In this document: piece by piece, positions 1 to 39,850 of the stretch
How positions within the stretch are numbered: position 1 is the first letter of the stretch
Layout of the letters: every line of letters begins with the position of its first letter
Source of the DNA: a virus
Direction: 5' to 3' (one strand)
DNA: 39,850 nt
Virus record (IMG/VR): IMGVR_UViG_3300028384_000683
Span: 1 to 39,850 of that record
Notes under the pieces: generated by a model
What the model was told of the DNA's origin: nothing
What the model saw: only the letters and a program-made list of their open reading frames with translations
Database searches by the model: none
Program-made: the position numbers and the translations under genes

Positions 1-1767
1 AGAGACGAAGCTGATGCAATAGCCATGAAGCTAGATCAGCCAGCAGAACAAGAAGATGCTGATGTTGCAGATGTAAATGAAGGGGGCGGTGAAAAAGATG
101 CAGAACGAGCAACAGAAGAGCTCCTTCAACAAATAGCAGATAACACTAAGGTTATGGCTGATGGTGTAAGGGAATCTGGTGAAGGTATGCCAGAAGATGA
201 CGGCAAGCCAGATCCTCAGAATCCTGAAAACAAAAACAAAGGCGCAAACGTCAAGAAAGAAGAAAGTGCAATGTCTAAGTTACTTAGACCTATCAAAGAC
301 TTTGCTAAGATGATTGGTAAAATATTCTTAGTACTTGGTGCAGTTGCTGCAGCTGTGTTTGCAGCTAATGATAGTGTGTTTGTAAAACTAAAAGAACTGT
401 TTGAAAGAATTGTTGCCGTCATTGCTCCTGTATTAGAGCTAATAATGGAAAGAGTATTGCCTCCGTTGCTAGATGCAGTAATGCTAATAGCAGATGCGTT
501 TATGCAAATCGTAGAAGCGCTAATGCCGCCATTATTAAATCTTATTGATCAAGTTTTACCTCCTATTATGGATCTTCTTATGATGGTAATTGACGTGTTC
601 ATGCAAGTAGTAGAAATGTTAATGCCTCCATTAATTCAAATTATAGAAGCAGCAATCCCTCCATTGATTGGTCTTATTGAATTAATTAGTAAAATATTCC
701 TAATGCTGGTCGAGAACTTAATGCCTATTCTCGAACCGTTAATTGGTTTTATTGCAGATACTTTGGTTGTGGTGTTTGAATTAATAGGTAATATAATCAA
801 TGGACTGCTTGCATTCTTTACAAGTCCAATGAGCTATCTTGAAGACGGTCTATCATACTTAGCTGATGGAGGCGATATGATACTTGCTGGCCTTGGAGGA
901 TTCATTAATGGTATTATTGAATTCATTGCCGGACTTGCAGAAAACATTCCATTTGTCGGAGACGAAGCTGCAGCAGGTCTCAGAAGTATGAAAGTGTCGT
1001 TTGGTGAAGCAGCAGAACAAAGAATGGAAAGAAGAGTAACAGAAAGAGCTGAACGAGCTGCAGACAGAGTAGTAGACGAAATAGATTTTGATCTGCCGCC
1101 AGAAGAATTTAAGGCTGCTATTGATCAACAAGTAGAAGAAGGCAATATGTCTCCTGAAGTTGCATCTATCTTAATGCAAAGAAAAGAAGAAGGCACAACA
1201 AACGAAACTAAAGGTGGATCTGGCGATACTGGCTCAGATGCTACACCGACTGGTTCTGGTAGTGCTCCAGAAATCAATATTCCAGAATTTGATGCAGAAC
1301 AATTAGTACAAGTAAACGTACCTCAAGGTGTACCGTTGCTTGGTGGTAAATCAATCTATGTTTCTAAAACAGCTGATTCGGATGGGAATGTGTATGCGTA
1401 TGATGCTGATGGTAGTCCACTTGGTAGTCTTCCAGCGGATAGCCCAGAAGCTCAAGTATTGATGAAATTAGCATCAACAGAAGGAGTAGAAGGAACAGTA
1501 GCACAAGATACTTCAATAGACGCCACAGGAGTGCCGGTAGACGTCGGAGAATTGCCCACAGGAGGCGTAGCAATAGATACAGCAACCCAACAGCAAGAAG
1601 AAGCTCAATCATCTGCAACCTCGAGTGATAACGTAAACATTAGTCCTGTGATAGCTCCAACAACAAGTTCAAGTACAGCAGTGGTTAATAAAAACACCAC
1701 CGGCGTAATATACACCGGTGGCAAAAGCAGTCTTGGTGGCCGTAGTGGCCCTGGACTGCCAAACTAG
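1..1767 (+). CDS. tape-measure-like hydrophobic repeat protein, 5'-truncated
   Basis: The reading frame is open to the left window edge, so the protein is cut; the first ATG inside is at 25 (580 aa from there). Residues 1-85 (from that ATG) are acidic and hydrophilic. Residues 95-270 are strongly hydrophobic with Pro-Pro pairs at 146, 168, 179, 201 and 212 and a single Pro at 234, all in an 11-residue register. Residues 340-400 are charged and helical, and the C-terminus is Gly/Ser/Thr-rich. Repeats of this 'PPLLxLI' kind are typical of tail tape-measure or baseplate-hub proteins, and the gene is convergent with gp32 with a 6-nt gap. The structural role is inferred from composition; I cannot name a T4 counterpart. 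A secreted or membrane protein is the alternative. Confidence 0.6.
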   Translation, partial: RDEADAIAMKLDQPAEQEDADVADVNEGGGEKDAERATEELLQQIADNTKVMADGVRESGEGMPEDDGKPDPQNPENKNKGANVKKEESAMSKLLRPIKDFAKMIGKIFLVLGAVAAAVFAANDSVFVKLKELFERIVAVIAPVLELIMERVLPPLLDAVMLIADAFMQIVEALMPPLLNLIDQVLPPIMDLLMMVIDVFMQVVEMLMPPLIQIIEAAIPPLIGLIELISKIFLMLVENLMPILEPLIGFIADTLVVVFELIGNIINGLLAFFTSPMSYLEDGLSYLADGGDMILAGLGGFINGIIEFIAGLAENIPFVGDEAAAGLRSMKVSFGEAAEQRMERRVTERAERAADRVVDEIDFDLPPEEFKAAIDQQVEEGNMSPEVASILMQRKEEGTTNETKGGSGDTGSDATPTGSGSAPEINIPEFDAEQLVQVNVPQGVPLLGGKSIYVSKTADSDGNVYAYDADGSPLGSLPADSPEAQVLMKLASTEGVEGTVAQDTSIDATGVPVDVGELPTGGVAIDTATQQQEEAQSSATSSDNVNISPVIAPTTSSSTAVVNKNTTGVIYTGGKSSLGGRSGPGLPN

Positions 1768-1773
1768 TTGTTA

Positions 1774-2661
1774 TTATTCTTCAGCTAGTCGCTTAAAGAA
1801 ATCCAAAGACTCATCATCATCAGCATCCCCTACGATAGGAGCAGGAGCTGCTTCAGTCATTGCCGGAGCACTGACCTCTTCAAATTGCTCAGCAGTCGTA
1901 TTGACCTGAGCACCATCTAGTCCTAGGACTCTGTTCAGCTTCGCTTGGAGCTCTTCAAAAGTCTTGAAGTTTTTAGGGTCAACAAACTCTACGAGAGAAT
2001 ACTGTGACTTCCATACTTGCTCTAGCTCATCGTCTTCTTCAAACAATGGACCAGGAACATCTAGTTCAGACTTGTCGTAGTTACGATAGCCTTCTACGTT
2101 TCTAATCTTAAGTTTGAAGTCTGCACCTTCCCATAAGTCAAATGGGTTTACTGGCTTCTCATCTTCGAACTGAGGATTCATTGCCTCGTTCAATTTGTCA
2201 AAGATTTTCTTACCATACTTATAAAGGAATACTTTACCTTCATTTTCTGGATTAGATGGATCCTTAACAATATAGATGTTAGAGATAAAGGACAGTCTAC
2301 GCTTTTGCTTTCTTGCCTTATCTTTGTTAGACTCAATACCTGAGTTCCACAACATAGAGTTGTATTCAGATACTGGATCTTTCTGACCTAGTGTGGTCAA
2401 TGAGTTTTCAATGTACCATCCACCTTGTCCTTGGAATCCGTGATCCCAGATACGAACAAATGGAACATCCTCACCTTCAGACTCTGGCAAGAATCTAATA
2501 ACAGCATAGCCATTACCAGCCTTGTCAACTTCAGGCTTCCAGAACCTATCATCAGGTCCATTACCACCTTGGGTCTTCTGGTTGAGTTTATTAAGGGACT
2601 GGGTTAGTTTTTCAAACCCTTCGGTACGATTGCGCTTGAGTGCGCCAAATGAATCAGTCAT
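1774..2661 (-). CDS. 32: single-stranded DNA-binding protein, T4 gp32 family
   Basis: Binds ssDNA cooperatively at the replication fork and in recombination and repair. Recognisable gp32 signatures are the KAGNGYAVIRFLP segment (about 47-59), HGF and WYIE (74-85), VKDPSNPENEGKVF (132-145), YGKKIFDKL and the acidic C-tail (DDDESLDFF...), which in T4 recruits gp59 and polymerase. Length 295 aa is close to T4 gp32 (301 aa). The start has a strong CAGGAGGATAT Shine-Dalgarno. Odd feature: the protein has no cysteine at all. Only His74 of the T4 zinc site is kept, and the CxxC position reads D95-P-V-S98. It lies downstream of gp33 and gp59, the same order as T4 33-59-32. Confidence 0.95.
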   Translation of the reverse strand: MTDSFGALKRNRTEGFEKLTQSLNKLNQKTQGGNGPDDRFWKPEVDKAGNGYAVIRFLPESEGEDVPFVRIWDHGFQGQGGWYIENSLTTLGQKDPVSEYNSMLWNSGIESNKDKARKQKRRLSFISNIYIVKDPSNPENEGKVFLYKYGKKIFDKLNEAMNPQFEDEKPVNPFDLWEGADFKLKIRNVEGYRNYDKSELDVPGPLFEEDDELEQVWKSQYSLVEFVDPKNFKTFEELQAKLNRVLGLDGAQVNTTAEQFEEVSAPAMTEAAPAPIVGDADDDESLDFFKRLAEE

Positions 2662-2704
2662 ATATCCTCCTGTATTGCGTTGTATGACGGTTTATTGCGT
2701 TATA

Positions 2705-3298
2705 TTAATTAAATGTAGAGACTAAAATATCTCTATACTTATTTATGTCAACATTGAGAAAAGCGCTATACTTTTGTGCCTTCAGTTTAACATCTGGCCA
2801 CATAATATCATCGGATAGCTCTTTATCCCAATATGCGAACATTCTAACACATCTATCAATTAAAATCAACGTCTCTAAGCAAATATCTTTGCGTAAATAT
2901 AATCTTAGTAGATAGGGGTGCTGGTTTTTAGGAACAATAATGTTTTCATTAAAGTCCTCTTTTAGTTGGCTCAGTTCATTCTTGAAAACATAGCTAAGAG
3001 ATTGTTGTCTCTTCTTGAACTCAGTATACACTTCGTTCGCTTTGTCTTCTCTAATGTCTCCAATGTAGAAGTCATTGCCATCTACAAAGTTAGCCAACAA
3101 AAACTCTTCCGGGTTCTTCTGCTTTGATAGTTTATAAAAGAAGTACTTGTCGCGTCTAGTTTCAAACGTAGTACGCCAAGCCTTAACCTTGCCATTGTAC
3201 TTAATGTAGTCATACTTCTTGTCAGTGAAATGAGATTTCATTGCAAGGTATTTTACATAAGCATCGTATGGTTCCACTCTTGCTATCCTACCCCTCAT
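2705..3298 (-). CDS. 59: loader of replicative helicase, T4 gp59 family
   Basis: Loads the gp41-type helicase onto gp32-coated forks. Matches gp59 in the N-terminal pattern DAYVKYLAMKSHF, then KYDYIKYNGKVK, RRDKYFFYKL and the 'NFVDG...IGDI' block, with the C-terminal helical domain ending DVNINKYRD-like; 197 aa against 217 in T4. I start at ATG 3298. A TTG at 3325 extends it by nine residues that do not look gp59-like, though neither start has a strong ribosome site. The start overlaps the end of gp33 by 11 nt. Position between gp33 and gp32 supports the call. Confidence 0.9.
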   Translation of the reverse strand: MRGRIARVEPYDAYVKYLAMKSHFTDKKYDYIKYNGKVKAWRTTFETRRDKYFFYKLSKQKNPEEFLLANFVDGNDFYIGDIREDKANEVYTEFKKRQQSLSYVFKNELSQLKEDFNENIIVPKNQHPYLLRLYLRKDICLETLILIDRCVRMFAYWDKELSDDIMWPDVKLKAQKYSAFLNVDINKYRDILVSTFN

Positions 3299-3551
3299 CA
3301 ATAGGTAACCGGCTTTGCTTTGCAACTAAGTTTAGCTGCTCTGCGTTTTCATAAAGTATAGCTTTCAATTTTTGGTTCCTTTGTATAAGTGACGCAACTG
3401 TCTCTGGTTCTATGTCTTCGTTGGACGTAATGAAGTCCTCAACTGCCTCCAGATGAGTAATATCGCCCTTCGATTCTGTTACAATATCATCAATGAGTTT
3501 TGCAAATGCTGCGCTGCTCAATAACGATAGCTCTATTTGTTGTTTAGACAT
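3288..3551 (-). CDS. 33: late-transcription co-activator, T4 gp33-like
   Basis: In T4, gp33 bridges RNA polymerase beta-flap and the sliding clamp so that gp55-type holoenzyme uses TATAAATA late promoters. This 87-aa protein has the compact helical pattern of marine T4-like gp33: AFAKLIDDIV, then LEAVEDF, NEDIEPETVASLI and a C-terminal LNLVAKQSRLPI segment. Start ATG 3551 lies just inside the end of the upstream glycosyltransferase; the longer frame to 3602 is upstream run-over. The presence of TATAAATA boxes in this window fits a working gp33. Family assignment rests on a short protein and on the 33-59-32 synteny. Confidence 0.8.
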   Translation of the reverse strand: MSKQQIELSLLSSAAFAKLIDDIVTESKGDITHLEAVEDFITSNEDIEPETVASLIQRNQKLKAILYENAEQLNLVAKQSRLPIDEG

Positions 3552-4332
3552 ATTCCCAATTACAATTCCATAATCGCTTCCTGTATTTGTGATATGGATC
3601 ACGGTTCCTTACCCGTATAAAGTTAACAATAGGCGAAGCCTGTTTCTGCTTGCCTCTCTCCTGTCTTACATAGAAAGGATCTCTTCTTGGTACCTTAACA
3701 ACCATTCTATGGTCGTCATCATCAGATAACAAATCGTAATCCCATTCTTTATAACCAGGTCTGCCAATGCCAAGATAAAACTCTGCATCGCCATGACGTA
3801 CACCTTGGAACTCAATATCATAACCCCCAGTAGACCAGAAAGCCTCTCTAGTCATGATCCAAGTATTTGGGTGCGTCTTGTATTTAATGATCCCTTTTGG
3901 ACATAGCAACTCATACCCAGACATAACCTCTGGAGCTTCCATGTCCACCTTAGGAACATAATACATATTAGGATCCAACTTCTTGTCGAATCTTAAGTGG
4001 TGATACATTCCAGTTGATTCAAAACAATCAACGTCGATAAGCATCATCCAATCAGTCTTCACATGCTTTGCACCGATGTTCCTACAAACGTGAGAATTGA
4101 ATCCCATGTCTGTTGTCACGTCGATACCCATAACATCGAATCTTGATTTGTGTTGTTTAATGGTACTGTGAAAGAACTCTCGTCCTTCTTCATGGCCATC
4201 ATTAACAAAAATAACTCTAGGTGAATACTTGTACTGTTCTCTCATTCTACTGTAGAAAGAACATTGCTCGTACAGGTGATCTTCTTGGCCGTACCAAGTC
4301 ATCACACAAGTTATATCATTCCACCTTTGCAT
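3544..4332 (-). CDS. GT-A glycosyltransferase (GT2-like)
   Basis: Predicted to transfer a sugar from a nucleotide-sugar donor. The N-terminus (CVMTWYGQEDHLYEQ, then VIFVNDG) is the nucleotide-binding beta-alpha start of GT-A folds. The N-I-G-A...TDWMMLIDVDCF segment supplies the D-x-D metal motif, and GGYDIEFQGVRHGDAEF is the acceptor-side ED-like motif. 262 aa, single domain, no membrane segment. ATG 4332 has GAGGACC eight bases upstream; the start overlaps the GT8-like gene by 17 nt and the end overlaps gp33 by 8 nt. The acceptor (virion protein, DNA base, or host glycan) is unknown. Confidence 0.75.
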   Translation of the reverse strand: MQRWNDITCVMTWYGQEDHLYEQCSFYSRMREQYKYSPRVIFVNDGHEEGREFFHSTIKQHKSRFDVMGIDVTTDMGFNSHVCRNIGAKHVKTDWMMLIDVDCFESTGMYHHLRFDKKLDPNMYYVPKVDMEAPEVMSGYELLCPKGIIKYKTHPNTWIMTREAFWSTGGYDIEFQGVRHGDAEFYLGIGRPGYKEWDYDLLSDDDDHRMVVKVPRRDPFYVRQERGKQKQASPIVNFIRVRNRDPYHKYRKRLWNCNWEYV

Positions 4333-5005
4333 TCATATGGTCCTCTTCTATACTCCACAGACGGCTGTAGAATGTTTCCTCATAGTTATCGAACCATGGT
4401 CCACCATCCGTATAATGAATAGCCTTTGGATTCTCTAAGTGATAGTAATCGTCTAAGCAATTCCATTCTAATGGTAACGAGCCAATGTCTTCATCATCAA
4501 GCCATCTTAGTTGATGAAAATCTAGCCCCGGTCTATGATTGTTTAAGTACTCTGGTGATAATCTTTTATTCTTTGGATGTTCATTGTTGAACAGAATAAA
4601 GCTAGCCCAGTTCTTTCTATAAGCTCTGTGTTGTGCAATACCGTCCATCTTTATTTGGCTGTTAGGAATGTAACCAGGATGCTGTACAACGTATACAGCC
4701 TTACTGTCGTCTACATTCTCAAGTATCTCGAGCGGGTCAGCCAAGAAAAGAAAGTCACAGTCAACGAAAAAGCTCCACCCTTTGTATCCGCTTAGGTGTG
4801 GAACCCAAAATCTAGTAAATGTAAAATCAGTAGATTGAGGCTCACCCCAGTCTCTACTGTAACCATCAATGTCTTCGCTGAATAATTTATTACACTGAAT
4901 GTCTGATCTTTGTTCTATAGAATATTTGCAAACCTCGTATGCTCTAGCTTCTCTCTTGTCGAAGCCTATGAACATTTGGGGTGCTGAGCCAGTATTTGTA
5001 CTCAT
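4316..5005 (-). CDS. GT-A glycosyltransferase, GT8-like
   Basis: The opening MFIGFDKREARAYEV, the FTRFWVP block, the GWSFFVDCDFLFLADP segment with its D-x-D (DCD), and the late 'AIHYTDGGPWFDNY' motif are the usual GT8-like landmarks; the His near the C-terminus normally helps coordinate the metal. 229 aa. I choose ATG 5005 because GAGGTGATT lies directly upstream. A TTG three bases earlier and an internal ATG at 4975 are less likely. It overlaps the preceding GT-B-like gene by 62 nt. One of at least five glycosyltransferases in the window; the substrate cannot be read from sequence. Confidence 0.75.
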   Translation of the reverse strand: MSTNTGSAPQMFIGFDKREARAYEVCKYSIEQRSDIQCNKLFSEDIDGYSRDWGEPQSTDFTFTRFWVPHLSGYKGWSFFVDCDFLFLADPLEILENVDDSKAVYVVQHPGYIPNSQIKMDGIAQHRAYRKNWASFILFNNEHPKNKRLSPEYLNNHRPGLDFHQLRWLDDEDIGSLPLEWNCLDDYYHLENPKAIHYTDGGPWFDNYEETFYSRLWSIEEDHMNAKVE

Positions 5006-5855
5006 CAATCACCTCATTTCTTTTTTGTACACTCTTATGAATGTACTCTTCAATTAATTCTGGATGGAAGTCACTCCAGTACTCCCAAACTATTGCCCAA
5101 GGAAATGCCTTTTGGGTTATATGACCTTTACTGAAAATGATCATAGGCAACCCAAGCATCCTAGCAATCCACATATGAGCCCCATGATACCCTATAACGC
5201 ATCGTGAGGTCAACATCTGTCGAATAACTGCTTCCATAGGTGTCTCGTAATGAACGTGACGGAGATCCCAACCACGCTTCTTTATTAGTTCACCTACTTT
5301 TGGCCAAGCATAGCCAGAAGGAGTTTGTGCTAGTGGATCTTTCCACGCCTTGTTCTTATCATATTCATGAAGCAGCTGTTTGTGCTTCATACTTGTAACC
5401 ATTGTAATTTTGTTCCAACTATCTCTACCATTATCATAATCATTGAGACCATAATTAGTAAATCTTAAGTTGTGAAGCTCCATATCCTTTGCATCGTAGT
5501 TGTCGTGATTGTATGGTAGCTTAGAATCGTATACGTGCTCAATTCGTACACCGTAGAACTGAGGCTTTTGTAATAGATTAAATGTTCTGTCTACCCAATC
5601 CTGAATAGGTTCTGAGTCTGTATCTTTATACAGCGTTGGCTCTTTCTGTGGCCAATGAAACTTAAGAATAACATCAGTACTATTCTTCTCTGCCATGTTG
5701 AAAGCGTATGAGATTGGACTAATGATGTCGCCATATCCAATCTTACCTTTCCAGTTAATGACTAGAGGATTGAAGTTGTCTTGAATTGAGAACTCATTGT
5801 AATCTGGTACTAATGGATCATCAACTCTTAAGGGTGTATGAGGGTTGTTTGGCAT
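4944..5855 (-). CDS. probable GT-B-type glycosyltransferase (GT9/ADP-heptose-transferase-like C-terminal half)
   Basis: A 303-aa soluble protein. The N-terminal third has a glycine-turn segment (NWKGKIGYGDIISPISYAF) that resembles the donor-independent Rossmann domain of GT-B enzymes. The stretch around residues 215-245 (SRCVIGYHGAHMWIARMLGLPMIIFS) is like the GT9 motif in which a conserved acidic/His-Gly turn contacts the nucleotide-sugar. Its ATG overlaps the methyltransferase stop as TAATG, so the two are translationally coupled. The family call is by motif shape only, and a catalytically divergent member is possible. Confidence 0.6.
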   Translation of the reverse strand: MPNNPHTPLRVDDPLVPDYNEFSIQDNFNPLVINWKGKIGYGDIISPISYAFNMAEKNSTDVILKFHWPQKEPTLYKDTDSEPIQDWVDRTFNLLQKPQFYGVRIEHVYDSKLPYNHDNYDAKDMELHNLRFTNYGLNDYDNGRDSWNKITMVTSMKHKQLLHEYDKNKAWKDPLAQTPSGYAWPKVGELIKKRGWDLRHVHYETPMEAVIRQMLTSRCVIGYHGAHMWIARMLGLPMIIFSKGHITQKAFPWAIVWEYWSDFHPELIEEYIHKSVQKRNEVIDEYKYWLSTPNVHRLRQERS

Positions 5856-6403
5856 TATGCTCCCACTTCTTCATCATATCTAACAACGACAGCAGGAAAA
5901 GATTTGTACTTATCACCATACCAATCTCTTATCTCGTATATCTTCTTCTGCCATTGATCTCTTGTTCTAAGGTTAATGTGTAGGTTGGTGCCATCTTCAA
6001 ATGTCTTTTTAGCTGGTACTGTGCTGACATTGATAAACAGAACTCTACGTGTATATAAAAACAAAGTCTTTAGAAAGTCATCTGTCTCTTCTGGATGAAC
6101 ATGCTCCAATACGTCTGTGCATAACACAAGATCATATCTACCTTCTGGGAGCTCATCGTATTCTGGAATTGCTGGGTCGTATAGCTTAATTGTTCTCAGG
6201 GTGTTATCAAAGATAGCTTTCCAATGTGGCAGCTGCCAGAACCAAGCCTTACCGCAACCAAAGTCTAACGCGTCTTTGCATCCTAGTAGTTTGACTAATC
6301 TGGTTAATTCTGGAATGTGTTTAAGTAGGGCAGTGCCTCTTGAAAATTGAGAACCTTTATGTTTCTCTTTATACGCATCAATCAGTTCTTCTGGTGTCAT
6401 CAT
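5855..6403 (-). CDS. class I SAM-dependent methyltransferase
   Basis: 182 aa with the Rossmann motif I ALDFGCGKAWFW, an acidic residue at the end of beta-2 (IKLYDPAIPEY), motif post-II LVLCTDVLEHVHPEE (typical 'DVLEH' of small-molecule and sugar O-methyltransferases) and beta-5 RRVLFINVS. Start ATG 6403 (or the adjacent 6400) is preceded by AGAGGAAAAAAG; the GTG at 6427 is a longer alternative. It leads a run of three glycosyltransferases, so methylation of a glycan is the simplest guess. Upstream lie a 46-aa basic gene and a structured RNA leader with its own promoter. Confidence 0.8.
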   Translation of the reverse strand: MMTPEELIDAYKEKHKGSQFSRGTALLKHIPELTRLVKLLGCKDALDFGCGKAWFWQLPHWKAIFDNTLRTIKLYDPAIPEYDELPEGRYDLVLCTDVLEHVHPEETDDFLKTLFLYTRRVLFINVSTVPAKKTFEDGTNLHINLRTRDQWQKKIYEIRDWYGDKYKSFPAVVVRYDEEVGA

Positions 6404-6518
6404 AATCTTTTTTCCTCTGCGCAGCACGATTGTATTTCGTACGGTCGCGATGAGTTGCAGGCTTGTGTAACCTGTCCATAAACTTCTTTACTGGATTTGT
6501 TTTGCCAACTTTTTTCAT
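6378..6518 (-). CDS. small basic protein, 46 aa
   Basis: A short frame in a different register from the methyltransferase it overlaps by 26 nt. It starts MKKVGKTNPVKKF, continues with an HKPATHRDRTKYNR core and ends KKDYDDTRRTD. The composition (about one third Lys/Arg, 'HKP.THRDR.K' core) resembles tiny basic proteins seen in marine T4-like phages, but I cannot name a family. No strong Shine-Dalgarno precedes it. It sits directly behind the structured leader RNA at 6557-6655. An overlapping alternative frame (from ATG 6528) is compositionally less protein-like. Confidence 0.5.
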   Translation of the reverse strand: MKKVGKTNPVKKFMDRLHKPATHRDRTKYNRAAQRKKDYDDTRRTD

Positions 6519-6556
6519 TTCTCATATCCATACCAACCGATGATAATGTGGCCCCT

Positions 6557-6655
6557 CGTTTGTACCCACGCCCATTTATCCGATCTTCCACCCGCTCTTT
6601 GAAGACCTTGCCGCTACCCGGAGCTCACCAGAACGCTCAACGGGCAAATCAAACG
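6557..6655 (-). ncRNA. structured 5' leader RNA of unknown class
   Basis: On the minus strand this G-rich stretch folds well by eye. A closing helix pairs 6650-6655 with 6557-6562 (CGTTTG/CAAACG). A 9-bp hairpin pairs 6641-6645 plus 6635-6638 with 6616-6624, with a two-base bulge. A 7-bp hairpin pairs 6601-6607 (GGTCTTC) with 6582-6588 (GAAGATC). It lies immediately downstream of a clear promoter and upstream of the small basic gene and methyltransferase. No tRNA T-loop motif and no riboswitch class I know matches. The predicted start site (about 6652) would trim part of the closing helix. Confidence 0.45.
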
Positions 6656-6658
6656 TAT

Positions 6659-6687
6659 ATTATACTCCTGTCTATGTATAAAGTCAA
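6659..6687 (-). promoter_or_regulatory. sigma70-like promoter
   Basis: TTGACT (6687-6682), 17-nt spacer, TATAAT (6664-6659). Drives the structured leader and the methyltransferase/glycosyltransferase run. Confidence 0.75.
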
Positions 6688-6691
6688 CACT

Positions 6692-7210
6692 CTACACCCA
6701 GGAAAAACTTAAAGACATCCTTTCACCTAAAATAATAGGTGTATGATAGGTTCCGTTTCTAATAAAAATAGCATCACCTGGTGTTAGTGATACGGAACCA
6801 TGAGCCTTTTCTCCATATACGCTTTCGCAGCAATATGCAGTCTCGCCCCATACTTGTAGGATGATAACATCCATTTGATCCGTGTGACGGCCATAGTTGT
6901 GACCGTCTCTTTTCCAATTTGCATACACGTGCGCATTGGTAAAATTGTAATTGTTCTTTAACGTGTCGACTATCTCTTTAGTCTTACCAACGAAGTCTCC
7001 ACTAAATTGCATCCAACGATTGTTGTAGTTAGCAGCATCGTGCTTTGTAAGAAACTTTCTGTCTCTTGCATACATATACTGCTCACATACATCAAGGGCA
7101 GTGTGGTCTACAGGATAGAAATTTCTTATTACTCCAAACCCCCAATCATAATGCATCTCAATGTCTGAGAAGTCTGGACTGTTCTTTGCAGGATCAATCT
7201 GCCTTGTCAT
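6692..7210 (-). CDS. Fe(II)/2-oxoglutarate oxygenase, cupin/JmjC-like
   Basis: 172 aa. A double-stranded beta-helix core is visible: RHTDQMDVIILQVWGE provides the H109-x-D111 iron ligands on strand II, PGDAIFIRNGTYHTP provides the distal H156, and the last strand ERMSLSFSWV closes the barrel. The Q-V-W-G-x-K/T-like turn after HxD and the 'PGD..FI..G.YH' segment are characteristic of JmjC/cupin hydroxylases acting on proteins or small molecules. The gene start overlaps the end of the next oxygenase by 17 nt, so the two are a pair. The substrate is unknown. Confidence 0.7.
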   Translation of the reverse strand: MTRQIDPAKNSPDFSDIEMHYDWGFGVIRNFYPVDHTALDVCEQYMYARDRKFLTKHDAANYNNRWMQFSGDFVGKTKEIVDTLKNNYNFTNAHVYANWKRDGHNYGRHTDQMDVIILQVWGETAYCCESVYGEKAHGSVSLTPGDAIFIRNGTYHTPIILGERMSLSFSWV

Positions 7211-7742
7211 ACCAACTCACTAATACTAATCGTGTACCGCTTTCTACTTGAGCAACTCCGTGCATCAAGTCTTTATCATAAATTAACGTCTGACCTTTAT
7301 TTAGTCCTACGACTTTAGGTATAATTGTCTCGCCTAGAGGAGCCTCGTTGCCCTCTCCTCTCTTTGCATATTTGTTAGCTGGTCTTTGTCTTTTTTCATA
7401 AGGCAACATCACTAAAGATTCACCGCCTACTAACTCTCTATCATCAAGCACAGTTATCATTGTCTGGTAAACATACGTATGTGCGTCTGTATGAAACTTA
7501 GTAAACGCATCTGATCCATACTCTAAAAAATAATGAGAGTAGCTTTTTAACTCTTTACCTGCAAAATGATCAAGAGCGCTAAATGCATTTACACCTTCTC
7601 GGTCTTCTGATCTTGGCTGTCTCTTATCTACGTCAAATAAATTATAATCCTGGTGAGCAGGATTGCTTGGTAATGAGTTGTACAGCGAGACTAATTCACT
7701 TATCTGATTTGGTGTTAAGATGTTCTCTACTTTATAACTCAT
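7194..7742 (-). CDS. Fe(II)/2-oxoglutarate oxygenase, prolyl-4-hydroxylase-like
   Basis: 182 aa. Iron ligands H84-x-D86 (KFHTDAHTY) and H161 (LMHGVAQV) and the 2OG-binding R171 (SGTRLVLVSW) are all present, with the GGESL strand between them. This is the P4H/PKHD arrangement common in marine T4-like phages. The ATG at 7742 is only five bases after the -10 TACAAT of a strong promoter, and there is no Shine-Dalgarno inside the predicted transcript, so the mRNA should be leaderless or nearly so. Substrate unknown. Confidence 0.8.
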   Translation of the reverse strand: MSYKVENILTPNQISELVSLYNSLPSNPAHQDYNLFDVDKRQPRSEDREGVNAFSALDHFAGKELKSYSHYFLEYGSDAFTKFHTDAHTYVYQTMITVLDDRELVGGESLVMLPYEKRQRPANKYAKRGEGNEAPLGETIIPKVVGLNKGQTLIYDKDLMHGVAQVESGTRLVLVSWYDKAD

Positions 7743-7747
7743 GCTAC

Positions 7748-7776
7748 ATTGTACCTTAAGTTTTATTCTATGTCAA
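7748..7776 (-). promoter_or_regulatory. strong sigma70-like promoter, leaderless type
   Basis: TTGACA (7776-7771), 17 nt, TACAAT (7753-7748). Only GTAGC separates the -10 from the ATG at 7742, so transcription should begin at or next to the start codon. Confidence 0.8.
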
Positions 7777-7781
7777 CGACG

Positions 7782-7801
7782 AACCCCGCCGGAGCGGGGT
7801 T
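7782..7801 (-). terminator. hairpin, probable terminator
   Basis: Perfect 8-bp stem AACCCCGC/GCGGGGTT with a 4-base loop, between the DUF932 gene and the next promoter. There is no proper T-run on either side, so termination may be weak. The identical stem is used in the terminator at 37753-37781. Confidence 0.55.
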
Positions 7802-7818
7802 ACTAGAAGCAGGATGAC

Positions 7819-8793
7819 TTATGCCGCGTTGGCAAGTTCCAGGGCAGTTTCTAGTGCGTTGACTTTCTTTGTCTTGTTAACGCCATACCATGCTGAGTTC
7901 AACCTAGTGTCGTTCTCACGTCCCATCACGTGATCAGTCATGTAGGTTACAGCATTGAATGCTTGCCAGAATGATCCCTCTGCGAAGTTCGCACCAGGCT
8001 GAAGTTTAACAACTTCCATTGCTGTCTTAGCATTCTTCGAAGCAAACTTATCGAACTCAACTACGTTAGTAGGGTTGAAGCTCTGACCCTTAACCTTTGG
8101 ATTCTGGTTAGGGAATACTGTTGCGAAGTACTGTCTGATTGACTCATCAGTATAACGCTTGCTTGACAAGAAGGTAGCCATATCTTTGTATGTCTCCATC
8201 TTACCTTTAGCGATACCAAGCAATTGCTTAGCTTCGTCAGCATCGAATGCTTTCTTGTGGTTCATTGACACTTGATACTCACCTTTCTGAGCAAGAGACA
8301 AAGTCAATGTATTATTACATACAACACGGATTGGAGTGAATCGAATATCGACTGCTCGTCCGTACATATGTGGGTTAGTCAATAGTAAGTATGACTCGAC
8401 TAAGTCTTTACCATTGATTGTGAAGTCGTCCTTCACTTTAGCAAGACACCATACGCGCTTGCCGTCTTGAAGAGATCCAGCTGTGTGCATCTCCATATCT
8501 CCAGCTTCAACAAACTCCCTAAAGAAGTCAAACGCTTCAGCGTTTTGTACTGGATGCCAGTTCTGCTTAACCATGTCGAGTGGTTGTCCATCTGTTTCAC
8601 GAATAAGCATATCGTGTCCAGAATAGATGTCTACTCCATCATGAGAAGCAAAGGCTGGTACCTTTACTACGTTCCAGTCAAGACCTGCCTCAACCATCAT
8701 CTCGTCTACAGAAATGTCATTGGATACTTTCGTACCAAGACCGTGCCATGGAAGCTCACCTGCGTAAGCCATCGTTTCTACCATATGTGCCAT
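7819..8793 (-). CDS. DUF932 / phage-plasmid-like protein (TIGR03299)
   Basis: 324 aa starting MAHMVETMAYAGELPWHGLG, the classic opening of DUF932 proteins, followed by the QNWHPVQNAEAFDFF block, RVWCLAKV, 'YLLLTNPHMYGRAV' and 'TPIRVVCNNTLTLSL', all landmarks of the family. The family is widespread on phages and plasmids; its biochemical role is unsettled, so none is claimed. The ATG has AGGAG upstream and a leader from the TATAAT promoter at 8830-8858. It is monocistronic, closed by the hairpin at 7782-7801. Confidence 0.9.
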   Translation of the reverse strand: MAHMVETMAYAGELPWHGLGTKVSNDISVDEMMVEAGLDWNVVKVPAFASHDGVDIYSGHDMLIRETDGQPLDMVKQNWHPVQNAEAFDFFREFVEAGDMEMHTAGSLQDGKRVWCLAKVKDDFTINGKDLVESYLLLTNPHMYGRAVDIRFTPIRVVCNNTLTLSLAQKGEYQVSMNHKKAFDADEAKQLLGIAKGKMETYKDMATFLSSKRYTDESIRQYFATVFPNQNPKVKGQSFNPTNVVEFDKFASKNAKTAMEVVKLQPGANFAEGSFWQAFNAVTYMTDHVMGRENDTRLNSAWYGVNKTKKVNALETALELANAA

Positions 8794-8829
8794 AATATTT
8801 CTCCTATCAATATTTCACTTTATGTAGCC

Positions 8830-8858
8830 ATTATACCAAAAAGTTTATTTGAGGTCAA
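8830..8858 (-). promoter_or_regulatory. sigma70-like promoter of the DUF932 gene
   Basis: TTGACC (8858-8853), 17 nt, TATAAT (8835-8830); about 30-nt leader with AGGAG before ATG 8793. The -35 lies in the 3' end of the upstream gene. Confidence 0.8.
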
Positions 8859-9048
8859 CGGCTGGATCAAAGTTTTTTAGTTTAACGAACTTTCTTTTTG
8901 ACTTGCTGAATGGTAATGGATTCTTGAATACGAAGAACTCATTAGTACCAGTTTTACGATACGCTGCTAACTTTCCTTGATCGTTAAGAACGTATGTGTG
9001 GTTAGGAGTGCCATCGTTCCACTCCGTGATTTCTTTATAAGCGATCAT
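8845..9048 (-). CDS. hypothetical protein, 67 aa
   Basis: Starts at ATG 9048 behind AAAGGAGG, and its start overlaps the stop of the upstream gene as ATGA, so it is coupled to it. The sequence has a beta-rich N-terminal half (NHTYVLNDQGKLAAYRKTG) and a basic C-terminus (SKSKRKFVKLKN). No family recognised. The longer frame to 9081 has no better ribosome site. Confidence 0.7.
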   Translation of the reverse strand: MIAYKEITEWNDGTPNHTYVLNDQGKLAAYRKTGTNEFFVFKNPLPFSKSKRKFVKLKNFDPAVDLK

Positions 9049-9551
9049 GCTGCCTCCTTTGGAGCATAAGTGTTGAACCACTGTTCGAGCTCACTATAGA
9101 GCACGATCTGATGATTGATCATCTGATAAGAGCTCTCGATGTCCTCACGAACACCATCTCGTATGATGTACGCTTCATGAGTCTTAGCAATCTCCTTGCG
9201 CATCCAACCGAACTCACCGTTCACCACGGTACGGTTGAAATGGATAGCACCATCCAACTCAGAAACCCACCAAGGAGTTTCCCACTCCTCGCAGTGCTCG
9301 CTAGCGATGAAATCGCAATCATCGAACAACTCAGTGCAGATGATGAACTCCTCGAAGAACTCATTCTTCTCCTGGATCGCATCTTCAATGCGCGCCCAGA
9401 ACTCACGAGACTGAGCCTCGTCCACATCACAACCTACAAAGTAGGTGCTACCGCCTTTGCACTTCCAGTGCGGACGGCTAATGCCATGGATATAGCCCTC
9501 ATCATGGGCTGCATAGTTCTCGCGGTGTTGTGTTTGAATAACGATTTTCAT
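9045..9551 (-). CDS. conserved phage-type hypothetical protein, 168 aa
   Basis: Begins MKIVIQTQHRENYAAHDEG and has a Trp- and Glu-rich middle (CEEWETPWWVSELDGAI). Three Cys and several His are present but not in a spaced metal motif. The ATG is preceded by GAGGAAGTCA and a clear promoter at 9580-9608. I do not recognise a function; the early-type promoter and monocistronic-like position suggest a host-takeover or housekeeping protein. Confidence 0.75.
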   Translation of the reverse strand: MKIVIQTQHRENYAAHDEGYIHGISRPHWKCKGGSTYFVGCDVDEAQSREFWARIEDAIQEKNEFFEEFIICTELFDDCDFIASEHCEEWETPWWVSELDGAIHFNRTVVNGEFGWMRKEIAKTHEAYIIRDGVREDIESSYQMINHQIVLYSELEQWFNTYAPKEAA

Positions 9552-9579
9552 ATTGACTTCCTCACTAACTTATGACCCC

Positions 9580-9608
9580 ATTATAGCTAAAAGTCTATTT
9601 GAAGTCAA
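9580..9608 (-). promoter_or_regulatory. sigma70-like promoter
   Basis: TTGACT (9608-9603), 17 nt, TATAAT (9585-9580), about 25-nt leader with GAGGAAG before ATG 9551. Confidence 0.8.
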
Positions 9609-9625
9609 CAACTAATTTGAGAAAA

Positions 9626-10102
9626 TCAGAAAATTTCTTTGACTGTAATCTGGTTAGGAATCAAGGGTTTAGTCCATTGTGGCTTAATTCCGTGTACTTT
9701 TTCAACGAGCGAAGAGATGAGTTTCCAGTTTTCGGGTCTCTGACCATTATTGTTCGCAGTTCTAAAGCAATTGTAGTCGGAACAAATGCGGGGACGGTCT
9801 TCGTAGATTCCGCACATCTTCGTTCCCGCTTCTTCATCGATTTCCAGTTTGGGGCACGTGAATCTGATTCTAAAGGCAGCTCGCTCTTCTGTAACGGTTC
9901 GACCCTCGGATAGGGATTGATGTTCGACCGTCTGGTTGTCATACCAGAGGAGCTGAGTTCTATCGTGCTTGGCAATAACATTTAACCACTCCGGTCCTTT
10001 CTCTGGGTGCACGTGCTGCATATCTGTAGTCCATTTACAACAGTGACCACACTGAACACACACCTCACTAGTAATAAGGCTTTCATCTAATATCTTTTCC
10101 AC
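9626..10102 (-). CDS. YkgJ-type cysteine-cluster protein
   Basis: 158 aa. CVQCGHCCKW (15-24) and the later TKMCGIYEDRPRICSDYNC give the CxxCxxCC...C...YxxRPxxC pattern of the UPF0153/YkgJ family, thought to bind zinc or an iron-sulfur cluster. The role of the family is not established. Start is GTG 10102 with GGGAGAG upstream. The promoter box at 10133-10161 has a good -35 but a weak -10. Confidence 0.75.
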   Translation of the reverse strand: MEKILDESLITSEVCVQCGHCCKWTTDMQHVHPEKGPEWLNVIAKHDRTQLLWYDNQTVEHQSLSEGRTVTEERAAFRIRFTCPKLEIDEEAGTKMCGIYEDRPRICSDYNCFRTANNNGQRPENWKLISSLVEKVHGIKPQWTKPLIPNQITVKEIF

Positions 10103-10132
10103 TACCTATATCTCTCCCATCTGGCAAAGATG

Positions 10133-10161
10133 ATGATCATTCCAAACAGATTTGAAGTCAA
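10133..10161 (-). promoter_or_regulatory. weak sigma70-like promoter
   Basis: TTGACT (10161-10156) with the TCAAAT extension shared with other promoters here; the -10 position at 17 nt reads GATCAT, four of six matches. Confidence 0.45.
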
Positions 10162-10164
10162 CCC

Positions 10165-10761
10165 TTATTTTGAATATTTTAAATTTACTTCTGCGTGCTT
10201 GGCTTCATCTTGCCTTACATACTTAATCAGATCCGATAGCTTGGCGTCTGGTAGCATGTTATAATAATCAATTGCTAACTGCGGTGCAGGTACGTCTTCT
10301 ACCTTTCCACCTTGTACTTGTTCGAGATAGGATGTGTAACTTTTTACAGCTTCGATCTCAAAGTAATGAATCATTCTATGAGCAGTCTTATCATCAACAA
10401 GATAAAGAACAGTAAAGAACCCAAAGAAGATCATCTGTGCAATTACAATCATCAACCTCTCAAACCAATTTGGTTGAGCAATCTCTATAAAGAACATTAA
10501 GTGCTTTCTTTCATTTACAGCTTCGTCTAATAACTCTTGGATCTTTTGTCCATTGCCTCTTTGCATTCTCCTAAGGGATTTCATATGCACAAGCATCCCC
10601 CCGACCATACCAGGAACACCAGCTACTGTTTCTAAAACAACAGCTCTGTGTCCATACCGTTCGGCAAAGAAAGTATCAGCTATAAATCTAAAAAACCAGG
10701 TCATTGATTTGGCAAACTTATCACGAAGCATATATATTTGTGTCCTTTTTGGAGTTGACAT
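10165..10761 (-). CDS. aox: alternative oxidase (ubiquinol:O2 oxidoreductase)
   Basis: 198-aa di-iron, membrane-associated terminal oxidase that would oxidise ubiquinol and reduce O2 to water without proton pumping. The AOX motifs are all visible: LETVAGVPGMVGGM (E44), NERKHLM (E84, H87), HYFEIEAVKSYT (E135/E137), VPAPQLAIDYY and RQDEAKHAEVN (E186, H189). So the six iron ligands are intact. It is closer in motif to bacterial and mitochondrial AOX than to the plastid-type oxidase of cyanophages. It is shorter than eukaryotic AOX, lacking the targeting leader. ATG 10761 overlaps the -35 of the divergent promoter at 10755-10783. See also the Coq4 homologue at 17201-18049. Confidence 0.92.
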   Translation of the reverse strand: MSTPKRTQIYMLRDKFAKSMTWFFRFIADTFFAERYGHRAVVLETVAGVPGMVGGMLVHMKSLRRMQRGNGQKIQELLDEAVNERKHLMFFIEIAQPNWFERLMIVIAQMIFFGFFTVLYLVDDKTAHRMIHYFEIEAVKSYTSYLEQVQGGKVEDVPAPQLAIDYYNMLPDAKLSDLIKYVRQDEAKHAEVNLKYSK

Positions 10762-10783
10762 TTTATTTATATTGTAGGATAAT
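10755..10783 (+). promoter_or_regulatory. sigma70-like promoter, leaderless type
   Basis: TTGACA (10755-10760), 17 nt, GATAAT (10778-10783), then seven bases to ATG 10791. Its -35 overlaps the AOX start codon on the other strand. Confidence 0.75.
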
Positions 10784-10790
10784 GACCGTT

Positions 10791-11600
10791 ATGTATAGAG
10801 CAGTAATGATCTGTGATCTAAAAAATCCCATCTCTGTTGCGTATAGCAAAATCGCAATGAAAACCTGGGAACCCGTTAAAGGCGTTAAGGTTGAACGCTG
10901 GCAATGCTATACACCAAACACTTTAGACGATGCTCCATTTAGAATCAACTGGGGTAGATATAGTAGTGCTGGAAAGTACTCTAAAGACAAGCACGAGATT
11001 ACTCCAACAGAGAAGGCTTGTTTGACTTCTATGTTTCATTGGTGGAAGCATACAGCTGATACAGGGGAGCGTGTTATCATTTTAGAGCATGATGCTTACG
11101 TTCGTGATCCAGAATCATTATCTAACTGGATCAAAACAATGCACACGTTCGATCTTTGGAATCCAGGCATTGCAATGGAGTGTGCTTCACTGAGGCCAGA
11201 CTTTGCTCAGTTCTGTATGAAGAAGTGGTTGAAGATGGGCGATGTAATTGATGCAGGTCCAATGGCAGAATTGTTTACTGCCATAGAAGAATATACAAGC
11301 GTGTGTGAGTTATACGGTAGTAGAAAAGAGAAACAAATTAGAAAAGAGCTTGACGTTAAATCAAGATGTAGGTTATTATGGCCAAACATATTCAGCAATA
11401 ATCAGATTGCTGCTGGTAACGATCCGAGGGGGACGATTAAAGACAAAGGATACAAAGCACCAGTGACACAAGTATATTGTCCTGGTAAAAATACGCTCGA
11501 GCACCACAAACGGAAAGGTGGTATTGAGTATGGTGATGGAACTTTCCGACAGATGGAGATTATTGATGACCTCAAGCAAGAAGCAAAAAAAGCTGGATAA
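10791..11600 (+). CDS. GT25-like glycosyltransferase-type protein
   Basis: About 269 aa. The segment TPTEKACLTSMFHWWK...VIILEHDAYV resembles the family-25 (LPS-type) motif in which an acidic cluster (normally EDDA) binds the metal; here it reads EHDA, so one acid is His. The rest (NIFSNNQIAAGNDPRG, NTLEHHKRKGG) is unfamiliar. The start at 10791 follows the -10 box by seven bases with no Shine-Dalgarno in the transcript; ATG 10806 is an alternative. Frame upstream of 10783 lies in the promoter and is not real. Catalytic competence is uncertain. Confidence 0.55.
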   Translation: MYRAVMICDLKNPISVAYSKIAMKTWEPVKGVKVERWQCYTPNTLDDAPFRINWGRYSSAGKYSKDKHEITPTEKACLTSMFHWWKHTADTGERVIILEHDAYVRDPESLSNWIKTMHTFDLWNPGIAMECASLRPDFAQFCMKKWLKMGDVIDAGPMAELFTAIEEYTSVCELYGSRKEKQIRKELDVKSRCRLLWPNIFSNNQIAAGNDPRGTIKDKGYKAPVTQVYCPGKNTLEHHKRKGGIEYGDGTFRQMEIIDDLKQEAKKAG

Positions 11601-12201
11601 CTTAGCCAAGGCTCGAGCAGCCAAGGCCGCTAAGAATCCTCCTTCGTACAAAATGTATGCTGATAGTGTTGTTGCTCTACCAGAAGACGACGAATTATCA
11701 TTGAAGAATGTACGTGCTTGGATCAAGATAGCCAAGGAACATAAAGCAGCTGCACATCTTGCATATAAGATGGATGAGAATGGTGCGCTTGCTCGAAGAG
11801 AGACTTGGTCTAGCTATATCAATGCACTTGAGAGTTATCTGCGCACTGGAAATTACGTCAGTGACTTTGGTGGTGGCAACATGGAGAAAAGAATTCAAAA
11901 GGAATGTATTGCTATGGCATACTATCCTAATGGCAAACCTAAAAGAGAGTTTGGAACATACTACAGCGACTACATGCAAGTATGGACTCCAGAACTAGAA
12001 AACGATGAACGCGAAGCGTATGGTATGGAACGTCTTAACTATAATGAGAAGGGGCATGTTATTGTGGAGTCTACAGGTCCTGTACAAAAGACTAAGACTA
12101 AGCGTAAGCGTAAACCTATGACAGAGGAACAAAAAGCTGCTCTCGTTGAGAGATTAAGGAAAGCACGTGAGGCAAAGGCCGCTAAGAAAAACAATAAATA
12201 G
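11566..12201 (+). CDS. hypothetical protein with basic ends, 211 aa
   Basis: The N-terminus is Lys/Ala-rich (KKQKKLDNLAKARAAKAAKN), the middle is helical with KNVRAWIKIAKEHKAAAHLAY, then a 'FGTYYSDYMQVWTPE' segment, and a basic C-terminal helix (KRKRKPMTEEQKAALVERL). ATG 11566 has GGAG seven bases upstream and lies within the end of the GT25-like gene (35-nt overlap). Not recognised. Basic helical ends suggest nucleic-acid or virion binding, which is inference. Confidence 0.7.
   Translation: MTSSKKQKKLDNLAKARAAKAAKNPPSYKMYADSVVALPEDDELSLKNVRAWIKIAKEHKAAAHLAYKMDENGALARRETWSSYINALESYLRTGNYVSDFGGGNMEKRIQKECIAMAYYPNGKPKREFGTYYSDYMQVWTPELENDEREAYGMERLNYNEKGHVIVESTGPVQKTKTKRKRKPMTEEQKAALVERLRKAREAKAAKKNNK
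12193..12200 (+). promoter_or_regulatory. T4-type late promoter-like box
   Basis: AATAAATA (one mismatch to TATAAATA) exactly five bases before ATG 12206, the spacing that puts +1 at the start codon. Confidence 0.4.
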
Positions 12202-12205
12202 TTAC

Positions 12206-12550
12206 ATGGACAATGTAATACAGTTTCCTAATAGCAATACAGATCCACAATTTGTAAAGAGCGAAGAGGAGAGACTAGCTAAAGTCAAACAGTACCAGAT
12301 TGATTTGTGTTTGGATCATAGCATCGATCTCACTTATGCGATGTTAGAGCAAATTCAATCTAAAGGAATAGAACTCAATCAAGAAGACATCGACCAGCAC
12401 ATCTTAATGGTTGCTGAGTCAGTCAAAGCTCTTATGCTTAAGGGATGTGGAGTTAGACATCCGTTGCATAAGATCACAGAACAAATTGTTAACAAAGAAG
12501 AAAGTAAAATATTTACAAGAACGTGGCAGTCTGAGATATTCGAAGAATAG
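12206..12550 (+). CDS. hypothetical protein, 114 aa
   Basis: Starts MDNVIQFPNSNTDPQF, then a helical region (EEERLAKVKQYQIDLCLDHSI...). The region around residues 50-90 contains an acidic NQEDIDQHILMVAESVKALML helix and a CGVRHPLHK turn. Small, acidic, soluble; unrecognised, though 'VIQFP' openings recur in T4-like phage proteins. No Shine-Dalgarno is visible; the late-like box five bases upstream suggests a leaderless mRNA. Confidence 0.65.
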   Translation: MDNVIQFPNSNTDPQFVKSEEERLAKVKQYQIDLCLDHSIDLTYAMLEQIQSKGIELNQEDIDQHILMVAESVKALMLKGCGVRHPLHKITEQIVNKEESKIFTRTWQSEIFEE

Positions 12551-12555
12551 TTGCG

Positions 12556-12584
12556 TTGACTTCATTTTTATAATGTAGGATAAT
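12556..12584 (+). promoter_or_regulatory. sigma70-like promoter, leaderless type
   Basis: TTGACT (12556-12561), 17 nt, GATAAT (12579-12584), six bases to ATG 12591. Shares TGTAGGATAATG with the promoter at 10755-10783. Confidence 0.8.
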
Positions 12585-12590
12585 GGCGAA

Positions 12591-13469
12591 ATGATATTAG
12601 TTGATTTGAATCAGGTTATGATTAGTAACCTTATGGCCCAGATACACGGGCGTGGTGATGTAGACGTTAGTGAGGAACTGCTTAGGCATATGGTTCTCAA
12701 CTCTCTGAGGTCTTATCGAAACAAGTTTTCAGAAAAGTATGGAGAGCTAGTTATTTGTTGCGACGACACCAATAACTGGAGAAAGAAATTATTCCCATAC
12801 TACAAAGCTCATAGAAAGACAGCACGTGATGAGTCTAGTTACGACTGGCCTCATATCTTTAACTGTCTCAATACTATTAGAGATGAGCTCAAAGAATTTT
12901 TTCCGTATAGAGTAATCCAAGTAAGCACTGCTGAGGCAGATGATCTTATTGGTGTACTATGTCATGAGTATGGAGTAGAGTTAGGAGAGTCAGTTCCTAT
13001 CTTAATCCTGTCTGGTGATAAGGACTTTATACAGTTACAGAAGTTTTGTAATGTTGATCAATATGATCCAATTAGAAAAAGGAAGATCACTCATAATGAT
13101 CCTCACGAGTATCTATTGGAGCATATTATCAAAGGTGATAGAGGCGATGGCATTCCTAATGCCTTGTCCAAGGACGATGTGTTTGTCACTGGTGGAAGAC
13201 AGAAGCCGGTAAGACAAACTACATTGTCTAAAATCAAATCGACTGTAATCGAAAGAGGCGACCATAACCTTACACAGGAATTAGAATGGGCGTTGGGTTT
13301 CCAACGTAACAGAGCCTTGATTGATTTACAGTTTACGCCCAGCGAAATCAAGAGTCAGGTTTTAGACCAGTTTCTTGCTAATGATGAGCGTATTAGTAGG
13401 CCGGGATTGTTTAACTTCTTCGTAAGTCGTAAGCTAAATAATCTCATAGAAAATATAAGTGAGTTTTAA
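12591..13469 (+). CDS. rnh: 5'-3' exonuclease / flap nuclease, T4 RNase H family
   Basis: FEN-1-like nuclease that removes RNA primers from lagging-strand fragments. MILVDLNQVMISN carries the first metal Asp, then DDTNNWRKKLFPYYKAHRK (the basic helical arch start), TAEADDLIGVL (acidic pair of the second metal site), ILSGDKDFIQL (the SxDxDF motif) and GDRGDGIPN (helix-hairpin-helix with its acids). 292 aa against 305 in T4 Rnh. The ATG sits six bases behind GATAAT with no Shine-Dalgarno in the predicted mRNA. It leads the run to the PD-(D/E)XK gene. Confidence 0.93.
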   Translation: MILVDLNQVMISNLMAQIHGRGDVDVSEELLRHMVLNSLRSYRNKFSEKYGELVICCDDTNNWRKKLFPYYKAHRKTARDESSYDWPHIFNCLNTIRDELKEFFPYRVIQVSTAEADDLIGVLCHEYGVELGESVPILILSGDKDFIQLQKFCNVDQYDPIRKRKITHNDPHEYLLEHIIKGDRGDGIPNALSKDDVFVTGGRQKPVRQTTLSKIKSTVIERGDHNLTQELEWALGFQRNRALIDLQFTPSEIKSQVLDQFLANDERISRPGLFNFFVSRKLNNLIENISEF

Positions 13470-13470
13470 T

Positions 13471-13908
13471 ATGATTAAAGGAATAGCTGAAATATTTAAT
13501 GAGGTCAAAAAAGCCAAGTCCGTCAATCAAAAGATCAAGATTCTTCACGACCACGAGCAAACTCATGGTAAGGAGATCAAAGGTATGTTTGAATTGACTT
13601 ACGACAACAGGCTTCAATGGGATCTCCCAGAAGGCAACCCTCCTTACAAGCCACTAGATAAATCCATGGATTGCCAAGGCAATCTAATTCAAGACATGAG
13701 ACGTATGCCTCTATTCTTGAAAGGACTTAACAATCTAAATGCTATGAAGAGAGAGCAGTTGTTTGTCAGAATGCTAGAAGAGATTGATCCTGATGACGCT
13801 TTACTTCTACTTGAAGCAAAAGCAAAAAAGATCAAAGGCATTTCAAAGAAAACAGTTAAGCAAGCCTATCCAGGTTTCCTTGACGATCCAGCAAACCAGG
13901 ACGCCTAA
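13471..13908 (+). CDS. hypothetical protein, marine T4-like type, 145 aa
   Basis: Begins MIKGIAEIFNEVKKAKSVNQKI, then HDHEQTHGKEIKGMFELTYD, a conserved-looking LPEGNPPYKPLDKSMD segment and a helical C-terminal half (MKREQLFVRMLEEIDPDDALLLLEAKAK). The 'LP.G.PPYKP' core recurs in cyanophage-type hypothetical proteins. ATG 13471 lies one base past the rnh stop; a GTG at 13459 is the alternative. It sits among replication and repair genes, but its function is unknown. Confidence 0.75.
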   Translation: MIKGIAEIFNEVKKAKSVNQKIKILHDHEQTHGKEIKGMFELTYDNRLQWDLPEGNPPYKPLDKSMDCQGNLIQDMRRMPLFLKGLNNLNAMKREQLFVRMLEEIDPDDALLLLEAKAKKIKGISKKTVKQAYPGFLDDPANQDA

Positions 13909-14231
13909 TGCCAATCTACAGTTTTAAGGACAAAGAGTCTGGTGACGTGTTCGACTTGTTGTTGAAGATTAGTGAGAAAGAAGAATTCTTAAAAGCCAAT
14001 CCTCAACTAGAAAGTATCATTACTGGAGCACCTAGAATTATCTCAGGTCGTGAAGGTGGACACAAACCAGACGAAGGGTTTAACGAACTGTTATCAAGGA
14101 TTGGTGAGGCGAATCCTCATACCAACTTAGGTCGAGCTGTTAACAAAGTAGACTCGAAGCAGCAGAGAATCAACAAGGCAGTTGATAATTATAAAAAAAG
14201 AATTGGTGCACATGATGCCGCAGGGCGTTGA
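13908..14231 (+). CDS. FmdB-like small protein without the zinc ribbon
   Basis: 107 aa. MPIYSFKDKESGDVFDLLLKISE mimics the FmdB/CxxC regulatory-protein opening (MPIYeY.C..CG..FE), but both cysteine pairs are absent, and the following 'FLKANPQLESIITGAPRIISG' matches the rest of that short family. Start overlaps the previous stop as TAATG. The C-terminal 40 residues are basic and helical. No function can be claimed. Confidence 0.65.
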   Translation: MPIYSFKDKESGDVFDLLLKISEKEEFLKANPQLESIITGAPRIISGREGGHKPDEGFNELLSRIGEANPHTNLGRAVNKVDSKQQRINKAVDNYKKRIGAHDAAGR

Positions 14232-14973
14232 AAGATTAACAAAAAGAGAAAGACGGATCCTCAGGCAACAGGATGTTCTGACGAAGGAAAATCAAATCAA
14301 CACAAAAAATTTCCACGTCAGTATAACGCCTAAGGGACCTAACCAAGAAAGAGCACACGAGTATTGGAAAGACGGTTACAATCTAATGCTCCATGGATAT
14401 GCTGGTACTGGTAAGACTTTTCTTGCATTGGGCATTGCCCTCAAAGAAGTTTTATCAGATCATTATAAGAAGGTGATAGTAGTTCGCTCTGCTGTCCCAA
14501 CTAGAGATATTGGCTTCTTGCCTGGTACGGCAAAGAAGAAGATGGAAGTTTATGAATTACCTTACAAGAACATTTGCAACGAGTTATTCAAACGCGGTGA
14601 CGCATATGAGATACTATACAATAAATTTATGTATGATTTCATTCCGACATCATACATTCGTGGAACTACTCTTGATAATTGTATTGTTATTGTCGACGAA
14701 ATCAATAACATGACATTCCACGAGCTTGATAGTGTGATCACAAGACTAGGATACAACACTCGTTGTATCTTCTGTGGTGACTTTAGGCAAAGTGATTTAA
14801 AACAGATTGGTCAGCAATCTGGTATCGATAGATTTATGGACATCGTACAGAAGATGCCTCAGTTTAAGTTTATCGATTTTGGTATAGATGATATTGTTAG
14901 GTCTGGCATTGTAAGAGACTATATTATTGCAAAAGCAGACTACGACGACGCGAACCCTAGAAGATATGTTTGA
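14212..14973 (+). CDS. phoH: PhoH-like P-loop ATPase
   Basis: 253 aa. Walker A HGYAGTGKTF (61-70), the VVRSAVPTRDIGFLPGTAKKKMEVY segment typical of PhoH, Walker B IVIVDEINNMT, and the sensor IFCGDFRQSDL. PhoH-like genes are common in marine phages; a link to phosphate stress is historical and an RNA helicase/nuclease role is suspected for cellular homologues. ATG 14212 overlaps the end of the FmdB-like gene by 20 nt; no strong Shine-Dalgarno, suggesting coupling. Confidence 0.93.
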   Translation: MMPQGVERLTKRERRILRQQDVLTKENQINTKNFHVSITPKGPNQERAHEYWKDGYNLMLHGYAGTGKTFLALGIALKEVLSDHYKKVIVVRSAVPTRDIGFLPGTAKKKMEVYELPYKNICNELFKRGDAYEILYNKFMYDFIPTSYIRGTTLDNCIVIVDEINNMTFHELDSVITRLGYNTRCIFCGDFRQSDLKQIGQQSGIDRFMDIVQKMPQFKFIDFGIDDIVRSGIVRDYIIAKADYDDANPRRYV

Positions 14974-15664
14974 TTTACAGCTCTCAGACCTTCAGAAACT
15001 GCCTAGAAGGAACGTAAACGGCAAAAGAGTATATGAGACACCAGATGGCTCTCAATACCCTTCTGTGACGACTGTAACCTCTCAGATGAACGCTAAAGCA
15101 ATTAGCGAGTGGAGAGCTAGAGTAGGCAGCAAAGTAGCAAATCAAGTAACAGCACAAGCATCAGCAAGAGGTACTGCTGTCCATAAGTTGTGTGAGAAGT
15201 ATATTCTTAATACAATCGAGGAAGGAGAGATCATGCCATCCAATGCTGAGATGTTTAGGTCAATGGCCGAGCATCTTGATGAGCATGTTACTGTTGTACG
15301 ATCTGTAGAAGGGTTCTTGTACTCTGACTTTCTTAGAACAGCTGGTCAGGTAGACTTGATTGCTGAGTACGATGGCGTGTTATCTATCATTGACTTTAAG
15401 ACAGCAAAGAAAAAGAAGAGAGAGGATTGGATCCAAAACTACTTCGTACAAGAATCAGCATACAGCTTTATGTTCGAAGAGAGAACTGGAATGCAAGTTC
15501 CTCAGTTAGTAACTATCATTGGTGTTGATGGTGAAAGAGAGCCCCAGGTATTCATTAAGAATACCAAAGAGAGAAATAAGTATCTATTGCAGTTTCTTAC
15601 TCTGCGCGAGAGTTATGACCAATCAAGCTCTGACGATTCAGAGATTCCTGAAGAGACTCAATAA
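14966..15664 (+). CDS. PD-(D/E)XK nuclease (RecB/Cas4-type exonuclease fold)
   Basis: 232 aa. After a 30-residue N-terminus with YPSVTTVTSQ, the protein has ARGTAVHKLCE (the RecB-family helix, about 68-77), E115, AGQVDLIAEYDG (D130) and SIIDFKTAKKK (D143-x-K145), the full PD-(D/E)XK catalytic set, plus the Q/Y helix (QESAYSFMFEE). It is likely a DNA exonuclease in replication or recombination. ATG 14966 overlaps the PhoH stop region by 8 nt. Its last 68 nt overlap a convergent small gene. Confidence 0.85.
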   Translation: MFDLQLSDLQKLPRRNVNGKRVYETPDGSQYPSVTTVTSQMNAKAISEWRARVGSKVANQVTAQASARGTAVHKLCEKYILNTIEEGEIMPSNAEMFRSMAEHLDEHVTVVRSVEGFLYSDFLRTAGQVDLIAEYDGVLSIIDFKTAKKKKREDWIQNYFVQESAYSFMFEERTGMQVPQLVTIIGVDGEREPQVFIKNTKERNKYLLQFLTLRESYDQSSSDDSEIPEETQ

Positions 15665-15776
15665 CTTCCCTTAGCCTAGTATTTTCATCTTGAAGTTTGG
15701 CATACTTATTGTATGCCGTATATTTTTGCTTTTCAAGTTCTGCAATAGTCTTCTTCAATTGATCCTCAAGCGTCAA
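15597..15776 (-). CDS. small coiled-coil protein, 59 aa, TTG start
   Basis: Reads TLEDQLKKTIAELEKQK, then a KYAKLQDENTRLREVIESL leucine-heptad helix, ending SLNRQSLIGHNSRAE. The heptads (L..D...L..V..L...L) predict a dimeric coiled coil. It begins at TTG 15776, just inside the end of the GT4 gene in another frame, with AAAGGAAAAGGG upstream. The last 68 nt overlap the 3' end of the convergent nuclease gene. Too short to assign a family. Confidence 0.5.
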   Translation of the reverse strand: MTLEDQLKKTIAELEKQKYTAYNKYAKLQDENTRLREVIESLQESLNRQSLIGHNSRAE

Positions 15777-16770
15777 TTCCCTTTTCCTTTAAGATGTTGT
15801 TTAAGAAGCCTGTCCATTGTGCTGCACGCACATCCCAGTTATAGAATCCATCAATATATGCTTTCTGCATAGACAATCTATCGTCGATACTTGGATCGTT
15901 AATCAATTGCATTGCATCAGCTAACATATAAGCACATCGTGTAGCATGCTCATTCTGATCCTCTGAGAAGTCATACATCAATGACCAGTTCGCAGTTGTC
16001 TCTGGTAATGCTCCGAGACTAGAGTGCACACATAAACATCCAGCACTCATTGCTTCAATCATAGCAATGCAAGATGTCTCAGTCCAAATAGAAGGTAGAC
16101 AGAAGATGTGTGCGTTCTTCAATGCCTCTTTTACTTCTTCATTTGGTCTATAACCATGGTAAGTCATATTGGGATGTTTCTCAACATGATCAAACAATGG
16201 CTGATATGGTTCGTTTCTACTCTTCCAGTTTGGTCCGTAGATATCAAATGAACTATACACGTCCAAATGCCAATTTAGATCTGGAAGGTTCTTTTCAATA
16301 AAGTCCATAATAGGAAGTAGAAGCTCTAATCCTCTATGTGGAGTTGTATGGTAGATAAGATTGACACACTCATTGGGATCAGGTTTCATTTCCTTCTCAC
16401 CAAGATCAATTGGCTCAATTGCGTTCTGCAATACATGAATCTTAGAGCTAGGAATTTGGTATACGTTTTGATACTGCTGACGCTGCCAATGAGATACAGC
16501 TACGATCTTTTCAAACTTCTTCCACCCACCGTTGTGTAGATGTTCTGATTCTGGATCCCCAGGAAGGTCATGGAGCCAGTAGATAGGAATCTTTCCTTTC
16601 TCTAACTCTCTAACTCTTGATGGAATGATTTGGAATTTATCCAAGATAGCAGGATCAACTTTCTTAGCAAGAGCGTACTTCATTAACTCAGTACCGCCCA
16701 TTGCGTCCTTATCGACTTCTGTTTGTTGTACTTTGTTTTTTTCTGGGTCACCAATCACATTAAGTTGCAT
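15766..16770 (-). CDS. GT4-family (GT-B) glycosyltransferase
   Basis: 334 aa. MGGTELMKYALAKK near the N-terminus is the glycine-rich acceptor-domain loop, IYWLHDLPGD and KIVAVSHWQRQQY are the usual first-domain strands, and VNLIYHTTPHRGLELLLP opens the second Rossmann domain. The C-terminal FCLPSIWTETSCIAMIEAMSAGCLCV contains the donor-binding E-x7-E-type motif. This is the best-defined glycosyltransferase in the window. The stop is followed by glutaredoxin upstream in the same direction with a 1-nt gap, so they form one transcript. Confidence 0.88.
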   Translation of the reverse strand: MQLNVIGDPEKNKVQQTEVDKDAMGGTELMKYALAKKVDPAILDKFQIIPSRVRELEKGKIPIYWLHDLPGDPESEHLHNGGWKKFEKIVAVSHWQRQQYQNVYQIPSSKIHVLQNAIEPIDLGEKEMKPDPNECVNLIYHTTPHRGLELLLPIMDFIEKNLPDLNWHLDVYSSFDIYGPNWKSRNEPYQPLFDHVEKHPNMTYHGYRPNEEVKEALKNAHIFCLPSIWTETSCIAMIEAMSAGCLCVHSSLGALPETTANWSLMYDFSEDQNEHATRCAYMLADAMQLINDPSIDDRLSMQKAYIDGFYNWDVRAAQWTGFLNNILKEKGIDA

Positions 16771-16771
16771 T

Positions 16772-17011
16772 TTATAGTCCTTTGTTCATGTCAAGGTAAG
16801 TAGCTAGTTGATCATAGCCACCAATCAATTCACCATCTTTAAAAATCTGTGGCATTGTTCTTGCCGCTGGATTTAGTTCTCTCAATTCTGTAAAGTAATC
16901 AACATTCTCACTGATGTTTTTTACAGTCACATTCGGCTCGTCCTTCAATCTGAACTTAGCCTTATCACAGTAAGGACATTGATCCTTACTAAAAATTACC
17001 CATTCACTCAT
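16772..17011 (-). CDS. grx: glutaredoxin
   Basis: 79-aa thioredoxin-fold protein. The CPYC active site is at 12-15, TMPQIF (cis-Pro) follows about 40 residues later, and GGYDQLATYL is the glutathione-binding GG-D motif. It can reduce phage or host ribonucleotide reductase and mixed disulfides. Start ATG 17011 overlaps the stop of the small membrane gene as ATGA. Confidence 0.93.
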   Translation of the reverse strand: MSEWVIFSKDQCPYCDKAKFRLKDEPNVTVKNISENVDYFTELRELNPAARTMPQIFKDGELIGGYDQLATYLDMNKGL

Positions 17012-17235
17012 TTCACATTTCCTATTTCAAATAGCGGACCTAATATTGGAAACATTTCGTTTCCTAACAGGCCTGCCCATATTATGTTTATTACTATTAT
17101 TTTAACCCCTAACCAAATTAAAATCAACCATAAGATGAATTTAATTAGTCCAAGTTGTTTGTATTTATTTCTTAGTTTAGTTAGTATTGGAAAGTTCCAA
17201 CTAAATTTCCATACCTGCAGTTTCAAATTCTTCAT
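17008..17235 (-). CDS. small membrane protein, 75 aa
   Basis: A basic, aromatic N-terminus (KNLKLQVWKFSWNF, then KLRNKYKQL) precedes one long hydrophobic segment at about 30-57 (IKFILWLILIWLGVKIIVINIIW). Its stop couples to glutaredoxin by an ATGA overlap and its start lies inside the end of the Coq4-like gene (35-nt overlap). The basic amphipathic lead suggests an inner-membrane protein with the N-terminus inside. No family recognised. Confidence 0.55.
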   Translation of the reverse strand: MKNLKLQVWKFSWNFPILTKLRNKYKQLGLIKFILWLILIWLGVKIIVINIIWAGLLGNEMFPILGPLFEIGNVK

Positions 17236-18049
17236 CTCTATATTGTGGATGGAAAGTATCCATCTTCACATGGTTTGGATACTTAGCAGCATACTTTGCA
17301 AATTCAACTGGAACAGGGATATTGTATTTCTTTCTAACTTCATCAATATCCTCTTCAAGTAGAGCAAGTGGAGATAGCAATCCAAAAGATGTGTCTACCT
17401 GCTTTGACTGTCTAAGGCATTCAGTATATACTTTCCAGATATCAGCATTGCCATTCTTTTTCATCTCTTTAATTGTTCCGCCAAAGCCAACAATATGAGG
17501 CGTCCACCAATGTGCAATTCTTGAAGTGTATACTTGAATCATTGCTTCGCCTATTGGTGAAGTATCATATCTAAGGAGTGTGTGCCAAACGTCATGAGAT
17601 AGCAAGAAATGCCTAGATGTGTTTTCTCTCATTTCATCTTGCCAATTAAAGAAAGCACTTTGTCTTCTTTCTTCTGGCTTGAACCTTTGATTATAAATGT
17701 CGTCTAAGCCAAACTTACGAACTAAGTTGGCGTAATGTGCGCCTACGGTGTTAGGCGCAAGATTATCTAAGTAATTGAAATCCGTTAATTTGTTTAAAAC
17801 AACACTTTCAACATAATCTCTGTCATTATATCTTCTGCCCCATATAACATTCCTTCCATTTTCTGTCTGTCTAAGTTTCCTTATCATGTTGATAGTAAAT
17901 GGAAATCTAAGTTCTCTGTACAGAGTCAAAACATGGTCAAGTCTATCTTCACCAGTCATGTCTGTATTGTAACCTGTTAACTCATTGCCCTCACCGTAGG
18001 TGTTAAACAGGTGGTATAGGGATCTTGTTATTTTAATTGGATTCCACAT
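17201..18049 (-). CDS. Coq4-family ubiquinone biosynthesis protein
   Basis: 282 aa. The diagnostic Coq4 metal motif HDxxH-x11-E is exact: H152-D153-V-W-H156, then eleven residues to E168 (SPIGEA). The family's 'P-N-T-x-G-x-x-Y' lead motif is also present (APNTVGAHYANLV, about 98-110), and a membrane-binding helix region follows (HWWTPHIVGFGG). Coq4 acts in ubiquinone assembly; recent work on the eukaryotic protein assigns oxidative decarboxylation of the ring C1. Start ATG 18049 has GGAGAAG upstream. A phage copy would supply or maintain quinone, the substrate of the alternative oxidase at 10165-10761. Recognition is by motif only; overall identity to cellular Coq4 is likely low. Confidence 0.75.
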   Translation of the reverse strand: MWNPIKITRSLYHLFNTYGEGNELTGYNTDMTGEDRLDHVLTLYRELRFPFTINMIRKLRQTENGRNVIWGRRYNDRDYVESVVLNKLTDFNYLDNLAPNTVGAHYANLVRKFGLDDIYNQRFKPEERRQSAFFNWQDEMRENTSRHFLLSHDVWHTLLRYDTSPIGEAMIQVYTSRIAHWWTPHIVGFGGTIKEMKKNGNADIWKVYTECLRQSKQVDTSFGLLSPLALLEEDIDEVRKKYNIPVPVEFAKYAAKYPNHVKMDTFHPQYRDEEFETAGMEI

Positions 18050-18055
18050 AATGTC

Positions 18056-18241
18056 TTACTTCTCCGCTTGGATAACTCTCCAGATACCAAATGCTAATGC
18101 TGGCCATGCCAACCATCCGATTAAGTCTACTCTTCCAAGTAGGATGAGAGCAGATACTGCAACAATGATTGCGCCATCAACAGACGACCATTCAACTACT
18201 CTTGCTTTTATCCAATTCCAACTGTTTAGAATAAAGTCCAT
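18056..18241 (-). CDS. small membrane protein, 61 aa
   Basis: ATG 18241 follows AAAGGAGAAACAT, a strong ribosome site. Residues 1-20 are amphipathic with Trp (MDFILNSWNWIKARVVEW), then two hydrophobic stretches (GAIIVAVSALILLGRV and IGWLAWPALAFGIWRVI) separated by a short turn, so probably a two-helix hairpin. A TATAAATA late box lies about 55 nt upstream, inside the phosphoribosyltransferase gene, so it is likely made late. Function unknown; a holin or virion membrane role is possible but unsupported. Confidence 0.7.
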   Translation of the reverse strand: MDFILNSWNWIKARVVEWSSVDGAIIVAVSALILLGRVDLIGWLAWPALAFGIWRVIQAEK

Positions 18242-18255
18242 ATGTTTCTCCTTTA

Positions 18256-18708
18256 TTATTCCCAAGGAAAGACGATCCAATCGTCTTCCTTCTTCTTATT
18301 TATACGTTCTCCTGAATAAGCGCAGGTGAATTTTGACGATGGCTTTTCTAATAGTACTGCAAATTTAGGCATAGGAATAAGCTGATAATAGCATTCATCC
18401 ATTACGCGTTGCAATGTTTTGCCAGAGTCATTAATGTCATCCACTATGAGAATGTTGGAATAATCTGCAAGCCTGTCCCAGTCAAACTCATTATTGTCGG
18501 CCATTCCGTCTCGTAGTGAAATATTAAGACAGTACAACTTTGCATTGTACTGATGTGAAAGTCGAACCGCCGGAACTAACCCTCCACGAGTTAGTCCGAC
18601 GATTGCGTCTGGAGTTTCTTCATCAGGGATCTGAGAAGCAATAGATGAAACAAGTTCATCATATTCACTCCAGTCGATAACTCTTCTTACAGGTTCGCTT
18701 GTACCCAT
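18256..18708 (-). CDS. phosphoribosyltransferase (type I)
   Basis: 150 aa. ILIVDDINDSGKTL (about 87-100) is the PRPP-binding motif of type I PRTases, preceded by AIVGLTRGGLVPAVRLSH (the PPi loop) and followed by AVLLEKPSS. The pattern is that of hypoxanthine/xanthine-type salvage enzymes. It would convert a free purine base plus PRPP to the nucleotide for DNA synthesis; the exact base cannot be read. ATG 18708 overlaps the peroxiredoxin stop by 22 nt. Confidence 0.85.
   Translation of the reverse strand: MGTSEPVRRVIDWSEYDELVSSIASQIPDEETPDAIVGLTRGGLVPAVRLSHQYNAKLYCLNISLRDGMADNNEFDWDRLADYSNILIVDDINDSGKTLQRVMDECYYQLIPMPKFAVLLEKPSSKFTCAYSGERINKKKEDDWIVFPWE
18297..18304 (-). promoter_or_regulatory. 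T4-type late promoter TATAAATA
   Basis: Exact TATAAATA on the minus strand, about 55 nt before ATG 18241, which also has its own AAAGGAG. It lies inside the upstream gene, as often in T4. Confidence 0.5.
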
Positions 18709-19202
18709 TTAAGAACAGCTTCAGGAGTACTAGCTTCATATGGATCAGATTCGATATTATCAACCTGTCCTTCTTCTGGGAAAGAAGCAAGTACTGTATT
18801 AGTATCACCGTCTACTACAATTGCATATCTCCAGCTTCGTGGACCGAAGTTAAGGTTACGCTTTTGTACTAGAGCACCAACATTAACAGCGAAGTCGCCA
18901 TTGCCGTCTGGTAGTGATCTTACGTTTTCAACTCCTTGTGCATCGAACCATGAGTTCATTACAAAAGGATCATTGACGCTGGTACAATAAATGTTATTGA
19001 TACCTGCTGCGACAAACTTTGAATACAACATTTCGTATCCAGGAAGTTGTTGTGAACTACAGGTTGGAGTAAACGCTCCAGGCAGTCCAAAGATTACAGC
19101 CTTCTTTCCTTTAAGTTCGGATTGAAGATTGATCGTAACAAACTCACCAGCTACTCTATCTTTGTATTTAAAGTTAGGTAGTTCAGCACCTGCCTTAATC
19201 AT
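18687..19202 (-). CDS. peroxiredoxin, Prx5/AhpE-like type
   Basis: 171-aa thioredoxin-fold peroxidase. The peroxidatic motif GLPGAFTPTCSSQQLPGYE contains C48 with its activating Pro, Thr and an Arg later (GPRSWRYAIVVD), as in Prx5. It reduces H2O2 or organic peroxides, normally with glutaredoxin or thioredoxin as partner, and a glutaredoxin is encoded 1.7 kb away. Start overlaps the previous stop as ATGA. Confidence 0.92.
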   Translation of the reverse strand: MIKAGAELPNFKYKDRVAGEFVTINLQSELKGKKAVIFGLPGAFTPTCSSQQLPGYEMLYSKFVAAGINNIYCTSVNDPFVMNSWFDAQGVENVRSLPDGNGDFAVNVGALVQKRNLNFGPRSWRYAIVVDGDTNTVLASFPEEGQVDNIESDPYEASTPEAVLKWVQANL

Positions 19203-19432
19203 TCGTCACCATCCTGCCTTTCGGGCGTTGGTACCTCTCTGAATCCAGCAAGTTGTGCTAGTACTGTTCCTAACAAAGGATCTTTCTCTTTGTTAAGCCA
19301 ATTTTTTAAGTAGTCCTGCTCTAGCTCTGAAAGTTCAGGGGCGCTTTGAGCAAAGACCCTCAATAGTCCGTCGAGTGCGCCAGCTGTATTGAACACTAGC
19401 TTGTCGACATTTTCAAACTGATTATCAGCCAT
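19199..19432 (-). CDS. hypothetical protein, 77 aa
   Basis: Acidic helical protein (FENVDKLVFNTAGALDGLLRVFAQS, then LSELEQDYLKNWLNKEKDP). ATG 19432 has TAGGAGAATATT upstream and a leader from the TATAAT promoter at 19460-19488; it couples to the peroxiredoxin by ATGA. No family recognised. Confidence 0.75.
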   Translation of the reverse strand: MADNQFENVDKLVFNTAGALDGLLRVFAQSAPELSELEQDYLKNWLNKEKDPLLGTVLAQLAGFREVPTPERQDGDE

Positions 19433-19459
19433 AATATTCTCCTATAGGTTTAGGTACGT

Positions 19460-19488
19460 ATTATACATTATACGTAATCTGAAGTCAA
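19460..19488 (-). promoter_or_regulatory. sigma70-like promoter for the peroxiredoxin run
   Basis: TTGACT (19488-19483), 17 nt, TATAAT (19465-19460), about 25-nt leader with AGGAG before ATG 19432. It lies in the 3' end of the upstream gene. Confidence 0.8.
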
Positions 19489-19923
19489 CCACTTCTTGTA
19501 ATAAACTTCCTGAAGCTTGAACGCTTCAATCTCACAAGGTTGGTCTGCATAAGGAACGTCAGAGACATCTGACTTCTTCCATTTGGTTCCATCCATTGAA
19601 AGTTCTTTTCGAAGGTACTGTTTGATGTGTACCCATTCATGGATGAGTGTTTTAATGAACTGTTGCTTGTCTGCTTGGACAAGTTCAATCAGTCCCCATT
19701 TGATCTTTCCATTGTTAGTATCAACAATGTCCATTGAAGCATACCCAGCAGCCCAATCATTCATGAGCTTACGAGTACGAGTCTGCTTTACTTGCACTAC
19801 GGCTTTGAAGCGCTCTAGCTTGAGCTCCTCAATCATAAATGCACTAACACGATAGATAAGGTCTTCACGATTCTTACCAAGCGAGCCACCCTTCATTCCT
19901 GAAGGAAAAACAGCAATTCCCAT
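19468..19923 (-). CDS. HExxH zinc metalloprotease-like protein
   Basis: 151 aa. FIKTLIHEWVHIKQYL carries H95-E96-x-x-H99, and PCEIEAF (E131 or E133) is a plausible third zinc ligand 32-34 residues on, the spacing of SprT/M48-like small metalloproteases. The N-terminal half is a beta-alpha domain with a basic segment (KQTRTRKLMNDW). ATG 19923 follows AAAAGGAAG; the frame to 19986 runs into the HAD gene. Substrate unknown. Confidence 0.7.
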   Translation of the reverse strand: MGIAVFPSGMKGGSLGKNREDLIYRVSAFMIEELKLERFKAVVQVKQTRTRKLMNDWAAGYASMDIVDTNNGKIKWGLIELVQADKQQFIKTLIHEWVHIKQYLRKELSMDGTKWKKSDVSDVPYADQPCEIEAFKLQEVYYKKWLTSDYV

Positions 19924-19924
19924 A

Positions 19925-20488
19925 TTACTTCCTTTTGATAATTTTAAGATAAATGTCTTCCCATGACTTGGCGACAAAGAAGTCATGATCCAAGTTCATG
20001 TTATAGCCATGTTCCATCAAAACGGATTCAAAGTCAACCTTAGCTCCAACTTCACAGTTCTCTAATTTGTCTTCGATCCACAAGCAGCCTCTATACTTCT
20101 TAGCTAGCTTGTAAAGAGCAGCATCTTTATCTGCTCCGGTATCAAGATACACAAACTCATCAAACACATCACCAAAGATTTTCTTTAAGTTCCTGGTTCT
20201 TAGTTCTTGTGCATTCTTATCTTTAGAAAGTGAGGTACACACAACAAACCTATAACCATAGTTGTTGTTAAGTAAGGACACGATTTCTTGTGCGTCCCTC
20301 AAAGGAGGTAAGAAGCCTATAGCGGCACTCTGGTTAAAAAGTCTTACCCACTTCCTACCTTCGGTTTTATTCAATCCAAACTGCTCTGCAGCGTTGTATA
20401 TAAATTGATGTCCCTTGACTCTTTCAAAGCCTTGGTGTTCCATCCAAATTTGAAAAGCGTCTTCCCAGTTGAGAAGTACGCCGTCCAT
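19925..20488 (-). CDS. HAD-superfamily (nucleotidase-like) protein lacking the nucleophile Asp
   Basis: 187 aa. The middle and end match phage 5'(3')-deoxyribonucleotidase-like HADs: FVVCTSLSKD (motif II Thr/Ser), KDAALYKLAKKYRGCLWIEDKLENCEVGAKVDF (motif III Lys and IV acids) and LMEHGYNM. The protein starts MDGVLLNW, so only the second Asp of DxDG is kept; in-frame TAA and TAG codons lie just upstream, so no longer start can restore the first Asp. ATG 20488 has GAGGTAAAGT upstream. It is probably not a phosphatase by the normal mechanism, or it is a recent truncation. Confidence 0.7.
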   Translation of the reverse strand: MDGVLLNWEDAFQIWMEHQGFERVKGHQFIYNAAEQFGLNKTEGRKWVRLFNQSAAIGFLPPLRDAQEIVSLLNNNYGYRFVVCTSLSKDKNAQELRTRNLKKIFGDVFDEFVYLDTGADKDAALYKLAKKYRGCLWIEDKLENCEVGAKVDFESVLMEHGYNMNLDHDFFVAKSWEDIYLKIIKRK

Positions 20489-20787
20489 ACTTTACCTCTA
20501 TAACCTAATACATCTCTCATGATTGCTACTGGTGTCATATCATCGATTCTTGACATTTGAACATACTGTTCTACAGTGCAATTCTTAACAAGGAAGTTGA
20601 TCCATGCTTTGTATGGCTTGTAGCCGTATTTGAATCTAGCGATAAACTCAGGTTTTGGTTTACCTACCCATGAAGGGTGACAATCAGGATGAACAGAATC
20701 CATAGTTCTTGACAAACCGTGGTCGCCTCTGTACATCAAATACATGCCGTCCCATGTGAAATCTTCTTTCTTAAACGTTGTTTTCAT
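20371..20787 (-). CDS. hypothetical protein, 138 aa, overlapping the HAD gene
   Basis: ATG 20787 follows AAGGAGTTAGAT and an early-type promoter. Residues 1-100 look protein-like (EDFTWDGMYLMYRGDHGLSR, then HPSWVGKPKPEFIARF...YGYKPYKAWINFLVKN). The last 39 residues are encoded in the same DNA as the start of the HAD gene (118-nt overlap in another frame) and look like run-through. The true ancestral end may have been near residue 100. No family recognised. Confidence 0.65.
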   Translation of the reverse strand: MKTTFKKEDFTWDGMYLMYRGDHGLSRTMDSVHPDCHPSWVGKPKPEFIARFKYGYKPYKAWINFLVKNCTVEQYVQMSRIDDMTPVAIMRDVLGYRGKVWTAYFSTGKTLFKFGWNTKALKESRDINLYTTLQSSLD

Positions 20788-20814
20788 ATCTAACTCCTTA
20801 CTTAACATACAACT

Positions 20815-20843
20815 ATTATACTAAAGAGTTGATTTAAAGTCAA
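20815..20843 (-). promoter_or_regulatory. sigma70-like promoter with conserved leader
   Basis: TTGACT (20843-20838), 17 nt, TATAAT (20820-20815), then a leader containing TTAAGTAAGGAGTTAGAT before ATG 20787, the same leader as at 37674. Confidence 0.85.
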
Positions 20844-21496
20844 CGGTCAGACCAAATTATTTCCTTAAATTGCTCTTTTGGAAGCCCCCAAAACCGCTGC
20901 TTCCAGTCCGATTGCTCAAAAAATGGTAAATTTTTCCATTCTTTTTGTCTTGAAAGCATCTCATGAGCGCTAATATTCCATTGTTGACGGTCTAAAGATG
21001 TAACTATTTGTTCTACTTGGGTTTTTTTCTCCAGAACTGTCGGCAGATTGAAGTCATCCCACTCAAAATGTAACAGTTCAAAGCAGTTTTCGTGGTGATC
21101 GACGTAGTCTATCGAAATATCGACGCCCCATTTAGGTGCCATCTTGGTTAGTTTATGGAAAATAGGGTGTTTTTTGGCTATTTCGTGCAGTTGTTCCAGT
21201 GCATCACCTGCAAATCCGCGTCTTTGGTAGATATCACAGTGGTTAATATGCGCTTTTTCCCTGTCTTCATCAAGGTCTACCATCCAAACCTCCTTGTTTG
21301 TGAATTTTTCACGGTGTGGTTTGGGTTCATAGCCGTTCCATTGTGCATAAACTTGCTCAACACGACACATATCGTAGCCATTTTGATCAAACAGCTCGAT
21401 TCCTTGGTGAATGATTTGATCCATATACGCATCTGGCAATGGTTGTAGCCAGTAAGGTGATGGATCATGTTGGTTTTCTGTTATCTTAAGTTGCAT
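20840..21496 (-). CDS. hypothetical protein, 218 aa
   Basis: Aromatic, acidic soluble protein starting MQLKITENQHDPSPYWLQPLP, with NKEVWMVDLDEDREKAH in the middle, CFELLHFEWDDFNLPT, and an LPFFEQSDWKQRFWGLP end. No family or catalytic motif recognised. It overlaps the preceding membrane gene by 16 nt and ends within the promoter at 20815-20843. It is the last gene of the curli/cyclase run. Confidence 0.7.
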   Translation of the reverse strand: MQLKITENQHDPSPYWLQPLPDAYMDQIIHQGIELFDQNGYDMCRVEQVYAQWNGYEPKPHREKFTNKEVWMVDLDEDREKAHINHCDIYQRRGFAGDALEQLHEIAKKHPIFHKLTKMAPKWGVDISIDYVDHHENCFELLHFEWDDFNLPTVLEKKTQVEQIVTSLDRQQWNISAHEMLSRQKEWKNLPFFEQSDWKQRFWGLPKEQFKEIIWSDR

Positions 21497-21756
21497 TTTT
21501 GCTCTGCTCTATCTATAACTTGTAAATTACTGTATACTACAAATGATGCTACTGCTATTGGAAAGATCATTTCTCTATTTGAAATCATATCTTCTTCAAA
21601 TAAGATTTCAAATGGAGCTAAAAATATTGCCTTATGTAATAATATTCTGTCTCTGTGTGGTACTCTTGGCAGTAAAGGGTTTTGCTCAACAACACAATCA
21701 TACTTCATGCCTTCTACTGTAGTCCACACATCTGCTACATGCAGTGCATAAAACAA
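21481..21756 (-). CDS. small membrane protein (start unresolved)
   Basis: The C-terminal 90 or so residues are clearly protein-like: FYALHVADVWTTVEGMKYD, then EQNPLLPRVPHRDRILLHKA, a hydrophobic FLAPFEILFE, and FPIAVASFVVYSNLQV. The D..TT..G....E.NPLL pattern is that of small multi-helix membrane proteins (DUF5658-like). The only plausible start after the cyclase stop is TTG 21756. The frame continues open to ATG 22089 inside the cyclase catalytic domain (299-nt overlap) and there reads like a signal peptide. Which start is used cannot be told. Confidence 0.5.
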   Translation of the reverse strand: MFYALHVADVWTTVEGMKYDCVVEQNPLLPRVPHRDRILLHKAIFLAPFEILFEEDMISNREMIFPIAVASFVVYSNLQVIDRAEQKCNLR

Positions 21757-21790
21757 TATTTTTACTGAATCGTACGCCGGGTCACTAATA

Positions 21791-23617
21791 TCAGACAGTG
21801 TAAATGTCGATGAGTTCTTCCTTTCCTTTAACTTTAATGCGATCGACTTTATCGAAGCTTCGGCGTGTACTGCTTCCAGCAGTGAACTGTGATAGCAACA
21901 CTCGTACCCCATCGTAATTGCGAGTTTGGCCTTCGAGTCTAGCACCGAGGTTGACGGCATCTCCAATGACGGAATAGTCAAATCGAGTTTCTGATCCCAT
22001 GTTTCCGACGATGCAATCGCCGGTATTGATACCAATACCAACGTCAATGCGAGGTAAACCTTGTTCTTCCAGTTCTTTAATGAGTTCATCTGCTGCTTCG
22101 CTTATCTCTAACGCTGCATCTATTGCTTTGTCTGCATGATCTTCACATGGTAAAGGTGCATTCCAAAAAGCCATGATACAATCGCCCATGTACTTATCAA
22201 TAGTTCCACCATTATTTAGAATAATCTCAGTCATGCGACCAAGGTACATATTGATAAGTTCTACTAAACCTTCTGGATCATCATTGTTCTTATAATGTTC
22301 TGACACTGGAGTGAAGCCACATATATCCATGAATAGGAACGTCATATTCTTTCTTTCACCGCCGAGTTTAAGTAGTGAAGGGTCTTTCTGTAATAAATAA
22401 ACTTGACGAGGATCCAAGTACGTTTCGAACTGCTTTTTTATCATTTGTTTTTGTTGGTAAGTTATAAAGTACTTGTTAAAGGACGATTGAGCAAAAACAA
22501 CCAATGAACACAGAAACAATAGCGTTATATCGAAAAATAAGAGTTCTTGGTTCCACATCCAATACGATGTGCCAATCGCGCCTCCTATTACCATTAGAGA
22601 AGCTAACGCCGCTAGAGCTGTGGGAGCGACATAAACCAACCCCAAAATTACTAATCCAACTAACACCATTGAAAAGAGCTCAGCTACTTCAGACCAATCG
22701 GGAAGTTGTATTTGAACTCCTGAAAGCAAGGTATAAATCAGATGACCTTGAACTTCGTGGGGATGTCGTGCACCCGTGGGGGTTGGTACTGGATTAGATA
22801 ATCCTTCTGCTGTAACTCCAATAACAAAAGTCTTACCTTGTGCTTGATAGTCAGGCAAATCTAAAATACTAATCTGTTCAAACTTATTCCAAAAGCTGAT
22901 AGGCAGCTGCCCGTAACTATCTGTTACGATTGGATCTTGTCTTCCCATTCTAACCCATTCAATCCCATTGGGACCTACTTTCATTTGGTAACTGGGTTCT
23001 CCTGTATACACTCTGGCAGTATCAAGGGCAAGGGATGGATATTGAGATCCCCCTGCATTGACAACAAGAGGCGCTCGTCGCACGACTCCGGTGGGTTCAT
23101 CAGGAATAGCAACGGTGGCGCCAACGCCAAAAGCAACATTAGCAAGATTATCAATGGGATATAAAAGTCCCGTAAATTTATAGGTCCAATTTTCATTTTG
23201 TTCTCCGAATAGTGCTACTCCAACATGGGATCCAACTCCGTCACTGAGTTGAGATGATGGGGCCGATGACAAAACTGTAGCTTGCTGGTACAATGCCTCG
23301 GCAAGTTTCTGGTCTTGTCCAAACCTGTCTGGCTCGCTGAATAAGATGTTAAGTACGTAAAGATTACCAGGAGGAGCGGACCCGATATAGCCAGCAAGTA
23401 TATCCCTAGGCCAGGGCCACTGACCTTCTTTAGCAATCGCTTTTTCATCAATGTTAACCAGGACGATGTCCTCAACATTATTAACTTCCTTTTGATTTTG
23501 TAATAGATCGTAATAGTTGTACGAGAGACTTTGAATAAAGCCTGGATTATTTATTTGTAGTAAAGCGAAAAGTCCGATTGTTATTAGGACTGTCCACCAT
23601 TTAGTAAAATGATTCAT
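21791..23617 (-). CDS. CHASE2 sensor-class III adenylate cyclase
   Basis: 608 aa, membrane bound. One N-terminal TM (9-22) leads into an extracytoplasmic CHASE2 domain (about 30-300; DIVLVNIDEKAIAKEGQWPWPRD is typical), then three TMs (about 314-332, 334-354, 360-378), then a class III cyclase domain (424-608). Catalytic residues are complete: metal Asp D431 (FLFMDICGFT) and D479 (KYMGDCIMAF), adenine-reading K475 and D547, transition-state N556 and R560 (AVNLGARL). The K/D pair predicts cAMP rather than cGMP. CHASE2 cyclases are often paired with FecR-domain proteins in bacteria, and a FecR protein lies two genes upstream. Very unusual cargo for a phage. Start overlaps the curlin stop as ATGA. 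Confidence 0.93.
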   Translation of the reverse strand: MNHFTKWWTVLITIGLFALLQINNPGFIQSLSYNYYDLLQNQKEVNNVEDIVLVNIDEKAIAKEGQWPWPRDILAGYIGSAPPGNLYVLNILFSEPDRFGQDQKLAEALYQQATVLSSAPSSQLSDGVGSHVGVALFGEQNENWTYKFTGLLYPIDNLANVAFGVGATVAIPDEPTGVVRRAPLVVNAGGSQYPSLALDTARVYTGEPSYQMKVGPNGIEWVRMGRQDPIVTDSYGQLPISFWNKFEQISILDLPDYQAQGKTFVIGVTAEGLSNPVPTPTGARHPHEVQGHLIYTLLSGVQIQLPDWSEVAELFSMVLVGLVILGLVYVAPTALAALASLMVIGGAIGTSYWMWNQELLFFDITLLFLCSLVVFAQSSFNKYFITYQQKQMIKKQFETYLDPRQVYLLQKDPSLLKLGGERKNMTFLFMDICGFTPVSEHYKNNDDPEGLVELINMYLGRMTEIILNNGGTIDKYMGDCIMAFWNAPLPCEDHADKAIDAALEISEAADELIKELEEQGLPRIDVGIGINTGDCIVGNMGSETRFDYSVIGDAVNLGARLEGQTRNYDGVRVLLSQFTAGSSTRRSFDKVDRIKVKGKEELIDIYTV

Positions 23618-24267
23618 TGACCTTGAGTAACACTAACTGAACATCCAGCTGGATTCAAGCAAGTGTTTGTAATTGAATAACTCTGTGCTGTTGGTCCTTG
23701 TTGAAGGAGTTGTAATGTTGTAGCATAGTCGCCTTGTAATGTTACGGTTGCTGTATGAGCTCCTGTTCCTTTTTGTAATAAATCTACTTCTGCACTGTCT
23801 GTGGATCCATAATAATAAACTGTACTATACTTGTTACCAGAACCTTCTTGCCATACATCTGTAACTGTTGAGTCTGCATGAATGTCTAGGTATGTTTCAT
23901 GTTCACCAGATCCGTCTTGGTAAATGTTAACGTCATTATAGTTGCCCCATACATGAGCACCGTATGTACCATCGCCTTCTTGAAGAATGTCTATTGTGTT
24001 GTTTGTTCCGTCAACATCACCACCCCATCCTTTACCAGATCCCCACCAAGGAACCCAAGAGATAGTATTGTTGTTACCTTTCTGTTGAAGGTTAAATGTA
24101 TTATTGTTGTGATCTAAGGAAAACTGAATTAAGTTTCCATAACCATACTGGTCAATGTTTAACTGTAAGTTGTCTCCACCTGCTGTGGTAGCTTGTTCTA
24201 TGTGTACGTGATTGTCGCCAGCATATGCTGGGATAGCAAATAATGTTAATAATAAAAATAATCTCAT
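23614..24267 (-). CDS. curlin-repeat secreted protein (major-curlin-like)
   Basis: 217 aa. Signal peptide MRLFLLLTLFAIPAYAG, then about seven Q-x-G-x(2-3)-N-type repeats (QYGYGN, QKGNNN, QEGDGT, QDGSGE, QEGSGN, QKGTGA, QQGPTA) spaced about 20-30 residues, the amyloid-forming curlin pattern. A short Cys loop (CLNPAGC) lies near the C-terminus, as in the other curlin here. ATG 24267 has GGAGG eleven bases upstream. It would be exported through CsgG (26090-27004) and form a surface fibre. Confidence 0.85.
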   Translation of the reverse strand: MRLFLLLTLFAIPAYAGDNHVHIEQATTAGGDNLQLNIDQYGYGNLIQFSLDHNNNTFNLQQKGNNNTISWVPWWGSGKGWGGDVDGTNNTIDILQEGDGTYGAHVWGNYNDVNIYQDGSGEHETYLDIHADSTVTDVWQEGSGNKYSTVYYYGSTDSAEVDLLQKGTGAHTATVTLQGDYATTLQLLQQGPTAQSYSITNTCLNPAGCSVSVTQGQ

Positions 24268-24274
24268 GTTGTAT

Positions 24275-25414
24275 TTAGCCTCCTTGTTTAATTACAATGA
24301 TGCTATCTCCACCTTCGTTGAGCAAAATGGTACCTTCATACCCATCTACATTTGTTTCTAGTCTTACAGACGCATCAATAGAGAATGCTAATCTTATAAC
24401 ACCATTAACGTCTCTATAAAAGATTACATCGCTGTCTTGTTGAAAGATATTGTATTGTGAGTCTTTATTAAAACCAACAACAGCATTTGTCAATCTTAGT
24501 TCACCAACAGTATTGTCTAATCCTTGAGATCCAAGTTTCTCAGTTGTTCTTACAAGCTCCTCTATTACATCTAAAGCATCGACTAAGAAATCTACATCAA
24601 GAAAATCAATATCAAGTTCTGTAAATTCTAACTCTCCATTGTCTGCAAGGTAATCGGTTTCTAGTTCGTTAAACTCTAAGAAGTCTACATCAAGTATTCC
24701 TTGATCAGCGTCCATTTCATCTTGATACTCTTCTACCATATCCTGTTTTACTTCTGGCGGAGGAGATACGATAAACATATTATCAATCATACTTGCTGTA
24801 ATGTTTTGTATTGTTACTGGTGTCGTTGGTGGTGAGTCTATAGTTGATACAACTGTTGCTGCATATGCATCAGTCAATGTAACTTTACCGCCTTCGTTAA
24901 ACACATCTATTATTCCAGAAGGGTTACCAAATTCATCTGGAAGGAGAACAACCAATGATCGACCTAACTCGTCAATCGTTGTAGTGAAGTCTGTACCTCT
25001 TACTTGAATGGACGCAGTGGGGGTGCTAATGTCTATATTGTTTTTGTTAACCATTCCAAGTCTGCCAGAAGCAAATCTAGCAGTACCCAATGCCATGCGC
25101 ATTGTCATTTTAGACTTGGAAGGGTTAGGGTCGTAGTAGACCTTATCAATATAGACACGTGTGTGTTCAGTAAGAGAGAGTTCAGCTTTATCGAGAAACT
25201 CGATTAGCATACGACCATTGGTCGTCTCAGCTGTGTCGTTTAATTCTATGTTTGTTTGAAGTTGAGGCACCAAGACACTACCATCTCTAGTAAGAGAAGC
25301 ATTGCCTTTTAGCTCTCGGACATCCCCTATGGGCTCAGCATAGACTGCGCCCATTAGGAAAATAAGACTAGCTGTCGCTAGAACTGTCTTTTTGATTGAT
25401 CTGGATTGTTGCAT
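24275..25414 (-). CDS. FecR-domain periplasmic protein with acidic C-terminal repeat
   Basis: 379 aa. Signal peptide to about residue 26 (LATASLIFLMGAVYA). A FecR domain spans about 30-185: GNASLTRDGS, LNDTAETTNGRMLIEFLDKAELSL, then TPTASIQVRGTDFT and the 'VFNEGGKVTL' strand. Residues 225-290 are a Leu/Phe-Asp repeat (LDVDFLEFNELETDYL, ELDIDFLDVDFL). The end (VRLETNVDGYEGTILL) is beta-like. It starts inside the upstream curlin gene (47-nt overlap). Proteins of this type neighbour CHASE2 cyclases in bacteria and may feed them a signal; here the pair brackets a curlin gene. Confidence 0.85.
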   Translation of the reverse strand: MQQSRSIKKTVLATASLIFLMGAVYAEPIGDVRELKGNASLTRDGSVLVPQLQTNIELNDTAETTNGRMLIEFLDKAELSLTEHTRVYIDKVYYDPNPSKSKMTMRMALGTARFASGRLGMVNKNNIDISTPTASIQVRGTDFTTTIDELGRSLVVLLPDEFGNPSGIIDVFNEGGKVTLTDAYAATVVSTIDSPPTTPVTIQNITASMIDNMFIVSPPPEVKQDMVEEYQDEMDADQGILDVDFLEFNELETDYLADNGELEFTELDIDFLDVDFLVDALDVIEELVRTTEKLGSQGLDNTVGELRLTNAVVGFNKDSQYNIFQQDSDVIFYRDVNGVIRLAFSIDASVRLETNVDGYEGTILLNEGGDSIIVIKQGG

Positions 25415-26093
25415 TCTCTGAATCAATATCCAATGTGATAATACCGTTACAGGTTGTTATTCCTGTTGGGCAAGTACCACTAATCATGTTAATATCAATG
25501 TCAGCTGAATCACCTACGTGTGTTAGGTTGATTTCATGCTCCGCTCCGTCAGCCATATTCGTGTTGATGTTGTTTGAGTCTCCTGTAATATCGAAGTTCC
25601 AAACTGCATCGTCGACGTCTATGTCTACATCAAAAATATTGCTGTCGCCAATAACAGCTAAATCAAAATCTAATCTTTCTGCGCTCTGATTGTAACCTTG
25701 ATCGAAATCCATCTGGTTACTTGATCCAGTAATGTCAGAATTTATATCTGAGTCATTAGAGGAACCAATGTATCCAACGTTCCAATCCCAAATGTTACTG
25801 TCACCAGTAAATCCTAACACTATTGTTGAAGTGTCAGCATCGTATTCACCAAACAATACGTTCTCGTTACCGATCTGATCAATGTCGATATTCAAAGTTG
25901 TACCTGTAATAGGCATAGCTACAGAACCAGATGAAAAGTTAGTTTTTCCAATCTTGTTACCGTAACCGTATTGATCAATGTAAAGAGTCAATGTGTCACC
26001 AACTTGTTCAATGTTGATTTCATTATCGTCTGTTGCTTGAGCAAATACTGAAGATGTAGATATGATTAATAATAGGCCTAAAATATATTTCAT
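25368..26093 (-). CDS. second curlin-like secreted repeat protein
   Basis: 241 aa. Signal peptide MKYILGLLLIISTSSVFAQ. It shares with the other curlin the opening 'I-E-Q...L.L.IDQYGYGN' and adds DIDQIGNENV, then degenerate GDSN/GSSN repeats (TGDSNIWDW, IGDSNIFDV, TGDSNNINT) and ends IQINQKD. The composition is unusually rich in Asp, Asn and Ile. A CPTGITTC loop precedes the end. It may be the nucleator (CsgB-like) or a minor subunit; that division is inference. The start overlaps the csgG stop by 4 nt as ATGA. Confidence 0.75.
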   Translation of the reverse strand: MKYILGLLLIISTSSVFAQATDDNEINIEQVGDTLTLYIDQYGYGNKIGKTNFSSGSVAMPITGTTLNIDIDQIGNENVLFGEYDADTSTIVLGFTGDSNIWDWNVGYIGSSNDSDINSDITGSSNQMDFDQGYNQSAERLDFDLAVIGDSNIFDVDIDVDDAVWNFDITGDSNNINTNMADGAEHEINLTHVGDSADIDINMISGTCPTGITTCNGIITLDIDSENATIQINQKDSSSDS

Positions 26094-27004
26094 TCTTCTT
26101 CCTCGTTTTGATTCCAATCTATCTCCCAATAACCTCGACGGTTACCTTGATAGACTAATTCCAGTACTGCAGCCTCGATAGCTGTACGTACTGCATAAGT
26201 CACCGATTCATTATTACCAACACCATCTTCATATTCTATAAGTTGTGTACCTTGTTCTATAAAACGGAACACATCTCCTCCACTGCCATAGCTAAGGATG
26301 GATTTCTTAGCTTGGACATTTAGCAATACCTCACCTGTTAAAACAGAAACTGCTCTAACTGATACAGTTACGACATCTTGGGTGTATTGTTTTGAGAAAC
26401 CAATACCTAATGTACGTGCCCCTCTACCACCAGTTTGAATATTAGTATCGTAACCAATAATACCACCCTCTATAATCATTCCTGCGAATAGAAGTGGTCC
26501 AATGTTCTTTACTTCTGTTTCAAGTTCTCTTGCTGCTGCTTCTCTTCCAGATCTAATGATTTGTCTTTCTCTTACAAGAGCATCAATCCCTTGACGTTCT
26601 ACAACACGAAACCATTTACCCTCTCCTGCTGTCTTTAGTGCATCTATCAATAGTTCTGTACCACCTTGAGTAACAGCTGTACTAAATGATTGACCTCCAG
26701 GACTGTCTTTTCTTTGCCCTGTCTTATCCATGAAGTTATATACGGCAACCACTGGCATGTTCTTTGCCGGTGGTAAATTTAACAAGTCAATGTAGGCAGG
26801 TAGCTTTACTACCTCTGGTTGTTCAATACAAATTAAATTAGATGCGTAATATTTTCTTACGCCTGTATAGATATCTTTGCTCCATCCCTCATCAAACTGT
26901 CCTGTCTCATAAGCACAGTTGGCTGGTCCTTCGGACCATTGAGGCATAGAGGAACAACTTGCTAGTAGTAGAATACTAGCCGTCGTCAGAGCCGCCTTGA
27001 TCAT
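26090..27004 (-). CDS. csgG: CsgG-like curli export lipoprotein
   Basis: 304 aa. Lipoprotein signal with lipobox LLLAS-C17, followed by a Ser, consistent with outer-membrane sorting. The CsgG core is clear: MPVVAVYNFMDKTGQRK, GGTELLIDALKTAGEGKWFRVVERQG, IIRSGREAAAR, LLFAGMIIEGGIIGYDTN, RTLGIGF, then VRAVSVLTGEVLLNVQAKKSI and the C-terminal AIEAAVLELV helix. It forms the outer-membrane secretion pore for curlins. I choose ATG 27004 because GGAGG lies eight bases upstream; ATG 27010 or 27019 are alternatives. Confidence 0.95.
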   Translation of the reverse strand: MIKAALTTASILLLASCSSMPQWSEGPANCAYETGQFDEGWSKDIYTGVRKYYASNLICIEQPEVVKLPAYIDLLNLPPAKNMPVVAVYNFMDKTGQRKDSPGGQSFSTAVTQGGTELLIDALKTAGEGKWFRVVERQGIDALVRERQIIRSGREAAARELETEVKNIGPLLFAGMIIEGGIIGYDTNIQTGGRGARTLGIGFSKQYTQDVVTVSVRAVSVLTGEVLLNVQAKKSILSYGSGGDVFRFIEQGTQLIEYEDGVGNNESVTYAVRTAIEAAVLELVYQGNRRGYWEIDWNQNEEEE

Positions 27005-27488
27005 CGACATCGCCTCCATAATATCCAGTGCCTACTGGGATCTTAATAACTGTTTCTGAACCAAACTCATCAACAATTGTTAACTGAATAAAGTCAGGTT
27101 GTCCTTCTGCTCCTGTAATGATCTCCCATGTGATAACAGAACCTTCCATTTCGAAGGATCCAAATGTTGACGGATCGTCATTACTGAACATTGTGTCTAC
27201 TAATTGTTTAGCAAACTGAGCATAGATTCTGCTCTCTAGGTTTCGGATGAATTTTGCTAACGTCGAATTTTCTGCTTCTCTTTCCGCAGCTCTCCTTGCC
27301 GCATCCAATGCATCCTTGATTGCCTTCTCTCTTTGAAACTCTTGGTTCTCAATTGTTAAATAATGAGCACCAGTCCCCACGCCACTGAAGCTAGGGTTTT
27401 TAAACTTGTGAACAATGTCTGCATTAACGATCATTGGAAAAGCCATTAAGGCTGATACAAACATTCCAAACGCAAACGCTTTCATCAT
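26976..27488 (-). CDS. csgF: CsgF-like curli assembly factor
   Basis: 170 aa. Signal peptide (MMKAFAFGMFVSALMAFPMIVNA), then the CsgF N-terminal motif FKNPSFSGVGTGAHYLTIENQE that in E. coli inserts into the CsgG pore, followed by a helix (EKAIKDALDAARRAAERE) and a beta domain (GSVITWEIITG, FIQLTIVDEFG). It anchors and nucleates fibres at the cell surface. No CsgE or CsgD is present. Start ATG 27488 lies five nt after the upstream stop; the frame extending to 27554 is run-over. Confidence 0.88.
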   Translation of the reverse strand: MMKAFAFGMFVSALMAFPMIVNADIVHKFKNPSFSGVGTGAHYLTIENQEFQREKAIKDALDAARRAAEREAENSTLAKFIRNLESRIYAQFAKQLVDTMFSNDDPSTFGSFEMEGSVITWEIITGAEGQPDFIQLTIVDEFGSETVIKIPVGTGYYGGDVDDQGGSDDG

Positions 27489-27492
27489 ATCT

Positions 27493-27780
27493 TTACTTGT
27501 CCAAATCTGAGGACCCATTTGATCCTTCAATATCTTTCTTTCGCTCTTTGTCATTCTTATACCTCAACACAACATTAACCTTTTGTTGTAATCTTATTAA
27601 GTCTTGATCTAACATTCTATTTTGATCAATAACTTTTATTAGAGCCAAATGCATTTCTTCAATTGCTGGCTCTAGTTTATTACCCACAAACCACCATATG
27701 TAGTAAATGAAATAACCCATACCGATTGACATAACAACTGGAAGACCAAATTCATTTATAAGAACTGCAATATCTTCCAT
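27493..27780 (-). CDS. small TM plus coiled-coil protein, 95 aa
   Basis: ATG 27780 follows AAGGAGAGATTG and overlaps the previous stop as TGATG. One N-terminal TM (VVMSIGMGYFIYYIWWFV, about 14-33), then a coiled coil (IEEMHLALIKVIDQNRML...LQQKVNVVL) and a polar tail. The layout resembles UviB/BhlA-like holin-type proteins, but it sits directly upstream of csgF, so a curli-linked role is equally possible. Confidence 0.7.
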   Translation of the reverse strand: MEDIAVLINEFGLPVVMSIGMGYFIYYIWWFVGNKLEPAIEEMHLALIKVIDQNRMLDQDLIRLQQKVNVVLRYKNDKERKKDIEGSNGSSDLDK

Positions 27781-28073
27781 CAATCTCTCCTTGCGTCAAT
27801 TGAACCATCTTCGATAAAGTTTTCAGCTCTAGCAATCCTGTTAACATCAGGCGGTAAGTCTAGCGACTGGGAAACCAAAGTATCGATCTTGATCAACTCG
27901 TTGTTCATGGTTCTAGCTCTTGTCTCGAGCATAGTACAAAACGTAGTCAAGGTTTTGAGATCATCAACCAAGCCATCTAATATTTGTTTAAGTACGATGA
28001 ATATGAAGATTCCCATCACGACGGCTGCCGCAATCGAGGTCCCCACATCTCGAATCAGTTCAAAAGCGTCCAT
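27780..28073 (-). CDS. small TM plus coiled-coil protein, 97 aa
   Basis: Sister in layout to the next gene: one TM at about 13-31 (SIAAAVVMGIFIFIVLKQI), then a helical coiled segment (LVDDLKTLTTFCTMLETRARTMNNELIKIDTL). It starts five bases after a CCTAAATA late-like box, with no Shine-Dalgarno. It may head the curli run. Function unknown. Confidence 0.65.
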   Translation of the reverse strand: MDAFELIRDVGTSIAAAVVMGIFIFIVLKQILDGLVDDLKTLTTFCTMLETRARTMNNELIKIDTLVSQSLDLPPDVNRIARAENFIEDGSIDARRD

Positions 28074-28078
28074 ATCCC

Positions 28079-28086
28079 TATTTAGG
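28079..28086 (-). promoter_or_regulatory. late-promoter-like box
   Basis: CCTAAATA on the minus strand (two mismatches to TATAAATA), five bases before ATG 28073; same spacing as at 29189-29196. Confidence 0.3.
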
Positions 28087-28090
28087 GAAA

Positions 28091-28921
28091 TTACTTCCAG
28101 ACGTGAAAGATTATGCCTTTTCTTCCTGCGTTAACAGTTCTGGTATCAGAAGATAGCTTGATTGGACGTCCAGGTTCTACGACGATGTCAGCGCCACCAT
28201 CAACGCCTGCAATTGTAAAGTCTGACGTGCATACAATTGTATCGTGTGTACCTGCTTTTGTTAGTGTAAGACTAGTTGATGTGTCTGGAATGAGATATGC
28301 TTTACTGTTCCAAAGAGCCGACAGCTGTGCTCTGGATGAAGCATCACCTACGAAGTTAATACAGAAAGACTTTCTTTCTTGTTGCTGGGAAAATCCTAAT
28401 TCAGTAACATGAGGAGGTCGACCTAAACTAAATGGTCTATTGATTGTATTGTCTGATGCCACCAATCCTAAGTTTTTAAGTCTTGGCAGTCTTCCTTCCC
28501 AGTTGTAATCCATTTCATATAATACGGAAAAGTCATCACCATTAAAGGTTAAAAGGTCGCCTAGTTTAAGGTGCCCATGATCTGCCATAGAAATACCATA
28601 ATCATTATCTACTCTATTATAGATACAAGCAAGAGCAAACTTAGATAAGAATCCTTCGGTAATAGCTTGACTGGGAGTCATGTTCATAAAGTTTCTAAAC
28701 TCTGTAGCCTTTCTTTCTGTAAAGTAAACCTTCACATCCTGCTTACCGTCAGCTGCAAAAAAAGTTGTCCAAGTAGTCTTAGAGTAATGATCGGTAATTC
28801 TAAGTCCATCTACTGATGCAGGTGCAACACCAAACTTACCATGTGGTTCGTCAGATGCCTCCCATCGTTCTACGTAGTTTAGAAAACCATACTTTTTAAA
28901 AAATGTTTCTGTCATTGCCAT
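28091..28921 (-). CDS. hypothetical protein, 276 aa
   Basis: Begins MAMTETFFKKYGFLNYVERWE and is mostly beta-rich (TDHYSKTTWTTFF, QDVKVYFTERKATEFRNF, GDLLTFNGDDFSVLYEMD, and a C-terminal VVEPGRPIKLSSDTRTV). No catalytic motif, signal peptide or TM. The composition and placement fit a virion or adhesin-like protein, but I recognise no family. Confidence 0.65.
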   Translation of the reverse strand: MAMTETFFKKYGFLNYVERWEASDEPHGKFGVAPASVDGLRITDHYSKTTWTTFFAADGKQDVKVYFTERKATEFRNFMNMTPSQAITEGFLSKFALACIYNRVDNDYGISMADHGHLKLGDLLTFNGDDFSVLYEMDYNWEGRLPRLKNLGLVASDNTINRPFSLGRPPHVTELGFSQQQERKSFCINFVGDASSRAQLSALWNSKAYLIPDTSTSLTLTKAGTHDTIVCTSDFTIAGVDGGADIVVEPGRPIKLSSDTRTVNAGRKGIIFHVWK

Positions 28922-28922
28922 A

Positions 28923-29183
28923 TTATATTGCCTGGTTGTCTAGGTTATCTTGAATTGTATTTTGCATCTCTTCGGCACCTTCCCACATCATACAAGCAGT
29001 AAGATCAGATCTAGGATCAGTATGCATAAGAGTAATTAGTGATTGCATATTGGTAGGTATAGCTTCGCCCTCCGTATGACGGACGATAGTCAATATTGGT
29101 TTATCAACGTTTACTGGTACGACTTGAGCTATGAAAGCAGTCGAGTTGATTGTAGCGTAATGAGATGCTTCTGTGATTATCAT
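28923..29183 (-). CDS. hypothetical protein, 86 aa, late
   Basis: Starts MIITEASHYATINSTAFIAQVV, then a VNVDKPILTIVRHTEGE strand region and an acidic helical C-terminus. The exact TATAAATA late box lies five bases before ATG 29183, and there is no Shine-Dalgarno, so translation from a leaderless late mRNA is predicted. Unrecognised. Confidence 0.65.
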   Translation of the reverse strand: MIITEASHYATINSTAFIAQVVPVNVDKPILTIVRHTEGEAIPTNMQSLITLMHTDPRSDLTACMMWEGAEEMQNTIQDNLDNQAI

Positions 29184-29188
29184 AAAGG

Positions 29189-29196
29189 TATTTATA
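29189..29196 (-). promoter_or_regulatory. T4-type late promoter TATAAATA, leaderless type
   Basis: Exact TATAAATA, then CCTTT and ATG 29183. In T4 spacing the +1 base is the A of the ATG. Confidence 0.7.
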
Positions 29197-29235
29197 ACCC
29201 AATGATACCATAGACGCTAGCACAAAACACTACTA

Positions 29236-29421
29236 CTAGGCAACAGATTTCAAAGGCGTCTGTGAGACTGTCCTTACTTCCTCTTGTTCGCATATCTGTA
29301 ACTCTCCTGCTTTTTTACGCAGTTCTAGTTCTCGTACCATTCTGTAGCCCGCAGGGCTACCGTCCATAGCAATACCAGCGATTGCCATTGAATAAAAAAA
29401 GTGTTCTAATAATTTGTTCAT
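29236..29421 (-). CDS. hypothetical protein, 61 aa
   Basis: Reads MNKLLEHFFYSMAIAGIAMDGSPAG, then a charged helical tail (RMVRELELRKKAGELQICEQEEV). ATG 29421 lies just past the stop of the 50-aa membrane gene. A hydrophobic N-terminal helix with an acidic tail; family unknown. Confidence 0.5.
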   Translation of the reverse strand: MNKLLEHFFYSMAIAGIAMDGSPAGYRMVRELELRKKAGELQICEQEEVRTVSQTPLKSVA

Positions 29422-29423
29422 TT

Positions 29424-29576
29424 TTAACTTACTGACATTGCAATAATTAAAATGGGCAATAGTAAAGTGAAGGCCATTGTGAGACACATTTCTACGAAGT
29501 TGCCGATGTTAGAATCGGAGAACTTTTTCAATCCGAGCTCCATGTTCCTCACTGCCCGAAGCACAGTTGTGGTCAT
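29424..29576 (-). CDS. small single-TM protein, 50 aa
   Basis: Reads MTTTVLRAVRNMELGLKK, a short polar stretch, then one C-terminal TM (MAFTLLLPILIIAMSVS). ATG 29576 has a strong AGGAGAGAAC site and a clear promoter at 29634-29662. Tail-anchored layout; possibly a lysis or host-membrane effector, without direct support. Confidence 0.6.
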   Translation of the reverse strand: MTTTVLRAVRNMELGLKKFSDSNIGNFVEMCLTMAFTLLLPILIIAMSVS

Positions 29577-29633
29577 GTTCTCTCCTAAGATATAACTTAA
29601 AGTAATAAGAATGATACGTTTACATAGTAATCA

Positions 29634-29662
29634 ATTATCATTCTCGCTGATATATATGTCAA
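29634..29662 (-). promoter_or_regulatory. sigma70-like promoter
   Basis: TTGACA (29662-29657), 17 nt, GATAAT (29639-29634), leader of about 55 nt with AGGAG before ATG 29576. Its -35 overlaps the denV stop codon. Confidence 0.75.
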
Positions 29663-30078
29663 CTCAATACTTGAGGTTCTGTCCATCTATACCAGTCAGG
29701 TTTAGCGTCAATGCGCTCTTGAATCCTTTGTCGGACAATTGCTTGTTCCTGGTCAGTTGGTTGCCAATCTAGGTACAACTCGTCAGGCCATTGCTCTCGT
29801 TTGAACACTCGCTCAGGGTCAGGATTCATACCCCTGCGTTTCATTTCATTAACAAGCTCATCGTATCTCTTGTGAAGATACTTTCCCTTGTTATAAAAGA
29901 ACTTAACGTGTCCACTATTAAGTGTAAATTGTTCCGGCCATGTCTTTTTGTTCTTCTCCCAGTTAGGAGACTTTAATGATCTCTGTAACGCTGAACCTAC
30001 CATGAACAGTTCACGATACTCAGCTACCAAATGTTGGTCAGCCAATTCTTCTGTAGGTACAATGTTAATTCTAGTCAT
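29659..30078 (-). CDS. denV: pyrimidine dimer DNA glycosylase/AP lyase, T4 endonuclease V
   Basis: 139 aa against 138 in T4. MTRINIVPTEELADQHLVAEYREL aligns directly with T4 DenV: the nucleophile Thr2, R22 and E23 are conserved, as are GHVKFFYNKGKYLHKRYDEL and the C-terminal DWYRWTEP (T4 TWYKYYG). R26 of T4 is Met here. It excises cyclobutane dimers, a plausible benefit in sunlit water. ATG 30078 overlaps the upstream stop as ATGA. Confidence 0.95.
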   Translation of the reverse strand: MTRINIVPTEELADQHLVAEYRELFMVGSALQRSLKSPNWEKNKKTWPEQFTLNSGHVKFFYNKGKYLHKRYDELVNEMKRRGMNPDPERVFKREQWPDELYLDWQPTDQEQAIVRQRIQERIDAKPDWYRWTEPQVLS

Positions 30079-30719
30079 CGCCAATGTGGTCCGTGAAACC
30101 ATCCTACCATAGCATATCTTACTCCAGAAGTCAACGGGGTAACAACGTGTTGAGCATAACTAGGAAAGCAAACAATACTTCCCTGATGGTTAGGTGGTGA
30201 CATCATACTTTCATTAGAGTTTCTAATTTGTAGCTGACAATCCTCATAAGTTTTAGGATCAGATAATTGTATAGAACAACTAATCTTTCTGTACCTGTAC
30301 TTTAGGATTTCAGTGTTGTCCATGTTGTTATGATAGATGTTAAGTTTATGACTTACGCTTTGATCTTGATGCTCTTTAAAGTGATCGCCTGCATCTCTAT
30401 ACATAGTGAACTGCCAGTCCATTGATCTAAAGTTTTTAGGATTGCCATCTTGATATAACTTAATACCAGTCTGTTGAGAATATGCAAGTACTGCATCAAT
30501 GATATCCTGCTCAAATGGAAACCCATAACACGAACACGTAAACCCTTTTCTATAGTCTGGCTTGTAGTCGTTATTTTTAGTTGTCTCTGGACGAGTCTTA
30601 GCGGTGTGCTCGATTATGGATCCGTCCTTCAAACCATTGAGATGATGATCGATTATCTCTTGACATTCTGAAGGAGAAAGGATTCTATCTAATCCTAAAT
30701 CATAATCAATAAGTTGCAT
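30075..30719 (-). CDS. Fe(II)/2-oxoglutarate oxygenase
   Basis: 214 aa. Ligands H117-x-D119 (KEHQDQS), H191 (YAQHVVTPL) and the 2OG Arg R201 (SGVRYAMVGWFHGP) are intact, with the CQLQIRNSN and GSIVCFPSY strands between. This is the phage PKHD-type layout. It starts within the end of the upstream small gene and couples to denV by ATGA. Substrate unknown; the denV/bS21 neighbourhood is suggestive only. Confidence 0.8.
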   Translation of the reverse strand: MQLIDYDLGLDRILSPSECQEIIDHHLNGLKDGSIIEHTAKTRPETTKNNDYKPDYRKGFTCSCYGFPFEQDIIDAVLAYSQQTGIKLYQDGNPKNFRSMDWQFTMYRDAGDHFKEHQDQSVSHKLNIYHNNMDNTEILKYRYRKISCSIQLSDPKTYEDCQLQIRNSNESMMSPPNHQGSIVCFPSYAQHVVTPLTSGVRYAMVGWFHGPHWR

Positions 30720-30984
30720 TGACGTTTCGATCCCAGTTAGCAAGCAGCGCATCATCTGAAGGCATCTTACCAAAGGTACGAATTACTTTGCCGTCCTTAA
30801 AGCGTTTGATAATTCCGCTGTTATATTGAACATCAGTGACAGCTCCCTCTTCTGTGTCTTCAGGAGACTCATCATACCACATAGACGTCAATGAATGTAC
30901 GTGGATGTGTGTAACACCCTTTGCCCATTCTTGAGCTTTTAATAGTGCACCGTGTCGTTCGACTTGATCTGTATATTGTGTCAT
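30706..30984 (-). CDS. hypothetical protein, 92 aa
   Basis: ATG 30984 overlaps the upstream stop as TGATG, with GAGAGG upstream. Sequence: a helical start (QYTDQVERHGALLKAQEW), HIHVHSLTSMWYD, and a strand pair ending IIKRFKDGKVIRTFG. Unrecognised. Confidence 0.65.
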   Translation of the reverse strand: MTQYTDQVERHGALLKAQEWAKGVTHIHVHSLTSMWYDESPEDTEEGAVTDVQYNSGIIKRFKDGKVIRTFGKMPSDDALLANWDRNVNATY

Positions 30985-31538
30985 CACTTAAACCTCTCCC
31001 CTTTAAACATAATCTTAATTCTCTTTACAGGTCCACTAGTAACAAGTTGATAACCAACCTGCTCCATTGACGGATACATTATTACAGTTCCCTGTTCGTT
31101 AGTCCAGTTAGGTTGATGCTCTGCGCTCTCTACAATCAACGAACCAAAGTTATCAATTCTAGGAGGCGGTGCCCAATGTTTAAATGTTAGTTCTCCACCT
31201 TGAACATCATCACGACTTGATACGTTTATAATTACAGATATCTTATGAATGTCTTCTTTAAGAATGTTTCCTGTATGCACGGTATGATCTGGTACTAGTG
31301 TTTGCATAACAGAACCTTCATTGCCTGTAAACTCTACTAGCGATGTTTGATCAAGGTTGATATTGAACTTAAGTACGTCGTTGTTGTATTCAGTTACAAG
31401 GTCTGCAACTTTTTTTACTACGTCCTTAGCTTGTTGGCTTATGTTATTGTCTATGACATTATCGTATAAGACATTAACTTCCTCTTCAGTGAGAGCTTCA
31501 CGGATAGCTCTGAAAACCGATGAGTTGATTACTTCCAT
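30984..31538 (-). CDS. degenerate 2OG-oxygenase-fold protein
   Basis: 184 aa. The P4H scaffold is visible: ISVIINVSSRDDVQGGELTFKH, then GTVIMYPSMEQVGYQLVTSGPVKRIKIMF. The iron ligands are not: the HxD position reads HTG, the distal His is Tyr (GYQLV), and the 2OG Arg slot is shifted (PVKRIK). So the fold probably lacks normal catalysis. It is coupled by TAATG to bS21 upstream and by TGATG to the 92-aa gene. A binding protein derived from an oxygenase is the simplest reading. Confidence 0.55.
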   Translation of the reverse strand: MEVINSSVFRAIREALTEEEVNVLYDNVIDNNISQQAKDVVKKVADLVTEYNNDVLKFNINLDQTSLVEFTGNEGSVMQTLVPDHTVHTGNILKEDIHKISVIINVSSRDDVQGGELTFKHWAPPPRIDNFGSLIVESAEHQPNWTNEQGTVIMYPSMEQVGYQLVTSGPVKRIKIMFKGERFK

Positions 31539-31774
31539 TATCTTGTTATCCTATTTTGTCTCCTAATGCTATCTAGGCGTTTAGCCTTTAGCAAATCTTT
31601 TTTCTTTTTACGTTTGAGAGATTGGTTGTCTCTATTCTTGATAGAGGACGGCTTCTCAAAGTACTCTAGGTCACGACATCGTTTAACAATACCAGCCCGT
31701 TCACACTGGTTGCGAAATCGTCTAAGCATTTTATCGAACGGTTCGTTTTTAAACTTTTGTGTCACTTTCGGCAT
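31538..31774 (-). CDS. rpsU: ribosomal protein bS21, phage-encoded
   Basis: 78 aa. VTQKFKNEPFDKMLRRFRNQCERAGI and the CRDLEYFEKPSSIKNR block are the bS21 family signature, followed by the usual Lys/Arg-rich C-terminal helix (LKRKKKKDLLKAKRL). bS21 sits on the 30S platform beside the anti-Shine-Dalgarno end of 16S rRNA, so a phage copy can change initiation on incoming mRNAs. Its own ATG follows TATAAT by six bases, with no ribosome site in the transcript. Other marine phages encode bS21; the link to leaderless genes here is new inference. Confidence 0.95.
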   Translation of the reverse strand: MPKVTQKFKNEPFDKMLRRFRNQCERAGIVKRCRDLEYFEKPSSIKNRDNQSLKRKKKKDLLKAKRLDSIRRQNRITR

Positions 31775-31780
31775 GATGTA

Positions 31781-31809
31781 ATTATATCCTCTTAAGGATT
31801 AAAAGTCAA
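31781..31809 (-). promoter_or_regulatory. strong sigma70-like promoter, leaderless type
   Basis: TTGACT (31809-31804), 17 nt, TATAAT (31786-31781), TACATC, ATG 31774. The only purine-rich site (GAGGA) lies upstream of the -10 and would not be transcribed. Confidence 0.85.
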
Positions 31810-31811
31810 CG

Positions 31812-32822
31812 TTAGGCTAAGTCTTTGATTACTCTTTTTGCTTTTTCAGCTCTACCTTGATTGTACTCAACACCAACAGGATCTCTTCCATTAACAATTG
31901 CAGCAGCAATTAGAGAACCATGAGAGCAGAAAGGATCTAGTACCTTATCTCCAACATTGGTATGTGTAGCAATTATCCAAGATGCTAAGTTTACAAATCT
32001 GTGGTTGCCAGATGTAAGATTGTTTAGTCCTGGACGAGATCTGTCATAAAACTTTGCTACAACATCATCACTGAATCCAACGCCTTCTGTAACGTGAGAA
32101 ACAATCTCTTTTGGAAGATGGATCCAGTCTGCTGGATCAGGACTGAATTGTACTACGTAACCATTGACAAGATGGCCAGGATCATTTACCGTAGTAACAA
32201 TCTCAACACCATCGTCTCTGTAGACAACTCCGTAGTCAATATTCTTTTTAATCATCCATTTTTGGAATGACTTGGCTTCGTTAATTCCTTTATGAACAGG
32301 AGCTCTAAAAGGACTGAGAGTAACATCGTTCATTGAATCTGGGAATGGGAACTCAGCCATTTGATTAGCGATATGAGTAAACGTATCCCAACCTTCACGG
32401 TTGATTGTATAATCAGAACCAATCTTTCTATACGTTCTTACGTGAGTCCAATCATCACGTCTGTGCCAGTAATGTTCTGTCTGTCTGTTACCAAGACTTT
32501 TGAAACAAGTAGGTCTAAACATAGCCCATGTAGAATTAGGTACAAGTTCAAAGATAGTATTGCCTTCAGCTTCCATCCACTCGTCCCATCTTTCTTCTGC
32601 AACACCAGTAGCTGAGATAGTAATAGTACCATCGTCTGTTAGGAATCTCTTTGCAATGTCTGCACAAGCGCTTACGCAGTCACGAACTTTACCTTCGCCG
32701 TGTGCGCCTCCCCATCTACCTATAAATGAAGGTACGTCTGCAATGATTCGATCAAATGTATCACCCTGTGATTCAAACTTGGTGATCATGTTTGTAATGT
32801 CGTTGTCGTAAACTTTAGCCAT
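31812..32822 (-). CDS. DNA (N4/N6) methyltransferase-like, beta order
   Basis: 336 aa. The C-terminal LDPFCSHGSLIAAAIVNGRDPVGVEYN (about 292-318) is the SAM-binding F-x-G-x-G motif, and the N-terminal FDRIIADVPSF (D29-V-P-S-F33) occupies the catalytic (N/D/S)PP(Y/F/W) position. That catalytic-first order is the beta class of amino-methyltransferases. The catalytic motif is atypical (DVPSF). A central WTHVRTYRK / DYTINREGW region may recognise DNA. ATG 32822 has GAGGAAAC and a TATAAATA late box upstream. No cognate restriction enzyme is adjacent. Confidence 0.7.
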   Translation of the reverse strand: MAKVYDNDITNMITKFESQGDTFDRIIADVPSFIGRWGGAHGEGKVRDCVSACADIAKRFLTDDGTITISATGVAEERWDEWMEAEGNTIFELVPNSTWAMFRPTCFKSLGNRQTEHYWHRRDDWTHVRTYRKIGSDYTINREGWDTFTHIANQMAEFPFPDSMNDVTLSPFRAPVHKGINEAKSFQKWMIKKNIDYGVVYRDDGVEIVTTVNDPGHLVNGYVVQFSPDPADWIHLPKEIVSHVTEGVGFSDDVVAKFYDRSRPGLNNLTSGNHRFVNLASWIIATHTNVGDKVLDPFCSHGSLIAAAIVNGRDPVGVEYNQGRAEKAKRVIKDLA

Positions 32823-32838
32823 GTTTCCTCTCTGGTAT

Positions 32839-32846
32839 TATTTATA
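32839..32846 (-). promoter_or_regulatory. T4-type late promoter TATAAATA
   Basis: Exact TATAAATA, 16 nt before ATG 32822, leader contains GAGGAA. It overlaps the end of the upstream membrane gene. Confidence 0.55.
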
Positions 32847-33183
32847 CTAATAGTGTCTGTACAAGATTCCTAATTAGGAATAAAAGTCCGAAGCTATTTA
32901 GTATAATTAGAGCTCTGTCCCTCCACATAATGGAAACACCAAGCCAACCAGCAATACCAATAACAGATAAACTGAGGTCCCAAAGCGCAAGCTCTGGGAC
33001 ACCTCTAATAGACATTGCCGCAAGTACAACAGCAGAGCTGAACCATTTAAGGTACCAGTCTGGCGTGTACTTTGGAGTCGCACTCTTGAAGATTCGATCG
33101 GACCTAAGTTTAGGTACGGCCTTTAACTCTTCAGGTTTAAACTCAATGTTGCTTTTTAATATTTTATCTTTTGGCGGTGTCAA
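32842..33183 (-). CDS. membrane protein, 113 aa, TTG start
   Basis: The N-terminal 45 residues are hydrophilic ([19 protein letters not shown]). Then come three hydrophobic segments: [29 protein letters not shown], and [17 protein letters not shown] 33183 overlaps the isocitrate lyase stop and has AGGAAC seven bases upstream; there is no ATG that would keep the N-terminal domain. It is coupled to isocitrate lyase. Function unknown. Confidence 0.65.
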
Positions 33184-34379
33184 AATTGTTCCTGTTCTGT
33201 AGAGTCAGCTAATGCAGTAACACTATCATTACCTAATGCTTGACTGATTGCATCAAAGTATCCAACACCAACTTCTCGTTGATGCTTGCTTGATGTAAAG
33301 CCTTTTTCCCTTGCAAGAATTTCTTTCTCTTGCAGATCACTAAATGCTTTCATACCATATTGTCTATAACGATCTGCAAAATCAAACACTGCATAGTTAG
33401 TAGCATGGAAGCCAGCTAGTGTAATGAACTGAAACTTAAATCCAAGTTTACTGAGGTCCCTTTGGAAAGCAAGTAGACCGGTATGACCTAAATGCTCAGA
33501 CCATCTAAACGAAGGCGAACAGTTGTAGGCCAACATTGCGTTTGGATTAGCTGCACGAACTCCATCAGCCCAGTACTTAGCTTCTTTGAGACATGGCTTA
33601 GATGTTTCGCACCAAATGAGATCTGCATATTCTGAGTATGCTTGACCTCGTTCGACACAATAGTCTAACCCACCGTTGATCTCATAGAACCCTTCTGCTG
33701 TTCGTTTTCCATTACAAAACTTTTTGTCGATGTCGTCGACATCGTTTGATAACAACTTAGCTGATTCAGCATCTGTCCTTGCGATGACCAAGGTATCTGT
33801 TCCTGCCACGTCTGAAGCAAGGCGAGCAGCATTAAGATTACGAATAGCTTGTGAAGTAGGGATAAGAACTTTGCCTCCCAAGTGTCCGCATTTCTTTTCG
33901 CTTGCCAATTGGTCTTCAAAGTGGACAGCAGCCGCTCCGGCTTCGATAAGATTTCTTGCAAGTTCATAACTGTTTAAAGCTCCTCCAAATCCTGCTTCCG
34001 CGTCTGCGATGATAGGTGCAAAACTAAAACCTCGGTCACCTTCTGCAACTGAGATTTGGTCAGCACGACGGAAAGCATTATTAATGTTACGAACAACGTT
34101 GGGCACAGAAGAAACACTATATAGAGACTGATCAGGAAATACTTGATCGTCTGAATTGTTTGCTGCAGCAACTTGCCAACCGCTAACATAGATTGCTTTA
34201 AGTCCTGCTTTAACTTGCTGTACTGCTTGTTGTCCATTATACGCACCAAATGCTTGAACGTAGTCTTCGTTCTCTAGTAGATCCCGTAACTTACGAGCCC
34301 CCAGTCTAGCTAGAGTATGATCGATCTGTACAGATCCTTTTAATTTTAGGACATCGTCCTCACTGTAAATCCTCTTCAT
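33180..34379 (-). CDS. aceA: isocitrate lyase
   Basis: 399 aa. Cleaves isocitrate to glyoxylate and succinate (glyoxylate shunt). The family motifs are intact: [43 protein letters not shown] (metal Asp), [19 protein letters not shown] with the catalytic K-K-C164-[22 protein letters not shown] and [11 protein letters not shown]. The end ([14 protein letters not shown]) also matches bacterial enzymes. It is a little shorter than E. coli AceA (434 aa), without the 6-residue insert after FRRADQI and part of the N-terminus. ATG 34379 has CAGGAATCA upstream. No malate synthase is in the window. It looks recently and well conserved, so probably active. Confidence 0.97.
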
Positions 34380-34569
34380 ATTGATTCCTGTATAGGCAAA
34401 CTTGCCCGTCTGTTACTTTGACGGTTAGGGTGTCTCCGTCGTTCCATTTAAACTGTTCTAGCGTCAAAGGATAATCTTGATCAACAAAAACAATTCCCTC
34501 TGCTCCTGCGAAAAATTTATAATCCGCAAACAGCATCCCTTCTTTTAAAATCTGATATGGCATTGACAT
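34360..34569 (-). CDS. hypothetical protein, 69 aa
   Basis: ATG 34569 follows AGGAGAAAGAT. A compact beta-type sequence ([22 protein letters not shown], then [20 protein letters not shown]) with an acidic tail. It overlaps the isocitrate lyase start by 20 nt, so the two are probably co-translated. Not recognised. Confidence 0.65.
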
Positions 34570-34586
34570 ATCTTTCTCCTCTTGTT

Positions 34587-34663
34587 TGGCCCGCCCTTCA
34601 GGACTCGAACCTGAAACCTACGGCTTAGAAGGCCGTTGCTCTATCCAGTTGAGCTAAGGGCGG
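34587..34663 (-). tRNA. tRNA-Arg (TCT)
   Basis: Acceptor CCGCCCT/AGGGCGG pairs fully; D-arm GCTC...GAGC; anticodon stem ACGGC/GCCGT with loop CTTCTAA (anticodon TCT); T-arm TCAGG-TTCGAGT-CCTGA; discriminator G and encoded CCA. Decodes AGA/AGG, codons favoured by this AT-rich genome. Confidence 0.95.
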
Positions 34664-34671
34664 ATAACTAG

Positions 34672-34747
34672 TGGTGCTGACTGAGGGAATCGAACCCCCA
34701 ACCTGAGCTTTACAAAAGCCCTGCTCTACCTATTGAGCTAAGTCAGC
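34672..34747 (-). tRNA. tRNA-Thr (TGT)
   Basis: Acceptor GCTGACT/AGTCAGC; anticodon stem GGGCT/AGCTC (one G-T) with loop TTTGTAA (anticodon TGT); T-loop GGTTCGATT; discriminator A and encoded CCA. Its 5' end overlaps the last 18 nt of the upstream coding gene. Confidence 0.93.
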
Positions 34748-34975
34748 ATACCTCAAGACAACACCATAGCGCCTACGTTCAGACAGCTTACGCTTCTGTG
34801 CATAAAAGCCACTTGGTTGTTTGAGGTTTCCTTGACACATAGAGAGAAGTTCCTTCTCTAAGTCTTTTTTATCCACCCGCACTTTCAAGTCTACCATAGG
34901 ATTGGAGACCGGAGCGAGTACGTAACTAGCATTCTTGATCACGTTAAGAATGTCACCACAGGTGTTGCCTGCCAT
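34730..34975 (-). CDS. hypothetical protein, 81 aa, running into tRNA-Thr
   Basis: ATG 34975 follows AAAAAGGAAC. Sequence MAGNTCGDILNVIKNASYVLAP, a charged middle (KVRVDKKDLEKELL) and a basic end (AQKRKLSERRRYGVVLRYADLAQ). The last residues and the TAG stop are read from the 5' half of tRNA-Thr (18-nt overlap). Not recognised. Confidence 0.65.
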   Translation of the reverse strand: MAGNTCGDILNVIKNASYVLAPVSNPMVDLKVRVDKKDLEKELLSMCQGNLKQPSGFYAQKRKLSERRRYGVVLRYADLAQ

Positions 34976-34993
34976 GTTAAAGTTCCTTTTTGC

Positions 34994-35209
34994 TTAACTA
35001 AAAATAAATTGTGTATAGTTCTCTGCACAGTCTTCGGCATAGTCTTCACTGTGACCGGTTACATCAACTGTACGAACGTAAGACTTCTTTTGGTCTTCGC
35101 TATTAACTGTATATAGATTAACAACATAACCCTTAGGAGTCTTTACGACCTGAGCCAGACGAGAACCGTCTTCTGACTGGTATTCACTTAACATTATATC
35201 TTCACTCAT
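34994..35209 (-). CDS. hypothetical protein, 71 aa
   Basis: Small acidic beta-type protein (LSEYQSEDGSRLAQVVKTPKGYVVNLYTV, then an acidic DYAEDCAENYTQF end). Start overlaps the previous small membrane gene by 8 nt. Early-type size and position; function unknown. Confidence 0.65.
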   Translation of the reverse strand: MSEDIMLSEYQSEDGSRLAQVVKTPKGYVVNLYTVNSEDQKKSYVRTVDVTGHSEDYAEDCAENYTQFIFS

Positions 35210-35393
35210 TTTCTAATTCAATTACTCGTACACCCTTTCTATCTGTAGGTGTACCGTTTTCCCAGATCTTTTCGAACATCTTACCTGCTCCTAGTTCGAT
35301 CCCGACCTTCTTTCCTACCCAATGCCCATGTAGATAACTAATAGGCAAGAGCAGCGCTATCCAAATTAACGAGTCCATTATAGTATTTACCAT
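35202..35393 (-). CDS. small membrane-anchored protein, 63 aa
   Basis: One N-terminal TM (IWIALLLPISYLHGHWVG), then a basic-to-acidic soluble tail (KKVGIELGAGKMFEKIWE...). Start taken as ATG 35393; ATG 35378 is an alternative, and both overlap the promoter box at 35377-35405, so translation must use transcripts from further upstream, or the box serves the next gene. Confidence 0.55.
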   Translation of the reverse strand: MVNTIMDSLIWIALLLPISYLHGHWVGKKVGIELGAGKMFEKIWENGTPTDRKGVRVIELENE

Positions 35394-35405
35394 ATTTAAA
35401 ATCAA
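35377..35405 (-). promoter_or_regulatory. sigma70-like promoter
   Basis: TTGATT (35405-35400), 17 nt, TATAAT (35382-35377). The -10 overlaps the ATG at 35378. It may drive 34994-35209 and the genes after it. Confidence 0.5.
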
Positions 35406-36097
35406 CCCTCCCAGACAAATATTTGATCGCTGTGCACTTGTTCCTTCGCTTTGTATCCAAAACTCTTTAGCGTGCTGATCGTATTGTTGGGATTCTCTAC
35501 AATGACAATTGGATGATCACGTTCAAGTATCTGCTTAGCGCCATCTAAGATTACAGGCTCGAATCCTTCTACGTCTAAATGTATCACATCAATGCGTCCC
35601 CAATTGATTGCAATGTTGTCTAATGCTATCACTGGTGTATGAGATTGTTCGTTGCCAATCGAGTAACTATCAGCACCGCAGTTGTCTGCATGAGTAGCTT
35701 TACGATCGACAAACCCATCAACAAGATTACCTAGAGCACAATTGTATGCCCATACGTTTGGAACGTCAACCGCATTCATTGCAAGAGCCTTAAAGTTGCC
35801 TCGCGTAGGCTCAAACGTAAACACTCTATTGAAATGCTGAGCGTACCACCTTGCATAAAGACCGCAGTTACCACCTGCCTGAATAACATTGCCGCGCCTA
35901 CCGTCTGGCACGTTTTGCAAGATAGTGCCGCACGCATCAAACAAGTCTCTAACAGGACCAAAATGATCGCCGCCGAACCCGCCGACATCGTCCTCTCGCC
36001 ACCAAAGCCAATCAATCCCTAGTCGCTCCTGGAACTGCTTAGGCAAAGATCGCGGAGCGATTGCAACGGTCCCGCTAGTGTCTCTAGTATCTGCCAC
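35402..36097 (-). CDS. FkbM-family methyltransferase, GTG start
   Basis: 231 aa. NVIQAGGNCGLYARWYAQHF is the SAM-binding motif I, VFTFEPTRGNF the acidic beta-2 motif, VIALDNIAINWGRIDVIHLDVEGFEPVILDG the FkbM hallmark (D-V-E-G-x-E), and the end YKAKEQVHSDQIFVW. It likely O-methylates a sugar. GTG 36097 has only GGGTG upstream. More GC-rich and codon-different in feel from neighbours, possibly a transfer. Confidence 0.85.
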   Translation of the reverse strand: MADTRDTSGTVAIAPRSLPKQFQERLGIDWLWWREDDVGGFGGDHFGPVRDLFDACGTILQNVPDGRRGNVIQAGGNCGLYARWYAQHFNRVFTFEPTRGNFKALAMNAVDVPNVWAYNCALGNLVDGFVDRKATHADNCGADSYSIGNEQSHTPVIALDNIAINWGRIDVIHLDVEGFEPVILDGAKQILERDHPIVIVENPNNTISTLKSFGYKAKEQVHSDQIFVWEG

Positions 36098-36100
36098 GAT

Positions 36101-36319
36101 CTAACACCCGTGCGTCATATGGTCGTAAGCATCAGGACAATCTTCAATCGCCTCGCCACACAAACATAAATCTTCTTCAGCCATGCTGGGCGCACCGACC
36201 AGATCACGAATCTCATGTTCGTTAGGCTCACGACCTAGAGCAATAACTAAGTTATTGTACCCAGGATACGCTTCCTCGCTTACTTGTGTGTTACCTTCCA
36301 TAAACTCTACTTGTGTCAT
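36101..36319 (-). CDS. hypothetical protein, 72 aa, Cys/His-rich end
   Basis: ATG 36319 follows GGGAGAGAGGT. N-terminal helix-turn region (EAYPGYNNLVIALGREPNEHEIRDLVG). The C-terminal DLCLCGEAIEDCPDAYDHMTHGC could bind one metal (CxC...C...H..H.C). Function unknown. Confidence 0.65.
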   Translation of the reverse strand: MTQVEFMEGNTQVSEEAYPGYNNLVIALGREPNEHEIRDLVGAPSMAEEDLCLCGEAIEDCPDAYDHMTHGC

Positions 36320-36498
36320 ACCTCTCTCCCATTAATCATGTCATCGTTTAAGTCTGACAATATTACCATACTACCTTGAACCTTAATATCTATATTATCT
36401 AACATATTAGCTATAAGGTCAACTTTTTTCTCAATACGATTCTGTTGATCAACTAACTTGTCAACCTTATCGTGTAACTGATCTATTCTACTACTCAT
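36316..36498 (-). CDS. small coiled-coil protein, 60 aa
   Basis: Heptad helix IDQLHDKVDKLVDQQNRIEKKVDLI followed by a second helix. Start and stop couple to both neighbours by ATGA overlaps. Likely a dimeric scaffold; no family. Confidence 0.65.
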   Translation of the reverse strand: MSSRIDQLHDKVDKLVDQQNRIEKKVDLIANMLDNIDIKVQGSMVILSDLNDDMINGREV

Positions 36499-36755
36499 TG
36501 TGCACCATCCGCCATCATATCGATAGAGATATCTACAAATGCTTCCAGCAGCAGATCCTCTTTGATATTAAATCTATTAACACCCCATGCACTATCGTGA
36601 GGGAACTGATTATCGATCTTGCGCTTAATGTCACTACCTAGATGCGATACGTTATCAACAATCCAATTGATCACACACTTAGAGTCACACTGATACTGCT
36701 CAACGAACTCATCAGCGAGACCTTCCATGATACTATCGTTTACTTGATTACTCAT
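36495..36755 (-). CDS. hypothetical protein, 86 aa
   Basis: ATG 36755 follows AAGTAAGGAGTATATT. Acidic helical protein with a central CDSKCVINWIVDNV and an FPHDSAWGVNRFNIKEDLL segment. First gene of an early-type run from the promoter at 36783-36811. Confidence 0.7.
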   Translation of the reverse strand: MSNQVNDSIMEGLADEFVEQYQCDSKCVINWIVDNVSHLGSDIKRKIDNQFPHDSAWGVNRFNIKEDLLLEAFVDISIDMMADGAQ

Positions 36756-36782
36756 AATATACTCCTTACTTAATATACAACC

Positions 36783-36811
36783 ATTATACTATATCGTGTA
36801 TATCAAGTCAA
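36783..36811 (-). promoter_or_regulatory. sigma70-like promoter with conserved leader
   Basis: TTGACT (36811-36806), 17 nt, TATAAT (36788-36783), leader with TTAAGTAAGGAG before ATG 36755. Confidence 0.85.
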
Positions 36812-36954
36812 CAGTTACAACGAACTTTTTACCAACCAATTTTGTGCGCGCGTATTTTTCAAAACGACCGTCATAGGGGTGGGGTTAGCTTTTCAGGTAC
36901 TATATCCCAAAGAAGGTACTATGGGTGGCAGCACTATTTGACCTACCGCCCAGG

Positions 36955-37018
36955 GGATCCTATGTGATGGATCCTATCAGGGGATCCTATACTATGCTTT
37001 TTGCGGCAAAAGGGATCC
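36955..37018. repeat. cluster of GGATCC direct repeats
   Basis: Four copies of a GGGATCCTAT-like unit with GGATCC at 36955, 36969, 36982 and 37013. More copies sit at 37151, 37245, 37711 and 37732. The gene-free stretch 36812-37041 holds these plus a nine-base direct repeat AGGTACTAT at 36895 and 36914 and no ORF. Function unknown. Confidence 0.6.
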
Positions 37019-37040
37019 TATAACATCCCCCCCCTATAGG
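37017..37040 (-). other. hairpin with G8 loop after a stop codon
   Basis: CCTATA/TATAGG stem enclosing a loop with eight G (minus strand), one base after the TAG of the 58-aa gene. A similar element ends the gene at 37303-37674. Confidence 0.45.
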
Positions 37041-37041
37041 T

Positions 37042-37218
37042 CTACTGGTACATACCCTTAACCAACTTGAACACATCATACGTGCTAAGATCGGGAAACG
37101 TCTCAGCTAACGCATCGTGCACTAACTGGTACTTAACATGATCGTCATTGGATCCATCGTACATGAAGTACTCTACTAGTGCCTGAGCTACTGTGATGTG
37201 GATTGCTTCAAAGTTCAT
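37042..37218 (-). CDS. hypothetical protein, 58 aa
   Basis: Reads MNFEAIHITVAQALVEYFMYD, then GSNDDHVKYQLVHDALAET, ending FKLVKGMYQ. ATG 37218 follows AGTAAGGAGATAGAT, the leader shared with other early genes. Helical, acidic, no motif. Its promoter at 37245-37273 lacks a good -10. Confidence 0.65.
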   Translation of the reverse strand: MNFEAIHITVAQALVEYFMYDGSNDDHVKYQLVHDALAETFPDLSTYDVFKLVKGMYQ

Positions 37219-37244
37219 ATCTATCTCCTTACTGAATAGACACA

Positions 37245-37273
37245 GGATCCCCTAGGATCGTATTTGAGGTCAA
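37245..37273 (-). promoter_or_regulatory. promoter with -10 replaced by GGATCC
   Basis: TTGACC (37273-37268) plus the TCAAAT extension, 17 nt, then GGATCC where every sister promoter has a TATAAT-like box; leader with AGTAAGGAG is intact. Confidence 0.45.
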
Positions 37274-37280
37274 CAGTTGG

Positions 37281-37308
37281 GCGTATATACCCCCCCCGTA
37301 TATTACGC
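37281..37308 (-). other. hairpin with G-rich loop after a stop codon
   Basis: GCGTAATATAC / GTATATACGC stem (one bulged base) around a G-run on the minus strand, overlapping the stop of the 37303-37674 gene. Lacks a T-run, so not a classical terminator. Confidence 0.5.
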
Positions 37309-37674
37309 AGCTATTTTGTTGAAGCCAAAGTCTGCTACCATGTATTGATCCCCTGTAGCATTATCGACTATGATATCACCAACGGAAGTACTATGACCTG
37401 CGCTGTATGTGTGAACCGCATCTGGCTGATCCCACAAGTTAGTGATATGGAAAACATGATCCAATGACTGTGCCTGAACCAAGAACTTATCTTGGTAGCA
37501 GTCAAGGCTTTCCTTGCTAACAGTCATTGGATCATCCTGGTAATCGACCATCTGCATATCTAGCTTAGTCTTCCAGAAAACGGAACGCTCAGTAGCACCA
37601 CCCCATCCATACTGATTAGGAAGGCCCTTTTCACTCTCAGGGATCGCTACTTGCTTAACTGTGTAATAATTCAT
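37303..37674 (-). CDS. hypothetical protein, 123 aa
   Basis: ATG 37674 follows TTAAGTAAGGAGTTAGAT. Begins MNYYTVKQVAIPESEKGLPNQ, with a middle VDYQDDPMTVSKESLDCYQD, and an HVFHITNLWDQ...GDIIVDNATGDQYMVADFGF end of beta character. No family recognised. Confidence 0.7.
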   Translation of the reverse strand: MNYYTVKQVAIPESEKGLPNQYGWGGATERSVFWKTKLDMQMVDYQDDPMTVSKESLDCYQDKFLVQAQSLDHVFHITNLWDQPDAVHTYSAGHSTSVGDIIVDNATGDQYMVADFGFNKIAA

Positions 37675-37701
37675 ATCTAACTCCTTACTTAATATACCGC
37701 C

Positions 37702-37730
37702 ATTGTCCTATGGATCCGATTTGAAGTCAA
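37702..37730 (-). promoter_or_regulatory. sigma70-like promoter with conserved leader
   Basis: TTGACT (37730-37725), 17 nt with a GGATCC inside, GACAAT (37707-37702), then a leader with TTAAGTAAGGAG. Confidence 0.7.
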
Positions 37731-37752
37731 CAGGATCCACGAAAAAAAAGAC

Positions 37753-37781
37753 AAAAAAAACCCCGCAGTGGATGCGGGGTT
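37753..37781 (-). terminator. Rho-independent terminator
   Basis: Stem AACCCCGC/GCGGGGTT (37774-37781 with 37759-37766), 7-base loop, followed on the minus strand by eight T. Ends the DNA-binding-protein transcript. Confidence 0.9.
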
Positions 37782-37837
37782 CGAAAAGACCAGGTTAGAA
37801 AGTAAGGAGTCTAGGTCCTAGTCTTTATCATTTGACC

Positions 37838-38101
37838 TTAGACTAGGCCAGCTGCAAGAGCTTTGTAGCCAGCTGCTACGACTGCTCTCTTAGGTGTACC
37901 GACTCTGTAGAAAGTTTTAGTTCTTCCTGCAGTATCAGTTCTCTTGTTTGCATAAACTGCAATACCCATTTGAGTTCTGATCTCACTAATTCTAGCTTGA
38001 ACAGTACCTTCTGTGGTGTTAAAGAAATTAGCCATCTGCTTAGCAGTTCTCTCATTTCCTTGTACTACTAGTGTGTTAAACACTTTTTCAAAAATAGACA
38101 T
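37838..38101 (-). CDS. winged-helix DNA-binding-like protein, 87 aa
   Basis: MSIFEKVFNTLVVQGNERTAKQMANFFNTTEGTVQARISEIRTQMGI reads as helix-helix-turn-recognition helix, then the AVYANKRTDTAGRTKTFYRVG wing, then a short Ala-rich tail. This is the arrangement of small phage wHTH regulators. It has a dedicated promoter, a 110-nt structured leader and an intrinsic terminator, so it is a self-contained and probably strongly expressed early unit. ATG 38101 has GGAGGACATAT upstream. Targets unknown; the nearby promoters are candidates. Confidence 0.75.
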   Translation of the reverse strand: MSIFEKVFNTLVVQGNERTAKQMANFFNTTEGTVQARISEIRTQMGIAVYANKRTDTAGRTKTFYRVGTPKRAVVAAGYKALAAGLV

Positions 38102-38132
38102 ATATGTCCTCCATTCTATTAATTAACAGAGT

Positions 38133-38201
38133 GAGTGAGGGTCAGTGAGTTGCTCATAGCGTGAACAAATTGTGGCTCTGGCAATCTGCCTGACCTCACT
38201 C
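38133..38201 (-). other. leader hairpin of the DNA-binding-protein gene
   Basis: GAGTGAGGTCAG (38201-38190) pairs with CTGACCCTCACTC (38145-38133), one bulge, in the 5' leader between the promoter and the ribosome site. It could regulate translation or be a protein-binding element. Confidence 0.45.
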
Positions 38202-38214
38202 AATCATGGTACCC

Positions 38215-38243
38215 ATTATCAGGTATCTCGCATTTAAAGTCAA
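38215..38243 (-). promoter_or_regulatory. sigma70-like promoter
   Basis: TTGACT (38243-38238), 17 nt, GATAAT (38220-38215). Drives the gene at 37838-38101 through a long leader. Confidence 0.75.
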
Positions 38244-38395
38244 CAGGTAAAACGAAATTAATTTATCATGCAATCTGGCTGTTGACCTGTGTTGACCTGG
38301 GCAGCCCCTGTTGAAATTTTTTTCAAACAACGTATAAGAGATCACACAACTACCTATTTTTTCGTATGTTTTTTAAATTATCAGCGAAATGGAAT

Positions 38396-38410
38396 GTTAG
38401 CGTAGCTAAC
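38396..38410. other. short palindrome GTTAGC-GTA-GCTAAC
   Basis: Perfect 6-bp inverted repeat in the gene-free stretch 38244-38461, which otherwise holds a short TTGAAA/TTTCAA dyad and two TTGACCTG direct repeats. Possible 3' hairpin of the gene at 38462. Confidence 0.35.
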
Positions 38411-38461
38411 TCACCAAAACGGCGGGAGAATCCGTTCTACACGTTCTCAGTACACGGAAAT

Positions 38462-38659
38462 CTACAGGTTTTGACTGTGAGACATCGCTGATTGCATACG
38501 ATATCGTTCCGTAACGTCTTTACCGTTCAATGTGACCTTGTTCACCGTATACTGTTGGTGTCCGTCATGATTGAGGTCGGTTAGGCTCCTCATGAAGTCA
38601 CTCCACGTGGTGAAATTAGTGCTTAGTCGTACTGGTTGTTGAATCTGTCTTTGAGCCAT
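38462..38659 (-). CDS. hypothetical protein, 65 aa
   Basis: ATG 38659 with GAGGAAGCACTA upstream. Polar, beta-like protein: RQIQQPVRLSTNFTTWSDFMRSL, then HQQYTVNKVTLNGKDVTERY. It overlaps the preceding small TM gene by 44 nt. Unrecognised. Confidence 0.6.
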   Translation of the reverse strand: MAQRQIQQPVRLSTNFTTWSDFMRSLTDLNHDGHQQYTVNKVTLNGKDVTERYRMQSAMSHSQNL

Positions 38660-38831
38660 TAGTGCTTCCTCGTAATGGTTGTGATGGACCTTGTCGGTAT
38701 TTCTGTTCCTTTCGAATCTTGTCAGCTGATCTGAAGTCTGTCATAATCTGATATGCTAGGTAAGCCATAAAGACAATGATGGCTACAGCGATAGCGATTT
38801 GTAAGAACGTTGGTTCTGGTACTGTTCCCAT
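38616..38831 (-). CDS. small single-TM protein, 71 aa
   Basis: ATG 38831 follows AAAAGGAGAGTACAT. One TM (FLQIAIAVAIIVFMAYLAYQIM, about 9-30), then a basic, Ser/Thr-rich cytoplasmic-type tail. Function unknown. Confidence 0.65.
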   Translation of the reverse strand: MGTVPEPTFLQIAIAVAIIVFMAYLAYQIMTDFRSADKIRKEQKYRQGPSQPLRGSTNGSKTDSTTSTTKH

Positions 38832-38917
38832 ATGTACTCTCCTTTTGAGTGTCGTGGGGGGTGTTCAGCTCCCAAAGCTCATTTGATTCGTGCAAACGAA
38901 TCAATGTGTTTGAGTGC

Positions 38918-39130
38918 TTAACGTATTACTTTGTCTGTGTCACAAAGTGCTAATTGAGCTGCTAAGTCATCGGCTTTAGCGAGGCTCTTAAGATTACTTA
39001 TTTGCATAAGGAACTTGGATTGCTTTTCCTTGTGATCGAATTGCATTACCATCTCGACTAGAGTTTCCTTCTTTTCCATCATCGAGTCGGCTGCCCATAC
39101 ATCTTTTGCGAGGCTATCATAGTTCTTCAT
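38918..39130 (-). CDS. hypothetical protein, 70 aa
   Basis: Helical (YDSLAKDVWAADSMMEKKETLVEMVMQF, then KEKQSKFLMQISNLKSLAKADDL). Start couples to the preceding gene by ATGA. T4-like phage character in feel, not identified. Confidence 0.65.
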   Translation of the reverse strand: MKNYDSLAKDVWAADSMMEKKETLVEMVMQFDHKEKQSKFLMQISNLKSLAKADDLAAQLALCDTDKVIR

Positions 39131-39528
39131 AATTTATTCCCAACCTTCCATAGGTCATTAGTGCATTGCTCAAAGTGATCGATAATATCTTGTTCACTTT
39201 GTCCTTGTTTTAGATAGATAAACTCAGTTGACCCATCTAACATTCCATCGAACTCTTGTACTTGTAGACGTTCCTCAATTCGAATCTTTGGATCGTTTTT
39301 GCAAGGCCAAGTACAGTTCATTAAGTGCTCGGCGGTCTCGGCGATACTCTTTGCTACTATCCATTTGTCGTGACTGAATATCTGTTTTGCTAGACATTCA
39401 ATCTTGACACCTTGGCTCAAAAGATAATGATCACCATATCTTCCTTTCAACGGATCATGAAACTTAGTGTGACCTCTCTTATACCAAGTGTAGTGTTCGT
39501 TGTAAAACTTTACCAAATATAATGTCAT
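39127..39528 (-). CDS. hypothetical protein, 133 aa
   Basis: Begins MTLYLVKFYNEHYTWYKRGHT, then FHDPLKGRYGDHYLL, HDKWIVAKSIAETAEHLMNCTWPC and an acidic helical end. Coupled to both neighbours by ATGA. No catalytic motif visible. Confidence 0.7.
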   Translation of the reverse strand: MTLYLVKFYNEHYTWYKRGHTKFHDPLKGRYGDHYLLSQGVKIECLAKQIFSHDKWIVAKSIAETAEHLMNCTWPCKNDPKIRIEERLQVQEFDGMLDGSTEFIYLKQGQSEQDIIDHFEQCTNDLWKVGNKL

Positions 39529-39683
39529 CGTCCAATATCCTTAACACAGTCTTTTGGAATGACCTGGTAAGCACCTTTGTTGTAAGCTGGTGCAACAGTA
39601 TAGTTCTCACTCTCTTTCTGGCGAATTAACTTCATCTTCATCTCAGCGAGCGCGGCCTTAGCATCATACGATCCAATAGGCAT
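39525..39683 (-). CDS. hypothetical protein, 52 aa
   Basis: Starts MPIGSYDAKAALAEMKMKLIRQK, ending YQVIPKDCVKDIGR; ATG 39683 lies 17 nt downstream of tRNA-Glu. The same frame is open through the whole tRNA to ATG 39848, where another basic segment (MIDFSGSLRYDIHGRKRKTK) begins; that longer form would have to be translated across a tRNA, so I prefer the short one. Confidence 0.5.
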   Translation of the reverse strand: MPIGSYDAKAALAEMKMKLIRQKESENYTVAPAYNKGAYQVIPKDCVKDIGR

Positions 39684-39700
39684 GCTCTTGAACTTTTGAT

Positions 39701-39777
39701 TGGTAGCCCGTCCCGGATTCGAACCGAGGTTGCATGGATGAAAACCATGTGTCCTGACCTGACTAGACGAACGGGCC
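39701..39777 (-). tRNA. tRNA-Glu (TTC)
   Basis: Acceptor GGCCCGT/ACGGGCT (first pair G-T), D-arm region CGTCTAGTCAGGTCAGGACAC typical of Glu, anticodon stem CATGG/CCATG with loop TTTTCAT (anticodon TTC), T-loop GGTTCGAAT, discriminator A and encoded CCA. Confidence 0.93.
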
Positions 39778-39850
39778 TTTTTCAATGCTTTTGTCTTTCT
39801 CTTACGACCATGAATGTCGTAACGTAATGATCCACTAAAGTCTATCATTG

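Follow-up and report, generated by a model that had tools for sequence, protein, structure and literature searches.

A curli (type VIII secretion) module of the SAR11/OM43-type T4-like phages, in which a predicted fibre-export unit would be combined with FecR/cyclase signalling, is our preferred reading (probability ca. 0.6) of a minus-strand locus in the window, the 39,850-nucleotide stretch of DNA analysed here. The window is the entire IMG/VR virus record IMGVR_UViG_3300028384_000683, probably a genome fragment, and also encodes a T4-gp32-like ssb. The locus is one tight run of two small membrane/coiled-coil genes, csgF, csgG, curlin 1, FecR, curlin 2 and a CHASE2 cyclase, followed by a ninth gene that starts inside the cyclase gene:

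27780..28073, minus strand: small protein A, 97 aa, N-terminal TM helix and coiled coil (phrog_18771, E 2e-21)
27493..27783, minus strand: small protein B, 96 aa, N-terminal TM helix (GLPVVMSIGMGYFIYYIWWFV) and coiled coil (phrog_18771, E 5e-24)
26976..27554, minus strand: csgF, secreted curli chaperone (PF10614, E 7.8e-12, over the cut-off; phrog_35372, E 1e-33)
26090..27019, minus strand: csgG, outer-membrane curli export lipoprotein (PF03783, E 4.1e-53)
25368..26129, minus strand: curlin 1, signal peptide and curlin-type repeats (PF07012, E 0.0016, below the Pfam cut-off)
24275..25426, minus strand: FecR-domain secreted protein (PF04773, E 1.3e-8)
23614..24267, minus strand: curlin 2 (PF07012, E 1.3e-5, passing the cut-off; the CsgA model of NCBIfam gives E 5.7e-8, short of its own cut-off)
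21791..23617, minus strand: CHASE2-TM-class III adenylate cyclase, 608 aa (CHASE2, PF05226, E 1.9e-35; Guanylate_cyc, PF00211, E 2.7e-19; phrog_35576, E 2e-182)
21481..22089, minus strand: ninth gene, signal peptide, linker and DUF5658-like 3-TM domain, its start lying ~299 nt within the cyclase gene, in the +1 frame
21791..22089, minus strand: dual-coding stretch, shared by the catalytic C-terminus of the cyclase and the DUF5658-like N-terminus

Signal peptides in the module were called by inspection. The CsgG protein has the lipobox LASC, and its profile matched the solved CsgG structures 3x2r/4uv3 with an E value of 2e-68. The repeats of curlin 1 are also supported by the family alignment, and the protein ends in IQINQKD, a terminal phi-x-phi-x-Q pattern being present in all 89 of its 89 distinct relatives. 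When the longest ORFs are taken, the overlaps between neighbours, in gene order from small protein A to the cyclase, are 4, 62, 44, 40, 59, −7 and 4 nt, with FecR and curlin 2 separated by a 7-nt gap. The preliminary description of this DNA had reported overlaps of 4–47 nt; the tight same-direction run stands, but the range depends on start choice and does not hold for the gapped FecR/curlin 2 pair. All the genes it had named (csgF, csgG, two curlins, FecR between the curlins and the cyclase after them) are present on the minus strand with domain-profile support, and its claim that the phage has a curli-export unit linked with FecR and a CHASE2 cyclase is borne out by gene content and conserved order.

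All components of the module are kept in those related IMG/VR contigs that were long enough to judge, both in the set recruited by CsgG (45/45) and in that recruited by the cyclase (43/43), and the order is identical in the isolates HTVC008M and Melnitz. The arrangement is thus conserved across related phages and is not a one-off insertion. It has also been described before, contrary to the earlier statement that no system of this composition was known: podo- and myo-pelagiphages were reported in 2022 to carry HK-CsgF-CsgG-CsgA/B-FecR-CsgA/B-AC without CsgE and CsgD, with expression of the module in metatranscriptomes (Wittmers et al. 2022, PMC9599517). The locus studied here and the pelagiphage module (PMC9599517; earlier PMC7029224, PMC9004378) share the order small gene(s)-CsgF-CsgG-curlin-FecR-curlin-cyclase, the absence of CsgE, and an origin in marine phages of the SAR11/OM43 type. 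The same work stated that bacterial curli operons include neither FecR nor the cyclase; its main text makes no mention of DUF5658 or CHASE2, and we found neither an overlapping gene nor a FecR tail described in it (PMC9599517). What is new relative to the published module is the ninth gene, the FecR tail, a bacterial counterpart, a corrected label for the small genes and the absence of a phage PF00027 receptor. More broadly, fibre-export genes are carried here by viruses whose hosts, the most abundant bacteria of the ocean, have none.

The CsgG pore, CsgF and curlin-repeat subunits are common to the phage module and to E. coli curli (csgBAC/csgDEFG); the phage module differs by lacking CsgE, by adding FecR and a cyclase, and by its gene order. 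CsgE, the periplasmic gate, is found in E. coli and not in all curli systems, and the regulator CsgD belongs to gammaproteobacterial ones. A CsgE search that was positive for the E. coli control found none in any of 12 phage records, namely the window and 11 related ones.

The small proteins A and B both match phrog_18771 and, judged by sequence, are paralogues. The pair lies 5′ of csgF in all related loci with sufficient upstream sequence, and members of this family are 83–135 aa long and contain neither a conserved His nor a kinase domain. Pfam gave weak or chance-level matches only, the best being YvrJ-like at E 0.1 in 3 of 21 members. The one or two genes labelled histidine kinases directly upstream of the published module (PMC9599517) are probably these same small TM/coiled-coil genes, which occupy that position; the label is not supported here and is probably wrong. 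The suggestion that these proteins stand in for an export partner found no backing either, as they show no sign of a CsgE-like role.

The FecR-domain protein consists of a signal peptide, a FecR beta domain, an acidic linker and a C-terminal beta domain ending in IIVIKQGG. An AF2 model, built from an alignment that left out rows from annotated phage records, was matched by Foldseek to FecR/PupR-type beta domains (4m0h, 6ovk). The curlin-like C-terminal strand is present in 90/90 distinct phage FecR proteins versus 0/280 CsgF, CsgG and cyclase proteins. The periplasmic FecR domain is shared with the iron-signalling anti-sigma regulator FecR; the latter has a cytoplasmic sigma-binding N-terminal domain and a TM helix, whereas in the phage protein the short segment N-terminal to the FecR domain resembles a signal peptide, and Pfam detected PF04773 only, with no cytoplasmic anti-sigma domain. 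The tail suggests one specific way in which fibre export might be sensed.

When the cyclase was aligned to solved class III cyclases, the two metal-binding Asp residues and the Lys, Asn and Arg were all found to be present. In 20 related loci (19 of the “Dshort” form and Melnitz) the transition-state Asn is replaced by Ser, and therefore cyclase output there may be weak or absent. The cyclic-nucleotide receptor domain PF00027 was not found in 12 phage records, of which several are genome-sized, and therefore any cAMP output of the module probably acts through the host. To call the locus a “complete” sense-and-signal module, as had been done, is thus too strong, since the usual cAMP receptor is not encoded by the phage.

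A counterpart of the module is present in the chromosomal locus L168 9363-15386 of Hyphomonas sp. TMED17 (MAG), where csgF, csgG, a curlin, FecR and a CHASE2 cyclase lie on the same strand and in the same order as in the phage, again with no CsgE in the genome. Its cyclase ends in ..DWDGVFKMTTK, as in Melnitz and the “Dshort” phages. Unlike the phage module, the TMED17 locus has one long curlin (504 aa) and lacks the second curlin, the small TM pair and the DUF5658-like gene, and its FecR has no curlin-like tail. Among sampled genomes of the same class (385), family (105), order (398) and phylum (398), a phage-type FecR at comparable score was found in TMED17 only. Most likely, the phage module was derived from an alphaproteobacterial csgF-csgG-curlin-FecR-CHASE2-cyclase operon, which suggests where the FecR-cyclase link came from. 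A related pairing is known from Sinorhizobium meliloti, where the FecR-domain protein SMc02177 is encoded near the CHASE2 receptor cyclase CyaD1; unlike the phage module, that system has its own cAMP receptor, Clr, and no curli genes, and SMc02177 is dispensable for signal perception (PMC5498481).

According to the preferred fibre-export reading, CsgG and CsgF would form an outer-membrane pore in the infected cell and export curlins 1 and 2 as fibres, and the FecR-domain protein, with its curlin-like end strand, may be carried with, or cap, the fibre or the pore. The periplasmic CHASE2 domain would read FecR or the state of the envelope, and the cAMP made by the cyclase would act on a receptor of the host. 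Accessory roles in the inner membrane would fall to the DUF5658-like protein and the pair of small TM/coiled-coil proteins. The likely gain would be an altered surface of the infected cell, causing aggregation or keeping other phages out, under feedback from export. This is supported by the match to solved CsgG, the aligned cyclase residues, the conservation of the locus, the FecR/PupR fold, signal peptide and curlin-like tail of FecR together with its lack of an anti-sigma domain hit, the TMED17 counterpart, and the composition and metatranscriptome expression already published (PMC9599517). Against fibres speaks the lack of clumping in Melnitz-infected cultures (PMC9004378). The missing CsgE (lacking in the TMED17 genome as well), the missing phage cNMP receptor domain and the Asn to Ser change in the 20 related loci also count against fibre export with cAMP output. 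A bolder version, which we put forward tentatively and think rather unlikely, is a self-monitoring fibre machine: the tailed FecR would be exported with the fibre or cap it, its periplasmic level would report export to CHASE2, and a third inner-membrane protein (DUF5658-like) would start ~300 nt inside the cyclase catalytic domain, with conserved dual coding over active-site codons in most of the family.

The absence of a CsgE gate can also be taken to mean that the CsgG/CsgF pore now serves, in a pinholin-like or gated form, to time lysis, with holin-like small TM proteins and with curlins and FecR plugging or gating the pore rather than forming fibres. This was proposed for Melnitz (PMC9004378), and the two small TM/coiled-coil genes ahead of csgF in every judged locus, with their weak YvrJ-like matches, are in line with it. 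Yet the proposal assumed that there were no curlin genes, and the Melnitz record annotates two curlin-repeat proteins; moreover, a pore alone leaves the two curlins, FecR and the cyclase in every judged locus unexplained, so we hold it to be improbable. The FecR domain and open-pore reasoning (PMC9599517) have likewise been used in favour of CsgG as an open import pore, with FecR/CHASE2 reporting nutrient (e.g. iron) status or envelope stress. Such a sensor appears quite improbable to us, as the secreted FecR domain lacks the cytoplasmic sigma-binding part of the iron regulator, the module has no TonB-type receptor, and neither csgF nor the two genes for fibre subunits would have a role. As to timing, the late-promoter motif ATAAATA occurred 9 times versus 10.9 expected in our scan and was uninformative, and an Rfam search of the window retrieved tRNAs only and no riboswitch of the kind reported for Melnitz.

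The ninth gene, whose product is predicted, is overprinted on the cyclase gene. Over cyclase codons 529–608, an alignment-based count gave 0 stops in the +1 frame versus 391 expected in 72 distinct sequences, and 75 versus 104 expected in 16 sequences from loci without the gene; a viral scan seeded with DUF5658 was excluded from this test, since its seeds included overlap peptides and it was hence biased. The chance of an open +1 frame was 0/300 in each of the 9 ninth-gene loci tested. It could be argued that the long 5′ extension of the DUF5658-like ORF merely reflects codon use in the cyclase, with the true start at or after the cyclase stop: amino-acid conservation of the extension partly mirrors the cyclase, and the hydropathy of the N-terminus exceeds the synonymous null by a modest margin only (mean P ~0.16). 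These stop statistics make such an explanation very improbable, as does the fact that loci without the gene carry +1 stops, including L108, L146 and L148; these three are nested among loci with the gene, and the first +1 stop in them lies 21 nt ahead of the cyclase stop. In addition, a Shine-Dalgarno-like motif precedes the internal start in 44/57 cases, and in the “Dshort” form, independently, a signal peptide and ~100 aa precede the domain. Programmed frameshifting to a cyclase-DUF5658 fusion was set aside as less likely, because separate initiation is indicated by the internal start, the Shine-Dalgarno-like motif and the signal peptide. The DUF5658-like model had no Foldseek match at E<=0.001. 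The conserved overlap means that earlier gene lists of the curli module are probably incomplete, and it adds a specific testable component. Observed/expected synonymous change in the overlap was 0.89, 0.69, 0.62 and 0.83 versus 0.84–1.09 without the ninth gene, the direction that dual coding predicts, but codons 265–336, outside the overlap, were also low. The locus as delimited in the preliminary description began at 21481 and already spanned the DUF5658-like gene, which was not named there.

The window is a complete IMG/VR virus record of 39.85 kb and probably represents a genome fragment. Among its phage genes are one for an exonuclease, one for a tape-measure-like protein and one for a T4-gp32-like single-strand binding protein. 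It also carries a single run of nine genes, whose features are as follows.

28073 to 21481, minus strand: nine-gene run, comprising two small TM/coiled-coil paralogues, csgF, csgG, curlin 1, the FecR-domain protein, curlin 2, the CHASE2 class III cyclase and a signal-peptide/DUF5658-like membrane protein
24275-25426, minus strand: FecR-domain protein
21481-22089, minus strand: DUF5658-like gene
21791-22089, minus strand: first ~299 nt of the DUF5658-like gene, overlapping the cyclase catalytic domain

Family scores were strong for CsgG, CsgF, CHASE2, cyclase and FecR; curlin 2 scored above the Pfam cut-off and curlin 1 slightly below it.

Relatives were gathered by two separate queries, cyclase and CsgG. 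Two curlins, FecR and the cyclase were present in 45/45 CsgG-recruited loci (at least 6.5 kb of downstream sequence), and CsgG, CsgF, FecR, a curlin and the small genes in 43/43 cyclase-recruited loci (at least 6.5 kb upstream). In cultured HTVC008M and Melnitz, the genes are ordered as in the window. The association thus exceeds chance, and the csgF-csgG-curlin-FecR-curlin-CHASE2 order noted in the preliminary description is kept across relatives; therefore, the export genes are truly linked to FecR and the cyclase. The phage-type module was also found in five loci filed under Flavobacteriales, Rhodobacteraceae, Sphingobacteriales and Saprospirales MAGs (L163-L167), which are probably mis-binned phage contigs.

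The same description knew of no system with this composition. A csgF/csgG cluster of pelagimyophages has been reported (PMC7029224), the Melnitz cluster has been discussed (PMC9004378), and the full module, HK-CsgF-CsgG-CsgA/B-FecR-CsgA/B-AC, was described in podo- and myo-pelagiphages by Wittmers et al. 2022 (PMC9599517), who found it to lack CsgE and CsgD, to have alphaproteobacterial affinity and to be expressed in metatranscriptomes. The composition is therefore not new: the locus is real, its core is already published, and the window contributes one more member to a phage module known from earlier work. PMC9004378 states that csgA/csgB are absent from Melnitz, whereas the Melnitz record MZ577097.1 lists two curlin-repeat proteins within this cluster. 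Most worth following are the overlapping ninth gene, a bacterial counterpart and the FecR tail.

The DUF5658-like ORF, which neither recruiting query selected for, directly follows the cyclase in 109 of the 129 loci where the cyclase ends in a stop. It starts 290-371 nt inside the cyclase gene in 90 loci ("Dlong", the type of the window) and 17-29 nt inside it in 19 ("Dshort"). Expected stop numbers were obtained by resampling codons with the protein kept the same. Across cyclase codons 529-608 of Dlong loci, the +1 frame contained 0 stops against 391 expected (72 distinct sequences), compared with 75 against 104 in sequences that lack the gene (16 distinct sequences), and the frame was open in 0/300 resampled sequences in each of nine Dlong loci tested. 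Three loci without the gene (L108, L146 and L148) nest among gene-bearing loci on the cyclase tree (44 clusters, 82% identity) and have a +1-frame stop 21 nt before the cyclase stop, as expected if the constraint on the frame ends on gene loss. Shine-Dalgarno-like motifs precede 44/57 internal starts, 27 with the core motif, a pattern nearer to that of csgF and csgG than to that of FecR or the cyclase. The lowered synonymous change in the overlap is supportive only, as codons 265-336 show it too.

The predicted N-terminus is signal-peptide-like, with a fitting c-region in 63/72 sequences, hydropathy by itself not being decisive; Dshort proteins have their own signal peptide and ~100 aa preceding the domain. 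Pfam supports DUF5658 in 17/26 aligned members (best 6.7e-6), the window's own match (E 0.004) being under the cut-off. The domain was modelled with high confidence as three helices, presumably transmembrane, and no solved structural relative was found. DUF5658 is mentioned neither in the main text of PMC9599517 nor in the other literature searched, whose limited coverage makes this no proof of novelty.

The bacterial curli loci nearest to phage CsgG are L168-L242. One of them, in Hyphomonas sp. TMED17 (L168, 9363-15386), carries csgF-csgG-curlin-FecR-CHASE2 cyclase on a 705-kb contig with chromosomal-type flanking genes (profile matches: FecR 8e-60, cyclase 2e-192), and is the only bacterial counterpart found. 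PMC9599517, by contrast, states that bacterial curli operons include neither FecR nor the cyclase. Such an operon is rare, since no other of 385 class genomes held a module-type FecR at comparable score (next best 121 vs 204 bits), nor did the family, order and phylum samples. In S. meliloti, a FecR gene likewise lies near a CHASE2 cyclase (SMc02177/CyaD1); SMc02177 is dispensable for signal perception.

Phage FecR starts with a signal peptide, followed by a FecR/PupR-type beta domain (model mean pLDDT 67; Foldseek matches 4m0h and 6ovk, E about 1e-3); an acidic linker of low confidence then leads to a C-terminal beta domain. The cytoplasmic sigma-binding part that the iron regulator has is missing, which makes "iron-dependent regulator" an unsafe name. 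A C-terminal phi-x-phi-x-Q, resembling a curlin strand, ends 90/90 distinct phage FecR, 89/89 curlin 1 and 74/88 curlin 2 proteins, but 0/87 CsgF, 0/94 CsgG and 0/99 cyclases; its frequency at internal FecR positions is 3%. Hyphomonas FecR, unlike phage FecR, lacks this tail. We infer from the motif that phage FecR may touch the fibre or move along with it.

The alignment of the window's cyclase to solved class III adenylate cyclases extends over the catalytic positions, and the transition-state Asn is retained in 90/90 loci of its type. It is replaced by Ser in the 19 Dshort loci (including L019 and L084) and in Melnitz (L003), whose cyclases are possibly weak or inactive. These Ser-containing cyclases are also extended at the C-terminus, the extension ending W-D/N-G-x-F-I-A-T-T-K. 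A search of 12 phage records detected no cNMP-binding domain, although those that are fragments could hide one (controls: 10/14 genomes positive); cAMP, if produced, would most likely target host proteins. Where the published account places "histidine kinases", the upstream pair here and in relatives are proteins of 83-135 aa that combine a single TM helix with a coiled coil: 82/159 distinct ones have no histidine at all, the best His column reaches 8/21, and none matched a kinase family.

In the best supported mechanism, the infected cell would export fibres, FecR coupled to the CHASE2 cyclase would sense the envelope or fibre, and cAMP would pass to the host, presumably to the benefit of the phage. 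What the sequences themselves establish is the gene content, the gene order, its conservation and the intactness of key residues. Against the mechanism stand the lack of clumping in Melnitz-infected cultures (PMC9004378), the absence of the gate protein CsgE and the degenerate cyclases of one clade.

A second stretch of lowered synonymous change spans cyclase codons ~265-360 (window ~22540-22825); over part of it, the +2 and antisense -1 frames are poorer in stops than expected. Candidate causes are another overlapping ORF, recombination and codon use. The module lies ~19 kb from ssb in the window (1774-28073) compared with 1-2 kb in HTVC008M and Melnitz, and has therefore moved within the variable region. 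Genes for tRNA-Arg(tct), tRNA-Thr(tgt) and tRNA-Glu(ttc) are located at 34587-34747 and 39701-39777.

Follow-up and report, generated by a model that had tools for sequence, protein, structure and literature searches.

Curli genes in pelagiphages were found in PMC7029224, and a role in lysis has been proposed for their pore in PMC9004378; PMC9599517, published in 2022, placed a FecR-domain gene and an adenylate cyclase gene in the phage curli cluster, assigned them an alphaproteobacterial origin and reported that the cluster is headed by a histidine kinase. Selected passages of these three papers describe neither a CHASE2 domain nor overprinting. In bacteria, the CHASE2 cyclases of Campylobacterota are clustered with a FecR-domain protein in a CHASE2-AC/FecR/TPR/phosphodiesterase arrangement (PMC9239204), and CyaD1 of Sinorhizobium meliloti is reported to make cAMP constitutively once its CHASE2 domain is missing (PMC5498481). 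Antisense genes that overlap older genes have been described in bacteria and viruses (PMC7457138, PMC7017920), including Escherichia coli (PMC9927249).

Here we describe a phage cyclase gene that shares its domain order with both S. meliloti CyaD1 and the Campylobacterota enzymes, and that carries two further open reading frames, one on either strand. The window, by which we mean the whole stretch of DNA analysed, is a virus record of 39,850 bases from IMG/VR, and the features discussed are collected in Table 1. We consider it very likely, judging from sequence comparison and predicted structures, that phages acquired a CHASE2 cyclase gene once from bacteria, that its product is probably active and belongs to a curli module, and that the gene was afterwards overprinted twice.

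Table 1. Positions of the cyclase gene, its overprinted frames and the adjoining curli module in the window
Feature	Position	Strand	Evidence or remark
DUF5658-like gene	21481..22089	minus	first 299 nt (21791-22089) overlap cyclase 3' end, frame +1
CHASE2-TM-class III adenylate cyclase gene, 608 aa	21791..23617	minus	Pfam, AF2, residue alignment
Class III catalytic domain, residues 423-602; D431, K475, D479, S549, N556, R560	21812..22351	minus	Pfam, alignment
AATAAATA, late-promoter-like motif upstream of antisense ORF	22392..22399	plus	
Antisense overprinted ORF, 97 aa, opposite cyclase codons 274-371	22504..22797	plus	
CHASE2 sensor domain, residues 17-323, predicted periplasmic	22649..23569	minus	Pfam 1.9e-35
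Curlin-repeat protein	23614..24267	minus	Pfam Curlin_rpt 1.3e-5
FecR-domain protein	24275..25426	minus	Pfam FecR 1.3e-8
Curlin-repeat-like protein	25368..26129	minus	Curlin_rpt 0.0016, 18.8 bits, below cut-off 20.7; conserved position
CsgG, outer-membrane curli secretion pore	26090..27019	minus	Pfam CsgG 4.1e-53
CsgF	26976..27554	minus	Pfam CsgF 7.8e-12
Small protein, N-terminal hydrophobic segment, first of pair (PHROG 18771)	27493..27783	minus	
Small protein, N-terminal hydrophobic segment, second of pair (PHROG 18771)	27780..28073	minus	
ATAAATA motif, 6 nt upstream of ORF 28923-29183 that precedes the module	29189..29195	minus	

The cyclase as last gene of a curli module

The original prediction of a membrane cyclase gene had left out the strand; the open reading frame exists and lies on the minus strand. 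Pfam and AF2 bear out its description of a virus-encoded protein that has a full-length CHASE2 sensor, a transmembrane bundle and a class III active site that is complete. The CHASE2 and Guanylate_cyc matches (the latter at 2.7e-19) are both well over the Pfam cut-off, and the AF2 model, built with 32 sequences, has a mean pLDDT of 89 and a pTM of 0.72. Helices are predicted at residues 7-23 and, forming the transmembrane bundle, at residues 308-330, 333-358 and 365-397. The protein thus presents the succession typical of a CHASE2 receptor, in which the sensor is followed by transmembrane helices and these by an output domain.

The genes next to the cyclase all point in one direction and run TM-TM-CsgF-CsgG-curlin-FecR-curlin-cyclase, so that csgF, csgG, curlin, fecR and cyclase genes follow one another in this order in the window. 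An identical order is found in Pelagibacter phage HTVC008M, in Methylophilales phage Melnitz and in those IMG/VR loci that cover the whole module, and wherever the contig is long enough the cyclase is accompanied by FecR and curlin genes. The cyclases of HTVC008M and Melnitz are 45% and 35% identical to the one in the window, and both phages are without either overprinted frame. In contrast to the cluster as described in PMC9599517, the module in the window has no histidine kinase match at its head: Pfam finds no kinase domain in the PHROG 18771 pair. The motif ATAAATA, which we take to be a T4-like late-promoter-like motif, occurs no more than 150 nt upstream of the first gene of the module in 44 of 49 loci (4.1 expected).

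These neighbours bear on how the cyclase is used. The gene had been proposed as an auxiliary metabolic gene of a kind rarely reported in phages, and neither its rarity nor its isolation holds: annotated copies exist in HTVC008M and Melnitz, relatives occur in at least 600 IMG/VR stretches, and the cyclase, which is the last gene of a published curli-secretion module, is already known as a member of that cluster from the 2022 paper (PMC9599517). A stand-alone enzyme used by a lytic phage to increase cAMP in its host and reprogram metabolism would agree with the intact active-site residues and with the lack of a PF00027 cyclic-nucleotide receptor in all 12 phage records, which implies that cAMP, if made, has to act on proteins of the host. 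However, where the contig suffices the cyclase is kept only together with the module, and its fixed order with FecR, curlin, csgF and csgG indicates that its role is probably tied to the module, so that we regard a stand-alone metabolic role as unlikely.

The bacterial relatives show a different neighbourhood. A FecR gene is present within the fetched locus of 30 of 80 bacterial CHASE2 cyclases, whereas curli genes adjoin none of the 80 in these loci, and because of this difference the pairing of FecR and cyclase seems older than the union of this pair with curli. A transfer of the whole module from bacteria as one operon was rejected, given the lack of curli genes next to these 80 relatives.

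An antisense frame under the transmembrane region

Both frames overprinted on the cyclase gene were missed by the original prediction. Homologues of the frame on the opposite strand, about 100 codons long, are conserved in 64 of the 82 cyclase genes from phages, and the corresponding frame -1 is open in 35 of the 48 loci of the non-redundant set, where 2.7 would be expected. We defined open and closed loci by stops in codons 300-366, and the start codon, Shine-Dalgarno (SD) sequence and promoter-like motif of the antisense frame fall outside the codons used for this grouping. The antisense strand has an ATG at cyclase codon 367 in 54 of the 82 loci (15.1 expected), the strong SD sequence GGAGG or AGGAG just upstream of this ATG in 34 (1.7 expected), and ATAAATA upstream of the frame in 61 (6.7 expected); in 59 of these 61 the motif takes the form GATAAATA, and its distance to the ATG is exactly 95 nt. 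ATG, motif and open frame co-occur in 53 loci and are jointly missing in 17. Such counts depend on one another because the loci share ancestry, and wherever it could the analysis relied on disjoint pairs and non-redundant sets; all four signals are found together in 25 of 48 non-redundant loci (0.0 expected) and in 12 of 28 loci of a set below 75% identity (0.01 expected).

The protein read from this frame contains conserved motifs, among them LSPxELWE and SRIVVFELL, and AF2 predicts a core at residues 30-97 with a pLDDT of about 82-92 (pTM 0.58). Amino-acid replacements read in frame -1 are of a more conservative kind in the antisense zone only, with a BLOSUM62 score of -0.41 vs -1.11, -1.14 and -0.83. 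No significant relative was found in Pfam, PHROGs, PDB sequences, phage records, PDB folds or viral folds, and there is no stand-alone copy among the best 80 IMG/VR profile matches, all of which lie opposite a cyclase. The start codon, SD sequence and promoter-like motif of its own are present in relatives; in the window the frame is open and the motif is present, the ATG at 22504 is off the common position, and AAAGGA lies about 20 nt upstream, with no well-placed SD sequence.

We read ATAAATA as late-promoter-like here because it also precedes the first gene of the module. No sigma-70-like -10/-35 sequence stood out upstream of the antisense gene. The presence of ATAAATA on the antisense strand in most loci would also suit a scenario in which transcription rather than a protein matters, with an RNA driven from the motif damping cyclase expression, but such an RNA would have no need of an open frame, an SD sequence, an ATG and conservative replacements, and since the sense module begins with the same motif both strands would be active together. 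An effect of the RNA alone is in our opinion distinctly unlikely, and a switch from early to late expression between the two strands was dropped on account of the shared motif. A protein-coding antisense gene is similar to the antisense genes of bacteria and viruses in lying inside an older gene. Unlike those, this one lies in an acquired accessory gene of phages and is kept across cyclases that are about 50% identical, its promoter-like motif, SD sequence and start codon are conserved, and it is joined by a second overprint on the sense strand.

The catalytic domain and the frame across its 3' end

The catalytic domain of the AF2 model matches CyaB (3r5g) with a TM score of 0.88 on the target and CyaC (1wc1) with 0.85, the outcome of a structure check that had been suggested with the original prediction. 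D431, K475, D479, N556 and R560 sit at the positions given there, and the Guanylate_cyc domain carries the metal-binding Asp pair (D431 and D479) and the transition-state residues (N556 and R560) of class III cyclases. The residue named for base recognition, D547, is present and was mis-assigned: the count of N-7 from the invariant Asn and the alignment with CyaB (MDYTIIG) and OaPAC (RDYTILG) lead to S549, and because the recognition Thr of CyaB and OaPAC aligns with S549 the base-recognition pair is K475/S549. The proposed Lys/Asp pair is thus replaced, while ATP is still the likely substrate, with K475 pointing to it. CyaB, CyaC and OaPAC (5x4t) have the catalytic fold and the Lys, metal and Arg residues in common with the phage cyclase, which differs from CyaB and OaPAC in having Ser rather than Thr as the second recognition residue, and from all three in its CHASE2 sensor.

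A catalytically dead or cGMP-making enzyme might be suspected from residue 549, which is Ser and not Thr or Asp, and from the change N556S in four phages and D431Y in one phage relative. Against this, K475, D479 and R560 are kept in 82 of 82 phage relatives and are also invariant in 80 bacterial relatives (D431 is kept in 81 and N556 in 78 of the 82), the guanylyl cyclase Cya2 has Glu where K475 aligns, and residue 549 is Ser in 58 of the 80 bacterial CHASE2 cyclases and Thr in the other 22. A dead or cGMP-making cyclase is for these reasons very unlikely, and the enzyme is probably catalytically competent and ATP-specific. In the four phage cyclases with N556S, from loci L003 (Melnitz), L013, L016 and L019, this change of the active site is linked with S549D.

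The 3' part of the catalytic domain is also read in frame +1, as the beginning of the DUF5658-like gene, whose protein matches Pfam PF18902 at an E-value of 0.004 and 18.3 bits, below the cut-off of 25.2. Over codons 515-600, which define open and closed loci for this frame, there are 0.04 stops per locus in frame +1 compared to 6.65 expected from synonymous shuffles, and 70 of 71 loci are open in a set that was chosen for having the overlap. When all loci are considered the frame is open in 70 of 82, and in 37 of 48 when redundancy is removed (0.0 expected). In translation the N-terminus resembles a signal peptide, with a best 12-residue hydropathy that averages 2.42 vs 0.60 in shuffles; the corresponding values for loci without the overlap are 1.58 and 0.57. 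The DUF5658 part alone gave no match in phage records. The DUF5658 profile also matches inside bacterial cyclase genes, and we set these matches aside as a product of conserved cyclase motifs in their +1 reading. In L013, L016 and L019 the cyclase is longer, and the DUF5658-like gene begins at its end, where it has its own start resembling a signal peptide.

Synonymous variation follows the state of each frame. Loci with an open +1 frame have a synonymous difference of 0.25 in the overlap vs 0.34-0.37 elsewhere, and the 12 loci in which it is closed have 0.58 vs 0.50-0.56. Codons 261-360, which lie in the part of the gene for the end of CHASE2 and the transmembrane bundle, make up another zone with little synonymous variation, in which stops rule out frames +1, +2, -0 and -2 as the cause of the constraint; here antisense-open loci show 0.19 in the zone vs 0.35-0.39 elsewhere, and the 18 antisense-closed loci 0.36 vs 0.36-0.44. 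The normal variation in the closed loci argues against membrane-protein codon usage as the cause. In the clade of the window the constraint on this zone is present as well, though weaker (0.30 vs 0.43-0.49, from three pairs). Judged by these patterns of substitution and stops, both overprinted frames are under coding selection. That the low variation stems instead from an RNA or DNA element or from codon selection in transmembrane segments, as the unusual codon make-up of hydrophobic segments and some nucleotide-level signal at ATAAATA might suggest, has little chance of being correct, since the constraint is gone wherever the alternate frame is closed, stops and conservative replacements are frame-specific, and the constraint accompanies an ATG, an SD sequence, a promoter-like motif and a confident predicted fold.

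Probable origin within phages and proposed role

In the phylogenetic tree the phage cyclases form one clade with a support of 100, and the states of the frames require four changes for antisense and five for +1. A single gain followed by about three losses would account for the antisense states. Unlike the phage genes, bacterial CHASE2 cyclases of low GC content have no overprinted frames: both are broken in 17 of 17 such homologues, by 6-16 antisense stops and 4-13 stops in frame +1. Because the phage clade is single and these homologues are broken by stops, both overprints seem to have arisen inside phages.

This history can be combined with the gene order in a model. A bacterial gene for a CHASE2 class III cyclase would have been acquired once by phages, where it would serve as the sensor and output gene of their curli (type VIII secretion) module. 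CsgG and CsgF may form the outer-membrane pore, with the curlin proteins as cargo, and the FecR-domain protein and the periplasmic CHASE2 domain may read the state of the envelope or of secretion and set the synthesis of cAMP, which would act on receptors of the host. Downstream, the DUF5658-like membrane gene would have gained a new N-terminus, including the signal-peptide-like stretch, inside the cyclase 3' end, and an antisense gene of about 100 codons may have arisen once under the transmembrane region, with a late-promoter-like motif and SD sequence of its own and a small folded protein as its product. Points that weigh against this picture are the shared ancestry of the loci, the failure to find relatives of the antisense protein in the databases searched, the missing antisense frame in HTVC008M and Melnitz, the poorly defined antisense start throughout the clade of the window, the lack of a PF00027 receptor in the 12 phage records, and the substitutions at N556, S549 and D431 in a few phages. 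We think it likely that in marine T4-like phages one acquired gene thus came to encode a cyclase, a DUF5658-like membrane protein with an N-terminus born in frame +1, and a de novo antisense late protein, born once within phages and served by its own promoter and ribosome site.

Searches of a collection of open-access papers, together with selected passages of the phage papers, turned up nothing on overprinting of a phage cyclase gene, and within that scope two further proteins in the cyclase gene, one of them on the opposite strand, seem not to have been noticed before. The locus offers a well-dated case in which genes were born on either strand of a single acquired gene, and bacterial outgroups without the frames and phage relatives that lost them make it a natural experiment in de novo gene origin. 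Standard gene callers are likely to pass over both frames, so that late proteins of common marine phages may have gone unannotated, and mutating the cyclase gene may disturb two other products.

Other genes in the window, all on the minus strand, include an alternative oxidase gene (10165-10761, Pfam AOX 1.8e-67), whose sole match in the phage collection is from Phage C48C1 at 60% identity, and an isocitrate lyase gene (33180-34379, Pfam ICL 2.9e-86), whose product is 68% identical to a 'hypothetical' protein of the same phage; C48C1 thus carries an alternative oxidase as well. By eye, the translations of 18687-19202 and 18256-18708 resemble a peroxiredoxin and a phosphoribosyltransferase, respectively. 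ATAAATA is found on the minus strand at 2740, 10764, 29189 and 32839, in each case 3-79 nt upstream of the start of an open reading frame.

Follow-up and report, generated by a model that had tools for sequence, protein, structure and literature searches.

A T4-like phage probably makes ribosomal protein bS21 without the usual ribosome-binding site

Among ribosomal proteins, bS21 is described as the one that phages carry most often (PMC9976891). A phage bS21 gene with a promoter placed directly against its start codon raises the question of how this protein is itself translated, and what the answer says about its benefit to the phage. The gene lies in the IMG/VR virus record IMGVR_UViG_3300028384_000683, all 39,850 bases of which were analyzed and are called the window below. 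Judged by its sequence, the phage is T4-like: among other phage genes, the window has those for a helicase loader, RNase H, PhoH, denV and a single-strand binding protein of the T4 type, and its best DNA match in the phage collection, with tRNA genes left out, was C48C1, classed in Kyanoviridae. The bS21 locus comprises the following features.

31538..31774, minus strand: bS21 gene, 78 aa, ATG at 31774-31772, identified by PF01165, phrog_21469 and the alignment with relatives
31775..31780, minus strand: TACATC between the -10 box and the ATG, a spacing that puts the expected transcription start on the A of the ATG
31781..31786, minus strand: -10 box TATAAT, separated from the -35 box by 17 bp and from the ATG by 6 nt, kept in five of five lineages
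31787..31793, minus strand: Shine-Dalgarno (SD)-like AAGAGGA inside the promoter spacer, scored by duplex energy
31804..31809, minus strand: -35 box TTGACT, kept in five of five lineages

The encoded protein matched Pfam family PF01165 (E=5e-11, 42.5 bits, cut-off 27) and phrog_21469, ribosomal protein S21 (E=8e-14), and the profile of its clade matched bacterial bS21 chains from the PDB with E-values down to 8e-14. Its start codon was fixed by homology, the alignment with relatives giving the N-terminus MPKVTQK. The protein most resembles bS21 of the proteobacterial type; a peptide-seed search found no bacterial relative of it. The neighboring genes encode a DNA methyltransferase, isocitrate lyase, denV and a 2OG oxygenase.

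The stretch 31538-31809 is bounded exactly by the bS21 stop codon and the -35 box. Upstream of the gene, the minus strand reads TTGACT-TTTAATCCTTAAGAGGA-TATAAT-TACATC-ATG, a near-consensus sigma70 promoter. The first-pass annotation had described TATAAT-TACATC-ATG in front of a bS21 gene, and coordinates, promoter anatomy and the Pfam-supported gene all agree with this description. In sigma70 promoters, six bases usually separate the -10 box from the start point, so transcription of the bS21 gene is expected to begin at the A of its ATG. The expected transcript starts with AUG and contains no SD, and the distance of 6 nt between the -10 box and the ATG (6, 7, 8 and 12 nt in relatives) is that of a leaderless gene. 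The same annotation had denied the locus any usable ribosome site, which is correct in part: AAGAGGA is present 12 nt before the ATG, with a predicted pairing of -5.8 kcal/mol, but transcription is expected to start 3' of it, which would confine it to read-through RNA, and the relatives lack it. Such an arrangement is not expected by chance: the window contains 15 promoters of the strength of the bS21 promoter versus a mean of 1.6 in 100 dinucleotide shuffles (maximum 6), and five ATGs that open ORFs of at least 50 codons 5-8 nt after a -10 box versus none in 100 shuffles.

Seven relatives of the window bS21, representing four further lineages, were found in IMG/VR, so that the conservation sample comprises five lineages including the window, the relatives being fragments. 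Each of the five, four of which are diverged relatives, has TTGACT and TATAAT placed against the bS21 ATG. The -10 box is separated from the ATG by 6 nt in the window, 8 nt in G001/G002, 7 nt in G003, 6 nt in G004 and 12 nt in G005, and the stretches between them in the relatives are ATTACACC, ATATACT, TACATA and ATACATTACATT; in G001/G002 the spacing of 8 goes with a 15-bp promoter spacer and becomes 6 if TAATAT is taken as the -10 box, with a 17-bp spacer. The spacing of 12 in G005 predicts a leader of about 5 nt on its bS21 mRNA. The promoter spacer regions have 6-12 of 17 bases in common between lineages. Just 5' of the promoter, the window, G002 and G003 have similar DNA and G004 and G005 a different kind, yet the promoter is kept, which indicates that the junction of promoter and ATG outlasted a change of neighbor. 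No SD was found before bS21 in the relatives, where duplex energies range from +0.4 to +1.8 kcal/mol versus the value in the window given above. Two of the same contigs carry glutaredoxin-like genes (G004 at 1013, minus strand, and G005 at 23794, plus strand) preceded by TATAAT-GGAGTTATT-ATG, in which a good SD directly adjoins the -10 box; transcripts starting at this promoter would lack the SD, and only read-through RNA would contain it.

What the DNA itself shows is the bS21 promoter, its spacing, the fact that five lineages keep it, and the absence of an SD before bS21 in the relatives. Together with the virome-wide test described below, promoter anatomy and conservation support the earlier proposal that the gene is leaderless, and the virus probably makes bS21 without the usual ribosome-binding site. 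We consider it fairly likely that the bS21 mRNA is leaderless, that it is translated by an AUG-first route needing neither an SD nor bS21, and that this may provide homeostatic feedback. A promoter of the host sigma70 type would read the gene with a start point coinciding with the start codon, yielding an mRNA with no 5' leader or one of a few bases. We infer the exact transcription start site, a leaderless route of the 70S/IF2 type for this mRNA and, as a consequence, synthesis of bS21 that would proceed without SD pairing, even on ribosomes lacking bS21. Since ribosomes without bS21 are poor on SD mRNAs, the supply of bS21 would be driven by demand and homeostatic, instead of a self-reinforcing switch. 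If so, the leaderless gene gives a concrete clue to what the phage gains from it, its synthesis being set up independently of SD recognition, the very process that bS21 supports.

Published observations fit the synthesis of bS21 by ribosomes that lack it. In E. coli, 61S ribosomes without bS1, uS2 and bS21 select leaderless mRNA for translation (PMC4929434). The proposed logic is also like that of bS21 autoregulation in Flavobacterium johnsoniae, where bS21-less ribosomes preferentially make bS21 (McNutt et al. 2023, PMC9976891); there, however, the bS21 gene has an extra-strong SD that these ribosomes read, while for the window bS21 no leader is expected. The Bacteroidota pattern, with an extra-strong SD at rpsU and most other genes SD-less, is thus reversed, since in our case it is the bS21 genes of the relatives that are SD-less and 32 of the 55 window genes that have an SD. 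Leaderless mRNAs of the lambda cI type likewise have the AUG at or near the 5' end and no SD; cI, however, is not a ribosomal protein gene, and in the T4-like phages the layout occurs in a set of genes, many of them for DNA replication.

The first-pass annotation had also reported several further genes with the layout of bS21. Four candidates were found in the window.

7743..7776, minus strand: promoter TTGACA-17-TACAAT-5-ATG of the gene at 7742-7194, 2OG-Fe(II) oxygenase-like
10755..10790, plus strand: promoter TTGACA-17-GATAAT-7-ATG of the gene at 10791-11600, 269 aa, divergent from the minus-strand gene starting at 10761
12556..12590, plus strand: promoter TTGACT-17-GATAAT-6-ATG of the gene at 12591-13469, T4 RNase H family
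20787..20843, minus strand: probable mimic, TTGACT-17-TATAAT-6-ATG with its ATG at 20808, then TAAGGAGTTAGAT and a second ATG in the same frame at 20787

Three of them, starting at 10791, 12591 and 7742, uphold this report. The layout of the gene at 10791 is similar (6-7 nt) in relatives L069-L076; an AGGA overlaps its -10 box and might act as an SD in a longer RNA. Homologs of the gene at 7742 have TATAAT-6-ATG in L039-L042, L045, L054, L060, L065 and L066, and the upstream regions of other homologs differ. The RNase H gene is leaderless in the window and L267 and leadered in G002 and G005, and we do not count it as a conserved leaderless case. The fourth candidate was rejected as a leaderless gene because its ATG at 20808 is followed 21 nt later by an SD-led ATG in frame, an arrangement that recurs in G002 at 64654. 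ATG 20808 coincides with the expected transcription start and shares its frame with ATG 20787, seven codons further on; the two may be alternative start sites for one protein.

We scanned IMG/VR for TTGACT-17-TATAAT-6-ATG and for the same pattern with a control spacing of 12, judging start codons by ORF length (at least 50 codons). Among the matches listed, whose counts are not prevalences, ORFs were opened at 100 of 125 distinct sites with spacing 6 versus 46 of 114 with spacing 12 (p=3e-10). Over all promoters of the loci fetched, excluding the offsets used for selection, the distances of frame-opening ATGs from promoters were bimodal, with one mode at 6-7 nt and another at 25-33 nt, and at 5-8 nt frames were opened by ATG in 39 of 57 cases, by GTG in one of 11 and by TTG in four of 15. 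The longer genes with the leaderless layout include, among the matches listed, those for DNA polymerase, primase, NAD-dependent ligase, RNase H and UvdE. In the complete phage record C48C1, the DNA polymerase gene has TATAAT-7-ATG at its annotated start (30980), and the DNA methyltransferase gene has an ATG 6 nt after TATAAT, the annotated start lying two codons earlier. By their layout, leaderless genes form a class in related T4-like phages, many of them serving DNA replication, and bS21 is one member; the existence of such a class in uncultured phages bears on how translation starts early in infection. No relevant report of a leaderless phage bS21 or of leaderless myovirus genes was found in the open-access literature.

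This class allows for plain compaction, by which promoters were pushed against the start codons of many genes, leaderless translation being good enough in these hosts, and the position of bS21 among such genes has no regulatory meaning of its own. Compaction agrees with the finding of the layout in many phage contigs at genes for DNA polymerase, primase, ligase, RNase H and UvdE, and with C48C1, in which the bS21 profile found no match. Since phages without such a match also show the arrangement, at other genes, nothing requires bS21 and leaderless translation to be specially linked. It is nevertheless doubtful that compaction is the whole explanation, because bS21 keeps its layout in five of five lineages whereas the RNase H gene is leaderless in some contigs and leadered in others, and because other phage bS21 genes are not leaderless. 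Nine of the latter (the bS21 of HTVC008M and eight genes from seven contigs, L402-L407, L410 and L411) had SD-like leaders or no such promoter before the ATG; five of these seven contigs had been fetched for a leaderless layout at another gene. The leaderless bS21 is hence a feature of the clade of the window and not of phage bS21 genes in general. One of the contigs, G024 (78 kb, phage), contains two different bS21 genes, L402 and L403, both with GGAG-type leaders.

The leaderless reading also distinguishes the window bS21 from the phage bS21 genes already described, those of HTVC008M (Mizuno et al. 2019, PMC6375957) and of Bacteroidetes phages (Chen et al. 2022, PMC9723584), whose products, like that of the window, could enter host ribosomes; the portions of the two papers available to us make no mention of a leaderless layout. 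The HTVC008M gene has no adjacent promoter of the kind seen in the window and has AAAGGG before its ATG. Among these phage proteins, incorporation into the 30S subunit was demonstrated for the HTVC008M product (PMC6375957). In Bacteroidetes phages (PMC9723584), bS21 lies among terminase, capsid and portal genes and was highly expressed with structural genes late in infection, while the window bS21 has a sigma70-like promoter and no such neighbors.

A further possibility is that bS21 is mostly translated from a longer RNA, the promoter being of minor importance, either by coupling to the upstream gene or through AAGAGGA. The end of the upstream gene lies 37 nt from the bS21 ATG, too close for a terminator to fit, and AAGAGGA, with its predicted pairing of -5.8 kcal/mol, could serve read-through RNA in the window. 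We nevertheless regard predominant translation from such RNA as improbable, because none of the relatives has AAGAGGA and every one of them has TTGACT and TATAAT, even where the upstream DNA differs.

Finally, the first-pass annotation had proposed that phage bS21 displaces host bS21 and weakens the use of SDs, favoring leaderless phage mRNAs including its own. Such a remodeling of the 30S subunit, by which leaderless mRNAs would gain over SD mRNAs, would amount to a ribosome-specialization switch written into mRNA architecture, and we consider it very unlikely. Four window genes are leaderless by layout, as this idea would have it, and E. coli ribosomes with HTVC008M bS21 gave only about 5% of the GFP output from a T7-promoter template (PMC6375957); leaderless mRNA was outside that assay, which keeps the idea alive, and the authors suggest that the low output could stem from incompatibility between this bS21 and the E. 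coli ribosome. However, strong SDs precede 32 of the 55 window genes, with starts picked by eye from ORFs, versus 8% of background positions, and occlusion of the anti-SD would therefore harm the phage itself. Leaderless genes also exist in C48C1 without a bS21 match, and bS21 was not significantly more common in contigs with leaderless genes (5 of 32 versus 2 of 32, p=0.43); its absence from the other 27 of the 32 searched records with leaderless genes is soft, as the records are fragments. In addition, anti-SD occlusion of the Bacteroidota type involves an aromatic residue, Tyr54 in F. johnsoniae, and no aromatic residue was found at this position of the window bS21 in the alignment with 7jil and the clade: the counterpart is Arg55, invariant in the clade, the position being extrapolated by four residues from the alignment of profile positions 11-51 with 7jil 10-50. 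The proposed retuning of initiation thus finds no support.

Several other genes of the window deserve mention. A full-length isocitrate lyase, an enzyme of the glyoxylate shunt, is encoded at 33180-34379 on the minus strand (PF00463, E=3e-86), with 56-70% identity to its best matches in bacterial genomes; a related gene is also present in C48C1. It was rejected as a route to the host, because its top match, L078, is itself probably from a phage relative and the remaining matches are scattered over phyla. L078, a 6-kb contig of a gammaproteobacterial MAG, has matches to the window not only at isocitrate lyase but also at the alternative oxidase and tRNA genes, and is probably a misbinned relative of the window phage. 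The sequence before the alternative oxidase gene (10165-10761, minus strand; PF01786, 228 bits), TATAAATAAA-ATG, looks like a T4 late promoter placed immediately 5' of the start codon. At 21791-25426, on the minus strand, a CHASE2-nucleotide cyclase protein of 608 aa is encoded near a FecR-like protein, a pair that may point to cyclic-nucleotide signaling in the phage.
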